From positions 1-46,639 of the IMG/VR virus record IMGVR_UViG_3300021438_000616: 46,639 bases of DNA; one strand, given 5' to 3'. The notes beneath the pieces were generated by a model, which made no database searches, had not been told where the DNA came from, and worked only from the letters and a program-made list of their open reading frames with translations. The position numbers were made by a program, and so were the translations under genes. Each line of letters opens with the position of its first letter. Positions within the stretch are counted from its first letter, which is position 1. Below are positions 1-46,639 of this stretch, piece by piece. The stretch is from a virus.

Positions 1-552
1 CGTGCCCGTCAAGACGACCACCATAGGTCGTGGGGCGGCAGTCTTCACGTAACGCATCAAACGTCTCGTGAGCGCTGCCCGGCGATTCTTCAATCGATGC
101 GCCTCATCGAGGATGAGCAGGCGGGGCCGAAGTCGATAAAGCGCCTCGTCGTCAAGGCTCAACTTCTCATATGCCAGAATCTCGACCCGCGCTGGCACGT
201 GCCAATCACGAGCATATGCGGGCAACTCGTCGAGCACCTGCTCGCGAAGTTTTGCCGGTACCAGTAGTAGGAAATTCGGCTCGCCTAGGACTGTCGGGGC
301 GAGCAGAGAAATCAGAGACTTCCCATGCCCGCACCCAATCGCTCCTACGAGGCCCTTCTGCTTCCAAATTTCCGACAGCGCCCACGCCTGTGCCGGCCGT
401 AATCTCGCGTACTCGTTCCGTCGGAGGGCTTTTGATAACGCCTCGACGAGGCCTGGCGGGCACCGCGGAGCGCGGCGAGGCAGCGCAGACACGCGAGAAA
501 ACTCGGAGCTTGCGCGGACCTCACCAGCGCCCCGAGGCGCAAACGGATTCAC
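1..552 (-). CDS. SNF2/DEAH-type helicase, N-terminal part (continues at 45406-46639)
   Basis: This is the first 184 codons of a superfamily 2 helicase whose remainder lies at the right end of the window. The GTG start at 552 overlaps the dUTPase stop (GTGA). Motif I is seen as GCGHGKS at about residues 76-82, after a Q-motif-like stretch (RPAQAWAL). Motif II is LLILDEAH near residue 149, and motif III begins with VVLTGT at the left edge. Joining the two parts through the 21-base terminal overlap gives about 587 residues with all main SNF2-like motifs in order. SNF2/DEAH proteins are ATP-driven DNA translocases or helicases; in phages they usually act in replication, recombination or origin melting. 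The exact substrate cannot be read from sequence. It is the sixth gene of the leftward metabolism operon. Confidence 0.88.
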   Translation of the reverse strand, partial: MNPFAPRGAGEVRASSEFSRVSALPRRAPRCPPGLVEALSKALRRNEYARLRPAQAWALSEIWKQKGLVGAIGCGHGKSLISLLAPTVLGEPNFLLLVPAKLREQVLDELPAYARDWHVPARVEILAYEKLSLDDEALYRLRPRLLILDEAHRLKNRRAALTRRLMRYVKTAAPRPMVVVLTGT

Positions 553-968
553 TTGCCCGACGACCCGAAACCCTTCCCCCCACGTGCAGTGGACGAGAGG
601 TCATTGTCGCAAGACGTGAAAACGACGGGGACTAGACGGTGAAATACTAGCTGCGCCACGCGGGTCCCTGGCTCCAAAAAATGACCATGCTCGCTTAGGT
701 TTTGCACGATCGCGCAGATTTCACCGCGGTAGTCTGCATCGATCGGCGGGCTGTGAACGTGCAAGCCTTGCAAAGCATGGCCGCTTCTGGGCCTGAGCTC
801 CGCCCAAAGATCTGGCGGCATTTCCAAGGCAAAGCCTAGCGGGATTCTGCGAACCTCCCACGGTGCGAAATATACGACCTCAAGTGCTCGCACGTCCCAC
901 CCTGCTGCTGTGTCATATGCTTGTGTGGGTACTGTCGCTTGGGGATGCAGTAATTTGATGCGAATCAC
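549..968 (-). CDS. dut: dUTPase (deoxyuridine triphosphatase)
   Basis: Trimeric-type dUTPase, 139 residues from the GTG at 968, which overlaps the reductase stop (GTGA); a longer reading from 1040 would run inside the reductase gene and is less likely. All five family motifs are visible in order: [34 protein letters not shown] and the C-terminal [11 protein letters not shown] arm that closes over the nucleotide. It hydrolyses dUTP to dUMP and pyrophosphate. This keeps uracil out of phage DNA and supplies dUMP to the phage ThyX at 12959-13561. Its position directly after ribonucleotide reductase fits a shared dNTP-supply role. Expression is probably translationally coupled to the upstream gene. 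Confidence 0.93.
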
Positions 969-3622
969 GAGCACCCCGTCGTTCCACCGCAATTCAGACA
1001 GCGGTAACAAGTTCCGTTCCTTACGGTGATGTTGCCGCACGCGCCACAGACTGGCGCGTCAGAGGATGACGAGGCGGGCGCGGAGGTTGGAGGAACTTGC
1101 GCCAGGTCGGACATCTTCAAATATTCAACGCCCAACACGCGGAACAGATAGTCGACGATCGACGTCGCAAACTTGATGTTGGGGTGGCCTTCTACAAGTC
1201 CTTGCGGCTCAAAGCGCGTAAAAGTGAAGAGGTCTACGAACTTCTCGAGAGGTACTCCGTGCTGTAGTCCTGTCGAGACGGCCATCGCGAAACAATTCAT
1301 CAACGACCGGAAGGTGGCGCCCTCCTTGTGCAAGTCAATGAATATTTCGCCGAGTGTACCATCGTCGTACTCCCCAGTCCGCAAGTATACTTTATTGCCC
1401 GCCACCTTGGCTTCTTGAGTGAAACCGTGGCGCTTTTTTGGCAAACCTCTCTTGCCAGGATCCTTTGCTGGCGCGGCGGCGGACGCGGCGACGGGCGAGG
1501 AAAGCGGCTGGGATGCCTTGCACCCATCGCGGTAGATGGCGACTGCCTTAAGACCGAGCCGCCAACCCTCTTCGTAGATCTTGCGGACGTCGTCGACCGT
1601 GGCTTCGTTGGGCAGGTTGACGGTCTTGGAGATGGCACCCGACAGAAACGGCTGCGCTGCTGCCATCATGCGAAGATGCCCCGTCGCGGGGATTTCGTTC
1701 GCGCATAGGAATACGTTGGCGTCCTCTGGACGCAACCAGGGTGCTCCAATGATTGTGCCGTGAGCCTCGAGATGGTTAACGACTTCTCTTTCCGTGATTG
1801 AGTATCCAAGCTTGCGTAGCGCTGGCCAAACGCTCGCGTTGGCGATCTTAACCGCTCCGCCACCGGCCAGCTTCTTGAACTTGACCAGGGCGAAGTCGGG
1901 CTCGATGCCCGTCGTGTCGCACCCCATCAAGAGCCCAATAGTCCCTGTTGGCGCAAGTGCAGTAACTTGCGCATTGCGGAAGCCACGCTCCTGGCCGAGG
2001 CGATAAGCCGCATCCCAGGCTTTGCGTACGGCTAGGTACAGTTCTTCTGGACACTCGCCGCGGACAATACTATGTGCGGTCCCGTAAGCGAAGTCACGAT
2101 GATTGCGTATGACGCGCAACACGTTATTGGCGAACTCGCTGAAAGGCTCTTTGGCCTGCGCAATCTCGGACGACACGCAGTAAGCGTGCCCGCAAAGAAT
2201 AGCCGTAATGGCGCTGGCGAGCGCCCGCCCGCGCTTGGAGTCGTACGGAATGCCGAGCAGCATAAGCAGCGAGCCGAGGTTGGCGTAACCTAGGCCTAGC
2301 GGACGGAAGTCGTGTGCGTGCTGCGCGATCTCTCGTGTAGGATATGACGAGAGATCAACGAGAATATCCTGCGCGACGACGAAAATTCGAATGGCGTGCT
2401 CGAATCGCTCAACGTCAAACGTGCCATCGGCACATAGGAATTTAGTTAGGTTGAGTGAGGCCAAATTGCACGCCGAGTTGTCAATGAACATATACTCGGA
2501 ACACGGGTTTGACGCGTTGATGCGGCCCGAGGTGGGGCACGTGTGCCAACGATTGATGGTCGTGTCGTACTGAACACCGGGATCGGCACAGCGCCACGCG
2601 GCTTCAGCGATCGCGTTCCACAGCTCTCTCGCTTTGAACGTTTTCACAACTTTGCCAGTTGTGCGCTCTTTCGTTTGCCAGTCGCGGTCCTCCTGCACTG
2701 CGAGCATGAATTCGTCTGTGACTCGCACCGAGTTGTTGGAGTTTTGCCCGCTCACGGTGTGGTAGGCGTCACCATTGAAGTCCGCAGGGTAGCCTTGCGC
2801 GATGAGCGCTTGTGCCTTCTTTTCCTCGCGAACCTTCCACTGAACGAATTCAAAAATCTCAGGATGGTCAACGTCGAGGCAAACCATCTTGGCAGCTCTG
2901 CGCGCGGTGCCTCCCGACTTCGTAGCGCCAGCAGCACGGTCGAAGACTTCCAGGAAGCTCATTACTCCTGAGCTTGTCCCCCCGCTCGAAAGCTTCTCTC
3001 CGCTTGCCCGAAGGGAGCTGAAGTTAGTGCCGGAGCCCGACCCGTGCTGGAAGAGCCGAGCCTCGCTCTTGACGAGGTCGTAGATCGACATGAGGTCGTC
3101 GTTGACCGATTGTATAAAGCATGCCGAGCACTGCGGTCGCTCGTAGGCGTTCGTCGTCTCGACCACGGCAGCCTGGTCGAAGTCCCACGCCCAATTGCCT
3201 CCCGTCCCCTCGATGCCATAGCGATGATAGAGGCCACAGTTGAACCAAACTGGTGAGTTAAACGCGCCAATCTGGCCGACGAGCATGAACGCCAGCTCTG
3301 CTTCGAAAGTGTCGGCGTCCGTCTTCGTCACGAAATAGCCGCCGAGCTTCTCGCCAGCCTCGCGGATGGTGCTAGCGATGCGGTGGACGACCTGCCGAAC
3401 GCTGGTTTCGCGACCAGCGGCAAGCACTGGCACGTTGCGTCGAAAGTATTTCGACGCGCAGATGTCTACAGATAATTGCGACCACGCGTCGGGAGCCTCG
3501 ACGTCGTTTTGCTCGAAAACGACGGAGCCGTCGGAAGCCTCGATGAGGCAATTTCGCTTGCCCCACCCAAAAGAGGCAAACGGATCACTACCAGTGACAG
3601 TATAAACCCGGTTAAATTTCAT
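965..3622 (-). CDS. nrdJ: adenosylcobalamin-dependent (class II) ribonucleotide reductase
   Basis: An 885-residue class II ribonucleotide reductase, which turns ribonucleotides into deoxyribonucleotides with a cobalamin-derived radical and needs no separate small subunit. The sequence shows the first redox cysteine in SACFIQS, the NPCSEYMF loop (radical Cys with its Asn and Glu neighbours), the substrate loop ALAPTGTIG, and a C-terminal TSCPD-type region. It ends in a four-cysteine zinc-ribbon tail (CGACG...CYRCLNC) and a final GGTTGCS redox tail. The length matches the family. A Shine-Dalgarno AAAGGA lies 6 bases before the ATG. It overlaps the resolvase gene upstream by 11 bases and the dUTPase downstream. 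Using it without NrdAB works in aerobic or anaerobic cells but requires B12 from the host. Confidence 0.95.
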
Positions 3623-4043
3623 GCAAATTCCTTTGCGCGAAGAGTAGAAGCCCTACCGCGTCAATGACGTTGTGGTATTTACCTGCCGGGAGCCTACCTA
3701 AACTCCCTCGCAGAACATCCCTTTCCGGAGGTGAGAGCTCGTGCCACACCTTCGCCTCCGTTATTTCCTTGTTCGCGTTCCCTTTCCACTCGTGTGGAAA
3801 TACGAGGTGTACGCGCCCGTATCTCTCCTCCAACCTTCCCACCTTCCGAGCCAAAACGATCATGTCGTTAGGATCGGCGGCGGAGGGACGAATCCACGGA
3901 CACTCCACTATTACAACAGTCGCGTAGTCCTCGACCGCCTTAGGGGGATCGCCCAGGCCGCAATCCTTCAGAGATTGGGGCGATCGCTTGATCGCCCCGT
4001 ACGCCCAGCCCTGGTCCTTTCCAGGGTCTATGGCTAGTATCAT
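3612..4043 (-). CDS. RuvC-like Holliday junction resolvase
   Basis: A 143-residue protein with the RNase H fold signature of RuvC-type nucleases. An N-terminal [11 protein letters not shown] strand carries the first catalytic Asp, VVIVECP near residue 48 carries the catalytic Glu, and a C-terminal HNVIDAVGL carries the final acidic residue. Such phage enzymes cut branched DNA during recombination or before packaging. The start chosen is the ATG at 4043, which overlaps the stop of the upstream nuclease gene (TGATG) and follows AGGTGG; a TTG three bases upstream is the alternative. It lies between a Cas4-like nuclease and the reductase in one operon. Assignment rests on motif pattern, so another RNase H-like nuclease remains possible. 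Confidence 0.75.
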
Positions 4044-5164
4044 CAACCACCTAAGATTTTGGAGGCGGCGAGGGCCTCCCTCGCCAAGTCCTCCAAATTA
4101 CGTCCGGGGGGCGCTTGCAGCGCGGCCAAAAACACCTGAATCGCAAGACGGTCCTCAGCCGCCGGGGCAGGCGGCGGCGTCTCATCCTTCCGAGGCCTCC
4201 CTCGTTTTGGCGCGGCCGCGGCCGCGGGCGGCGGTGCAGGCTCTGTGTCTGCGATCGCCGGAGTCATCGCCTCGGGGGGAAGGGTCAGAGACATTTGCTG
4301 CGTTACCGCCTCAATGACCGCCTGTGCGGCGACTGTGGGCGTCGAGGCCTCAATGACCGCCTGTGCGGCGACTGTGGGCGTCGAGGCCTCGGCTGGCGGT
4401 AGCGAGCCTGTGGTAGATTGTTGCGCGGCTGCGGCTTTCATTCGTTGAAGTAGTGACAAGTACGACCTCGTATGTGCTAAAGGGTCAACTGGACAGCGAT
4501 CGCGGTACGGACAACCTCCGTACGCGTCGCACGCTTCAGGGGACGGAGGCAGCTTAGCAACGTCACCTGGTGATGTCGACGAAAAAGCGGCATTTATCTC
4601 GTGGGCGGTAGCATCGCACCGCGCGAGCCCCTCGCGCAATTCGTGCGCTTGAAGGCGCGCGGAGACGAGGTGGGCGGTTGGAGGAGGTACGGTCGACAGA
4701 TAACCGAAGGTAACGTCGACTTGATCGGCCCCCCACTTCTGACAGGCCCAGGCACCATACAGAATCGCTTGCGTGTTGCGTGGGAGGCTCTCCTCCGTCT
4801 CCGCGTACTGAGGGTTGGCGGTGGTCTTATGATCCCACACCCGGGGAATGCCAGTAACCGTATCGAACCACGCTAGGTCGATTCGCCCCTTGTAGTGAGA
4901 GAAGGTGAAAGCATGCTCCACAAGCACTCCAGGCGTCTGAGGAGGAGGCAGCAGCGGTAGTGCCGGTACCACAATCCTCCCCACCCTAGTGTTTATGTCA
5001 GGCACCGTACCGTGAAGTAGCCAGGCCTCAAGGGCTGCATGGCACTCGGTTCCTAGCTTGGCTGCCGGGTGGGCTTCCCCCTTCACTTGCTCCACCCACC
5101 GGTACGACCACTTCCGCTGACACAGGCGCCAAGTATCGATCTCCGTCGCAGACACGAACCTCAT
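4043..5164 (-). CDS. Cas4/RecB-like PD-(D/E)XK nuclease with Fe-S cysteines
   Basis: A 373-residue RecB-family exonuclease. The N-terminal RLCQRKW supplies one cysteine, and the PD-(D/E)XK core follows: H in ECHAALE, D in GRIDLAWFD and DHKTT (D-x-K). Three more cysteines, CDAYGGCPYRDRC, follow near residues 213-225, the spacing expected of a Cas4/AddB-type 4Fe-4S cluster. After residue 240 the chain becomes low complexity. It holds a perfect 13-residue tandem duplication, an AT-hook-like KRGRPRK and a short helical C-terminus. Phage Cas4-like enzymes resect dsDNA ends for recombination. The start ATG at 5164 overlaps the upstream stop (ATGA). No cas1 or cas2 is present, so a CRISPR role is not suggested. 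Confidence 0.85.
   Translation of the reverse strand: MRFVSATEIDTWRLCQRKWSYRWVEQVKGEAHPAAKLGTECHAALEAWLLHGTVPDINTRVGRIVVPALPLLPPPQTPGVLVEHAFTFSHYKGRIDLAWFDTVTGIPRVWDHKTTANPQYAETEESLPRNTQAILYGAWACQKWGADQVDVTFGYLSTVPPPTAHLVSARLQAHELREGLARCDATAHEINAAFSSTSPGDVAKLPPSPEACDAYGGCPYRDRCPVDPLAHTRSYLSLLQRMKAAAAQQSTTGSLPPAEASTPTVAAQAVIEASTPTVAAQAVIEAVTQQMSLTLPPEAMTPAIADTEPAPPPAAAAAPKRGRPRKDETPPPAPAAEDRLAIQVFLAALQAPPGRNLEDLAREALAASKILGG
4309..4386. repeat. 39-bp tandem duplication inside the nuclease gene
   Basis: Two perfect head-to-tail copies of a 39-bp unit (4309-4347 and 4348-4386) encode the same 13 residues twice in the linker after the nuclease core. Because the unit is a multiple of three the frame is kept. 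Perfect identity implies a recent duplication in a flexible, tolerant linker. Confidence 0.95.
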
Positions 5165-5385
5165 GGGAGTTCATCCTCGGAAATCGACCGAATCCAGACC
5201 CACCCGGGTGATGGTGGTCGACGCCATACCGACACAAGCGCGCCCGTCGCGCGGAGCTCCGTCACCTCCTTTAGTGTTCGTGCCTCGTCCGCGTCCGGGA
5301 AGAAACGAATCTCGTGCGGTGGGGTAGGTTGAAGTGGCTGTGTTCGGGGCGGGAGACGCTTGAATATCTTTACATAATTCAACAT
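5161..5385 (-). CDS. small unknown protein, first gene of leftward operon
   Basis: A 74-residue protein that I do not recognise. It is rich in proline and basic residues near the N-terminus (FKRLPPRTQ) and acidic-helical in the middle (PDADEARTLKEVTEL). There is no signal peptide or membrane segment. The ATG at 5385 is preferred over a TTG six bases upstream because a TAGAGT -10 hexamer ends six bases before the ATG, which would give a leaderless mRNA. The stop overlaps the nuclease start (ATGA). As the first gene behind the divergent promoter region it is probably expressed early. Confidence 0.72.
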   Translation of the reverse strand: MLNYVKIFKRLPPRTQPLQPTPPHEIRFFPDADEARTLKEVTELRATGALVSVWRRPPSPGWVWIRSISEDELP

Positions 5386-5391
5386 GTGCAA

Positions 5392-5397
5392 ACTCTA
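5392..5397 (-). promoter_or_regulatory. -10 element of leftward leaderless promoter
   Basis: TAGAGT read on the minus strand ends six bases before the ATG at 5385, the same TANNNT placement seen before many rightward genes. No good -35 box is visible. With the element for the lipoprotein gene it makes the 5386-5476 gap a divergent control region. Confidence 0.5.
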
Positions 5398-5441
5398 CCA
5401 TGCCTTGAGCGAAGTACTCGCGCTGTCCGGGGACACCGCGC

Positions 5442-5470
5442 TCGAAGACGCGGGGCGGGCGGTGCATACT
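5442..5470 (+). promoter_or_regulatory. candidate rightward leaderless promoter
   Basis: TCGAAG, 17 bases, then CATACT, ending six bases before the ATG at 5477. Both boxes differ by one base from the phage consensus (TTGNNN, TANNNT). The placement matches the other leaderless starts. Confidence 0.4.
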
Positions 5471-5476
5471 CGCACA

Positions 5477-5842
5477 ATGCGAAAAGCCGTAATCGCGCTC
5501 GTGGGGTTGGCGGGGTTGGCGGGGTTGGCGGGGTGCGCGGACTACGAATTAGCGTTTGAGCAGGCCCACGGCTATTACAGTCGCTCCGGACAATCCTTCG
5601 CTCGGACGTACGCGCCCCACGGGGTACGCTCGGCGACGCCATACCTGGCATGTCGGGGTAGCCTTGGACGCCCGAGTAATTGTGGATGTGGACGGGTGGC
5701 GACCGTCGTGCGATGGTACCGACCAGGTGCTACCCGTTTGCCGGGTGCGCGGCCAAGGGTTACCACCCTCAAGTGGGGTGTGCGTGCTCGTGGCGTGCCG
5801 GAGTCAGGTGGCCGAACATTGTGGTTACTGCTCCCAACATGA
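5477..5842 (+). CDS. putative small lipoprotein
   Basis: A 121-residue reading frame with a textbook lipoprotein signal: MRK, a hydrophobic run, and a lipobox LAGC with the modified cysteine at residue 20. The hydrophobic core is built from a 9-bp repeat coding Gly-Leu-Ala three times. The mature part is short and unlike any family I know, and the second half is basic with no clear fold. Two other frames stay open across 5556-5934, so a frameshift in the second half is possible; the signal peptide is the part I trust. No Shine-Dalgarno is seen, and a CATACT element six bases before the ATG suggests a leaderless start. An early envelope-directed lipoprotein could act in superinfection exclusion, but that is inference only. 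Confidence 0.55.
   Translation: MRKAVIALVGLAGLAGLAGCADYELAFEQAHGYYSRSGQSFARTYAPHGVRSATPYLACRGSLGRPSNCGCGRVATVVRWYRPGATRLPGARPRVTTLKWGVRARGVPESGGRTLWLLLPT
5503..5535 (+). repeat. GGGGTTGGC tandem repeats, G-quadruplex-type run
   Basis: Three perfect 9-bp units GGGGTTGGC followed by a fourth GGGG. The units encode GLA in the signal-peptide core of the small lipoprotein. Four G4 runs with five-base spacers satisfy the usual G-quadruplex pattern, and slippage by whole units would keep the frame while changing hydrophobic-core length. Confidence 0.85.
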
Positions 5843-5915
5843 ATGTTTTCGCAGACGCCCTCACACGTCTGGCGACTAATGACCCCAACCCGTGGGCGGA
5901 CCCAGGAAAGGTAGC

Positions 5916-8126
5916 ATGCCTGACTCTAAAGTAATAAATATCTTCAGAGGGGTAGATGCCCCCATGCCAGAACACGAAGACACGATCTCCCTGCTCACAC
6001 ACCCCATCGCGCTCGCGACGAAAAAGTGGTACCGCAGCGCTTCGGGGCATATAGCCTCCGAGGCGTACGGTAAGGGTGAGTGGTTCTCGTACCGCGAAGA
6101 GCGCTTGCGAGGGATTGAGGACATCTACGCACTCTTGGCGAAGCTGGCGGGAGAGACTCGCACCTTCGCAATACGGGGGCGGTTGCTCCCTGGTCGTAAG
6201 CCTGAGCAAGTCGCTAGGCGGAAACACGCGAGGGAGGGGTCGGGACCGTTCTTCGAGGAGCGGCCGCGACGCTGGCTCATGCTCGACGTCGACGCCCCGG
6301 ACGGAGGTGGCGGGGACGTGGAGTCAGACGTGCGTACGTACTTGGCACAACTACCGTCGTGGATGAGTTGTGCCACGTGCGTGGCACAACTCTCCGCCTC
6401 TGCCGGTTTCAAAGCCGGGTTCCGTGCCCACTTGTGGTTTTGGCTTGCCCGGCCAGTGGGGGAAAAAGACCTCGTCTCGTGGGGGAAAGAATTGAACGAC
6501 CGTGCAGGTCGCCAAATCATCGACACGTCGGTTTTTCGCACCGTCCAGCCGCATTACATAGCGGACCCTGTGTGTGAAGAGGGGGTCGTAGACCCGTATA
6601 CGGGTGGGCGGCTCGTGAAAGTGGTTGGAACGGTCGACGCGGTTGACTTCCCTGCCGAGGTAGGCGGGCACGTGCGGGATTGGAAGGCAATCGCCGCCAG
6701 GTTGGAGGCGAGCGACAACACGCGCATCCACGACCACTTGAGAGATGCTGCTGGGGCCTACTTCTGTGCGAGGGGGGCCAGCGCGGACGAGGGAGAGCTC
6801 AAAGATGAGCTCATGCGACGCCTGAGCGCCGCGCTGACCGCGTTGGGACGGTCGGACTACTCGGAGGTGGACGTAGACCGAGAGATCGCTTCAGGGCGCG
6901 ACTACGCGCAACGAATGGGGGAGGTGGGAGGGGAGCTACAGATCGCGCCATCGGGGGCGCCATTCGCCAACCCCCACAATCTGAGCATCTTGCTCACAAA
7001 GGGGGAATGGGCAGGCTGCTGGGCGTACGATGTGCGCTCACTACGCTGTAAAGTAATCAAGGACTTACCCAGCGGAGGTGGGCCTGCTCCGCGGGATGTG
7101 GAGGATGCGGACGGACAGCGTATAGCGGCGTACTTGAACAGGAGGCACATGTGCCCGGCAACGGGGAGGGTTGTGCTCGACGCCCTGCCAGCACTGTGCA
7201 AGGAGGCACCCTATGACAAGGTGCGAGAGTATCTGGGAGGTTTGACGTGGGACGGAGTAGACCGCGTGAAGAGTTGGTTAACTACATATTGCGGCGCGGA
7301 GGAGTCTGAATATACGCAAGAAGTAGGACGCATAATGCTCATATCTAGCGTCGCTCGCGCGATGCGGCCCGGGTGCGCGGTAGATACTGTAGTTATTTGG
7401 GAGGGCATGACAGGGATTGGCAAGTCAAAGGGGTTGGAGGACCTCTACGGTAAAGAATTCTACTCCTCGTGCCTACCTTCGATCCAGGACAAGGACGGGG
7501 TGATGGCCCTTCACGGACCGTGGTGTGTGGAAGTGGGGGAAATCGACCAGTACTTTGCGGGTAGGGCGTCAGATCAGATGATGAAAGGGTTCATTACAAC
7601 TCACACCGACGACTTCAGACCGCCGTATGGTCGTACTACCGAGCGACACCCTCGCTCGTGCGTGCTCGTAGGCACCACGAATGCCGATGAATATCTGACC
7701 GATATGACATCACACAGGCGCTACCTACCTGTGAGATGCGTAAAGGTCGACCGAGGCGCCATCCGCAGAGACCGCGATCAACTCTGGGCGGAAGCAAAAG
7801 TGTTGTGGGAGGCGGACACTGCGTGGTGGTATGAGGCTACCGACCCACGCTTTCTAGCAGAACAGATAGCGCGTCGTGAGGGGGACGAGTGGACGGAGCG
7901 AGTGTCGAGGGCTCTCGCGCGGGGGGCGCAATGCGCCTTCTCAGAGGTGGGAATCCCGCCGATCCCCGCGGGGGCGGCTAGCGTGACGAACGCTCAGATG
8001 TGGGCGCATGTACTCAACATTGCGAACCCGTCCAACCGCGAGGGCAGAAGGCTCAAGAGAGTTATGGCGGAGCTGGGCTGGGTGCCATCTCGGACGAAGT
8101 CCGAGCGAGGTTACCGCCGCCCATAA
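5916..8126 (+). CDS. primase-helicase (AEP-like primase plus VirE/VapE P-loop domain)
   Basis: A 736-residue replication protein. The N-terminal half resembles archaeo-eukaryotic-type primases, with a LMLDVDA metal-binding motif at about residues 121-127, an RAHLWFW motif and a later VFRTVQPHY region. The C-terminal half is a virulence-associated E (PF05272) P-loop ATPase: GMTGIGKS Walker A near residues 497-505, WCVEVGEID Walker B, then a GTTNADEYL sensor and an HRRYLPV arginine-finger region. Such fusions prime and unwind DNA at phage or plasmid origins. The ATG at 5916 has a strong AGGAAAGG five bases upstream; a GTG at 5892 lacks one. A terminator follows at 8146-8184 and the iteron region lies just beyond, consistent with an initiator acting next to its gene. 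Confidence 0.87.
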   Translation: MPDSKVINIFRGVDAPMPEHEDTISLLTHPIALATKKWYRSASGHIASEAYGKGEWFSYREERLRGIEDIYALLAKLAGETRTFAIRGRLLPGRKPEQVARRKHAREGSGPFFEERPRRWLMLDVDAPDGGGGDVESDVRTYLAQLPSWMSCATCVAQLSASAGFKAGFRAHLWFWLARPVGEKDLVSWGKELNDRAGRQIIDTSVFRTVQPHYIADPVCEEGVVDPYTGGRLVKVVGTVDAVDFPAEVGGHVRDWKAIAARLEASDNTRIHDHLRDAAGAYFCARGASADEGELKDELMRRLSAALTALGRSDYSEVDVDREIASGRDYAQRMGEVGGELQIAPSGAPFANPHNLSILLTKGEWAGCWAYDVRSLRCKVIKDLPSGGGPAPRDVEDADGQRIAAYLNRRHMCPATGRVVLDALPALCKEAPYDKVREYLGGLTWDGVDRVKSWLTTYCGAEESEYTQEVGRIMLISSVARAMRPGCAVDTVVIWEGMTGIGKSKGLEDLYGKEFYSSCLPSIQDKDGVMALHGPWCVEVGEIDQYFAGRASDQMMKGFITTHTDDFRPPYGRTTERHPRSCVLVGTTNADEYLTDMTSHRRYLPVRCVKVDRGAIRRDRDQLWAEAKVLWEADTAWWYEATDPRFLAEQIARREGDEWTERVSRALARGAQCAFSEVGIPPIPAGAASVTNAQMWAHVLNIANPSNREGRRLKRVMAELGWVPSRTKSERGYRRP
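6365..6392. repeat. perfect 13-bp inverted repeat inside the primase gene
   Basis: GAGTTGTGCCACG and its exact complement are separated by only TG. A partial direct copy (TTGGCACAACT) lies 39 bases upstream. The two-base spacer suits a dimeric protein site better than an RNA hairpin. Shorter GTGGCA...TGCCAC palindromes occur at 10664-10681 and 22985-23000. Confidence 0.8.
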
Positions 8127-8145
8127 CACAGAAAGAAGACGTCAA

Positions 8146-8184
8146 AACGGCCCGAGGCGATGCGCTTCGGGCCGTTTCTTTTTG
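8146..8184 (+). terminator. Rho-independent terminator after primase-helicase
   Basis: A 14-bp stem (AAACGGCCCGAGGC with GCTTCGGGCCGTTT, one G-U pair), a five-base loop and a run CTTTTT. It begins 20 bases after the primase stop and should end the early rightward transcript before the origin region. Confidence 0.93.
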
Positions 8185-8355
8185 AGTTATGTGAGTTTTC
8201 TTCCAAGAGATCCGTATTTAGTAGGTGCAGAGATGCTACATGTGAGTAGAGTGTGGTGTACGTCCCTCGCGTGACTTAGATGTCAGGGGGGTATAACCTT
8301 CAGGGCTCCAACCCCCTAGAAAAACACAAAATAGGGTGATATCGTAAGCGCTTGG

Positions 8356-8669
8356 TGACAGTAGAAGTGTCATACGACTATTGTCTAGCGTCATCTGTCA
8401 TTCCCGCGGAAAAGTGGCGCTCGGGAGTGTTTTTAATATCGTATGACAGTATGACAGTAGATTCCGTCTGTAGTAGGGTTTGATGTGAGACGATATTACG
8501 GGCTTAATCTAGAGTGAGGGTAGTAACCCCCTATACCCTGATGAAAAAGTACCCTATATATAGGTAGGGGTGTTTTACTGTCACTACTGTCACCAGAGTC
8601 ACTAACTGCACGAAATTGTTCATGAAACACAGGTGTCACTTCTACTGTCATCTACTGTCACTACTGTCA
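8356..8669. repeat. iterons TGACAGTAG / CTACTGTCA in convergent arrays
   Basis: Forward copies lie at 8356-8364, 8444-8452 (last base changed) and 8452-8460. Reverse copies lie at 8575-8583 (one base changed), 8584-8592, 8642-8650, 8652-8660 and 8661-8669. The two orientations face each other across an AT-rich core. Partial copies (CTGTCA, GTGTCA) are scattered between them. Confidence 0.85.
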
Positions 8670-8684
8670 CCACTTCCAATACTT

Positions 8685-8690
8685 TATAAT
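8685..8690 (+). promoter_or_regulatory. consensus -10 box TATAAT at edge of iterons
   Basis: A perfect TATAAT lies 15 bases after the last iteron. Any -35 box with normal spacing would overlap that iteron, so a protein bound to the repeats could block or modulate this promoter. It would transcribe the small terminase gene with a leader of about 65 bases. Confidence 0.5.
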
Positions 8691-8748
8691 TCCGATATGT
8701 TGTGCTTTCTGGAAGTCTGGAATTCTATCCCGGCCTCGGTCAGTGTGG

Positions 8749-8754
8749 TATGCT
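8749..8754 (+). promoter_or_regulatory. -10 element TATGCT before small terminase
   Basis: TATGCT ends six bases before the ATG at 8761, the leaderless placement found at many other starts. No TTGNNN box is found 16-18 bases upstream. Confidence 0.4.
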
Positions 8755-8760
8755 GCACCC

Positions 8761-9285
8761 ATGTCTGATTCTGTTAAAGCGTGGGATAGGTCACCTCTCG
8801 ACACCGACATCGGGTGGACGATGTTTCAGGAGCACCGCGACACGCCCCCCTCTATGCGTCCGGAGTTCTCCGTCAGCGCGCGGGCGCTGGCGTCCAAGTA
8901 CAACTTACACCTACAGGAGGTATACAACATCGCGCTAAATGCGATGTGGAAGGAGCGCATCCGCGCATACGACCGGGCGCAAGCGCGGGCGGCGTGCCGC
9001 ATCCCTATTGCTGACACCAGGGTGCCAGCAGCGCGTCACACTGAGCTTGCGCGGGCGTGCGGCGAGACTGCCGCAATCGAGGCGCGTAGGCTGCTCTACG
9101 AAGCGCGGGAGGGTCGTTCGCGTCTACGCCCTGCGGACGTCCTCCGCCTGGGTGAGTTTGCGCTTAAGTGGGAGCGACTCATAGCTGGGCAGGCGACTGA
9201 GCATGTGCAACATAGTTTGGAGTCCTTGACTACAGAGGAACTCCAGACATTGCTTGAGCTAGAAAAAAAAGCAGGTTGCGTTTGA
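8761..9285 (+). CDS. probable terminase small subunit (HTH protein)
   Basis: A 174-residue helical protein. A helix-turn-helix-like segment at about residues 38-62 (SARALASKYNLHLQEVYNIA) is followed by long charged helices. The C-terminal stretch, RLIAGQATEHVQH then LTTEELQTLLELEKKAG, resembles the oligomerisation and tail region of many phage small terminases. Small terminases bind the packaging site and recruit the large subunit, here at 16142-17656. The ATG at 8761 is chosen over a GTG at 8743 because the -10 element TATGCT lies between them. Its place beside the iteron region would suit a protein that recognises a nearby pac or cos site. Assignment is by pattern; a general DNA-binding regulator is the alternative. 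Confidence 0.6.
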   Translation: MSDSVKAWDRSPLDTDIGWTMFQEHRDTPPSMRPEFSVSARALASKYNLHLQEVYNIALNAMWKERIRAYDRAQARAACRIPIADTRVPAARHTELARACGETAAIEARRLLYEAREGRSRLRPADVLRLGEFALKWERLIAGQATEHVQHSLESLTTEELQTLLELEKKAGCV

Positions 9286-9295
9286 TTGACTGAGC

Positions 9296-9499
9296 ATGGT
9301 ACGACGTCTGACCATGCAAATGCTCTGGTTCATGGTACTGGTCGCCACGTACGTCGGTACGTTGTACTTGATCTGGTACATCCGCGGCGGGTGTACGGAT
9401 TGGGAAGAGCGAATGCACGACGCCCACTATGTGGGCTTGTGTTTCATGGTAGGTGCCTTCGTGGTCCTGGCTGTTTCGCTCCAAGGCGTCACTTTTTAG
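9296..9499 (+). CDS. small two-helix membrane protein
   Basis: A 67-residue protein with two hydrophobic segments, about residues 9-28 and 44-63, joined by a polar loop containing acidic, basic and histidine residues (DWEERMHDAHY). The basic start (MVRR) suggests both ends lie in the cytoplasm. It begins ten bases after the small terminase stop and has no clear Shine-Dalgarno. It is holin-sized, but the likelier lysis cluster is at 37.8-38.9 kb, so a function in envelope modification or exclusion is equally possible. I do not recognise a family. Confidence 0.55.
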   Translation: MVRRLTMQMLWFMVLVATYVGTLYLIWYIRGGCTDWEERMHDAHYVGLCFMVGAFVVLAVSLQGVTF

Positions 9500-9527
9500 T
9501 TGCAAATGCGGGCGAGGGGGTTAAGAT
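9500..9527 (+). promoter_or_regulatory. leaderless promoter TTGCAA-16-TAAGAT
   Basis: TTGCAA, 16 bases, TAAGAT, then seven bases to the ATG at 9535. Its GGTTAANAT core is shared with the promoters at 10416 and 10878. Confidence 0.65.
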
Positions 9528-9534
9528 ATTAACC

Positions 9535-10083
9535 ATGAAACTCACCAAGATTTATGGGACCACGTCTGCTCGCGGTTATCGCACGCTCCGCCATGGGTGG
9601 CTCTCTCCGCCAGCCCCGTTTTTGGCTCCGAACAGCGTGCGAGGGTGGGCGTTCGGGGGGTCCGCGGAGCGTCCTTCGACGCTCAAGATCTTAACAGGAG
9701 AGGAGCTGATTCCGTCATGGGATCGTTGTGCACAAGCGATAGTCGCTTTTGCTGCTCGCGCTCCGCGCGGAGTACCGTCCACTTGGGTGGACGAGTATGA
9801 CATTTCTTGCCTGGAACGTCTCGGCGCACCTGGCCCTCGGGTGCCGTGCAACGATGCCAGCGCCGCAACAGTCGCGTGGGTACTGGAACACATACTTGGC
9901 CCTTGGCGTACCAGAGAGGCCATGAGGCTATATAGAGGGTGGTCGGACCGTGAGGCTGGACTGGACACAGAGCCCGGGTGCATTCGCTCCCCGGAGGATT
10001 TGATCGCCGCTTGCAATAGTTCGCACTTCGAGTTGCGATTTGAGCGGTTTGGAGCCGCACTGTTGGTTAATCTGGCGTGTTGA
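9535..10083 (+). CDS. unknown protein
   Basis: A 182-residue protein with no family I recognise. It begins MKLTKIYGTTSARG, has a proline-rich middle (APRGVPSTW) and helical segments toward the C-terminus (TVAWVLEHILGPW). There is no signal peptide or membrane segment. The ATG at 9535 is set by the promoter just upstream; the frame is open further up, but that region overlaps the membrane protein gene. A 29-bp segment near the C-terminal coding end (9976-10004, coding GCIRSPEDLI) recurs at the end of the next gene, showing local duplication. Confidence 0.6.
   Translation: MKLTKIYGTTSARGYRTLRHGWLSPPAPFLAPNSVRGWAFGGSAERPSTLKILTGEELIPSWDRCAQAIVAFAARAPRGVPSTWVDEYDISCLERLGAPGPRVPCNDASAATVAWVLEHILGPWRTREAMRLYRGWSDREAGLDTEPGCIRSPEDLIAACNSSHFELRFERFGAALLVNLAC
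9976..10004 (+). repeat. 29-bp direct repeat, copy 1
   Basis: Identical to 10354-10382. A second repeat pair (10078-10103 and 10383-10408, 26 bp, one mismatch) follows. In the second locus the two elements are adjacent, while here 73 bases separate them, as if that interval was deleted from one copy or inserted in the other. Confidence 0.95.
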
Positions 10084-10105
10084 TTGACGTTCTCTGCGAG
10101 TAACC

Positions 10106-10388
10106 ATGAGTAACATCGAACTCACCAAGACACCCTGGTGTCCGTGGTGCTTTGCGGACTGAGGAGCGTGAAGACGCGCTCGATGTGCACGTCGAACCAA
10201 CCCGGAGCGGCTGGCACTGCAAGGATTGTGGCGTGAGCCTCCCGCGCGAGCAGTGGGCAGCCGCAATGCGGTGGGCGGCCCGGTTCTATGGCTACAGCGA
10301 AGGATGGGGCCGACGTTTCTCGCGCACTGGACTCGTGCGTCGTCGCTCCAAGGGGGTGCATTCGCTCCCCGGAGGATTTGATTGTTGA
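10106..10388 (+). pseudogene. zinc-ribbon gene split by a +1 frameshift
   Basis: An ATG at 10106 opens a frame that reads MSNIELTKTPWCPWCFAD and stops at 10162. The next frame, open from before 10152 to 10388, continues TEERED... and contains HCKDCGVS. Together CPWC and CKDC give a complete CxxC-CxxC zinc ribbon of the kind found in small Lar-like phage proteins. The shift point is near TGC TTT GCG GAC TGA. Near the end the 29-bp repeat appears, but in a frame different from its frame in the upstream gene, after a G5 run. A decayed gene, a sequencing error or programmed +1 shifting could each explain this. The total product would be about 93 residues. Confidence 0.55.
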
Positions 10389-10408
10389 TTGACGTTCTCG
10401 GCGAGTAA
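10354..10408 (+). repeat. direct repeats, copy 2 (29 bp plus 26 bp, adjacent)
   Basis: 10354-10382 matches 9976-10004 exactly, and 10383-10408 matches 10078-10103 with one mismatch. Both span the end of a gene, and the second pair runs into the following promoter region. Confidence 0.93.
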
Positions 10409-10415
10409 ATAGTCC

Positions 10416-10443
10416 TTGCATTAAATCGTAAAAAGGTTAACAT
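10416..10443 (+). promoter_or_regulatory. leaderless promoter TTGCAT-16-TAACAT
   Basis: TTGCAT, 16 bases, TAACAT, then seven bases to the ATG at 10451. It shares the 13-base AAATAGTCCTTGC and the GGTTAAYATC core with the promoter at 10878. Confidence 0.7.
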
Positions 10444-10450
10444 CTAAAAC

Positions 10451-10639
10451 ATGAACAGCGTACGACACAACGCCGAGCTCCTCGACACGTTCAAACTCCT
10501 CGCCGCCCAGTCCGTCGTAAATGCGTCGCTAGTTTTCGCGCACTACTGTGACCAGTTGACGGTCGCAGAGCGCGTAATCGCGCTGGACATCCTTACCTCA
10601 GCCGCAGCCGCGAAAGGGAGTAAGTGCGTTTCAACGTAA
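10451..10639 (+). CDS. small unknown helical protein
   Basis: A 62-residue, mostly alpha-helical protein (NAELLDTFKLLAAQSVVNAS, then TVAERVIALDILTSAAAA). It has no membrane segment long enough to span and no motif I recognise. It has the promoter at 10416-10443, so its mRNA is probably leaderless. The last 16 bases overlap the ribbon-helix-helix gene that follows, which suggests the two are expressed together. Confidence 0.62.
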   Translation: MNSVRHNAELLDTFKLLAAQSVVNASLVFAHYCDQLTVAERVIALDILTSAAAAKGSKCVST

Positions 10640-10833
10640 GTGGCACACCTCGCAAGTCGTCAAGTGGCACACCTGTGCCACGGCGATTGAGAGGGAAGGT
10701 CGGCATTGAGATATCTCTCACCCCCGCGCACGCGCGGGCGCTGCGCGCCGCCGCCGCCGAGAAGCGGGCGACGCTGTCAGAGATTGTGTCAGAGTGGGTT
10801 GAATGTTTTCTAGTACCAAAGGAGCGAACATGA
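10624..10833 (+). CDS. ribbon-helix-helix (CopG/Arc-like) DNA-binding protein
   Basis: A 69-residue protein. Residues 27-64 fit a ribbon-helix-helix fold: a strand GIEISLTP, a helix AHARALRAAAAEKR, a turn at T-L-S, and a second helix EIVSEWVECFL. These proteins bind DNA as dimers and commonly repress transcription. The GTG at 10624 follows AAAGGGAG by three bases and lies inside the preceding gene; a GTG at 10675 is an alternative start. A palindrome GTGGCAC-ACCT-GTGCCAC (10664-10681) inside its own 5' coding region is a possible operator. Likely a phage regulator. Confidence 0.65.
   Translation: MRFNVSGTPRKSSSGTPVPRRLRGKVGIEISLTPAHARALRAAAAEKRATLSEIVSEWVECFLVPKERT
10664..10681. promoter_or_regulatory. 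palindromic candidate operator
   Basis: GTGGCAC, four bases, GTGCCAC. A direct copy of the left half with flank (AAGTGGCACACCT) lies at 10638-10650. It sits in the first codons of a ribbon-helix-helix gene. Confidence 0.4.
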
Positions 10834-10874
10834 TCCGATATATACAGGCGGCGATTATGGCACCTTGCAAATAG
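10830..10874 (+). CDS. possible 14-residue micropeptide
   Basis: ATG at 10830 overlaps the stop of the ribbon-helix-helix gene (ATGA) and has GGAG five bases upstream. It encodes MIRYIQAAIMAPCK, then TAG. The stop lies within the sequence leading into the next promoter. It may be a real micropeptide or a chance start. Confidence 0.25.
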   Translation: MIRYIQAAIMAPCK

Positions 10875-10877
10875 TCC

Positions 10878-10906
10878 TTGCGCCTGCGAGCGAGAGAGGT
10901 TAATAT
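10878..10906 (+). promoter_or_regulatory. leaderless promoter TTGCGC-17-TAATAT
   Basis: TTGCGC, 17 bases, TAATAT, then seven bases to the ATG at 10914. Preceded by the shared AAATAGTCCTTGC block. Confidence 0.7.
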
Positions 10907-10913
10907 CCTAAAT

Positions 10914-11099
10914 ATGAAGACTCCGCTGAAAGACCTAGGACGCCGAATCGCCCGCAATTACACCGCTCGCGAGTACGCCTGCGAAATTAGAACAGAGCTC
11001 GACCAGCTCGATGGCCTCACCCCCCGCGAGCGCAAGGCGCTCGAAGACGCTGCGTGGTCTCATGCTCACGAAGCTCGCCGCGAGCGAGGTGGTCGATGA
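10914..11099 (+). CDS. small unknown charged protein
   Basis: A 61-residue, highly charged and helical protein (KTPLKDLGRRIARNY, then ELDQLDGLTPRERKALEDAAW). It has no membrane segment or known motif. The promoter directly upstream fixes the ATG at 10914. The stop overlaps the next start (ATGA), so the two genes form a small operon. Confidence 0.62.
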   Translation: MKTPLKDLGRRIARNYTAREYACEIRTELDQLDGLTPRERKALEDAAWSHAHEARRERGGR

Positions 11100-11377
11100 G
11101 GGTGTGGATTACGAAATACGTTCTGACGCGGGGGATCATAGAAGGAGATGGGTGCTACGCACTAGAAAATGATAGCTCTATGCTAGCGCTGACAAGCGTC
11201 GTAGACGCTAGGCACGAGCGTATCTTGTATCAGCCGTATTTCCACCGAAATGAGTGGCACACGACGTATGAGGCCGCGCTCAGCCGTGCGCTTGCCATGA
11301 TTGAAAGTGAGCGTAGGAGTCTGCACAGGAAAATGAGCGAGCTTGACAAGCTTCAAGCCTCACTGAAAACACCGTAG
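11096..11377 (+). CDS. small unknown protein
   Basis: A 93-residue protein. The N-terminal half looks beta-rich (VWITKYVLTRGII, YALENDSSMLALTSVV) and the C-terminal half is a long amphipathic helix or coiled coil (ALAMIESERRSLHRKMSELDKL). The ATG at 11096 overlaps the preceding stop. I recognise no family. A weak hairpin (11381-11411, eight-base arms, no T-tract) follows the stop. Confidence 0.58.
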   Translation: MRVWITKYVLTRGIIEGDGCYALENDSSMLALTSVVDARHERILYQPYFHRNEWHTTYEAALSRALAMIESERRSLHRKMSELDKLQASLKTP

Positions 11378-11433
11378 GTCAAAGCCCCGTCATCGTAAGG
11401 TGTCGGGGCTTCGGCGGTATGCCTACCCGAAGT

Positions 11434-11646
11434 ATGCATTACACCGACGTGCACGATACGGCACTATATTTCTACCACTACGCTGTAGAACTTCGCACCG
11501 AGCGCGATTATTTGCAGAAGATGCTGGACGGCGCAGCCGCCTCCCACACGCAGAGTTTTACTCTGACTCTCGTGCAAGAGCTCCGCGCGGAGCGCGACTT
11601 TCTACGGAAAGTGCTAGATATTGTACTTGAGGAGGGTAAGAGTTGA
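11434..11646 (+). CDS. small coiled-coil protein with internal duplication
   Basis: A 70-residue protein with two copies of a coiled-coil segment: VELRTERDYLQKMLD near residue 19 and QELRAERDFLRKVLD near residue 49. The beginning MHYTDVHD is matched by MHYNEVHD in a very short frame at 15651, and the DNA there is also similar. This parallel is why I prefer the ATG at 11434 to the one at 11419. No Shine-Dalgarno or clear -10 element is seen. The next gene starts inside its stop codon. Function unknown. Confidence 0.55.
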   Translation: MHYTDVHDTALYFYHYAVELRTERDYLQKMLDGAAASHTQSFTLTLVQELRAERDFLRKVLDIVLEEGKS

Positions 11647-11840
11647 ACGACGACACCGTAGCCGTAGAACCTCGCGCTTTTGAATCCGCCGCCCGCGTGT
11701 GCGACGCTGACGGGTCGAAAGCGGACGTGGCGGCGTTGTACGCCGCCTTGACAACTCCGCCGCAGCCGCTCCCGTTGTGGTGGTTTGCAATCGCCACCGC
11801 ATGCGTTTTTTTGCTCGCGGTGGGGTGGCTTGCATGGTAA
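11643..11840 (+). CDS. small tail-anchored membrane protein
   Basis: A 65-residue protein with a polar, acidic N-terminal half and one membrane segment at the C-terminus (LPLWWFAIATACVFLLAVGWLAW). The start is TTG at 11643, overlapping the previous stop (TTGA), with GGAGGG about six to eight bases upstream. It ends at the inner membrane with its N-terminus probably in the cytoplasm. The next gene starts within its last codons. Function unknown. Confidence 0.55.
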   Translation: MNDDTVAVEPRAFESAARVCDADGSKADVAALYAALTTPPQPLPLWWFAIATACVFLLAVGWLAW

Positions 11841-12010
11841 GAGAGACCTACGACACAGTCGCCCGTCTGTACGATCTACTCGCGCATGCGGTTGATACAC
11901 CCCCCAGTGCCGCGTGGATTGTGGCGGCGTGGGACTTGCTACCCAAGCTCACTCCCGAGCACCAAACCGAGCTCCGCGCCCATGCGGAGCGACTAAAGGT
12001 CACGCTGTGA
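11834..12010 (+). CDS. small unknown helical protein
   Basis: A 58-residue soluble helical protein (TYDTVARLYDLLAHAV, LTPEHQTELRAHAERLK). Start ATG at 11834 overlaps the end of the membrane protein gene, and its stop overlaps the GTG of the glycosyltransferase (GTGA). The tight overlaps argue that it is translated. No family recognised. Confidence 0.55.
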   Translation: MVRETYDTVARLYDLLAHAVDTPPSAAWIVAAWDLLPKLTPEHQTELRAHAERLKVTL

Positions 12011-12972
12011 GAGAACTACCGACGCTGATTATGATTGTTCGCAACGAGGAGGCCGTCCTACCTCGTTGCATCAAGAGCACTCTCGAGTGCGTCTCAGGGG
12101 CGCTCATCATCGATACGGGGTCGGATGACCCAGCTCGTCTCGAGCGCGTCGCACGGGATGCGCTTGAAGGCCGCCCCTTGCGCTGGTTCAAGCGACCGTG
12201 GAAGCATTTCGCGCACAATCGTACCGAGTTGGTACGTTTCGCGCGCGAAGGCTGGGTCAAGAGTGAGTACCTACTCACCCTCGACGCGGACGAGGTGCTT
12301 TACGCACCTCCTGGCCAAGGTCTGGGGCCCCTCGACGCAGACGTATATCACATCGACCTACATTACGGGGGTTTGGTATACCCCCGCGCGAGCGTATTCC
12401 GCAGGAACCTACCGTGGCGGTACGAGTGTCCCGTACATGAGGTACTTGTATGTCCAGGAAGGGCGCTGCAATGGGGTAAACTTCCTCATTGCTGTGTAGT
12501 CCCACACCCCGACGGCGCGCGCAGCGCAGACACGCAAAAGTATCGAAAAGATGCGGAGGTGCTACACGAGCACCTCCACTACAACAAGACGGACGCCCGC
12601 GCGCAATATTACTACGCGCAGTCGCTCCGCGACGCGGGCGACTATGAGTGCGCCGCTCGGGCCTACGCCCAGCGCGAGGAAATGGGCGGGTGGGCAGAGG
12701 AGGTTTTTTCCGCTGCCTTGGAGCGCGCGAAGTGCCTTGAGCGCCTAACGCCACACCCTACCGACCCAGTCGAGTTCTCTCGTGTCCTTGATGCCTACAT
12801 GCATGCGAAGAGTCTCCGACCTACGCGTGCAGAGCCGCTGTGGCATGGCGCTCGTTTCGCCCGCGAGCGCGGTTTTCCCGCCATTGCGGACATCTTGGAG
12901 CAATCGAGGAGGGGGATGCCTGTTCCGCCAGACCTACTCTTTGTAGAGCGGGGGGCTTATGAAGGTAATTGA
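12007..12972 (+). CDS. family 2-type glycosyltransferase
   Basis: A 321-residue GT-A fold enzyme. The N-terminus shows PTLIMIVRNEEAVLPRCI, typical of family 2 transferases; ALIIDTGSDD follows and a DxD metal/nucleotide-sugar motif sits in LLTLDADEVLYAP near residue 100. The C-terminal third contains TPR-like helices (DARAQYYYAQSLRDAGDYECAARAY), as in bacterial transferases that modify proteins or glycans. The start is GTG at 12007, overlapping the upstream stop. It overlaps thyX by 14 bases. Possible substrates are phage structural proteins (several carry Gly-Pro-Thr repeats), modified DNA bases, or host surface glycans; the first is my preferred inference. Confidence 0.85.
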   Translation: MRELPTLIMIVRNEEAVLPRCIKSTLECVSGALIIDTGSDDPARLERVARDALEGRPLRWFKRPWKHFAHNRTELVRFAREGWVKSEYLLTLDADEVLYAPPGQGLGPLDADVYHIDLHYGGLVYPRASVFRRNLPWRYECPVHEVLVCPGRALQWGKLPHCCVVPHPDGARSADTQKYRKDAEVLHEHLHYNKTDARAQYYYAQSLRDAGDYECAARAYAQREEMGGWAEEVFSAALERAKCLERLTPHPTDPVEFSRVLDAYMHAKSLRPTRAEPLWHGARFARERGFPAIADILEQSRRGMPVPPDLLFVERGAYEGN

Positions 12973-13561
12973 GGCTAGTTGGGAGATCACTCAAGCTCCC
13001 GCCGCGGCGGCGGAGACGGTCGAGCGCATCGCGCGAGATTGTTACCAGTCGGAGGGGAGGATAGGTCCGTGGACCGCAGGACCCTTCATTCGACATTTGC
13101 GCGGACTTACGCACACCGCCATGTTTGAGCACGTGTCGGCGACGGTGCGGTTTATCGTAGACCGCGGCGTGTCTCACGAGATTGTTCGCCATCGCATCGC
13201 TTCCTACGCACAATCGTCTACTAGGTACGTTGACTATGCGAAGCACGGTCTAGAGTTCGTGCGCCCGTGCTTTTGGCTCCCCGACCTGCCCGCGTACGCG
13301 GATTGGGCGGCGGAGATGGCTCGCTGCGAAGCAGCGTACTTGCGCATGCGCGGGGAGGGCGCTCGCCCGGAGCAGGCGAGGTCGGTGCTACCAAATTCAC
13401 TGGCGTGTCGCCTGAACATGACGGCCAATTTCCGATCTTGGCGCAACGTGTTCACGTTGAGGTGTGCAAAAGCTGCACACCCACAGATGCGCCAGGTTAT
13501 GGTCCCCTTGCGCGACGAGTTCATTCGTCGTTGGCCGGAGTTTTTTGACGATTTAGCTTGA
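12959..13561 (+). CDS. thyX: flavin-dependent thymidylate synthase
   Basis: A 200-residue ThyX, which methylates dUMP to dTMP using FAD, NAD(P)H and methylene-tetrahydrofolate. The signature RHRIASYAQSS (the RHR-X7-S ThyX motif) lies at about residues 79-89, followed by TRYVDYAK. A conserved SLACRLNMTANFRSWRNVF segment and C-terminal HPQMRQVM complete the family pattern. It overlaps the glycosyltransferase gene by 14 bases. With the phage dUTPase and reductase it forms a route to dTTP, though it lies in the other transcription arm. Confidence 0.95.
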   Translation: MKVIEASWEITQAPAAAAETVERIARDCYQSEGRIGPWTAGPFIRHLRGLTHTAMFEHVSATVRFIVDRGVSHEIVRHRIASYAQSSTRYVDYAKHGLEFVRPCFWLPDLPAYADWAAEMARCEAAYLRMRGEGARPEQARSVLPNSLACRLNMTANFRSWRNVFTLRCAKAAHPQMRQVMVPLRDEFIRRWPEFFDDLA

Positions 13562-13586
13562 AGCCTCCGCCGCGGGGAGGTATCTT
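13558..13586 (+). promoter_or_regulatory. leaderless promoter TTGAAG-17-TATCTT
   Basis: TTGAAG spans the thyX stop, then 17 bases, TATCTT, and six bases to the ATG at 13593. Confidence 0.62.
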
Positions 13587-13592
13587 AACGGC

Positions 13593-13826
13593 ATGTCAAA
13601 CATACCTAAGTTGAACGACCTCACTCACACCCCCACGCGCGTTGGGGTGGCTCCTTGCGCCCCGCCCCCGATGATTTGGACTTTTTTGCGTGGGGGGTTC
13701 TTTGCCCGGCCGCAGGGGTCGTGGGAGCTCGGCTATGAAATTCCGACTCCGGGTTGGAGTGTGGAGCGACAGAAACGTTGTGCTCGACTCATTGAACGTC
13801 TGCGAATTAACGGAGAATTACCATGA
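13593..13826 (+). CDS. small unknown protein
   Basis: A 77-residue protein with a proline-rich N-terminal half (TPTRVGVAPCAPPP), aromatic glycine-rich middle (WTFLRGGFFARPQGSW) and a basic helical end (QKRCARLIERLR). No recognised family and no membrane segment. The promoter directly upstream suggests a leaderless mRNA. Its stop overlaps the next start (ATGA). Confidence 0.6.
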   Translation: MSNIPKLNDLTHTPTRVGVAPCAPPPMIWTFLRGGFFARPQGSWELGYEIPTPGWSVERQKRCARLIERLRINGELP

Positions 13827-14812
13827 AAATCTATGATCGAAACGGTAAACCGCAGTCTTTCCCTTTCGAGCTGGGCGAACGCGGCCGAGGCCGTGTTTAC
13901 GAAGAGGTGCGTGTCGACAAGCGTCGCCCGCCCACCTCCGACGAGGTCGGCTACGTAGTTTTTACGGTAGGTAGTGTGACCCATTGTGTACTGACTGCCC
14001 CTACAGGGCAGTCGGGGCTACTCCTTCGGGTTAATACGAGGGGGGGTTACACGAAGGGTAGCGCAGGGGGCGTCTCTCCGATCTTCGGTGATGTGAAGGA
14101 GGTGGCGGCAGGAGAGTGGGCGGAGGGGATTGCGGGACGTGCGGGGCACGGTACGGATATACTGTACCACGTGCAAGGTCCCGCCATCTTTGATGTGGTC
14201 ATAAGTGGCGGGTCGCACAAGGGTTACGGCCGACGTTACGTCTTCGTGGACGGGACTCGCGACTACGTACGAATGTTGCCTCCGGCGGCATTGATTCAGG
14301 AGATCGCTACGGACGAGGACCCTCGCCTCTCTGATATCTTGCGACAATGTCCGCAAGATCGCCTCACGGACACCTTAAGAGATGCTCTCGCCGCCGCTAA
14401 TGCGCTAGAGGCAGAGCAGTCTGTAGTCGCAGACGTGACGCATTTTCCTCCTTCCCTCAATTTCGCCAGGTTGGAGGAGGCAGGGTGGCGTTTGCCACCC
14501 CACCACGTAGGTGGGTTGGCACGGTCTGGCGTCGACGGAGTGCTGGCGCAGGGAACTCAAGCCCTGGTCGACGTCACCATCGGCCCGGGCGGAGGGAAAC
14601 GGTACAGGTACGAGGTTGTAAGCATTGAAGGGCTCGACGTGCTTGCGCGGCGACCCATTCGGACGAGCGGTATACACTGCTCCCGGGAGCACATTGTCGC
14701 GCTCGTCCAGGCGCCTGACTGGAAAATCCGCTGGACGGAGTATAAGGACGGTGCCAGCGTGGGGGAGTTCGAAGCCAACGCTGAGGGGTGCGCGGGGTTG
14801 CCTTGGTCATGA
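13823..14812 (+). CDS. unknown 329-residue protein
   Basis: A 329-residue soluble protein that I do not recognise. It is glycine-rich with many predicted strands in the first half (GYVVFTVGSVTHCVLTAP, GTDILYHVQGPAIFDVVISG), a helical middle (LTDTLRDALAAANALEAEQ), and a beta-rich end that includes DVTIGPGGGKRYRYEV. The ATG at 13823 follows GGAG by eight bases and overlaps the preceding stop. It is translationally linked to the glycosyltransferase-like gene that follows, so it might be a partner or substrate of that enzyme. That is inference only. Confidence 0.6.
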   Translation: MKIYDRNGKPQSFPFELGERGRGRVYEEVRVDKRRPPTSDEVGYVVFTVGSVTHCVLTAPTGQSGLLLRVNTRGGYTKGSAGGVSPIFGDVKEVAAGEWAEGIAGRAGHGTDILYHVQGPAIFDVVISGGSHKGYGRRYVFVDGTRDYVRMLPPAALIQEIATDEDPRLSDILRQCPQDRLTDTLRDALAAANALEAEQSVVADVTHFPPSLNFARLEEAGWRLPPHHVGGLARSGVDGVLAQGTQALVDVTIGPGGGKRYRYEVVSIEGLDVLARRPIRTSGIHCSREHIVALVQAPDWKIRWTEYKDGASVGEFEANAEGCAGLPWS

Positions 14813-15561
14813 AATTCGCAGTATACGTACCCAATACTTCAAGGCACTTTAGTGCACTGAAGTACCTTGTCGATTCCCTCGCGCTCACCTTAGACGCTCC
14901 GGTCGTCCACCACACGGACGACATCCCCAACGATGTCGTTCCCGTCGTACTAGGTGCTCATGCAGCGCCCGTCCACGAGGAGATTGTTCGGCGCGCCATT
15001 GTGTACAATACGGAGCAGCACGGGTACTGGTTTTCACCACAATACCGTAGGACGATGCAGCTCGCCCGAGCCGTATGGTGCGTGTTCGGTACGGTAGATT
15101 GCGTTTGTCCTACTGTGGCCGTTCCGCCGGGGTACGTGCCCGGACTAGGGTGCCGACCTCACAGCACCCTCCCAGGCGGGATATTCCGCGGGTATCCTAC
15201 CAAGCACAGGTTACTCACCCTCGATCGTATCGGTGAATTCACTCCCGTCATGGCTGTGTATGGTGCCTACGGTGCGCAACTACCGAGGGCTCGGTGGGAG
15301 TTGTGCATGCACCTGGGTGGACATGGCACCAAGCTTGAGTCGGTCCGATGTGTAGAGGCCATAGCGGATGGTCGGGCCGTAATTGCCGAAGAATCTGCCG
15401 AGGTGGCGGGGGATTGGACTTCCGCCATTCCTCAAGGATTAAGCAAGGATGAGGTCCTCTACCACGTTCGGCACTCGGCAGAGGTGCACGAGCAGCAAAT
15501 GTTCGCGCTCCGTGCCAGCCCGTACTCGGAAATCGTACGTGAAGCACTAAAAAGGCTTTGA
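14809..15561 (+). CDS. glycosyltransferase-like protein (GT-B type, tentative)
   Basis: A 250-residue protein. Features that suggest a GT-B enzyme are a Rossmann-like N-terminal half with VVPVVLGAHAAPVHEE, a middle with GTVDCVCPTVAVPPGYVPGLG, and a C-terminal HLGGHGTKLESVRCVEAIADGRAVIAEE, which resembles the donor-binding E-x7-E region of many transferases. The end (SPYSEIVREALKRL) is also typical. It lacks an obvious second catalytic signature, so confidence is moderate. It overlaps the preceding gene (ATGA) and lies in the same block as the family 2 transferase, which supports a sugar-related function. Confidence 0.55.
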   Translation: MKFAVYVPNTSRHFSALKYLVDSLALTLDAPVVHHTDDIPNDVVPVVLGAHAAPVHEEIVRRAIVYNTEQHGYWFSPQYRRTMQLARAVWCVFGTVDCVCPTVAVPPGYVPGLGCRPHSTLPGGIFRGYPTKHRLLTLDRIGEFTPVMAVYGAYGAQLPRARWELCMHLGGHGTKLESVRCVEAIADGRAVIAEESAEVAGDWTSAIPQGLSKDEVLYHVRHSAEVHEQQMFALRASPYSEIVREALKRL

Positions 15562-15586
15562 CTTGAAGCGTGGCAAGGTACATATA
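15558..15586 (+). promoter_or_regulatory. candidate promoter TTGACT-17-CATATA
   Basis: TTGACT overlaps the stop of the glycosyltransferase-like gene; a 17-base spacer leads to CATATAAAG. It would serve the small membrane protein genes that follow, with a leader of roughly 60-70 bases. Confidence 0.45.
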
Positions 15587-15660
15587 AAGCGTATACAGTG
15601 TCTGCTACGCACGCAATGGCGTGGCACATTGAGCCGTCTCGCTCGTAAGCATGCACTACA

Positions 15661-15810
15661 ATGAGGTGCACGACCATCCTCCTAATTTGCACAGTCGTGT
15701 TCAGCGCATGCGCGCTGAACCGTAGACCGCGAGCTCCGCTTAATGTGGCGCTCGTCCTGCTCGCCGCAGCAGCCGCCAGCGCGGCTGCTGCGGAATGGGT
15801 GTTCTCATGA
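15661..15810 (+). CDS. small lipoprotein-like or two-helix membrane protein
   Basis: A 49-residue frame starting at ATG 15661. It has a short basic start, a hydrophobic run and a lipobox-like FSAC (MRCTTILLICTVVFSAC), then a second hydrophobic stretch rich in alanine (NVALVLLAAAAASAAAAEW). It may be a small lipoprotein with a C-terminal membrane helix or a two-helix membrane protein. An overlapping frame at 15651-15725 encodes MHYNEVHD and resembles the start of the gene at 11434. The stop overlaps another short start (ATGA). Confidence 0.42.
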   Translation: MRCTTILLICTVVFSACALNRRPRAPLNVALVLLAAAAASAAAAEWVFS

Positions 15811-15859
15811 GAAAGCTACGTGCACATACAGCAGAAACCACGACTTTAAGGCGCTGCCA

Positions 15860-16126
15860 ATGGGTACGAACATTGTAGTGGTTGTAGGCGCGTGGACCCC
15901 GACACGCTACGCTCCGGACGGACTAGACGCCCCTGTGAGAGTCACCTACCAAGGCCGTAGTGTGGAGGGTGCTGTAACCTTCTGCCCTTCGGAGTTTGGC
16001 GGGTGGGAACCTTGCCTAGGTGACCCCACCGCTTGGATGAGCGCGGAGCTGCTCGACTTCCCTCGCGAGGTTAGGGCCGCCATTGAGGAAGTCTGTCACG
16101 CGGCGTTGCGCGCAGCGGGCTTCTAG
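15860..16126 (+). CDS. small unknown protein
   Basis: An 88-residue protein with a strand-rich N-terminus (GTNIVVVVGAWTPTRY, VRVTYQGRSVEGAVTF) and a helical acidic end (FPREVRAAIEEVCHAAL). The ATG at 15860 is chosen because upstream codons run through low-quality sequence; a weak AAGG lies nine bases upstream. The end of this gene holds the -35 box of the large terminase promoter. No family recognised. Confidence 0.52.
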   Translation: MGTNIVVVVGAWTPTRYAPDGLDAPVRVTYQGRSVEGAVTFCPSEFGGWEPCLGDPTAWMSAELLDFPREVRAAIEEVCHAALRAAGF

Positions 16127-16134
16127 TGTACATC
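16106..16134 (+). promoter_or_regulatory. late promoter TTGCGC-17-TACATC before terminase
   Basis: TTGCGC, 17 bases, TACATC, then seven bases to the ATG at 16142. The -10 differs from TANNNT only at the last base. No Shine-Dalgarno with proper spacing is present. Confidence 0.5.
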
Positions 16135-16141
16135 TACGGGG

Positions 16142-17656
16142 ATGTCGCGCATCCCCGTAGCACGCATTGAGCATGAGTTGGCTCGTCGAGCGATTGAGTG
16201 CGACAGAGCCACTGTTCGCGAGGGGGGGTTGCGGGCGTTCGTGGAACTAGCTTGGACGCAGGTAGAGCCACTTGAATTCGTGCCGGGGTGGCACATCGAC
16301 GAGATGTGCACACACCTAGAGGCGGTCTCCAGGGGGGAGTGTAGGCGCTTACTCATCAATATCCCGCCAGGGATGAGTAAGAGCCTTATTGTGTCGGTAT
16401 TGTGGCCGGCATGGGATTGGACCTTCCACCCGTCGCGCAAATTCATCGCAGCATCATATAACGAGACGTTGTCGCACAAGAGCGCAAAACTCATGCGCGA
16501 CTTAGTGTTGAGTGATTGGTACTGCGCTAGGTGGCCCGATGTGCGATTGAGGTGCGAGAATTCTCAAGCTGTAGGTGCGTTCAAGAACGCGTCGGGAGGC
16601 TTCAGGTTTTCACCTGGCGCAGGGTCGGGAATAACGGGGTGGCATGCAGACATCCACATCGTGGACGACCCACTTTCCGCTGATCAATGTCGCGGGAGCG
16701 CGGCGTCTGTGGCGGCAAATTTAGATAAAGTGTGGTCTTGGTACCGCGAAACGTTATCGTCGCGCGCAGTGAATAGAGACCGACTTGCCCGTGTCGTCGT
16801 CATGCAACGATTGCACGAACAGGACTTGGCGGGCCGCCTGCTGGCGGCGGGCGACTACACTCACTTGTGTCTACCTCTTGAGTACTCCACGGCGTCACAG
16901 CACCGCCACATCATACTGCCCTCGAAAACACGGTGGGGCGGGGACCGACGGAACGTGGAGGGGGAGCTATTATGCCCTGGCAGGCTCTCTGCCGAGGGGT
17001 TGCCGTCCCTTAAGACGGAAATAGGTACATATGCCTACACCGGGCAGTACGCGCAGCAGCCCCCTACGGCGGGCGGCGCTATCATCCACCGGGGGTGGAT
17101 GACGAAGTTTTACGAAGTCCTCCCGGTCGGCGGGCAATATATTCAATCGTGGGACATGGCCTTTAAGAGTACGGACACCTCGTCTTACGTTGTAGGTCAA
17201 TGCTGGTACTATAAAGGGGGCGCTTTCTACCTCGTCGACCAGGTGCGGGAGCAGATGGGTTTCAGCGCTACGTTGTCAGCCATTCAAGCGTTCAGCGCTA
17301 AGCACCCCCGCGCCCGCGCGAAACTCGTCGAGGCGAAGGCCAACGGCTCGGCAGTCGTCGACGTACTGAACAAGAAGCTACCTGGTCTAATACTGATTGA
17401 GCCGGAGGGGGGGAAAGAGGCCCGCCTCCACGCTTGCTCTCCCTTGTTCGAGGCGGGCAATGTGTGGCTACCAGACCCGCAAGCCTCACCATGGGTGAAC
17501 GACTACATCGAAGAACTATGTACGTTTCCCGGGGCTGCTCATGACGACCAGGCCGACAGTACGAGTCAGGCCCTCAACTACTTGACAGCTAAGCGGAGTA
17601 GACTGGGCGAGGCTATGAAGAACGCGGGAAAACTCGCGCAGCAGCTGGGAGTGTAG
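16142..17656 (+). CDS. terL: terminase large subunit
   Basis: A 504-residue packaging ATPase/nuclease. The N-terminal ATPase domain has a Walker A variant in INIPPGMSKSL at about residues 74-84 and Walker B in DIHIVDDPLS near residue 175. The C-terminal RNase H-type nuclease has SWDMAFK, an EAKANGSAVVD segment, and HDDQADSTSQAL near the end. This is the usual terL layout and length. It pumps DNA into the prohead through the portal, encoded directly downstream. A promoter-like element precedes the ATG, so this is probably the first gene of the structural operon. Confidence 0.96.
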   Translation: MSRIPVARIEHELARRAIECDRATVREGGLRAFVELAWTQVEPLEFVPGWHIDEMCTHLEAVSRGECRRLLINIPPGMSKSLIVSVLWPAWDWTFHPSRKFIAASYNETLSHKSAKLMRDLVLSDWYCARWPDVRLRCENSQAVGAFKNASGGFRFSPGAGSGITGWHADIHIVDDPLSADQCRGSAASVAANLDKVWSWYRETLSSRAVNRDRLARVVVMQRLHEQDLAGRLLAAGDYTHLCLPLEYSTASQHRHIILPSKTRWGGDRRNVEGELLCPGRLSAEGLPSLKTEIGTYAYTGQYAQQPPTAGGAIIHRGWMTKFYEVLPVGGQYIQSWDMAFKSTDTSSYVVGQCWYYKGGAFYLVDQVREQMGFSATLSAIQAFSAKHPRARAKLVEAKANGSAVVDVLNKKLPGLILIEPEGGKEARLHACSPLFEAGNVWLPDPQASPWVNDYIEELCTFPGAAHDDQADSTSQALNYLTAKRSRLGEAMKNAGKLAQQLGV

Positions 17657-17662
17657 TAGACT
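17634..17662 (+). promoter_or_regulatory. leaderless promoter TCGCGC-17-TAGACT before portal
   Basis: TCGCGC (one mismatch from the TTGCGC seen elsewhere), 17 bases, TAGACT, then seven bases to the ATG at 17670. No Shine-Dalgarno is seen. Confidence 0.5.
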
Positions 17663-17669
17663 GGCCCCG

Positions 17670-19124
17670 ATGGGCGCGCTCTATGACGCTGTTGCGGAGA
17701 CTTTGAGGCAGGATGGGTGGGAAAACCCTACCACGGGGATAGGTACCTCCCGGGATAAAACTGAGGATACCTCGTTTTCGTGGGATTTACGCCTCAACGA
17801 CACGGTCCTAGAGGCGCTATACCACAACAGCTCGATGGCCCGCCGGGCTGTGGAGCAACTGCCCGAATATGCGATGAGGCAGGGGTATATTTTACAAGTG
17901 CCCGGCCCGACAGGGGATAAGGTCGTCTCTGGCACGCAAGATGCGCTAGCAGAGCTCGATGCCGAGGCATCTTTCGTAGATGCGATGTGTTGGGGTCGGC
18001 TCTACGGTGGGGGCCTACTTTACATAGGGGCGGACGACGGACGTTATCCGAACGAGCCGTTGAACGAAACTAACATACGTACAATCTCGTATGTCCGAGC
18101 CCTTGACCGGAGGGATGTGATACCGCAATCCTGGTATCAAGACCCTATGCACCCAAATTTCGGGCTGCCGGAGACTTATCGCCTGGTCATTATGCCAAGC
18201 GCGGCGGGGGTGCCTGTCCTCACGAACGTGGTAGTGCACGAATCTCGCACCATCGCATTCCGCGGGGCGCGGACGTCGTTACGGGTGCGCCGGCAAATGT
18301 TCGGGTGGGACCATTCAATTATCCAGGCAGTATGGGCCGAGCTGAAATCGTTCGCTGCTGTCTGGGGGAGCATTGACAACCTCGTCGCAGACGCCAGCCA
18401 GGCGGTATTCAAAATCGACGGACTGATTCAGGCTCTCGCGGAGGGCGACACCCAGCGAATTCTTGACCGAATGGCGCTCATCGATCGCACGCGTAGCGCG
18501 CAGCGTGCGGTAGTCCTCGACGCAGGGACGGAGGACTTTACTCGCGTCCCGACACCTTTTGCGGGCTTGCCCGAACTTATCGATCGCACTAAGGAGCGCC
18601 TTGCGAGCGCATTGGGGTACCCTGTGACTGTGCTATTTGGCACGAGTCCAGGGGGTATGAATGCGACGGGCGAGAGCGACTTGAGGAATTGGTATGCCGC
18701 AATCAAGAACTACCGTCGACTTGCGGTCGCACCTCGGCTTCGTCGACTTTTCCAGTTGATTTGGCTCGCAAAGGATGGCCCTACACGAGGTCGAATTCCA
18801 AAGGATTGGAGCCTTGATTTCCCGTCGCTTTGGGACATGAGCCCGGCGGAAGAAGCCGCCGTACACGCTCAGCAGGCGGGCGCGGACGTCGCGTATATCA
18901 ACGCTGGCGTCGCGACGGCCGAGGAAATTGCCACGTCTCGTTTTGCCGGCGCCGAGGGTTATGCACTCCGAACGAACCTAAATCTCGAGGCCCGCGAGGC
19001 GCTCATCGAGACAGATGCAATCGAGGAAAAGCTCACGGCAGCCCACGAGACAGCCACCGCGATGCGAGACATGCTCGCGGGCGAAGCGCCGGAGCCTGAA
19101 GAGAAAGCGCCCATCGCGCAATGA
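17670..19124 (+). CDS. portal protein (DUF1073 family)
   Basis: A 484-residue portal of the DUF1073 type used by Mu/BcepB1A-like myophages (a family whose database name also mentions Acb1). Features include an N-terminal helical region ending in NDTVLEALYHNSSMARR, a CWGRLYGGGLLYI stretch, an acidic loop, and the conserved ERLASALGYPVTVLFGTSPGGMNATGESDLRNWY block at about residues 305-350, which is typical of phage portals. A helical C-terminal tail follows. The dodecameric portal connects terminase, capsid and neck. It overlaps the MuF gene by four bases. Confidence 0.9.
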   Translation: MGALYDAVAETLRQDGWENPTTGIGTSRDKTEDTSFSWDLRLNDTVLEALYHNSSMARRAVEQLPEYAMRQGYILQVPGPTGDKVVSGTQDALAELDAEASFVDAMCWGRLYGGGLLYIGADDGRYPNEPLNETNIRTISYVRALDRRDVIPQSWYQDPMHPNFGLPETYRLVIMPSAAGVPVLTNVVVHESRTIAFRGARTSLRVRRQMFGWDHSIIQAVWAELKSFAAVWGSIDNLVADASQAVFKIDGLIQALAEGDTQRILDRMALIDRTRSAQRAVVLDAGTEDFTRVPTPFAGLPELIDRTKERLASALGYPVTVLFGTSPGGMNATGESDLRNWYAAIKNYRRLAVAPRLRRLFQLIWLAKDGPTRGRIPKDWSLDFPSLWDMSPAEEAAVHAQQAGADVAYINAGVATAEEIATSRFAGAEGYALRTNLNLEAREALIETDAIEEKLTAAHETATAMRDMLAGEAPEPEEKAPIAQ

Positions 19125-20746
19125 GTCGCGCTGCATTCGTCGCGCGTTCGCAAGCCCGCCGTGCATCGCAGAAGCAAGCGCGCGCGGCACGTAAAGCGCA
19201 CGGTGTGCAAGAGCCGCGCGCGCAGATGGCAGATTACACGGCCAAATTGCTGCGCGTCGTGCGCGCTATGCACGCGACTGTAGCCCGAGCGTTCTCCGTT
19301 CGTTTAGATGCCGAAGCCGCCGCGCTCGACCCCGTCAAGATGATCAAACAACAGCAAATCGTTCACGGTTTGCGTGTTGTACTCGGCGAAAAGGCGGCGA
19401 AGACAACCAAGGCCGTAGATGCTGTCGGGGTTGCGGTGGCCGAGCAAGCGAAGGGTCAGGCGCAGCGCCTTCTAGGGATTTCGCTCGAGAAAAAGGCCCC
19501 GGCAGTGCAAGAGGCGCTTCGCGGGTTCGCGACGACTAATGCGATGCTCATTAGATCGCTCCCGGATAGGTTGCTCACAGACGTGAGCGCAGCGATCCAG
19601 GCCGGACGTGGCCAGACTGCGGACGACCTCGCGGCGATGTTGCGAGAACGGTTCGAGGTCGGAGAGAGCCGCGCTAAGCTTATTGCGCGTGACCAGGTGC
19701 TGAAGCTGAATGGGCAACTCACGATGTTGCAACAAGCGCAAGCCGGGGTGACTGAGTACATTTGGACGACGTCGCGCGACGAACGCGTGCGTGACGGGCA
19801 CGAAGCGCTCGACGGTAAGAAATTCTCGTGGGAAGACGCCCCCGTCGTAGATGAGAAAACGGGACGGCGAGCGCACCCGGGCACTGATTTCCAGTGCAGA
19901 TGCACCGCCTTTCCGGTAATGCCAGAGGATGACGAGGACGTCTCCACGCCTCCACCTCCGCCACCGCCGCCATCGCCGCCACCGCCGCCACCGCCCCCTC
20001 CCGCATCTTCGTTGTCCTCCGAACAACGTATCGCGACGAACTCGCTCGCCTCGTCTCTAAATCGAGGCCTAGAGGGGGGTACTGGCCTCGTCTCTGGTGC
20101 AGCGAAGCACATGCGTGCGGCGTTGCACGGCTCCGGGATTAAGGTAGGTGGGACAGTGACGCTGAATGCAGACACCCCCCTAGGAGGTGGCCTGTACTAT
20201 TCCGAAACGAACACGATCCAGATTCACCCCGACGACGTACCAGCCACCGCGGCGGCGTTCTCCCGCCTTGCTGCCGGCGAGGCCATCTCCGACTTCGAAT
20301 CGTCGAACAAGCTGGCGACGCTCATACATGAGCAAATTCACGGCGGCGCTCCTGCGAAGTGGGCATACGAAGACGCGGGGGCTCACTTTGAAGAGGCTCG
20401 TGCCGAGCTCTTGTGCCGGCGGGCTATCAGGCACCTGAACGCCAACGCGCAGAACATATTCGATTTGCCTACATATGTACCCGAGACAGGCGAGTACAAT
20501 CACCACCACCCTACGTACGCGTCGCAGATCGACGCGCTTATTACGGCGTACGGGCAGGTGACGGGTGATGCGGCGGGGGCCCCGCAACAAGTGGAAGAGG
20601 CGTTGCTGCGCTACACGGACGCCTTCACGGAGGCGGAAACAGTCCCGGAGCTGCTAAGTCAGTTCTACGCTGCAACGGGCTTGGACAAGAAAAAACTGCA
20701 CGGTAACTACATGGCTGAGCTACGCAAACGTGGATTGATCGAGTAG
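19121..20746 (+). CDS. MuF head protein fused to a putative zinc metallopeptidase
   Basis: A 541-residue composite protein. Residues about 185-265 carry the MuF (PF04233) pattern: LIARDQVLKLNG, YIWTTSRDERVRDGHEALDG, HPGTDFQCRC. MuF proteins sit at the portal and can be ejected with DNA. A proline linker (residues about 277-294, nearly all Pro) then leads to a C-terminal domain. There LIHEQIHGG (residues 401-409) matches the HExxH zinc-peptidase motif, and acidic residues in HFEEARAELL about 20 positions later could supply the third ligand. This resembles MuF polymorphic effectors, in which MuF is joined to a variable enzyme domain. Whether the peptidase acts in head maturation or inside the host is unknown. 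Confidence 0.85.
   Translation: MSRAAFVARSQARRASQKQARAARKAHGVQEPRAQMADYTAKLLRVVRAMHATVARAFSVRLDAEAAALDPVKMIKQQQIVHGLRVVLGEKAAKTTKAVDAVGVAVAEQAKGQAQRLLGISLEKKAPAVQEALRGFATTNAMLIRSLPDRLLTDVSAAIQAGRGQTADDLAAMLRERFEVGESRAKLIARDQVLKLNGQLTMLQQAQAGVTEYIWTTSRDERVRDGHEALDGKKFSWEDAPVVDEKTGRRAHPGTDFQCRCTAFPVMPEDDEDVSTPPPPPPPPSPPPPPPPPPASSLSSEQRIATNSLASSLNRGLEGGTGLVSGAAKHMRAALHGSGIKVGGTVTLNADTPLGGGLYYSETNTIQIHPDDVPATAAAFSRLAAGEAISDFESSNKLATLIHEQIHGGAPAKWAYEDAGAHFEEARAELLCRRAIRHLNANAQNIFDLPTYVPETGEYNHHHPTYASQIDALITAYGQVTGDAAGAPQQVEEALLRYTDAFTEAETVPELLSQFYAATGLDKKKLHGNYMAELRKRGLIE
19948..20003 (+). repeat. proline-codon tract linking two domains
   Basis: A run of CCN codons, mainly CCG and CCA, encodes the poly-proline linker of the MuF fusion protein. 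The low-complexity DNA also leaves long open frames on the opposite strand, which are not genes. Confidence 0.9.
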
Positions 20747-20749
20747 AAT
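20744..20749 (+). promoter_or_regulatory. -10 element TAGAAT
   Basis: TAGAAT spans the stop of the MuF gene and ends six bases before the ATG at 20756. The -35 is poor (TACGCA at 17 bases). Confidence 0.42.
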
Positions 20750-20755
20750 AGTGCC

Positions 20756-20935
20756 ATGATCGATGTCGAACTGAACCAAGCACTGAACCGTGCACTTGCG
20801 GACATCAAGTGCGGCAAGTACTCCTCCGCGGCCGAGTTCCGCGCGAAGTATCCACATGCAAGGGAGCTGGAAATGGTACTGACTGCGCTCGGCCCCGTGC
20901 GCGGGGCGGCGCTCATGCGAGGGGAGTTGCGTTAG
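20756..20935 (+). CDS. small unknown protein (59 residues)
   Basis: A 59-residue helical protein starting MIDVELNQALNRALADIKCG, followed by YSSAAEFRAKYPHARELEMVL and a basic end. The segment SAAEFRAKYPHARELE looks like a small helical bundle. It has no membrane segment and no family I know. It has the -10 element TAGAAT six bases before the ATG and no Shine-Dalgarno. Its end carries the -35 box of the next gene. It opens the moron-like insert between the MuF and DUF2213 genes. Confidence 0.55.
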   Translation: MIDVELNQALNRALADIKCGKYSSAAEFRAKYPHARELEMVLTALGPVRGAALMRGELR

Positions 20936-20954
20936 CCCGGCACTCCTGTACAAT
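20927..20954 (+). promoter_or_regulatory. leaderless promoter TTGCGT-16-TACAAT
   Basis: TTGCGT, 16 bases, TACAAT, then eight bases to the ATG at 20963. One of the best matches to the phage consensus. Confidence 0.68.
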
Positions 20955-20962
20955 GCGGGTGC

Positions 20963-21607
20963 ATGAGAGATGCACCCCCCGACTGCTGCTACCCAAGCGA
21001 TAATGACTTAGGAATACCTACGCTCCCTCGTGAGTATGCCGGGGATGCGGTTGATTTACCCGTGCTCGGGTGGGGGACGTCGCTACCTCGAAGCAAGAAG
21101 TGCTCGGGTACCGTCCACTTTTACGTGGACGACTACAGATTCAACCGGGTGTGGGCAGATCCTACGGGAGTGCTCCACACAGAGGCGCCGAGCATCATCG
21201 AGGTGAATTACAGCACTTTCGAGCAAATGCCCCCGGCCGTGGCCTACGAGCGAATTTACAAGAAGCGATGGCTTTCGCGCTTCTGGGGGTCTCACGGGCG
21301 CCGTATCTTCGTAGACCTCTACGTAGCGGAAAGGTATTCGGAGGTAAACCTACTCGGAGTGCCGCGAGGGTGGCCAGCATATGCCACACGCGCGCACTCG
21401 GAGAGGTTCCACGAGTTGGAGTCGGACTATCGCCGCGCAGTAGATCATCATGGCGGCGAGGCCGGTCTCGTTTTTCTTGCGTATGGTGGTGGACGAGAGG
21501 CGGAGCTACGGTGCAGGGCGCTTAACTCGGCCACCATTGTGTGGATCAACGATTTCCGAACCTCAATGTCCGAGGAGCGGGCGAAAAAGCAGAAAGAAGG
21601 TGTGTAA
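20963..21607 (+). CDS. DUF4417 family protein
   Basis: A 214-residue protein fitting the DUF4417 pattern: GTVHFYVDDYRFNRVWADP near residue 50, then YSTFEQMPPAVAYERIYKKRW, and RRIFVDLYVAER. The function of this family is unknown; members occur in phages and mobile elements. The gene has its own strong promoter, lies in a block foreign to the head operon and ends ERAKKQKEGV. That end is similar in DNA and protein to the end of the next gene, showing that the junction was duplicated. Confidence 0.72.
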   Translation: MRDAPPDCCYPSDNDLGIPTLPREYAGDAVDLPVLGWGTSLPRSKKCSGTVHFYVDDYRFNRVWADPTGVLHTEAPSIIEVNYSTFEQMPPAVAYERIYKKRWLSRFWGSHGRRIFVDLYVAERYSEVNLLGVPRGWPAYATRAHSERFHELESDYRRAVDHHGGEAGLVFLAYGGGREAELRCRALNSATIVWINDFRTSMSEERAKKQKEGV

Positions 21608-21671
21608 TAATGGGAAGAGGTCAGGGTGGCGGGAAGGGTGGCGGAACTGCCGGGCGGACGGCCCGCGCCGC
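21591..21671 (+). repeat. 81-bp junction repeat, copy 1
   Basis: Matches 22043-22123 at 75 of 81 positions. It covers the last codons of one gene, the TAATAATG junction with ribosome site, and the first 20 codons of the next. Confidence 0.93.
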
Positions 21672-22059
21672 GACAGAGAAAACGAAGACGGAGCCGAAGG
21701 CCGCGGCCAAAGCGCCTGCGGGGGCATTTGATCAGGCTAAAATAGCGAGCAAATTCGCGAATGATTTGCGGGCGCACGGAGTGAGTGCGGCTCTCGCAAA
21801 TGCGGCGGCCGCCGTCGGCTCTAACCCATCTTATGCTAAAGCGGTTAGTAATGAGTTGGGTAGATTGTCGGACAAGCACGAGGGCTCCGCGCTCAGCGAT
21901 GCGCTCCAGGCCGGTTCGAGCTGGTTCCACATGCACGCTAACATCACTGGTAACATTTCTAACGGCGCTAGGGTGGACCCACACGATCTGGCTAATAGGA
22001 CAAACAGCGAGAGAGGGCTACATAGGTACGCGGAGCGTATGAAGAAAGAAGGTGTGTAA
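21610..22059 (+). CDS. unknown protein with Gly/Arg-rich N-terminal tag (MGRGQG type A)
   Basis: A 149-residue protein. Residues 1-21 (MGRGQGGGKGGGTAGRTARA) are glycine- and arginine-rich, probably disordered, and are almost identical in the next gene. A Lys/Ala-rich linker follows, then an alpha-helical domain (residues about 45-149) with HMHANITGN and a final ERMKKEGV. I recognise no family. AGAAGG nine bases before the ATG serves as ribosome site. A shared tag on two unrelated domains suggests a targeting role, such as capsid loading or nucleic acid binding; this is inference. Confidence 0.62.
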   Translation: MGRGQGGGKGGGTAGRTARAATEKTKTEPKAAAKAPAGAFDQAKIASKFANDLRAHGVSAALANAAAAVGSNPSYAKAVSNELGRLSDKHEGSALSDALQAGSSWFHMHANITGNISNGARVDPHDLANRTNSERGLHRYAERMKKEGV

Positions 22060-22123
22060 TAATGGGAAGAGGGCAGGGAGCTGGGAAGGGTGGCGGGACT
22101 GCCGGGCGGACGGCTCGCGCCGC
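22043..22123 (+). repeat. 81-bp junction repeat, copy 2
   Basis: Second copy of the gene-junction repeat described at 21591-21671. Spacing between copies is 452 bases, one gene unit. Confidence 0.93.
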
Positions 22124-22490
22124 CTCCGAAGATAAAACACGGAAAACACAGATGACCGCCAAAATCACGAAGATGTCGGAGAAGGCGTCGACGAGGGGGG
22201 TGTCAGGGAAACCAACACCCGAGGGCATCATCGCCGCATTCCGAAAACTGGATAAAGCTGGTGAAAATCAAGTTCTCATTTCAGACCTACGAAAACACTT
22301 CAAAGGTACGCGAGAAGAGTTCGACCGGGCGATCCACGGCATGCGAGGAAAGTCTATCTCGCTACAGCCCGATGAAGGTCGATTCGGTAGAATTAGCGAT
22401 GCCGAACGCGCGGGGGGTATCACAGACCCGAACGCGGGTCGCGACAGGGAGGGTACTACATACGTCTACGTTGCCTTACGCGAGCCGTAG
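22062..22490 (+). CDS. tagged winged-helix-like protein (MGRGQG type B)
   Basis: A 142-residue protein with the same Gly/Arg-rich start (MGRGQGAGKGGGTAGRTARA) as its neighbour, a basic linker, and a C-terminal domain from about residue 60. That domain resembles a small winged helix: IIAAFRKLDKAGENQVLISDLR, a recognition-type helix with TREEFDRAIHGM, a wing with SISLQPDEGRFG, and DRDREGTTYVYVALRE-like ending strands. This pattern is seen in several uncharacterised phage and bacterial proteins. It may bind DNA. The gene starts two bases after the previous stop. Confidence 0.6.
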   Translation: MGRGQGAGKGGGTAGRTARAASEDKTRKTQMTAKITKMSEKASTRGVSGKPTPEGIIAAFRKLDKAGENQVLISDLRKHFKGTREEFDRAIHGMRGKSISLQPDEGRFGRISDAERAGGITDPNAGRDREGTTYVYVALREP

Positions 22491-22493
22491 ACG

Positions 22494-22522
22494 TTGACCC
22501 GTCGGCCTCCCTATGGCATGCT
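22494..22522 (+). promoter_or_regulatory. leaderless promoter TTGACC-17-CATGCT
   Basis: TTGACC, 17 bases, CATGCT, then six bases to the GTG at 22529. The -10 differs from TANNNT at the first base. It restarts transcription of the capsid genes after the insert. Confidence 0.5.
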
Positions 22523-22528
22523 ATAGGC

Positions 22529-23569
22529 GTGCCAATCAGGGTGGACGCAGGTGAACTAGGTAAGGTGACTAAGACCCCTCAAGGGGGTATTCGAGCACCT
22601 GCCTACTTAACGCGGGTTGGGGTATTCGATTATCGCAACCCGGACGGCTCTTTGCGACGCGAGTACAGACCGGCAAGTGAGGTGTTTCACGCCGACGCCC
22701 TGGCGTCGCTGGCGGACGCCCCTGTGACGGACGGCCATCCGGGAATGGTGACCACCCGGACTTATAAGGCCGTGGCCGCTGGACACGTGAGCGGAGGGGC
22801 AGTCCAGGACGATGATAAGGTCGCGGCCACCCTCATCGTGCAAGATGAAGGGTTGATCGCCGACATTCACGCGGGAAAAAAGCGTGAGGTGTCGTGCGGC
22901 TACACTTGCGACTACGACCCCACGCCAGGCGTGTGGGAGGGGCAGGCCTATGATGGTACACAACGCACCATCCGCTACAACCATGTGGCAATTGTGCCAC
23001 GCGGTCGGGCGGGGAAAGATGTAGCTCTGCGGCTTGATGCCGCAGGCGATGTGGAGGTAGCCGTGACAGAAAAGGTGACATTCGACGCCGTCGAGTACGA
23101 TAAGGGTGGGGATGCTCACCTTGGCGCACTCATGACTAAGATCGCGAAAGAGCGCGATCGGGCGGACCAGACCGAGGGCGCTATCGCGACGCTCAAGGCC
23201 GCGAACGAAAAACTAGTCGCGGAGACTTCCCCCGAGCGCATTGATGCTCTGGTGAGCTCGCGACTTGCTTTGCGGGACGCCATCGCGAAGGTTGCCCCGA
23301 AGGCGAATATTGCGGGGCTGTCGCCCCGCGACGCGAAGTGCGCCGCCCTTAAAGAGTGTGGGTGCGCTGACGATCTTTCGAAGCGTTCCGACGCGTACAT
23401 CGACGGTCGGTTCGATGCGCTTGTTGAGGCGCATCGAGAGGATGCGTGCGGTGGCGTTGGCGTCGTGACCTCGACGCCCACCGCTGGGTGGGTGCCTCCG
23501 CCTCCGGTGGACGCCGTCCCCGCATGGCAACGCCCTCTGGCGCGTTCCAGTAAGAAAGGACTCAAGTAA
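22529..23569 (+). CDS. DUF2213 protein (prohead protease/scaffold)
   Basis: A 346-residue protein of the DUF2213 family, which stands in the prohead protease position of Mu-like myophages. The N-terminal domain has RVGVFDYRNPDGSLRREYRP, LADAPVTDGHPG, AGHVSGGAVQDDD, KREVSCGYTCDYDP and RYNHVAIVPRGRAG; the NHVAIVPRGRAG block is the family hallmark. A charged helical segment at about residues 215-300 is scaffold-like. It probably directs assembly or processing of the capsid protein encoded two genes downstream. Start is GTG with a leaderless-type promoter. The stop overlaps the cement protein start. Confidence 0.85.
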   Translation: MPIRVDAGELGKVTKTPQGGIRAPAYLTRVGVFDYRNPDGSLRREYRPASEVFHADALASLADAPVTDGHPGMVTTRTYKAVAAGHVSGGAVQDDDKVAATLIVQDEGLIADIHAGKKREVSCGYTCDYDPTPGVWEGQAYDGTQRTIRYNHVAIVPRGRAGKDVALRLDAAGDVEVAVTEKVTFDAVEYDKGGDAHLGALMTKIAKERDRADQTEGAIATLKAANEKLVAETSPERIDALVSSRLALRDAIAKVAPKANIAGLSPRDAKCAALKECGCADDLSKRSDAYIDGRFDALVEAHREDACGGVGVVTSTPTAGWVPPPPVDAVPAWQRPLARSSKKGLK

Positions 23570-24144
23570 TGGCTTTCCAGACAAGTGTTACGTATATACC
23601 CGCCAAGGCCATTGAAGGTCAGTTGGCGGACAATGGCGACGCCGTGGACGTCGTCACTCGCATTGCCGCAGGCGGTGCGATCCCAGCGGGGCGTGTCGTC
23701 TGCTTTCATGCGGGCGATGCGGACACGCAAGCTCGACTCCCGGCATCGTCCGGGGAAACCGCGTTCCCTCTGGCTGTCGGCGTCACTGTTGCCGACGTGA
23801 TGAAAGAGACGCAACCCTTCGCCGAGAAATCAGCGATTGGCGTCATTACCCGCGGCCGCGTGTGGGTCACGGTCGAGGCAAGCGGAGGGCCGGCAAGTAC
23901 GGTGTACGCCCGACATACCGCGAGCGGGGGCTATACTGCCCTTGGACGTTTCGACGGTAATAGCGGCACTGGAAAGAGTGCCGTGTCCTGGGGTCGGTTC
24001 CTTACGACCCAGGCCACCGCGGACGGTCTCATTCTACTTGAAGTCAATACCGCGGGAGGAACAGGGGCGCAAGGTAACACCGGAGCCACTGGCCCCACTG
24101 GCCCCACTGGCCCCACTGGCCCCACTGGACCCACTGGAGCGTAA
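23569..24144 (+). CDS. capsid cement protein with collagen-like tail
   Basis: A 191-residue protein whose first 160 residues match the gp24-like cement (DUF2190-type) family: AIEGQLADNGDAVDVVTR, GAIPAGRVVCFH, AFPLAVGVTV-like strands and RGRVWVTVEA. These decorate and stabilise the capsid between capsomers. Residues about 166-191 are a collagen-like tail of Gly-x-Thr triplets (GAQGNTGATGPTGPTG and so on), coded by 9-bp units. Such tails could project from the capsid and carry glycans. AAAGGA lies about eight bases before the ATG. Confidence 0.82.
   Translation: MAFQTSVTYIPAKAIEGQLADNGDAVDVVTRIAAGGAIPAGRVVCFHAGDADTQARLPASSGETAFPLAVGVTVADVMKETQPFAEKSAIGVITRGRVWVTVEASGGPASTVYARHTASGGYTALGRFDGNSGTGKSAVSWGRFLTTQATADGLILLEVNTAGGTGAQGNTGATGPTGPTGPTGPTGPTGA
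24087..24136 (+). repeat. 9-bp tandem repeats coding Gly-Pro-Thr
   Basis: About five near-perfect head-to-tail units of CCCACTGGC type encode GPT triplets at the C-terminus of the cement protein. Whole-unit slippage would change tail length without shifting frame. Confidence 0.9.
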
Positions 24145-24146
24145 TT

Positions 24147-25196
24147 ATGTTGCGACAAGATCACATCGAACAACTTTGCAACCGCCTGCGCTTGGACGCG
24201 GGCATCACTCTTACTGCGCCCCAGGTCGCGGATTTGCCTGCGCAGGCGGAGCGTATCGCCCGCGGCCTTACCGCCCACTTCGACGCGAACGAGTCGGCGT
24301 TCCTCGCCCGGCAGTTGCTCTACGTCAAGGTTCGCGAGGCGAACGTTCTTTTCCCGAATATTCGATTTAGGGAGTTCGTCCCGATTTCGAATGAAGTACC
24401 GGCAGGGGCGGAGCAATACTCGATCAAAACGTGGAACATCGCCGGGCTCGCGAAAATCGTCGCGAACTACGCCCACGACTTCCCCACCGCGAACGCCTAT
24501 GTCAGTGAAACGCTGGGCAAGGTCCGCAGCGTAGGTAATAGCTATAGCTACACGGTGCAAGACCTCCGTGCAGCCGCGATGCAGCCAAACGTAAGCATCG
24601 ACCAGCGGCGAGCAGACGTTGCTCGATTGGTACACGAGCGTACTGTCGAGACGGTGTGCGCGTATGGCGACACGGCAAACGGGCTCCCCGGGTTCGTCAA
24701 TAACGCCACTGTTGCGTCAGTCTCCGGGCTGACTGGCGGATGGGGCTCGGCCACCGGAGAGGTCATTCTCTCCGATTTACACAAGATCGCGCAAGCGGTC
24801 GTGAACCAGAGCAAGACAATCCACGCACCAGACACTATGTTACTCCCCACCACAGTGTGGGGGCTCGTCGCTACGAAGCCGTATTCGAGTGTCGTGCCTC
24901 GTACGATTCTTGACGTTTTCTTGGAGTCTAATCCGTACATCAAGAACGTCGATCAGTGGGTTCTGCTCGATGCAGCCAACAGCAACCCTGACGGCGAGGG
25001 AGCGCGACTGGCGTATAACCGCATTATATGCTACGAGCGCAATCCGGCAAACGTAACGTTCGAAATCCCTCAGGAATTTGAACAGTTCGCGCCGCAATTG
25101 GAAGGCTTGCAATATACTATCCCGTGTCACAGCCGAGTTGGAGGCGTTACAATCTCCTACCCCCTGTCGGTTGTCTACGCAGACAACGTGGTGTAA
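24147..25196 (+). CDS. major capsid protein (DUF2184 family)
   Basis: A 349-residue major capsid protein, DUF2184 type, HK97 fold. Visible family features are LFPNIRFREFVPISNEVPAGAEQYS near residue 70, RQLLYVKVREANV before it, an AMQPNVSIDQRRADVARLVHE segment and RVGGVTISYPLSVVY at the end. It has no obvious long scaffold-delta domain. GGAG lies seven bases before the ATG. Order after the protease-like and cement genes is as in related phages. Confidence 0.9.
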   Translation: MLRQDHIEQLCNRLRLDAGITLTAPQVADLPAQAERIARGLTAHFDANESAFLARQLLYVKVREANVLFPNIRFREFVPISNEVPAGAEQYSIKTWNIAGLAKIVANYAHDFPTANAYVSETLGKVRSVGNSYSYTVQDLRAAAMQPNVSIDQRRADVARLVHERTVETVCAYGDTANGLPGFVNNATVASVSGLTGGWGSATGEVILSDLHKIAQAVVNQSKTIHAPDTMLLPTTVWGLVATKPYSSVVPRTILDVFLESNPYIKNVDQWVLLDAANSNPDGEGARLAYNRIICYERNPANVTFEIPQEFEQFAPQLEGLQYTIPCHSRVGGVTISYPLSVVYADNVV

Positions 25197-25199
25197 ACT
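25171..25199 (+). promoter_or_regulatory. leaderless promoter TTGTCT-17-TAAACT
   Basis: TTGTCT, 17 bases, TAAACT, six bases, ATG at 25206. The -10 overlaps the capsid gene stop. Confidence 0.6.
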
Positions 25200-25205
25200 G
25201 CCCGC

Positions 25206-25577
25206 ATGGGCAGGATTCTGAACGAAGCACCGAGGGTCGCCCACGTGGCGGCCCTCGTCATTACTGCCGCCTCGATAGAGGCGGCGTTTGCGTTTGCGGT
25301 CACCAAGCGCACGGACCCTCAAGTTGCAGCGCTTCTAGCCGACGCGGCGAAGGAGCGCGAGACAGGCAACATCGAAGCCGTGAGCGGTTGTGTGCTCGCC
25401 CCCCTGGACTCGTTCGATTTGACGGCGGCACAAGTGTTGCTCATGTGCCATCAGGCAGGCAACACGATCATCGCTGAGATCGATCGAGGGGGGGTGACAT
25501 ACGAAGGATTCCCTCTCGCACTGCTTCCGCCGAGTCGGACGGGAAGACGCCCCCCGGCAACTAAGAGGGGTAAGTGA
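25206..25577 (+). CDS. unknown protein between capsid and neck genes
   Basis: A 123-residue, mostly helical protein with an alanine-rich first half (VAALVITAASIEAAFAFAV), a helical KERETGNIEAV segment and a basic, proline-rich tail ending KRGK. The hydrophobic stretch is too polar-broken to be a clear membrane segment. It has a leaderless-type promoter of its own and a GTGA overlap with the next gene. Position suggests a head or head-tail joining role, unproven. Confidence 0.6.
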   Translation: MGRILNEAPRVAHVAALVITAASIEAAFAFAVTKRTDPQVAALLADAAKERETGNIEAVSGCVLAPLDSFDLTAAQVLLMCHQAGNTIIAEIDRGGVTYEGFPLALLPPSRTGRRPPATKRGK

Positions 25578-25786
25578 TTTCTCGCGCGTGGGCACCTTGG
25601 CGTCGGGAGTTTACGCCCCAGGTCGCCGCGCGCGTCACGGAATTAAGAGGGCAGGACCTCCCGGCAGGGACGGCGATTGAAGAGCAGGGCCTGCGCTTCG
25701 TCTTCGAATACGTCTACGGGGGGAGGAAGCCTACCTGGCATAAAGACGTAGTGGTGTATGAAAGAGAGCTGAGATGGCATCTTTAG
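25574..25786 (+). CDS. small unknown protein of head-neck region
   Basis: A 70-residue protein starting at GTG 25574, which overlaps the previous stop and follows AGAGGGG. It is strand-rich at the end (LRFVFEYVYGG, KDVVVYERELRWHL). No family recognised. It sits just before the DUF4054 connector and overlaps it by 13 bases, which suggests a virion or assembly function. Confidence 0.58.
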   Translation: MISRAWAPWRREFTPQVAARVTELRGQDLPAGTAIEEQGLRFVFEYVYGGRKPTWHKDVVVYERELRWHL

Positions 25787-26058
25787 CCGGTTTCCGCGCT
25801 AGTTACCCCGAATTCTCAATGGCGCAAGACGCCCTCGTGAGCGCGAAGCTCTCAGACGCCACCTTACGTACTTCCACCACCGCTTTCTCTGCTACGGAGG
25901 CAGACATCCACATCTATCTTCTAACGGCCAGGTTGTTGGCGCTATCCCCCTTCGGGAGGGATATGCGGCTCTCGGCCGACGACAACTCCACCGTCTACGA
26001 CGACGATTTGCGCCGTGTAGAACGCGCGGCAGCGGTAGGCCTGGCACGGGTGTGCTAA
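25774..26058 (+). CDS. DUF4054 head-tail connector
   Basis: A 94-residue protein of the DUF4054 type, small helical adaptors of the neck in Mu/BcepB1A-like phages. The start FRASYPEFSMAQDALVSAKLSDA matches the usual F-x-x-x-YPEF pattern; a second helix LLTARLLALSPFGRDMRL and a short C-terminal helix follow. It likely binds beneath the portal. The stop overlaps the next start (TAATG). Confidence 0.8.
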   Translation: MASLAGFRASYPEFSMAQDALVSAKLSDATLRTSTTAFSATEADIHIYLLTARLLALSPFGRDMRLSADDNSTVYDDDLRRVERAAAVGLARVC

Positions 26059-26507
26059 TGAAGGATATTGACAGGGGGGCTAAAGCTCTGACGGTTGCTG
26101 CGGCGAAGATGCGGGGCAAGCTCTCGGTCGGTATTACCGAGTCGGCGGGTGGTAAGAACTACGACGCCTCGGGTAGGAGCCTGTTGCAAGTCGCCCAGGA
26201 TAACGAGTTCGGGACCGCGCACATCCCGGCAAGGTCGTTCATCGGTGGATGGTTCGACGAATTCGTCGAGAAAAACAAGACCATCGTGGCGAAATTGCAA
26301 GCGAAAGTAATGAGCGGCGCCCTCACGCAAGAAATGGCGTTGCACCGACTCGGAACGCTGTTTGTGGCTCAGATTCAAAACCGAATCGCGTCGGGGATCT
26401 CGCCAGCGAACGCCCCAGCAACGGTGGCGAGAAAAGGCTCTTCCACCCCACTTGTGGACACAGGGTTTCTAAAGTCGTCAATCGAGTATTCGATAGAGGA
26501 CGTGTAA
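26058..26507 (+). CDS. neck/tail completion protein (HK97 gp10-like)
   Basis: A 149-residue protein with LLQVAQDNEFGTAHIPARSFIGGWFDE at about residues 47-75, the characteristic EFGT-IPARSF pattern of HK97 gp10-like and neck proteins. A helical region and a C-terminal KGSSTPLVDTGFLKSSIEYS follow, the second family hallmark. It joins head and tail. ATG overlaps the previous stop, and the next ATG overlaps its own stop. Confidence 0.82.
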   Translation: MKDIDRGAKALTVAAAKMRGKLSVGITESAGGKNYDASGRSLLQVAQDNEFGTAHIPARSFIGGWFDEFVEKNKTIVAKLQAKVMSGALTQEMALHRLGTLFVAQIQNRIASGISPANAPATVARKGSSTPLVDTGFLKSSIEYSIEDV

Positions 26508-27034
26508 TGAACTGGACTACCCTGCTCGACGCTATAGCCGCCCGGGTAGCCGCTGTGGTTGGCATCCAAGTGGTGTGGGCGAACCAGCGTGTAGGGTTGG
26601 TAGATCCAATAGCGGGAGCCATCGTTAGATTGCACGTACTCGGAGTGCGAAGCTTCGGCACCCTGGACGAGATTCGCTACCTCCCGGGCGAGTCGAATAC
26701 TCTAATTCACAACAATGTATGTCAGCGCGCATTCACGGTGCGATGCACCGTAGAGGTGCAGAAACAGGGGCATCCGTATGCAGCGCGGACGTACCTAGAA
26801 GCGCTGCGAGTCAAACTATTCTGGCCTCCTACTGTCGAGGCATGGGGCTTGCTTGGCCTTGTATTGACGGAGATGGGGGACATGGTAGACTCGGACGGGA
26901 AACAAGATGACCGCATGGTGTCTCGTGCTTACATCGATATGCAGTTCGCCCATGCGTACGAACTTGCAGACACTAACTCTCCGGTCGGCACGATCGGCAG
27001 CGTAGAGGTAAACGGGGTGACATATGAGCCTTGA
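26507..27034 (+). CDS. tail terminator/completion protein (LIC_12616-like)
   Basis: A 175-residue protein in the tail terminator position. The pattern of an N-terminal helix (WTTLLDAIAARV), strand-rich middle (RAFTVRCTVEVQKQGH, AARTYLEALRVKLF) and DDRMVSRAYIDMQFAHAYE near the end resembles the LIC_12616/gp12-like terminator group. It would cap the tail tube after assembly. It overlaps the sheath gene by 11 bases. Confidence 0.7.
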   Translation: MNWTTLLDAIAARVAAVVGIQVVWANQRVGLVDPIAGAIVRLHVLGVRSFGTLDEIRYLPGESNTLIHNNVCQRAFTVRCTVEVQKQGHPYAARTYLEALRVKLFWPPTVEAWGLLGLVLTEMGDMVDSDGKQDDRMVSRAYIDMQFAHAYELADTNSPVGTIGSVEVNGVTYEP

Positions 27035-28427
27035 CACCGTCGCGAACATAACCATAACGGCGAACACACAGACTCCGAGTCAGCGAGGATTCGGCACTCC
27101 GCTGATCATGGCGTACCACACAGTGCGTCCAAGCCAGCGCGTGCTTACTTACACATCTTTGGCTTCGATGGTGACGGATGGGTTTTCCGTCTACAGCGGC
27201 GCCTACCTGGCCGCCGTCAAGATCAAAGCGCAGAACCCATCCCCGCCGGCGTGGAAGATCGGGCGCCGCGCGACCCCCTACGTACAGCAGGTCACTTTTG
27301 ACGTCGTGTCGACTGAAGAAGGCTCTGCTAGGGGGTTTACGGTCCGTCACCCCACAACAGGTGTTGAGACGGCCATCAGTTACACGGTCCCTGCCGGTGC
27401 GACAGGTGGGAGCATCGCTCATGCGATCGCCGACCTGCTATGCTCCGACGGACCTACGGGCCCGACGGGTCCCGTGGGCCCTACAGGTATCGGCGGGGCC
27501 ACGGGCCCCTACGGCGTGGTCGCAAATAGTGTAGGCGCCAAGGTCACCATCACTACAACGGGGGGTGGGACGGGCCCGGCGGCAGGTCTGCTCGCCGACA
27601 TCTCGCATTGGGATGAAGGGCTGAGCCTGACTAACATCACTCTGGACAGCGGGATTGCCGCGGACATCGCCGCATGCGCGGCGGAGGACCCCGATTTCTA
27701 CGGAATTTGCCTCGACTCAAACGGTGCGGCAGAGGTCCGCGCCGCCGCGGCGACGTGCGAAACAATGCTTTGCCTCCTTGCCGTGGATACATCGGACTCG
27801 GGCTGTTTCGGTACCGGCACTTCTGATGTAGGGAGCCTGCTCAAGGCCTCCGCGTACGCAAGGACCGTACCGTTTTTTAACGGTCGGCGATTGCTTCATT
27901 ACAGCGGGGCCGCCGCTCTGGGAGTGTGTCTACCACAAGTTCCGGGGTCGTGGTCCTTGTGCCACAAGCAACTCCGGGGTGTCGAGCAAGACTCATTCAC
28001 CGCTCGCTCGTCGCTCGCGCAAGCGAGGTTGAAACTCCGCAGCCTCAACACCTATTACGCGATCGGTGGGATAGGGGATGTGCTTTTTGGTACTTCTGCT
28101 TCAGGGGAGTTCGCGGACAACACAGTATTCCTCGACTGGGTGCGTGTGCGAATGCAAGAGCGAATGGTCTTCGCTCTGCAAGCCGTGCGCAAGAATCCTT
28201 ACACTGATGTAGGTATCGCGAGCATTACCAACGAGGTTTACGCGGTGCTGAATGCGGGAGTGGCTGCGGGGGGATTTACTCCCGGCACCCCCTCAGTCAC
28301 CGCGCCAAAAGCGGCGGCGGTATCGCCCGTCGACAAGGCAAATCGCCTGCTCCCGGATGTCGCCTTCACGGCCCAGCTGGCGGGGGCAATCCACACCATC
28401 AATGTGACGGGAACGGTGAAGGTGTAA
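27024..28427 (+). CDS. tail sheath protein (DUF3383) with collagen-like insert
   Basis: A 467-residue DUF3383-type contractile sheath. The beginning has ITANTQTPSQRGFGTPLIMAYH, a nucleating strand typical of the family, and the C-terminal third (LDWVRVRMQERMVFALQA) gives the core domain. Residues about 143-165 form a Gly-Pro-Thr insert ([16 protein letters not shown]) within a surface domain, not usual for sheaths. The sheath contracts around the tube during DNA delivery; the insert would lie on the outside. GGGG occurs about eight bases before the ATG. Confidence 0.87.
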   Translation: MSLDTVANITITANTQTPSQRGFGTPLIMAYHTVRPSQRVLTYTSLASMVTDGFSVYSGAYLAAVKIKAQNPSPPAWKIGRRATPYVQQVTFDVVSTEEGSARGFTVRHPTTGVETAISYTVPAGATGGSIAHAIADLLCSDGPTGPTGPVGPTGIGGATGPYGVVANSVGAKVTITTTGGGTGPAAGLLADISHWDEGLSLTNITLDSGIAADIAACAAEDPDFYGICLDSNGAAEVRAAAATCETMLCLLAVDTSDSGCFGTGTSDVGSLLKASAYARTVPFFNGRRLLHYSGAAALGVCLPQVPGSWSLCHKQLRGVEQDSFTARSSLAQARLKLRSLNTYYAIGGIGDVLFGTSASGEFADNTVFLDWVRVRMQERMVFALQAVRKNPYTDVGIASITNEVYAVLNAGVAAGGFTPGTPSVTAPKAAAVSPVDKANRLLPDVAFTAQLAGAIHTINVTGTVKV

Positions 28428-28428
28428 T

Positions 28429-28860
28429 ATGAGTGCAAAAACCTACAACGTTGCTCAAGTCAGTTTAGTTTTTGGGGGTATACCCCTCGATAGCGGATTC
28501 GGGAAGGACACCGTCTTCGTCATCGAACCCGAAGGTGAGCTCTGGGGGGATGTGAAGGGGGCTGACGGGGAGGTGTGTCGTTACGCCACCAACGAAAAAC
28601 GCTTCACACTTACCGTGAAGCTGCTACAAAGCAGCGAAAAGAACGCGGTGCTGAGCGCGTTAGTGCTAGCGGGGCAACTCGCAGGCAACGGGTCTGATGT
28701 GGGCAGTGTGCTCCTGAAGGATCAGAACGGCACTTCCACGCTGGCGGCTGGCACGTGCTGGATTGCCGGACTCCCGACGCAAGAGTTCGGCGTCGAGACA
28801 GGCGAGAGAGAGTGGAAAATCAGAGGGGTCTGGGATCTCGTCGTGGTAGGAGGTAACTGA
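28429..28860 (+). CDS. tail tube protein (DUF3277)
   Basis: A 143-residue DUF3277-type tube protein. It begins AKTYNVAQVSLVFGGIPLDSG, followed by AVFVIEP-like strands, ADGEVCRYATNEKRFTLTVKLLQSS and a C-terminal EREWKIRGVWDLVVVGGN. The order sheath, tube, chaperone, tape measure is the standard myophage order. GGTG precedes the ATG. The last base overlaps the next start. Confidence 0.88.
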   Translation: MSAKTYNVAQVSLVFGGIPLDSGFGKDTVFVIEPEGELWGDVKGADGEVCRYATNEKRFTLTVKLLQSSEKNAVLSALVLAGQLAGNGSDVGSVLLKDQNGTSTLAAGTCWIAGLPTQEFGVETGEREWKIRGVWDLVVVGGN

Positions 28861-29291
28861 TGCCCGTCGTCCCTGTCACGAAAGAGATTGCCGGGCGACG
28901 CTATCAGTTGACCCCCCTTACCTCGCGTAAGTGCTTGGAAGTATTCGGACAATTGACCGAGGCGCTCGGGCCAGCGGTAGTTACACTGCTCGAGAAAGTG
29001 GACGGGAAGTTGTCAGATCTGCCCCCTGAGACCCTAGCCAACGCGGCCCGCGACGTCTGTTCGCGACCGTTGGCGCGGGAATTGCTACACTACTGGGACG
29101 TTTTCGTTGAGCAAACGGTGGCCACGTCTCCTGACGGAGCGATGCAAGTGCCGTTGAGCAAAGTGTGCGAGGCCTACTTCACGGGGCAAGTGCAAGATAT
29201 GCTTGCATTGCTCAAGGCTCACCTAGAGCTGAATTTCTCTAGTTTTTTCGCCGCTTTGCCGTCCTATATCGCGACCGTGAGCGGGAAGTAG
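28860..29291 (+). CDS. tail assembly chaperone, short product
   Basis: A 143-residue protein in the tail chaperone position, with AGGAGGT six bases before the ATG. It begins VTKEIAGRRYQLTPLTSRKCLEVFGQL, typical for these proteins, and is mostly helical. Just before the end lies TTTTTTC in the correct phase for a -1 ribosomal frameshift, giving a longer product. These chaperones coat the tape measure protein during tube assembly and do not enter the virion. Confidence 0.82.
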   Translation: MPVVPVTKEIAGRRYQLTPLTSRKCLEVFGQLTEALGPAVVTLLEKVDGKLSDLPPETLANAARDVCSRPLARELLHYWDVFVEQTVATSPDGAMQVPLSKVCEAYFTGQVQDMLALLKAHLELNFSSFFAALPSYIATVSGK

Positions 29292-29482
29292 GCTCCGGCA
29301 CGGGGGAAAAGCTCCCCTCTTTCATAGATTGGCTTACTTGGCGCGTAGTATGGTCAGGTAAGTTCAATACTACATTGACTGAGGTCTACACATCGTGGAC
29401 AGGGGCCGACTTGCTCGACGCACACATTTTGCTCAACGCGTACGAGCGCGCCGAACGGGCGGCGTTGAAAAAGTCGCGGTGA
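28860..29482 (+). CDS. tail assembly chaperone, -1 frameshift product
   Basis: The slippery heptamer at 29243-29249 (zero frame AGT TTT TTC) lets ribosomes slip back one base. Translation then continues in the -1 frame CGC CGC TTT GCC to the TGA at 29480-29482, adding 77 residues (FAVLYRDREREVGSG..., ...ERAERAALKKSR) for about 207 in total. The region after 29291 has no other plausible start and would otherwise be empty before the tape measure gene. This is the conserved G/GT-type arrangement of phage tails. Confidence 0.85.
29243..29249 (+). promoter_or_regulatory. -1 frameshift slippery site TTTTTTC
   Basis: Matches X XXY YYZ with zero-frame codons TTT TTC; base 29243 is the third base of its codon counted from the ATG at 28860. 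Located between tube and tape measure genes, where tail chaperone frameshifts are expected. Confidence 0.85.
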
Positions 29483-29504
29483 TGTAGCCAGGCACGAACT
29501 GTGC

Positions 29505-29510
29505 TACCCT
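29505..29510 (+). promoter_or_regulatory. -10 element TACCCT before tape measure
   Basis: TACCCT ends six bases before the ATG at 29517. No convincing -35 or Shine-Dalgarno is present. Confidence 0.4.
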
Positions 29511-29516
29511 CTGCAT

Positions 29517-31202
29517 ATGTCGGCCCTTCGCGAACTTCTGGCCACCTTTGACATAGCCGTCAACACGACGGCTTTGCGCACCGCAAACGCTGGCGTCACT
29601 GCAACGGCAAGTGCGTTAGAAAAGGTGGAGTCCGGTGCCCATAGTGCCGGGGGCGAGGTGTCCAAAGTTGGAGGCCTGATCGCTCGCATGAGCGCGGGGG
29701 CTCAGAAAGCCCTCGCGCCCCTGGCCCAGCTCCTGTCAGACAACCTAGGGAAGGCCCTGGCCATCGTAGGTGCTGGGGGCTTTGCCAAGGGTCTGATTTC
29801 CGATGGTAAAGAGATCGCTACCACCGCCGCACGTATCGGGATGTCCGTCCGCGAGACGCAGAAGTGGTCCTACATCACGGGGCAAGACTTAGAGGAATTG
29901 GCCGTGACGGCCAGGTTCTTGCAAGATAACCTAGCAGGCGCGGCGGCGGGGGTGGGGGCGAGCGCTAAAGCGTTCGCGACGCTCGGCATTAAAGCGAAAG
30001 ATGCGTCGGGAAAAACGCGCACAATGGGAGATGTAATCCCTGAACTAGCAGAAAAGTTCGGGGAGATTAAAGACCCGGCGCAACAAACCGCGCTTGTGCT
30101 CGACGTGTTTGGGCGACGTGGCATCGCCATGCTCCCGATGTTGAAGAAGGGGCGCAAGGGCGTCGAGGAGTTGGCGCAAGCGTTCGAATTGCATGGGGGC
30201 GGTTGGGGCGAAGCGGGGGTGGAGGGGGCGAAGAAGATTTCGCGAGCCCTCAAGGATATGAAATTCCAGGTCTTTTCGCTGAGGGGGCGCATCGCAGACT
30301 CGCTGCTTCCGACCCTTGCTACGTGGTGGACCTACATCGCGAAGGGTAGCGCCGCGCTGTTGCAACTCACTGAAAGGACTAGTGTTTTTCAATCGGTTGC
30401 CATCGTTGCCGGGGCCTTCGTCGCCAAGGCCTTCCTACCGATGATCGCCGCGTGGGCGGGACCGATTCTGGTAGCGGGGGCGCTGTTGATCGTGCTCGAG
30501 GACATCGTCACCCTGTGCCGGGGAGGCAAAAGCACAATCGGGGAGATGCTAGACTCCTTCGGAGGGGCTGGCACCGCCAAAGACTTCGTGGAGGGTCTTA
30601 ATACTGCGTTGCAAGCTACTGTAGGTTTGGTGAAATTCGTCGTGGATACCTTGAGTACGCTACCGAAGTTTCTGACGAAGGAATTACCCGAAGCGTGGGA
30701 TTTCGCGACAGGTAAGACGAAGGTGGCTACGCCCGACTCACTCAAGGCGAAACCTTCGGGCGGTGGGATGTATGCGCAACAGGAAACGGAGCGGGCCGCA
30801 GCTGCGGTAGGAGCGTCTTACGGACGGACGACTACCTACACAGATAAGCAAGGTAACGTATTATCATCTAGGTCTACCGACACTCGCCGTGCTGGCGATG
30901 TGCCTTCCTATCTTGAGTCGGTAGGGGAGCGCTTGGTGGCCAAGCCTAGGGAAGCCACAGGGGAGCAGCGCCCGAAAGAGCTCGGGCCGTCGATGGGGAT
31001 GCCAGCTTACGTCCCGGCACCACTGCTGCCTACGGAACGCCTCGGCACGGCCCCAGCCCTCCCCCCGCAAGTCACGCAGACAACGAATGTCCACATTCAG
31101 GCGCTCGATAATCGCGATTTGACCCGCCGCGTAAAGGCCGTTGTCATCGAGGCCCAAAACGAGGCTAATCGCGCGGCCATGGCCGCGGTGCCGAGGTCGT
31201 AA
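29517..31202 (+). CDS. tail tape measure protein
   Basis: A 561-residue tape measure protein. It starts with a helical region (TTALRTANAGVTATASALEKVES), then a conserved block with ATTAARIGMSVRETQKWSYITGQ, DLEELAVTARFLQDN, and QQTALVLDVFGRRGIAMLPML. A hydrophobic membrane-insertion-like segment (SVAIVAGAFVAKAFLPMIAAWAGPILVAGALLIV) lies at about residues 295-330. At roughly 1.5 angstrom per residue, the helical rod would predict a tail of about 80-85 nm. No lysozyme domain is visible. The C-terminal 150 residues are proline- and glutamine-rich. Confidence 0.85.
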   Translation: MSALRELLATFDIAVNTTALRTANAGVTATASALEKVESGAHSAGGEVSKVGGLIARMSAGAQKALAPLAQLLSDNLGKALAIVGAGGFAKGLISDGKEIATTAARIGMSVRETQKWSYITGQDLEELAVTARFLQDNLAGAAAGVGASAKAFATLGIKAKDASGKTRTMGDVIPELAEKFGEIKDPAQQTALVLDVFGRRGIAMLPMLKKGRKGVEELAQAFELHGGGWGEAGVEGAKKISRALKDMKFQVFSLRGRIADSLLPTLATWWTYIAKGSAALLQLTERTSVFQSVAIVAGAFVAKAFLPMIAAWAGPILVAGALLIVLEDIVTLCRGGKSTIGEMLDSFGGAGTAKDFVEGLNTALQATVGLVKFVVDTLSTLPKFLTKELPEAWDFATGKTKVATPDSLKAKPSGGGMYAQQETERAAAAVGASYGRTTTYTDKQGNVLSSRSTDTRRAGDVPSYLESVGERLVAKPREATGEQRPKELGPSMGMPAYVPAPLLPTERLGTAPALPPQVTQTTNVHIQALDNRDLTRRVKAVVIEAQNEANRAAMAAVPRS

Positions 31203-31930
31203 TGGCTGGGAAAGTTCGCATAATCCGGCCTGGGGGAGGTATTGACAAGATCATCATCTTCGACGCGATCATGAAAGAAACGCACGAAGGAGATGTAGAG
31301 GTGACGGAGCATCCCGTGGAGAAAGGTGGTGACATCGCCGACCACGCGAGGGTTAAGCTGCCACGGCTGGTGATCGAGGGTCTTGTAACGAACACCCCCA
31401 TCACAGACGCCTCGGACGTGCAACACACAGACAACACGCGGGGGGTGGTGCGCCCGCTGGCGCTTGAGTATGAGACGATGGTTCACCTGCCCGTGAACAT
31501 CCCTGGGGCGGGAGCTATCCTGGCCGCGGTAGGCGGTAATAGGAGTAAGCAGACGGCAAGCGCATCCGTGCTACAGTTCCCAAAGGAGTTTAATCGGGTA
31601 GGTTCTGTGTTTACGTCTCTGGAGCTCATCAGACGCAACGCGGAGCTGGTCGAAGTCGTGACCCCAATCGCGATGTACGAGAACATGATCATTACGCATC
31701 TGACTACTCCTAGAGACCCGGACAACGGGAACTCGGTGCGCTTCACTGTGGAATTGAAACAGCTACGTTTCGCTTCTACCGAGCAGACGAAGGGTGTTGC
31801 TGCCGTAGGGAAGCAAAATAAAGGGGTGCAGCCGACCAAGTCGGTGGCGGCAGAATCAACCAAGAGGCCCGAACTTACCGCTCTCTCGCAAAAGGTTCTC
31901 ACGGCTTTGAAAGAATGGTGGAATAAGTGA
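31202..31930 (+). CDS. Dit-like baseplate/tail protein
   Basis: A 242-residue protein whose first 150 residues fit a Dit-like phage tail N-terminal domain: a strand [43 protein letters not shown] (the EHPVEKG-x4-DH pattern) and [26 protein letters not shown] Lys/Thr-rich linker and short C-terminal helix follow. It would link tube end to hub. Its stop overlaps the GTG of the fibre gene. Confidence 0.78.
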
Positions 31931-34710
31931 GCTTGACGGCAGCAAACGCAGTAATTGTACCGATTGGAGCTACTGGCCCAGACACCTGGGAACAGGTGAC
32001 GGAACTAGATGGTGTGGACTACACCATCCGATTCAACTGGAACGGTGTCGCGGCGGCGTGGTTCGTCTCCGTCGCGGACGGGGCGGGGGCCGCCATCACG
32101 GGCGATATGCGCCTCGTGCCAGATTATCCGCTTTTGCGTGCAGTGACCGACCCGCGCCGACCCCCTGGCGAGCTGCTCTTGCTCGATCTGACGGGTACGC
32201 CCGAGCCCCCTACGCATGACAATTTCCGCGGAGGGCGTTACGCGCTAGTTTATTTCGCTGTCGGAGAAAGCGCTGGCAATGTGACGGTCACCGCGACCGC
32301 TGTAGGGAAACGAGGGCCGACGGGGCCGCGCGGGGGGCCTGGGTCTACGGGACCTGCGGGTCCGACGGGTGCCAGCGGTCCGACGGGGGCTAGCGGTCCG
32401 ACCGGAGCGGCAGGGACATGCGGTCGCACGTATGCCGGCGCCGTTCATCTCGTAGGGACTGGGGCGTACAGTGACTTGACGGACGCAGACGGGGCGTTCG
32501 TTCTGCTGCCGGAGATAGATAAGGGCTACACCGTCCGTGCGTCGTGTACGATGTACGCCGGTTCTAGTGCTACGACCACATCGGCAGTCTACCAGGCATA
32601 CTGGCTCACGGGGCAGACGTCCGTCGGGTTGACACAAGTCGCGTCGGATGTTGCCGGGGAGGGCGGCTACTTCGGGGGCATCTCGTTCGCGTTGGTGAGT
32701 GTGGCGGGGGATGGGACGTTAGGTAGTATCCGGCCTCGCGTGTCGCAGAGCTTGAACGCGGACAGCACTTTCTACGCGAAGGTGCAAGTAGAGATTCTAG
32801 GATCTAACATAGGCAATGGTGAACGTGGACCCACGGGCCCAGCGGGCGCTACGGGCCCTACGGGGGGTATCGGCCCAACGGGGGCGGGAGCGCCAGGACC
32901 TACAGGCCCTGTAGGGCCCACAGGGGCTACAGGGAGCGGAGCGACGGGCCCCACAGGCGTCGCGGGCCCAACAGGCCCTGTAGGGCCCACGGGAGCTACG
33001 GGCAGCGGAGCAACAGGGCCTACGGGAGTCGCTGGGCCTACGGGCCCAACAGGCCCTGTAGGGCCCACAGGGGCTACAGGGAGCGGAGCGACGGGCCCTG
33101 CCGGTCCTACGGGGCCAATAGGTGCCACAGGTCCGACGGGGGCTGGCGGTACAGCCATCTCGGTTGGGAACTTACGATTCGCGAGAGTGGCCTCTATCCC
33201 GTTCGTGGATGGCGAGTATGACGATCGCCTAATCCCCACCGCGCACCGGGTCGTAAACAACCACTTCGATGCGTCGGGGGGGTTTACTGTCGGTACAGAG
33301 AACGCCAACGGTAGTTATACTGTGAGCGGGGGTGTGCTTACTGTCACTCACACCACCGGTACTGCGAGAACGGATTACTTCATTGGCGACACCTCCTTCG
33401 GCGCGATCCCTCAGGGAATCGTCGCGGTCGACGTCCCATCGATCGCCGGCACGGTTGTATCTTACCGGGCCGTAGTCGTGGGGGTCTGGAAAGACTCCAA
33501 TAATTTCATAGTTTTTAACTTTAATAGTGCCTCCACTGGGGTCGCCACACTCCAGATCAAGCGCGGAGGAACGTCCTATTTTTCGTCCAATGTGAACGTT
33601 GCGGGGTGGACAGCCCCGTTCAGTATCGCACTGGTCATCACCGGCACCCATGCAACGTTGATGATGAAAAAGACAGGTGACGAGACGTGGACGAAAATCA
33701 CTAGCGTGGTGGCTACGGCGGTGGACAGCGGGAGCAATTGGAAGACGCTGGATTGGAGCAACTTCAAGCCCGTTATAGGGGTTGCCACCCCCACCTCGCA
33801 TGTAGACACCACCACGGTTGTCTTCGACAACTGGCGTGGTGGGCGGTTCGGAGGCGTGGGGCTCCGAGACATTCACCCCGTCACCACGCGAGATTGCACC
33901 CCGTACAGTTCAGGCGGAGAATACTACTACACCGCCACCTTAGCCGAAGCCCACGGCCTCGGGTCCGACGGTTTCGCGGGAACTATGGCAATCGCCGCCT
34001 TCAACCCGGACGGGTGCCGCTGGCGGTTGGTGTCTGTCATCATGTACTCGCGTAGTTCGGCGACTCAAGCCGACTGTGCCGGGCACCTGGTCCGCAACGA
34101 CGACGGGTCGTTCGAGCACGTCTTTTCCACGTGGGGTACCTCCACAGCGTGCCAAATTCACTACATGAACATACCGTCGTCGACCGCCCTCCTTGCCGGA
34201 GGGACTTTCCTCCTCTCGGGCTCCACACAGTGGACGCCTACGCAAGTGGTTTCGGGAGGCGATGGTGTTTGGGACCCGAGCATATATTACGACGGGAGTA
34301 ATTGGTATCTAACTTACACTAACGCCCCCGCTCTAGATTATGCATTCTACCCTTGCATCGACAAGATGACCGCGGGTACTCTCGCATCCCCCACGTGGAC
34401 GAACATCCTGGCGGACACCACGGGCCGCCGTTACGAAGGCTCGTGCTTCGCGAGGGTGGGCGGGGAGGTGGTCATGGTGACGAGCAATCAGAATTGCTCA
34501 CGCATCTATAATGCAACTACCGGTGCCGCGAAGGGGTACCTATCGTTTCACGGAAACGACAATTGTGCGACACAGCCACACGGCCACCCTGTAGAGATGG
34601 GGAACGAGGTGATCATCGTCACTTTCGATGACTCGAAATGGCCCGCCTCGACGGGGGTCGATTTCAGTTGGGGCAGCCTACAGGTCCACTCCGCCCGTAG
34701 GTACGCATGA
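31927..34710 (+). CDS. tail fibre-like protein with collagen-like and beta-propeller-like domains
   Basis: A 927-residue protein. In order: an N-terminal beta domain (1-125), a first collagen-like block (about 127-162), a beta domain with [17 protein letters not shown] (163-297), a long second collagen-like block (about 298-405, [18 protein letters not shown] motifs), a jelly-roll/concanavalin-like region (about 425-660), and a C-terminal region (660-927). The last region has [37 protein letters not shown] and [16 protein letters not shown], which look like blades of a five-bladed beta-propeller (GH43-like). It probably forms trimeric fibres that bind host glycans, perhaps with hydrolase activity. 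GTG start overlaps the previous stop. Confidence 0.8.
32818..33144 (+). repeat. collagen-type GC-rich repeats, second fibre block
   Basis: Triplet repeats coding Gly-Pro-Thr, Gly-Pro-Val and Gly-Ala-Thr, organised in higher-order units (about 55-70 bases, three near-identical copies that each include GGGAGCGGAGC or GGCAGCGGAGC coding GSGA). A smaller block lies at 32305-32415. Such units can expand or contract by recombination. Confidence 0.88.
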
Positions 34711-35561
34711 GCGCGACAGACCTATTCCTGCGAGAGGTTATTCTCGACATCGACACGCTACGAATCACGTGCGGGCAGGGTGTAGGTCTGGATTGCGACT
34801 TCGACGTGCTCAAAAGTTGGACCACAGAGGCCAACTCGAGCACGATCAAAGTCTACAACCTAAATGTGGACCACCGGGCCGCACTGGCCGCCAAAGCTAA
34901 AAAGGCAAAGGTGCGAGTGCGGCTCGAGGCTGGGTACGTCGATGCGCGGGCGGTGCTCTATTCAGGGGACTTCGATCGTGTGGACACGCGCCGGGAGGGC
35001 CCCGACGTCATTACGGAGCTGACTTGTCGCGACGGGGCTGTGGTGATGGCCTCCAACGCCCTCAGTCGTTCGTACGTGAAAGACACCCAAGTTGACACCG
35101 TCCTGCGAGACCTGGCAAAAGCTTGCGAATTCGATGTAGGTAACCTTGCGGACGTGCTTGCCGACGCTCAGATCGCGGGTGCAGGTCGCGTTTTTCGCTA
35201 CCCCGTCGCGGTAAACGGAAACGCCTGGGCTGCGCTGTGCAAGCTCGCCGCCAGTGCCGGTCTCGAAGTTAGCCTCCAGAACGGAATTCTTCAGTTCCTG
35301 CGCGTGGGCGGGGGGTTGAAGAATACCGCAGTAGTCCTGAAAAGTACGACAGGGCTGGTCGGGAGTCCTACGGTTGCGGCGAGCCAAGGGCAAAACATTC
35401 TTCGATGTCAAGCACTGATTCAGCCCGGTCTTGATCCCGGGCGCCAGATTCGCGTGGAAGGGGAATTTGTCCAAGGTAACTACACCATCCGACGCGTGAA
35501 GTTCGCCGGGTCTACCTGGGGCACAGACTGGCATGCTAACATAGAGGCCAGGCCAGTATGA
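34707..35561 (+). CDS. baseplate hub protein (gp44/phage protein D-like)
   Basis: A 284-residue protein matching the gp44-like/protein D hub group. It begins [20 protein letters not shown], has [63 protein letters not shown], then [21 protein letters not shown], and ends with a beta-rich [17 protein letters not shown]. Hub proteins sit at the tube tip and hold the spike encoded next. It overlaps both neighbours by four bases. Confidence 0.83.
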
Positions 35562-36238
35562 TTGAAACACCCACACTCGCAGAGGTCATCCGACACCACA
35601 TAGAGACGCAATTGAGTGGAGTATTCACAGCCCTTGTAGGTGTGGTGCAATCATTCGACGCGGCGGCTCGGACGTGCACGGTGTTACCCGCAGTGAAGCG
35701 CCCTGTGCTTCAAGCCGACGGAAGTTATGAAGCTTACGCCACCACCCCCATTTCCGACGTCCCCGTTCTGACATTCGAGGGCGGAGGGTTCCGCCTGACA
35801 CTCCCCTTAAGTGCCGGTGACGGAGTACTTCTCATTTGCACCATGACTGATGCTGGAAGCTACATGGCGTCGGGCAGCTCGAACGTGGAACCCGGGCTCG
35901 GTAGTACTCACAACCTTGGTAGTTGCTTTGCCATCCCGGGGGTGATTCCTACGAAGAGCGTCAAGGCAGCAACGTCACACCTCGTGCTCGAGAAGGACGG
36001 TGGCGCGAGCGTCCACGTCGACGACGTTATCACGCTCGGCGCCAGTGCCGGAGCCGATTTCCTGGCCCTCGCCGCGAAGGTAGATACTGCATTTTCCGCG
36101 ATCGCCAACGCGCTGAGCTCGGCGACGCCTGCGGTGCCCGCAGGCCCAGATGCCGGGGAGCCGGGTTTTCTAGCCTTCAAAACCTCCCTCGCCGCGGGCT
36201 TCCAATCTGTAGCCGCGACGAAAGTGAAAGGGGTGTGA
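35558..36238 (+). CDS. baseplate spike protein (Gp138 N-terminal family)
   Basis: A 226-residue membrane-piercing spike. The N-terminal OB-like domain has YTALVGVVQSFDAAARTCTVLPAV-type strands, DVPVLTFEGGGFRLTLPLSAGDGVLLICT, and a repeat-rich middle (HLVLEKDGGASVHVDDVITLGA) that would form a beta-helix. The Gp138_N type is found in BcepB1A-like phages. It ends with a helical alanine-rich tail. The position after the hub fits. Confidence 0.83.
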   Translation: MIETPTLAEVIRHHIETQLSGVFTALVGVVQSFDAAARTCTVLPAVKRPVLQADGSYEAYATTPISDVPVLTFEGGGFRLTLPLSAGDGVLLICTMTDAGSYMASGSSNVEPGLGSTHNLGSCFAIPGVIPTKSVKAATSHLVLEKDGGASVHVDDVITLGASAGADFLALAAKVDTAFSAIANALSSATPAVPAGPDAGEPGFLAFKTSLAAGFQSVAATKVKGV

Positions 36239-36239
36239 T

Positions 36240-36617
36240 GTGGACTTGCTTCGAGGCCTTGACGGCGACCTAACTATCACCGATCACACGGCCACGCTCG
36301 TGAGCGGGGCCGCAGAAACTGCACAGCGCCTTAGAGCAAAATTCCAACTTTACAGAGGGGAGTGGTTCATTTCCCCGGCTGAGGGGACCCCCTATCGCGA
36401 GGTGTTCTGGCCAAAAGACGTGACACACACTGTTAAGGTGGGCGTCTTGCGCCGAATGCTACTTAGTGACCCGGATGTGGCTACAGTACAAACCCTAGAG
36501 TTCACTGTAGACGCTCTCACGAGGGAAGGGACCATCACATTTGAAGTACTCACTAAATCCGGGCAGGTGCTCCGTTCTGCGGACTTCGGCCCGTACGTAA
36601 TTGAAGGGATGGCATAA
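36240..36617 (+). CDS. baseplate wedge protein (gp46/gp25-like)
   Basis: A 125-residue protein. It starts at GTG 36240 with GGGG eight bases upstream. Features are LRGLDGDLTITDHTATLVSGAAETAQRLRAKFQLYRGEWFISPAEGTPYREVFWP and VLRRMLLSDPDVATVQTLEFTVD, a strong match to Mu gp46/T4 gp25-like wedge proteins that start sheath assembly. It lies directly before the J-like protein, as in related phages. Confidence 0.86.
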   Translation: MDLLRGLDGDLTITDHTATLVSGAAETAQRLRAKFQLYRGEWFISPAEGTPYREVFWPKDVTHTVKVGVLRRMLLSDPDVATVQTLEFTVDALTREGTITFEVLTKSGQVLRSADFGPYVIEGMA

Positions 36618-37801
36618 TGGCTTACGGTCTCACGTCCGCAGGGTTCACCTCACCTACGCTCGAAGACATCTACTCGCAGATCGCAAGTGTGCTGCTGGAC
36701 CGAATCGACCCGGCACTAAATCTGTCGAGCTCGGGGGTGCTAGGCATCGTCGCGGGCATCGTGGCCGAGCGGGAGATGGTCCTATGGCAGACGCTTCAAG
36801 ACATCTACAGTGCCGGTGACCCCGCCCAGGCCGTTGACGGCCTTCTCGACGTCTTGTGTGCCATCACTGGTACAGTTCGAAAACCCCCACAGAAATCTCT
36901 AGTTAGAGGGGCTCGGTTCACGCTCGCCGCGAACTCTACCGTCCCAGCAGGGTCGATTGTACGCGTCGCGGGAAATCCCGCGGCCCGTTTCGTCACGCGA
37001 GCCACCATCACCTCCACGACCGCTGGCACATACACAGGCGACCTAGAAGCGGAGGTGTCGGGGCGAATTCTAGCGAACGCAGGCACGTTGACTGACATCG
37101 TTACCGCCGCGACGGGGTGGGGCGCCATCACCAACCCGACCGATGCGGTCCCGGGCGACGATGGCGAGACGGATACGACCCTGCGCGTGCGCAGGGAACT
37201 TGAATTGGCCTACACAGGCTCAGGGACGGTAGATGCGATTCGATCGCACCTGTTGAGGTACGAACGTGCCGGGGTCTTCCCTATCCGTCAAGCCTCGGTA
37301 TTCGAAAACCACACCGACGCCACCGACGGAAACGGCCTTCCTCCGCACTCCGTGGAGTGTCTGCTTTTCGATCCCGACCCCGTCGATGCCGACGACGTCG
37401 CACAGTTAATCTGGAACGGTGGCAGCGCTGCCGGTGTAGCCACCTACGGTACGACGTCGGGCACTGCAACGGATTCGGAGGGTAGGTCCCACACTGTACG
37501 CTTCTCTCGATCCACGAACGTGGAGTGCATCTTCGAAGTGACCGTCGGGGTGGGGGATGACTGGCCCACAGGGGGTGCAAATGCCATCAAGGCTGCTATT
37601 CTTGAATACCCCTTCACTCTAGGGGAGACGGTCTACAGATCGTCCCTCTATCCTGCCATCCTAGGCGTAGATGGGGTGCGAAACATACAACGCATCCGCG
37701 CCGCTAAGGCGGGGTACGCGCTGGCAGACGCGGACATCGCCATAACGTCTAGGCAAATAGCCTACACCTCGGCCGCGGACATAACCGTGATAGTGGTGTG
37801 A
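36617..37801 (+). CDS. baseplate J-like protein
   Basis: A 394-residue baseplate J family (Mu gp47-like) protein. It contains DIYSQIASVLLDRIDPALNLSSSGVLGIVAGIVAERE, KSLVRGARFTLAANSTVPAGSIVRVAG, AVPGDDGETDTTLRVRRELELAYTGSGTVDAIRSHL and the C-terminal AKAGYALADADIAITSRQIAY. It builds the wedge with the preceding gp25-like protein. Start ATG 36617 shares its first base with the previous stop. Confidence 0.9.
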   Translation: MAYGLTSAGFTSPTLEDIYSQIASVLLDRIDPALNLSSSGVLGIVAGIVAEREMVLWQTLQDIYSAGDPAQAVDGLLDVLCAITGTVRKPPQKSLVRGARFTLAANSTVPAGSIVRVAGNPAARFVTRATITSTTAGTYTGDLEAEVSGRILANAGTLTDIVTAATGWGAITNPTDAVPGDDGETDTTLRVRRELELAYTGSGTVDAIRSHLLRYERAGVFPIRQASVFENHTDATDGNGLPPHSVECLLFDPDPVDADDVAQLIWNGGSAAGVATYGTTSGTATDSEGRSHTVRFSRSTNVECIFEVTVGVGDDWPTGGANAIKAAILEYPFTLGETVYRSSLYPAILGVDGVRNIQRIRAAKAGYALADADIAITSRQIAYTSAADITVIVV

Positions 37802-37803
37802 TT

Positions 37804-38034
37804 ATGCATATGCACGACGACGATAGAGCCTTCTTCCTCGCACTCTTCGAGCGCGTGGAAGGGCGTATCGCTCACATCGAGGAGCGCCTTGATGACCTCT
37901 CTAGACCCCCGAAGCGGGGAAAGGTGTGGTGGAAGACTGTAGGCATCGCGGCGTTGTGCGCCGCTGCTGGCGTCCTCGCCACCCGTGCCGCCAACCACGT
38001 TGGGTATGTAGACGTACCCCAAGGAAGACAATGA
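37804..38034 (+). CDS. XhlA-like membrane protein
   Basis: A 76-residue protein with an N-terminal charged helix (DDDRAFFLALFERVEGRIAHIEERLDDL) and one membrane segment (VWWKTVGIAALCAAAGVLATRAA) preceded by basic residues, so the N-terminus is in the cytoplasm. This is the layout of XhlA/haemolysin-type holin accessory proteins. ATG 37804 is preferred over a GTG at 37798. The stop overlaps the holin-like gene (ATGA). Confidence 0.6.
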   Translation: MHMHDDDRAFFLALFERVEGRIAHIEERLDDLSRPPKRGKVWWKTVGIAALCAAAGVLATRAANHVGYVDVPQGRQ

Positions 38035-38222
38035 AAGATTTCATCTCCCGACTCTCACGCACCGAGACACTCTTCGCTCTTTACACGCTGGTGACGTCGA
38101 CGGTGCTGTGTGCCACACAGCGCATCGATGGCACTGCGTGGGTGGCTGCGGCTACACTAATCTCGTCCGCCTACGTTGCCGGGCGCTCTTGGGTCAAGCG
38201 CGGCGAGGCGGAAAACCCTTGA
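38031..38222 (+). CDS. holin-like protein (two membrane helices)
   Basis: A 63-residue protein with two membrane segments (TLFALYTLVTSTVLCAT and TAWVAAATLISSAYVAG) separated by the short turn QRIDG, and charged ends placing both termini in the cytoplasm. This is class II holin topology. AAGGAAG precedes the ATG. Holins form the membrane lesions that end infection. The cluster contains other membrane proteins but no recognisable endolysin. Confidence 0.62.
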   Translation: MKDFISRLSRTETLFALYTLVTSTVLCATQRIDGTAWVAAATLISSAYVAGRSWVKRGEAENP

Positions 38223-38539
38223 TTTCGTGGATCAAGGCACACTGGGGGGCCGCACTCGCGGCCCTAGGGGGTCTCCTTACCGCCGTGTTTCTGCTCGCGA
38301 ATTGGCGGCGCAAGCGAAGACCGGCACCCGAGGGGCTCGAGGCCGCTCGCGCGGCAGGCGAGGCAGATGTAAAAGCCGCTGATGCGCAAGTAGTCGCCGA
38401 GCGTGCAAACAAGCTGGCGCAGACGCTGCCAGAACGCGAAGCGGCGCTGGAAGTTATCCGAACCACCCCCACTCCGAAAGAGGTGCAACATGCGTCCGAC
38501 GATGACGTTGCTCGCCTGTTCAGTCGTAGCGGTCTGTAG
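38219..38539 (+). CDS. membrane-anchored helical protein of lysis cluster
   Basis: A 106-residue protein from TTG 38219, overlapping the previous stop. One membrane helix (WGAALAALGGLLTAVFLLANW, residues about 8-29) is followed by WRRKRR and a long helix rich in Ala, Glu and Lys. Size and location would suit an inner-membrane spanin, but the basic residues after the membrane helix place the C-terminal part in the cytoplasm, against that idea. The last 50 bases overlap the spanin-like gene. Confidence 0.5.
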   Translation: MISWIKAHWGAALAALGGLLTAVFLLANWRRKRRPAPEGLEAARAAGEADVKAADAQVVAERANKLAQTLPEREAALEVIRTTPTPKEVQHASDDDVARLFSRSGL

Positions 38540-38939
38540 CCTAATCTCTACGTACGCATGCGGATGCGACACGGCGGCCACCGCGTCCGCTGAGTCGGAT
38601 TGCGTGGTCACGGACCGCGAAGGTCGACGGGGGGTGTGGTTCTCGCTTGAAACCGCAGACATGCTGCGCAGAGAGCACGAAGCCGCTCCCGTCGTCGCCG
38701 CGATGCTTTCAACGTATCAGCAAATTGCCATCCTTCGCACACAAGAGGCCGCCCTCCGTGAGAGCGAGGGACAAGCACTCCGGCAAGCCTTGAGAGCCTC
38801 CGCGCGAGGTCTAGAGAAAGCTCGCGAAGAATTGCAAAGTGCGGAGGCTTTAGTGCGCTCGCCGTGGCTGTGGACCCCCATAGCCTTCGCTGCCGGAGTA
38901 GTCCTCTCCGCCGTCGTTGTGGTAGAGTTGCACCGATGA
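38490..38939 (+). CDS. candidate unimolecular spanin
   Basis: A 149-residue protein starting 50 bases inside the preceding gene, with AAAGAGGTG five bases before the ATG. The N-terminus is a cysteine-rich signal-like segment (MRPTMTLLACSVVAVCSLIS then TYACGC). The middle is a coiled coil (QQIAILRTQEAALRESEGQAL, LEKAREELQSAEAL) and residues about 125-147 form a C-terminal membrane helix. Lipoprotein-like start plus coiled coil plus C-terminal membrane helix is the u-spanin layout, which fuses inner and outer membranes. The lipobox is not canonical, so the assignment is tentative. Confidence 0.5.
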   Translation: MRPTMTLLACSVVAVCSLISTYACGCDTAATASAESDCVVTDREGRRGVWFSLETADMLRREHEAAPVVAAMLSTYQQIAILRTQEAALRESEGQALRQALRASARGLEKAREELQSAEALVRSPWLWTPIAFAAGVVLSAVVVVELHR

Positions 38940-39493
38940 CTCACGTCACCGACGCGATTGCGAGGTTGCCTGATAGGGACCGCAAGCCGCGCATAGAGGC
39001 TTTAATCGAGGCCTTGGTTACACCGCTAGACGCGGTGCACGAGGCCGCGTATGGCATGCACTTCTGGCGGTCCCTGTTCACCGCGGAGGGCGAGACGCTC
39101 GACGTAATGGGGCGCATCTTGAAGGTTCGGCGAATGAGGCGTGACGACGCAACCTACCGTGGAGCCCTACGTGTACAGCAAGCCGTGTACCGCTCCGATG
39201 GGCTACCGGAGACGCTGCTACACATTATCCGACTCCTGTGCGGCTTGAGTGCCAGGGTCGGTTACTTACAGCTCATCAGTTACCCTCCCGCATCCGTCAG
39301 TATCTTCTTGAACGCCGACACGTCATTGCAAGACGAAGCGAGGCTCGCCCTCCGTCGCGCCAAAAGTGCCGGGTGCTCCGTCTCCTTCGTCTCCTCCCCC
39401 GCCGTTGCATCGGTGCTTCGCTGGGGGGTTAGTGGTTGGGGCTCAATCTACGGTGGTGCCGAAGGCACTTTGGCCCACGTTGTGAGTGTATAA
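38936..39493 (+). CDS. DUF2612 baseplate protein
   Basis: A 185-residue protein of DUF2612 type (Mu gp48-like position). Visible features are PLDAVHEAAYGMHFWRSLFTAEGETLDVMGRILKVRRMRRDDATYRGALRVQ, typical of baseplate wedge proteins of this family, and VSIFLNADTSLQDEARLALRRAKSAG near the C-terminus. The lysis-type membrane genes separate it from the J-like gene. ATG overlaps the previous stop (ATGA). Confidence 0.8.
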   Translation: MTHVTDAIARLPDRDRKPRIEALIEALVTPLDAVHEAAYGMHFWRSLFTAEGETLDVMGRILKVRRMRRDDATYRGALRVQQAVYRSDGLPETLLHIIRLLCGLSARVGYLQLISYPPASVSIFLNADTSLQDEARLALRRAKSAGCSVSFVSSPAVASVLRWGVSGWGSIYGGAEGTLAHVVSV

Positions 39494-39494
39494 A

Positions 39495-40286
39495 ATGGCG
39501 AGACCTACATATACGTTCCCTATATGGGCCGCGAATTCCGTCCACAATGACCCTGGGCAACCTTGGCATGCACAGCCAAGCAAGGTTCAGCCGAGCGCTG
39601 GACAGATTGCGGCGGGGTACCTGCCCGCCACACTGGCGCCCGCCGAGTGGGCAAATTGGTGGCAGAACGCCGCAGGGGAGTGGATACAGTACCTGGACGA
39701 GGCGCGAGGAGTCGGCGTCGACGCGCTCAACGCCCATTTTCAATCCGAAACGGACCCGCTTGCACCCATCACACGCAAGACGTTCGTCGTCTCAAACCCC
39801 GTTACGGCGGGTATTCAGTTCCTCCCCAGTGCCGGGGGCAACTACTCCTCTTCAGGAGATCCTACCTACTCCGCCGAGATTTGGTTTCACCTGAACGAGA
39901 TTCTACAGCACCGCTGTAGAGTCGTAGGTGCCGGAGTCTACATCACCCCTGCCGCGGGACACACAGCCATCCCCGCCCAACTGCCCGTGCTGACCTTGGA
40001 ACGATGTTATCCGGGGGAGACGAACTACAATCTAGGGACAGGGAACCTCGTAGGGCAGTTTACTCCAGGTAGCAGCGACTCGGCGCAACTCGCCTCCTAT
40101 CATGCGCTGTCTCAGATGTCTTTGACTGTCACAAGCCCAGGCGCCTTATGTGATCTACAGACGTACTTTTATCGCCTTAAGCTTGTGGCGGAGGCAGGGG
40201 CTGGCGCCTTGGCCGGGTTTACTGTTCGCGGGGCGTGGGTCGCCCTCACTTCTGCGCAAGGGCTGTGCGTAGGCGGCTACACGTAG
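39495..40286 (+). CDS. putative tail/baseplate structural protein
   Basis: A 263-residue protein. It begins ARPTYTFPIWAANSVHND then PSAGQIAAGYLPATLAPAEWANWW (a segment common near N-termini of phage fibre or tail-tip proteins), with a short helix and beta-rich C-terminal two thirds containing a histidine-aromatic EIWFHLNEILQHR and many small-residue strands. It is probably an appendage or tail-tip protein, in the usual place of a fibre gene. It is the last rightward gene, and its 3' end overlaps the convergent gene by 41 bases. No terminator is seen for it. Confidence 0.62.
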   Translation: MARPTYTFPIWAANSVHNDPGQPWHAQPSKVQPSAGQIAAGYLPATLAPAEWANWWQNAAGEWIQYLDEARGVGVDALNAHFQSETDPLAPITRKTFVVSNPVTAGIQFLPSAGGNYSSSGDPTYSAEIWFHLNEILQHRCRVVGAGVYITPAAGHTAIPAQLPVLTLERCYPGETNYNLGTGNLVGQFTPGSSDSAQLASYHALSQMSLTVTSPGALCDLQTYFYRLKLVAEAGAGALAGFTVRGAWVALTSAQGLCVGGYT

Positions 40287-40530
40287 CCTCAAGTTCTGCG
40301 ACTTTACCCTCTAGCAACTTACATTTGGCTATGGTCAGGGCTAGAGGGTGCTCTCGGTGCAGCTCTAGCACCGCATTCTCCCGCGCGACCCTCACTGCCG
40401 CGTCGATGCGCGTACCAATCAAGGCGCGCAAGTCGTCCCACATATCTTTCTCCGTCCAGTTTCTCTTGCGCGAAATCGCAAGGCCTCGTATGCGGTCTTG
40501 TGTGATTGCATTTATGAGTTCGACTTGCAT
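40246..40530 (-). CDS. small coiled-coil protein
   Basis: A 94-residue helical protein. It starts VELINAITQDRIRGLAISRKRNWTEKD, then a charged region and a C-terminal coiled coil (LTIAKCKLLEGKVAELEATCSRL). AGGAG lies five bases before the ATG. It is downstream of the strong leftward terminator, so it is expressed by read-through or an unseen promoter. Its end overlaps the rightward tail gene on the opposite strand. Unknown function. Confidence 0.62.
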   Translation of the reverse strand: MQVELINAITQDRIRGLAISRKRNWTEKDMWDDLRALIGTRIDAAVRVARENAVLELHREHPLALTIAKCKLLEGKVAELEATCSRLRTALAQK

Positions 40531-40546
40531 CCGTACTCCTAAAACG

Positions 40547-40579
40547 AAAAAACCCCCTGAGGGTCCCTACCTCAGGGGG
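40547..40579 (-). terminator. Rho-independent terminator of leftward operon
   Basis: On the minus strand: CCCCCTGAGG, a seven-base loop, CCTCAGGGGG (ten perfect pairs), then six T residues. It follows the stop at 40587 by eight bases. On the plus strand no T-run follows, so it works in one direction. Confidence 0.93.
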
Positions 40580-40586
40580 CAGACCG

Positions 40587-41180
40587 CTACGGGCGCGTAC
40601 CCGTAGATCGCACTGCTACCGACGCGCGTTTGAAGAAACGCACCCCGGGAATTGCCGGGGCTGTGCCGTCTCTGGGGATGGCGGCACGTATGCGCGCGTC
40701 GGAAACTTCAAGGTACTCACGTGGCACGAGATTAGCATCCGTGACCTCAAAACTCCACACTTCTCGCACGGAGACGCCCTCTGCTCTAGGAGCGGGGCGC
40801 AGCGTCGCGAGCTCCGCAGACGCTGAGAGCATGTCGCCTGCCGCGGCGGCGGTGGATGCGGCTTTGAGCGCGGCGCGGGTGCGCTCCGCCTCGGCAGAAT
40901 GGTAGGCGGACACCTTTTCTTTGAGTACATCGATGCACTCCTCGAGGCCGCGCTCCACGGGGGCGAACCAACCCCTGATCGTCTTCAGGGAGGCGTTGAG
41001 GGGGTCCGTTGCCTCCTTCCGGTTGCGTTCTATCTGCTTTGCAAGCGAAGCCAGCTCACGGAGCGACTCGCAAGCCAGCGCAAGCGAGGGCTTGTCGCAG
41101 ATTGAAAACGCGCGGTAGACATCCAGGCGGTCCGTGACCTCGGCTTGCACCGGAGCAAGTTGGGCGCGTAGGTCGGTCAT
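40587..41180 (-). CDS. conserved phage coiled-coil protein
   Basis: A 197-residue protein. The N-terminal half is helical (LAPVQAEVTDRLDVY, LREL-ASLAKQIERNRKEATDPLNASLKTIRGWFAPVERGLEECIDVLKEKV), and the C-terminal part has a fixed-looking VSVREVWSFEVTDANLVPREYLEVSDARIRAAIP and IPGVRFFKRASVAVR. Proteins with this KEAT-PLN and VPREYL pattern are common in phage replication regions, of unknown role. Last gene before the terminator. It starts in the ATGA overlap with 41177-41419. Confidence 0.65.
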   Translation of the reverse strand: MTDLRAQLAPVQAEVTDRLDVYRAFSICDKPSLALACESLRELASLAKQIERNRKEATDPLNASLKTIRGWFAPVERGLEECIDVLKEKVSAYHSAEAERTRAALKAASTAAAAGDMLSASAELATLRPAPRAEGVSVREVWSFEVTDANLVPREYLEVSDARIRAAIPRDGTAPAIPGVRFFKRASVAVRSTGTRP

Positions 41181-41419
41181 TCGCCGCTCTTATGTAGCAT
41201 TGGCCGCCTGGGGATCCTACGCCACACACACACGGCCCGGATCTCGCTCCGCAACTCTTGCCGGAGATGCTCTAAGGTATCGAAAGGTGCTAGAGCGCAC
41301 CTACATTGCGCGGTATGGCCGTCACCAAACCAACATCGTAGGCTCCACTCGTCGAAACCGTACCATCCAACACACTCGCGCCCGTCCACCACATCACCTC
41401 TTTTATATAACTTATTCAT
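41177..41419 (-). CDS. small unknown protein
   Basis: An 80-residue protein, beta-rich and aromatic at first (KRGDVVDGRECVGWYGFDEWSLRCWFGDG), then helical and arginine-rich (LEHLRQELRSEIRAVCVWRR). It has AGAGGA five bases before ATG 41419. It overlaps the preceding gene by eight bases and the next by four. No family recognised. Confidence 0.6.
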   Translation of the reverse strand: MNKLYKRGDVVDGRECVGWYGFDEWSLRCWFGDGHTAQCRCALAPFDTLEHLRQELRSEIRAVCVWRRIPRRPMLHKSGE

Positions 41420-41843
41420 TTCTATCCTCTGGGTGGCATTTCGCAGGGTCAAAAAGTCTTGCGTATGCAGCGGCCCTCGCCGCGCATTCGTACAACTCCC
41501 CGCCACCAAATGCCCACGTCAACAGGGCGTAATTGGCGAGGTCGATATACATTTCGTGATTGCCTGCCCCACCATTCACCTTTCGAAGACACTTTGCAAC
41601 ATAAGCTGTAAATGTGCGCGTTGGCGGATGCGGGGCATCACAGATGGCCAGATCGCGACCGTACCGCATCTCGCCCATTACGAGCCTGCGGCGCATGCAG
41701 AGCATAAAATCGAGGTCTACACCCCACGTTTCCAGTATTTCCTGGAATGTGCGATTCCAGTTCCGCCGCCACGACTTCTCGTAATCGAAGCGGTCGAATA
41801 CTCCGGCCGCCTCGAGGGCGTGTTGCCGGAGCCACTCTGTCAC
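41412..41843 (-). CDS. MazG-like all-alpha NTP pyrophosphatase (tentative)
   Basis: A 143-residue helical protein. GTG 41843 overlaps the polymerase stop (GTGA). Charged helices carry VMGEMRYGRDLA and GGAGNHEMYIDLANYALLTWAFGG; the E-x3-D-x2-N-Y pattern in the latter resembles the metal-binding helix of MazG-like and related phage nucleotide pyrophosphatases. Such proteins clean up unwanted nucleotides. The match is partial and the first acidic pair is not obvious, so it might be another helical fold. Confidence 0.45.
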   Translation of the reverse strand: MTEWLRQHALEAAGVFDRFDYEKSWRRNWNRTFQEILETWGVDLDFMLCMRRRLVMGEMRYGRDLAICDAPHPPTRTFTAYVAKCLRKVNGGAGNHEMYIDLANYALLTWAFGGGELYECAARAAAYARLFDPAKCHPEDRNE

Positions 41844-43720
41844 GGTTCGTCCCACGGTATTAATTTCCCTTCCTGGTTGTATTTTGCTTCGGTGTCCTTG
41901 TGCCACCTGTACGAGAGTGCAGGTGTCACGGTGGCGGGAACATCCGGAATCCACCGCAAAGACTCCACCTTAATTATTTCACCCACACGCGACGCGGCCA
42001 AGTGGGCTGTTGAAGCAGGTGCCTCAACCAGCCACTGATCGTGGATGAAATTTACAGGTCTGCAACCGAAAAGTGGCGAATTTAGCGTGCGGTCGTAGCA
42101 CTCGCGCACGATGAGGAACCCTGTAGCCTTTGCCATCGCAGCGGCCAGGCCCTGGAACATGGCGTTGCACGCGGCGGTATAGGTCACGTTACCCTGGGGT
42201 CGCGAAGTGACGAAATGCCGGATGCTTGTCACGTCGCGACCCTTGTGAGGATTGAAACGCCAGCGGTGCCCCTCCCGCACTTGCGTGAAGTATGTTCGGG
42301 CCTCAGGCCACGTATTCAGATAGAGCTGAATGTATGCCGCCGCCTCGTCGATCGTCAGGTCGACGCCGTAGGAGGTCTTGGCGTAGGCTTGGAGTCCCCT
42401 TGGCCCCATCCCACCAGGGATACCAAAGTTAATAGGTTTCGCTCGTGTGCGAGCGAGCTTCACGCGCGGGTCTTTCTTAGTCGCGAGCACTGAGGCGTAG
42501 TTCTCGCGAAGCATGGCCGCGGCCATGATTAGGTGCGGGTCCTCCTTCGCGTTCAGCGCATCCGCGAGTTTCGACGCACCAGTTACCCAAATGCAGATTT
42601 GAGCGAAGGTGCGCATCTCGGCCAAGTCGTAGTCACAATCGATAAAAACGCGCCCGGGGCGGGCCCGGTAACACTCCCGAATCCCTCCCTTTCGCTTGAT
42701 GTTCTGAATGTTGGGCCCCGACGACCCCGTTCGTCCCGTTTCAAGAATCTCCTCGAAACGGGTGTGGACGTAAGGCACCGAGAGTGCCGGGATGTCCGTC
42801 GACAGCACTTTGCCCAAAGTGCTGATTTCGGAATATTGCGCGAGGCGAGCGTCGTCCGCGTCGCGGCACGCCTCTGCGTCTAAGCAGATCTCGCCCGTAT
42901 CCGTGACGGGTGCCGGCTTGTCAGCCTGCTCGCACGCCCAACGCATGCGAGCCTTAGCCGCTTTCGTGTCTCGCGAGTATCCGACTACGCGCTTGTACGG
43001 CGCGCGGCCAACGCACTTCGCGCGGAGGAGCGGTTGGCTGTGCGCCTCGGGGCCGAGACGGCGACTCAACTCTTCCTGCAACGCCGCTATCTCGCTCTTC
43101 GTCACGGCCTCAAAACGCTTCACACCCTCTACGTCGGTGGCTATCCCCCACGCAGAGGTGAGAAACAGCCACCACTTTGCGCGAGTCTGCGCAAACTCGT
43201 CCACTACCTGGCCACCTTGCGCCTTGTACGTTTCTAAAGTCGCCCTGGCATCATCGAGGGCGTAGGCGATAGCCCCCTCAGGCCATTGCCGGGTCGGTAT
43301 CTCGCGCAAGCTCGCGAAGTCTTTCCGCCACTCATCCTTACGTAGCGTCTTTTTCGTTAGGCGCGCATACACCGCCGACAGGGAATACCCAGGGTTTTTC
43401 CTCAGGGCACTGTAACCCCCGTTGGCGATGTCTATGAGCTTCTGCCGGGTTAACACGTCTGTCACCTCATCGCGGGCGAGTTTCTCCCATACGGCAGGGA
43501 CAAGGTCGGGCCATTGTCGGCACACTTGGGCTAGGTCGTACGGAGTGTTCGCTCCTACGATGGTGTCGTGCCCTGAGAGTACGTCTTCTGCCCACTCGCG
43601 GGCCTCATCGTACTTGAGCAACCCGGCACCGAGGTGCGTAGCCCACGTCACGCACACCAGGCGAGGGATTAGGTCGTCAGGGGAGAATAGTTCAGTTTCA
43701 GTGTCTAAGGCCACAATCAC
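41840..43720 (-). CDS. family A DNA polymerase
   Basis: A 626-residue PolA-type polymerase. The 3'-5' exonuclease starts MIVALDTETELF (D6, E8), with GANTPYDLAQ and AYALDDARATLETY as further exo motifs. The polymerase domain has motif A IDCDYDLAEMRTFAQI, motif B around RAKPINFGIPGGMGPRGLQAYAK, and motif C NFIHDQWLVEAP with Asp 561. Motif C reads HDQ instead of the usual HDE. There is no 5'-3' exonuclease domain, as expected for a phage replicase. GTG start overlaps the methyltransferase stop (GTGA). Confidence 0.93.
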   Translation of the reverse strand: MIVALDTETELFSPDDLIPRLVCVTWATHLGAGLLKYDEAREWAEDVLSGHDTIVGANTPYDLAQVCRQWPDLVPAVWEKLARDEVTDVLTRQKLIDIANGGYSALRKNPGYSLSAVYARLTKKTLRKDEWRKDFASLREIPTRQWPEGAIAYALDDARATLETYKAQGGQVVDEFAQTRAKWWLFLTSAWGIATDVEGVKRFEAVTKSEIAALQEELSRRLGPEAHSQPLLRAKCVGRAPYKRVVGYSRDTKAAKARMRWACEQADKPAPVTDTGEICLDAEACRDADDARLAQYSEISTLGKVLSTDIPALSVPYVHTRFEEILETGRTGSSGPNIQNIKRKGGIRECYRARPGRVFIDCDYDLAEMRTFAQICIWVTGASKLADALNAKEDPHLIMAAAMLRENYASVLATKKDPRVKLARTRAKPINFGIPGGMGPRGLQAYAKTSYGVDLTIDEAAAYIQLYLNTWPEARTYFTQVREGHRWRFNPHKGRDVTSIRHFVTSRPQGNVTYTAACNAMFQGLAAAMAKATGFLIVRECYDRTLNSPLFGCRPVNFIHDQWLVEAPASTAHLAASRVGEIIKVESLRWIPDVPATVTPALSYRWHKDTEAKYNQEGKLIPWDEP

Positions 43721-44532
43721 GTAGGGCGGCCTTTCCTGAACGTTGCACCGCGGAACGCCAGGGGGCCTGCCCCGTCATAGCCAACACTCTTTGCCCATCG
43801 TGCGAAGCGCACCTGGTCGCGCTCCGACAGGCTACCCCGACGTGCGGCCTCTATTCGAACCGCGGCTAGTGCTGCCTCGGATTCGCAACCTACGTACTCG
43901 CGACCTAGCAGAGCGCACGCTACACCGATAGTCCCTCGCCCGGCACACGGGTCGTACACTACCCCCGCTCCCGGGTCGGAGAACCACGCTACCAGATCTA
44001 GAGCCTGATCGAGAGGCTTTGCTGTCGGGTGCTTGTTCTGCCATCGCTCAGCGGTGTGAGTTAGAGCCACGAAGTTGCCAGGCCCTCCCCAATGCATGCG
44101 ACCTTTCGGAGCATGTCCAATCGCAATAAACTCACTCCACCTAGGCGGGCGGGTGCCAGCCAGTTGCGGCATCCACGGCCGGCCCCCCAGGATCGGCCCC
44201 GGGTCCTCATCGTCCAACGGGACGACGGGGGCCATGCGGACATGCTTCGACATACTTTGATGCCATAGTGGAGCATCCTGTAAGTCTGTGTAAACTACAG
44301 ACCACCTCGCCGCCTTAGACATCGCTAGCACGATATGCTCGCGTAGCGGTTCATCCAACGCGGAGAAACCGGCATCCCTGTGCCTGATCCCTTTCAGGTC
44401 CGGTGTTGCGGCCGCCGCGGCGGATGCCATCCGCGCATGCACATGCGCGGCGTACGGAGGGTCGGTGATGACAGACTGGATAGGGACGTCCAGCGCGTTA
44501 TCTCTACAGTTTCCGTGTAGTATGTATTGCAT
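43717..44532 (-). CDS. DNA methyltransferase (DPPY type)
   Basis: A 271-residue amino-methyltransferase from ATG 44532. It starts MQYILHGNCRDNALDVPIQSVITDPPYAA (the catalytic DPPY motif at about residues 22-25). The C-terminal HPTAKPLDQALDLVAWFSDPGAGVVYDPCAGRGTIGVACALLGREYVGCE contains the AdoMet-binding DPxAGxGT. The DPPY-first order indicates a beta-class N6A or N4C enzyme. No restriction partner is nearby, so it probably protects phage DNA. The ATG lies two bases past the 3' end of a tRNA gene, so the mRNA would be leaderless after tRNA processing. Confidence 0.9.
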   Translation of the reverse strand: MQYILHGNCRDNALDVPIQSVITDPPYAAHVHARMASAAAAATPDLKGIRHRDAGFSALDEPLREHIVLAMSKAARWSVVYTDLQDAPLWHQSMSKHVRMAPVVPLDDEDPGPILGGRPWMPQLAGTRPPRWSEFIAIGHAPKGRMHWGGPGNFVALTHTAERWQNKHPTAKPLDQALDLVAWFSDPGAGVVYDPCAGRGTIGVACALLGREYVGCESEAALAAVRIEAARRGSLSERDQVRFARWAKSVGYDGAGPLAFRGATFRKGRPT

Positions 44533-44534
44533 AG

Positions 44535-44606
44535 TCCGCCTGGGCAGAATCGAACTGCCGACCACCGACTTATAAGGTCGGTGCTCTACCTTTAAGCTAC
44601 AGGCGG
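44535..44606 (-). tRNA. tRNA-Ile (anticodon UAU)
   Basis: A 72-base cloverleaf on the minus strand: acceptor CCGCCTG/CAGGCGG, D-arm GCT...AGC with GG in the loop, anticodon stem CCGAC/GTCGG with loop CTTATAA (anticodon TAT), and T-arm GGCAG-TTCGATT-CTGCC. Discriminator A. CCA is not encoded. UAU reads AUA, a codon that is rare in GC-rich hosts. Confidence 0.93.
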
Positions 44607-44633
44607 TAGATGGGCCGCAGGCGCCCACCCAAC

Positions 44634-45113
44634 CTACTTAACCACTGACTTCCAGAGGTGGACCGTGAAGGTCCCGCCCGCCTTCTTCGGCTTCGCCTGC
44701 GTCGTCAGGCGAATCTTCTGCCCTGCGCACGGGTTGACCTCCCCTTGTGAGGAGTCTTCGTTTGCCGCCTCTAGCGCGACATCCGACCATCTCCCCTCAG
44801 GAGGGTCGCCCTGCGGCGAGCAATTCAGGAGCGCCGCGAAGAACTCGCGTACTCCGGCGTGAAAGTACCTATCCGTTTTGGCCGTTGCCGACCACGATGG
44901 CAACACCCAAGCGTACTTCCCACCTACGACGCAATCGTCGTGGTCTGTTTCAAGAACTTCGAACTCACACACAAGCATAGGGCACTTGCCAGGGGGATCA
45001 ATAAGTTTGATTCGTGTAACTTCCAGTAGGAAGTTACCCCCGGCAGGGAAGTAATTACCTCCCTGCCCTTCAAGACACTTCTTGTCGTCCGCGCCCGCGA
45101 AGATGTTTTTCAT
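44634..45113 (-). CDS. putative ssDNA-binding protein (DUF669-like)
   Basis: A 159-residue protein with MKNIFAGADDKKCLEGQGGNYFPAGGNFLLEVTRIKLID, then LVCEFEVLETD, GKYAWVLPSWSATAKTD, a helical FHAGVREFFAALLNCS and PCAGQKIRLTTQAKPKKAGGTFTVHLW. This beta-barrel pattern, G-x-YF-x-PG-x-F/Y start and near-terminal TK.GG.FT, resembles DUF669 phage proteins that act as SSB analogues. Location among replication genes agrees. AAGAGG precedes the ATG by about eight bases. Confidence 0.65.
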   Translation of the reverse strand: MKNIFAGADDKKCLEGQGGNYFPAGGNFLLEVTRIKLIDPPGKCPMLVCEFEVLETDHDDCVVGGKYAWVLPSWSATAKTDRYFHAGVREFFAALLNCSPQGDPPEGRWSDVALEAANEDSSQGEVNPCAGQKIRLTTQAKPKKAGGTFTVHLWKSVVK

Positions 45114-45140
45114 TAGATCGGCCTCTTAAACATGAATTCC

Positions 45141-45189
45141 GGTATATTTCATCCTGCGGTGTATTTCTACACCGCGATATATTTCATCC
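45141..45189 (-). repeat. direct repeat and hairpin at the winged-helix gene end
   Basis: A 14-base block (GATGAAATATAYC on the minus strand) occurs at 45176-45189, in the last codons of the winged-helix gene, and again at 45141-45154 after the stop. Between them GCGGTGT-6-ACACCGC (45156-45175) forms a hairpin over the stop codon. There is no T-run, so it is more likely an attenuator, an operator or a duplication scar than a terminator. Confidence 0.6.
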
Positions 45190-45418
45190 CGCGGCGCACT
45201 CCTTGGGCCTGAATATGGCCGTCCTCCCGCAGCTTCTTCAAAAGTCGGGCCAGCCTCTTGGCGGGGACCTTCTCCACCACCGTTTTGGCGTTCAAGGCCG
45301 CCAAAATTTCTGCTGCGCTCTTCGGCTGCTCTCGCTCTCCGTGCAAGAAATCCAGCACCTCTTCCCTTAACGACAACAGATCTGTTTTCGTCGCGCGATC
45401 CCTCTTCACGTTACCCAT
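45167..45418 (-). CDS. small winged-helix DNA-binding protein
   Basis: An 83-residue protein with a clear winged-helix layout: TKTDLLSLREEVLDFLHGE (helix 1), SAAEILAALNAK (helix 2), KVPAKRLARLLKKLREDGHIQAQ (recognition helix and turn), and GVRRGMKYIAV (wing). It probably binds DNA and may regulate the leftward operon or assist replication. AAGGAG lies about ten bases before the ATG, and it overlaps the helicase end by 13 bases. Confidence 0.72.
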   Translation of the reverse strand: MGNVKRDRATKTDLLSLREEVLDFLHGEREQPKSAAEILAALNAKTVVEKVPAKRLARLLKKLREDGHIQAQGVRRGMKYIAV

Positions 45419-46639
45419 CGGCTACCATCTCCTTCTTTTGGCCATTCTATCCCGGCGATCAGTAGCTTCTGCGCCTGGCCTCGGGTCTGCTCTTGCATCT
45501 CGCAATCCGCCACCGCTTGTCGAAACCCTTTGAGGGTTTCGATGCAAGAGGTGAGTACTTCTACCGATACAGGGCGGGTTTGCCCTGGTCGGTGTGTTCG
45601 CGAGATCAGTTGCTCCCATCTATTACCATTTGGCGGACAAGAAATCACTAAGTTTCGATGCCACGGCTGCATATTGTGCCCCTCGCCAATGCTCGAGACG
45701 GAGCAGATCACGGACCGTTGGCGGTTCTGCGCAGTAGCTTGCACCCCGAGGGCGTCAGCCCCGCCTTCGCGACAGTATGGCAGGCCCGTCTCGCGCTCCA
45801 AACGCTCGCCGAACGCTGTATGTTCCGTCCAAACGAGCCCTGGCGCCTCGGCCGCCCACTTCGCCGCCAGGCGAATGATCGTGTCGTCGAACCACACAGC
45901 CTGTCTGTGGCGATCGGGGTCGTACTCCCCTCGAATCTGCTGCCACCGCACGATGCGTGGGTCCGTAGGGTGCGCTCGAAATACGTCACCCATCGACGCC
46001 AGCCCTTGCCGGCCGTGCATCAACACGTCTTGCACGAACGCAAAGCACGCGGTCCGCGCCTCCACCCACCGACGTGGCGGGGGCGGATCTAGGCGATAGT
46101 AGAACCCGCACGCGTATTCGCGAGCATGTCGCCATACCGCTGAGGCGTCGGGAACAGGGACTCCGTCAAGCGTCTGTTGCAGCGTCCGAAGCTGGGCGAA
46201 CGCGCCATCGACACCCCCGGCAAAAGCGTGAAAACCTCGACCTCGGCACCTCTTACACCCTAGTCCCCCACAAGGCAGGCACTCTATTTCTCGTGCAGAG
46301 GCTGCCCGGGGCGAGTAATTCACATCGAAACAACGGATATGCAAAAGCACATCCGTAAACGTGTCGTCTGTGCAAACAACACCTGGCGTCTCGGAGAAAC
46401 GCGACTTGAACGCGCGGCGGGCCGCAACCAAGTCGGTGTCCGCGGAGTCGCCCCAACGCAAGAGGGCACCAGGGGCCTTGCGCTGGAAATCGGGCACTTT
46501 CTCATCTAGCGCAAAAGCCCAATCTCGAAGCACCATTTCCTCTCGCGCGAGAGGGCTCCCTTCGCCAAGCGCTAGTTCGCACAGGTGCCCAAATTCGAGC
46601 ACCGACCGATTCCCTAACGTGCCCGTCAAGACGACCACA
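45406..46639 (-). CDS. SNF2/DEAH-type helicase, C-terminal part (begins at 552-1)
   Basis: This is the rest of the helicase whose N-terminus lies at 1-552, about 403 residues beyond the overlap. It continues motif III (VVLTGTLGNRS), then has a four-cysteine knuckle CLPCGGLGCKRC in an insertion, and the C-terminal RecA domain with IGEGHNMQ (motif V) and LISRTHRPGQTRPV (motif VI, the SNF2 R-x-x-R-x-GQ pattern). The chain ends 13 bases inside the winged-helix gene. The zinc knuckle is an unusual insert for a compact phage helicase. Confidence 0.88.
   Translation of the reverse strand, partial: VVVLTGTLGNRSVLEFGHLCELALGEGSPLAREEMVLRDWAFALDEKVPDFQRKAPGALLRWGDSADTDLVAARRAFKSRFSETPGVVCTDDTFTDVLLHIRCFDVNYSPRAASAREIECLPCGGLGCKRCRGRGFHAFAGGVDGAFAQLRTLQQTLDGVPVPDASAVWRHAREYACGFYYRLDPPPPRRWVEARTACFAFVQDVLMHGRQGLASMGDVFRAHPTDPRIVRWQQIRGEYDPDRHRQAVWFDDTIIRLAAKWAAEAPGLVWTEHTAFGERLERETGLPYCREGGADALGVQATAQNRQRSVICSVSSIGEGHNMQPWHRNLVISCPPNGNRWEQLISRTHRPGQTRPVSVEVLTSCIETLKGFRQAVADCEMQEQTRGQAQKLLIAGIEWPKEGDGSRWVT
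46618..46639. repeat. terminal overlap with positions 1-21
   Basis: 46618-46638 is identical to 1-21 and the final base differs (A against C at 22). The match joins the two helicase parts in frame, so it is most simply an assembly overlap of a circular or circularly permuted genome. Confidence 0.9.

Follow-up and report, generated by a model that had tools for sequence, protein, structure and literature searches.

A candidate replication origin of facing iterons behind the VapE-type primase-helicase gene of a myophage

Does the array of short repeats at positions 8356-8669 of this 46,639-base virus record (the window, which was analyzed over its full length) act as an origin of replication, as an earlier note on the sequence had proposed, and which protein would read it? 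The present analysis supports the origin because the helicase encoded just upstream is homologous to the Rep proteins of SaPI satellites, for which iteron origins have been reported directly behind rep, and because, in independent lineages, clusters of repeats occur behind VapE genes significantly more often than expected. We assign a probability of approximately 85% to the reading that this region is the replication origin of a myophage and is recognized by the VapE-type primase-helicase. Few origins of environmental phages are known, and in the present case both the origin and its initiator may be named from the sequence.

The record is regarded as that of a full-size myophage because it encodes virion proteins (terminase, portal, head protease, capsid, tail sheath, tape measure, and baseplate) as well as PolA, a class II ribonucleotide reductase, a dUTPase, and exonucleases. 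Near relatives of the window at the DNA level were absent among phage records, and viral contigs scanned with a single protein likewise yielded no close relative.

The iteron array and its surroundings

The array consists of eight copies of the iteron TGACAGTAG/CTACTGTCA, with three plus-strand copies on the left facing five minus-strand copies on the right (Table 1). The count of three and five given in the earlier note holds when two copies with one mismatch are included, while the exact copies number six. Tandem copies are spaced at 8-10 bases, and four weaker half-sites lie between the iterons (8368, 8396, 8597, and 8634). The commonest 9-mer in 8127-8742 occurred six times, against a maximum of four, reached once, in 5,000 dinucleotide shuffles. 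Neither an exact TGACAGTAG copy outside 8356-8669 nor a second cluster of this iteron was present in the record, and the record also had no DnaA box (TTATNCACA) of the type expected for a DnaA-dependent, oriC-type origin.

Table 1. Coordinates of the array, its core, and the neighboring features in the window
Feature	Position	Strand	Remark
VapE-type primase-helicase, 744 aa, proposed initiator	5892-8126	+	PF05272, E 2e-66; PHROG helicase/primase
C-terminal winged-helix domain, residues 664-744, proposed iteron-binding part	7881-8123	+	AlphaFold model
Rho-independent terminator of the helicase gene	8145-8177	+	strong; 15-pair stem with 10 GC pairs, then CTTTTT
Iteron	8356-8364	+	exact TGACAGTAG
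Iteron	8444-8452	+	one mismatch, TGACAGTAT
Iteron	8452-8460	+	exact
AT-richer core between the iteron sets, proposed melting region	8461-8574		57% AT vs 41% in the record
Core element CCCTATA, copy 1	8529-8535	+	CCTATA/CCCTAT enriched behind VapE genes
Core element CCCTATATATAGG, copy 2	8552-8564		with palindrome CCTATATATAGG at 8553-8564
Iteron	8575-8583	-	one mismatch, TTACTGTCA on the plus strand
Iteron	8584-8592	-	exact
Iteron	8642-8650	-	exact
Iteron	8652-8660	-	exact
Iteron	8661-8669	-	exact
Neighbor gene, weakly small-terminase-like, outside the origin	8743-9285	+	phrog_6299, E 0.0096

The setting described in the earlier note was confirmed in that the array follows the primase-helicase gene and its terminator and lies in a 616-base gap (8127-8742) between this gene and the next, which is the longest stretch found without a convincing gene. 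The description of the 114-base core as AT-rich was borne out in part: its AT content exceeds that of the record, but the outer parts are equally AT-rich (55-58%), so that the term is a relative one and the contrast is modest.

The VapE-type helicase as the proposed initiator

The N terminus of the 744-aa protein is primase-like, as judged from its PHROG helicase/primase matches. The single match to solved structures was 7pds, described as "similar to D. nodosus vapE" (E 8e-34; profile E 9e-103) and entitled "The structure of PriRep1 with dsDNA"; PriRep1 is a replication helicase of SaPIs. An alignment-based AlphaFold model of residues 345-744 (mean pLDDT 90.4, pTM 0.82), which superseded a single-sequence model of the whole protein with a pLDDT of 36, was superimposed on 7pds over 393 residues (Z 32.8, rmsd 3.9, 23% identity), and this match spans the last 400 residues end to end, with the C-terminal domain included. 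The next structures, namely, the NrS-1 primase-helicase, the SaPI5 primase-helicase, the asfarvirus PrimPol, and poxvirus D5/E5, scored much lower (Z 10-15). For the last 80 residues, the predicted fold is helix-strand-helix-helix-strand-strand, which corresponds to a winged helix. This C-terminal domain is likelier to be the part that binds the iterons than the N terminus, for which the earlier note had suggested a binding check. We found no solved structure of this winged-helix domain bound to its own iteron.

A possible course of initiation is as follows. The C-terminal winged helix would bind the iterons in both the left and the right set, and the two facing sets may then load helicase rings on each side of the core, which would melt at its CCCTATA/TATATA elements. 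The rings would subsequently travel apart, and the primase part of the same protein, together with the phage DNA polymerase A, may start two forks, giving a bidirectional start. A self-loading helicase with an iteron origin downstream of its gene is a system of a known kind, which is encountered here in a full-size myophage, outside the satellites.

Repeats behind VapE genes in other lineages

Annotated phages picked by VapE homology were inspected in a first test. Opposed, lineage-specific repeats lie immediately behind the helicase gene in many of them, each with its own word: GTTGTTCC in the Corynebacterium phage StAB, CTGTCCCAC in LPPA36, GGTCACCCC in the Marinobacter phage PS3, GTACCAACC in APSE-3, TACTGCAACA in the Paenibacillus phage GaryLarson, TGATGCAACA in Staphylococcus phage 47, GTGTCTACA in PLE2, and GTAGTCA in the satellite Javan724. 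The layout was not clear in FoX1, RcPeripeteia, phiLNTR2, and the Bacteroides and Phocaeicola phages among the annotated VapE phages.

The second test used three scans of viral contigs by protein alignment only (240 rows). A usable VapE frame was present at 201 loci, which collapsed into 33 non-redundant lineages at 70% identity, and a cluster was defined as a 7-mer repeated at least five times in a 300-base window. Clusters were present in 20 lineages and absent in 13. The strongest one fell between -100 and +1000 of the VapE stop in 14 of these 20 (2.4 expected, binomial p 2e-9) and elsewhere in the other six. The repeat count right behind the VapE gene averaged 4.2, compared with 2.3 in control windows of the same loci (Wilcoxon p 2e-5), and the AT content downstream exceeded the locus mean in 28 of the 33 lineages. 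As a positive control, the same repeat score placed the annotated crr and ori of phage P4 first and second.

These neighborhoods also bear on whether the array may be a packaging initiation (pac/cos) site bound by the product of the gene at 8743-9285. It is common for a small terminase to bind DNA close to the gene that encodes it, and the repeats end 74 bases ahead of this gene. The earlier note had the array bordering the small terminase; a gene does start at 8743, but its assignment is a single weak match, and the large subunit lies 7 kb from the repeats. Furthermore, the conserved neighbor of such repeats in the annotated phages is the VapE helicase, whereas the genes annotated downstream encode nucleases, hypothetical proteins, and others, none of them a small terminase. 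A packaging site is, therefore, considered to be highly improbable.

An equally slim chance is given to an operator array, in which a phage repressor or regulator bound to the repeats would act on either the helicase gene or the operon downstream. The repeats do lie between the terminator and the next operon, and an origin may double as an operator. The earlier note had additionally expected a TATAAT box just after the last copy to be governed by whatever binds the iterons; the box is present at 8685-8690, but a promoter scan finds no site there, and this promoter reading was dropped. Moreover, the distribution of eight sites across 314 bases, with two opposed sets enclosing a core, is origin-like, and the position of the repeats after the helicase gene is kept in lineages that differ considerably in the genes further downstream. 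A pure operator explains neither the two-set layout nor the conserved position.

Regarding the core of the proposed origin, CCTATA was found in 10 and CCCTAT in 10 of 25 iteron regions, for which control windows predict approximately one each. Since the element was first noticed in these regions, it was checked on fresh lineages: either word occurred within 350 bases of the VapE stop in 15 of 32, compared with 14% in an AT-matched control (the p value of 1.5e-6 refers to an unmatched control), and TATATA occurred within the same distance in 15 of 32, compared with 7% in the AT-matched control. CCCTATA/TATATA was also observed to recur in the core between the iteron sets of unrelated lineages. 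A natural guess is that it represents a candidate melting or priming element.

We are evenly divided on a broader proposal, namely, that ordinary tailed phages with VapE/SF3 helicases generally replicate by means of the satellite-type rep-ori layout, in which the C-terminal winged helix would recognize a lineage-specific iteron and a CCTATA/TATATA core common to the lineages would serve as the melting or priming site. If true, the origins of hundreds of phages could be predicted from their sequences, and PICI replicons would have been drawn from a phage-wide pool. This proposal contrasts with a statement from 2018 that the PICI rep-ori layout is shared by "no other known bacterial replicon" (PMC6092414); our search of open papers returned nothing relevant on the letters of the iteron or on VapE with an iteron, and newer or subscription literature may already make the same claim. 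The rule of searching for opposed iterons downstream of the VapE gene holds in many lineages and is, therefore, testable on cultured phages, such as StAB and GaryLarson. A link is also drawn between ordinary phages and the way in which pathogenicity-island satellites replicate, which is relevant to the source of satellite replicons.

Relation to known replicons and occurrence of the same iteron word

In the SaPI/PICI and P4 satellites, helicases of this type start replication at iterons directly behind their own gene, with two sets flanking an AT-rich stretch. In the origins of PICIs, two iteron sets flank an AT-rich region 3' of rep, and the rep-ori unit drives plasmid replication (PMC6092414). 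The present locus shares with the rep-ori units of SaPIbov1, SaPI1, and EcCICFT073 a homologous helicase, as indicated by the PriRep1 match, and an origin directly behind its gene, in the order of stop codon (8126), terminator, and first iteron (8356); two iteron sets likewise flank a core, which is just 57% AT. A further feature of the PICI type is binding of the iterons by the C-terminal domain of Rep, and for the present protein a winged helix is predicted at this end. It differs in its iteron word, TGACAGTAG, and in its full-size myophage genome with PolA and ribonucleotide reductase; while a PICI, as a satellite, relies on the virion genes of its helper, this record has its own, from terminase to baseplate.

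The alpha protein of P4 similarly combines a primase, a helicase, and a C-terminal winged helix (the latter known for P4 from the literature) with opposed short iterons, and the alpha gene is followed by a terminator and then by crr, in the same order of gene, terminator, and iterons as here. However, P4 uses two separate sites, ori and crr, against the one site found in the record, and its top word, GTGAACA, differs from TGACAGTAG, which does not place the present iterons in the P4 type I. The P4 arrangement raises the question of whether the array is an accessory cis region similar to crr, or a set of incompatibility or copy-control iterons, with the true start elsewhere in the genome. The two repeat sites bound by alpha are approximately 4.7 kb apart, and the cumulative GC skew of the record, which the earlier note had suggested as a check, turns near 4.2 kb (minimum 4203, maximum 39143) and does not mark the site at 8.5 kb. 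The skew follows gene direction and is not informative, neither supporting nor refuting an origin at 8.5 kb. The record lacks a second cluster to act as the partner site, and the PICI origin is the very region immediately 3' of rep; we regard an accessory role as very unlikely.

Two further systems resemble the proposed origin in part. Cch2 of SCCmec is also a self-loading helicase, the C-terminal domain of which binds repeats downstream of its gene, but it belongs to another helicase subfamily and has three AAGTG repeats with no two-set layout described (PMC7581432). ORF904 of plasmid pRN1 combines a prim-pol, an SF3 helicase, and a winged helix with an essential region downstream of the gene; however, the required element is a 3' stem-loop rather than iterons (PMC4234260).

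Viral contigs were also scanned for tandem TGACAGTAG. Clusters were found beside VapE helicases in one lineage (L016, L017, and L024) and in the broken locus L019, and beside other helicases of the TOPRIM type (L007), the D5 type (L021), and the PriCT-2/DUF5906 type (L022), homologs of the last being carried by the phages Suzuki and AhaSv. In each of these loci, the helicase gene has the cluster on its 3' side. We considered and rejected TGACAGTAG as a code shared with the non-VapE helicases: because the loci were selected by the word, the shared wording may reflect 9-base iterons that converged by chance in a very large pool of origins. Their position relative to the helicase gene, which is also shared, played no part in the selection. 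Of the 60 loci obtained when 84,980 genomes were scanned for tandem iterons, most were in-frame repeats or two-copy chance matches, and the sole locus confirmed as a full origin-like site was that of Verrucomicrobiaceae E54 (L068), the helicase of which shows similarity to DUF5906; clusters were also present on short contigs (L054, L077, L078, and L097). In a distant relative found via its terminase (L030), the VapE gene has its own GGTTGGTCAGG-type repeats at the 3' end (L361), which occupy the same place with a different word.

Some minor observations were made on these contigs and on the record. In L019, the VapE gene at 6246-7324 is split into two frames and adjoins TGACAGTAG iterons with a second word, GCACAAC, around them. 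Five TGACAGTAG-like sites occupy a gene-poor stretch (4975-5390) of L008, a phage contig that encodes a DNA polymerase but has no VapE match. In the record, two copies of AAATAGTCCTTGC...GGTTAA(C/T)ATC...AAA(C/T)ATG (10405-10455 and 10870-10918), each ahead of a small gene, look like a repeated phage promoter and leader, and the direct repeat TTGATTGACGTTCTC(T/G)GCGAGTAA lies at two gene boundaries (10080-10105 and 10383-10408). A tRNA-Ile gene with the anticodon TAT (44534-44606, minus strand) overlaps the 5' end of a long DNA methyltransferase ORF (43717-44628), and the methyltransferase gene, therefore, probably starts further in.
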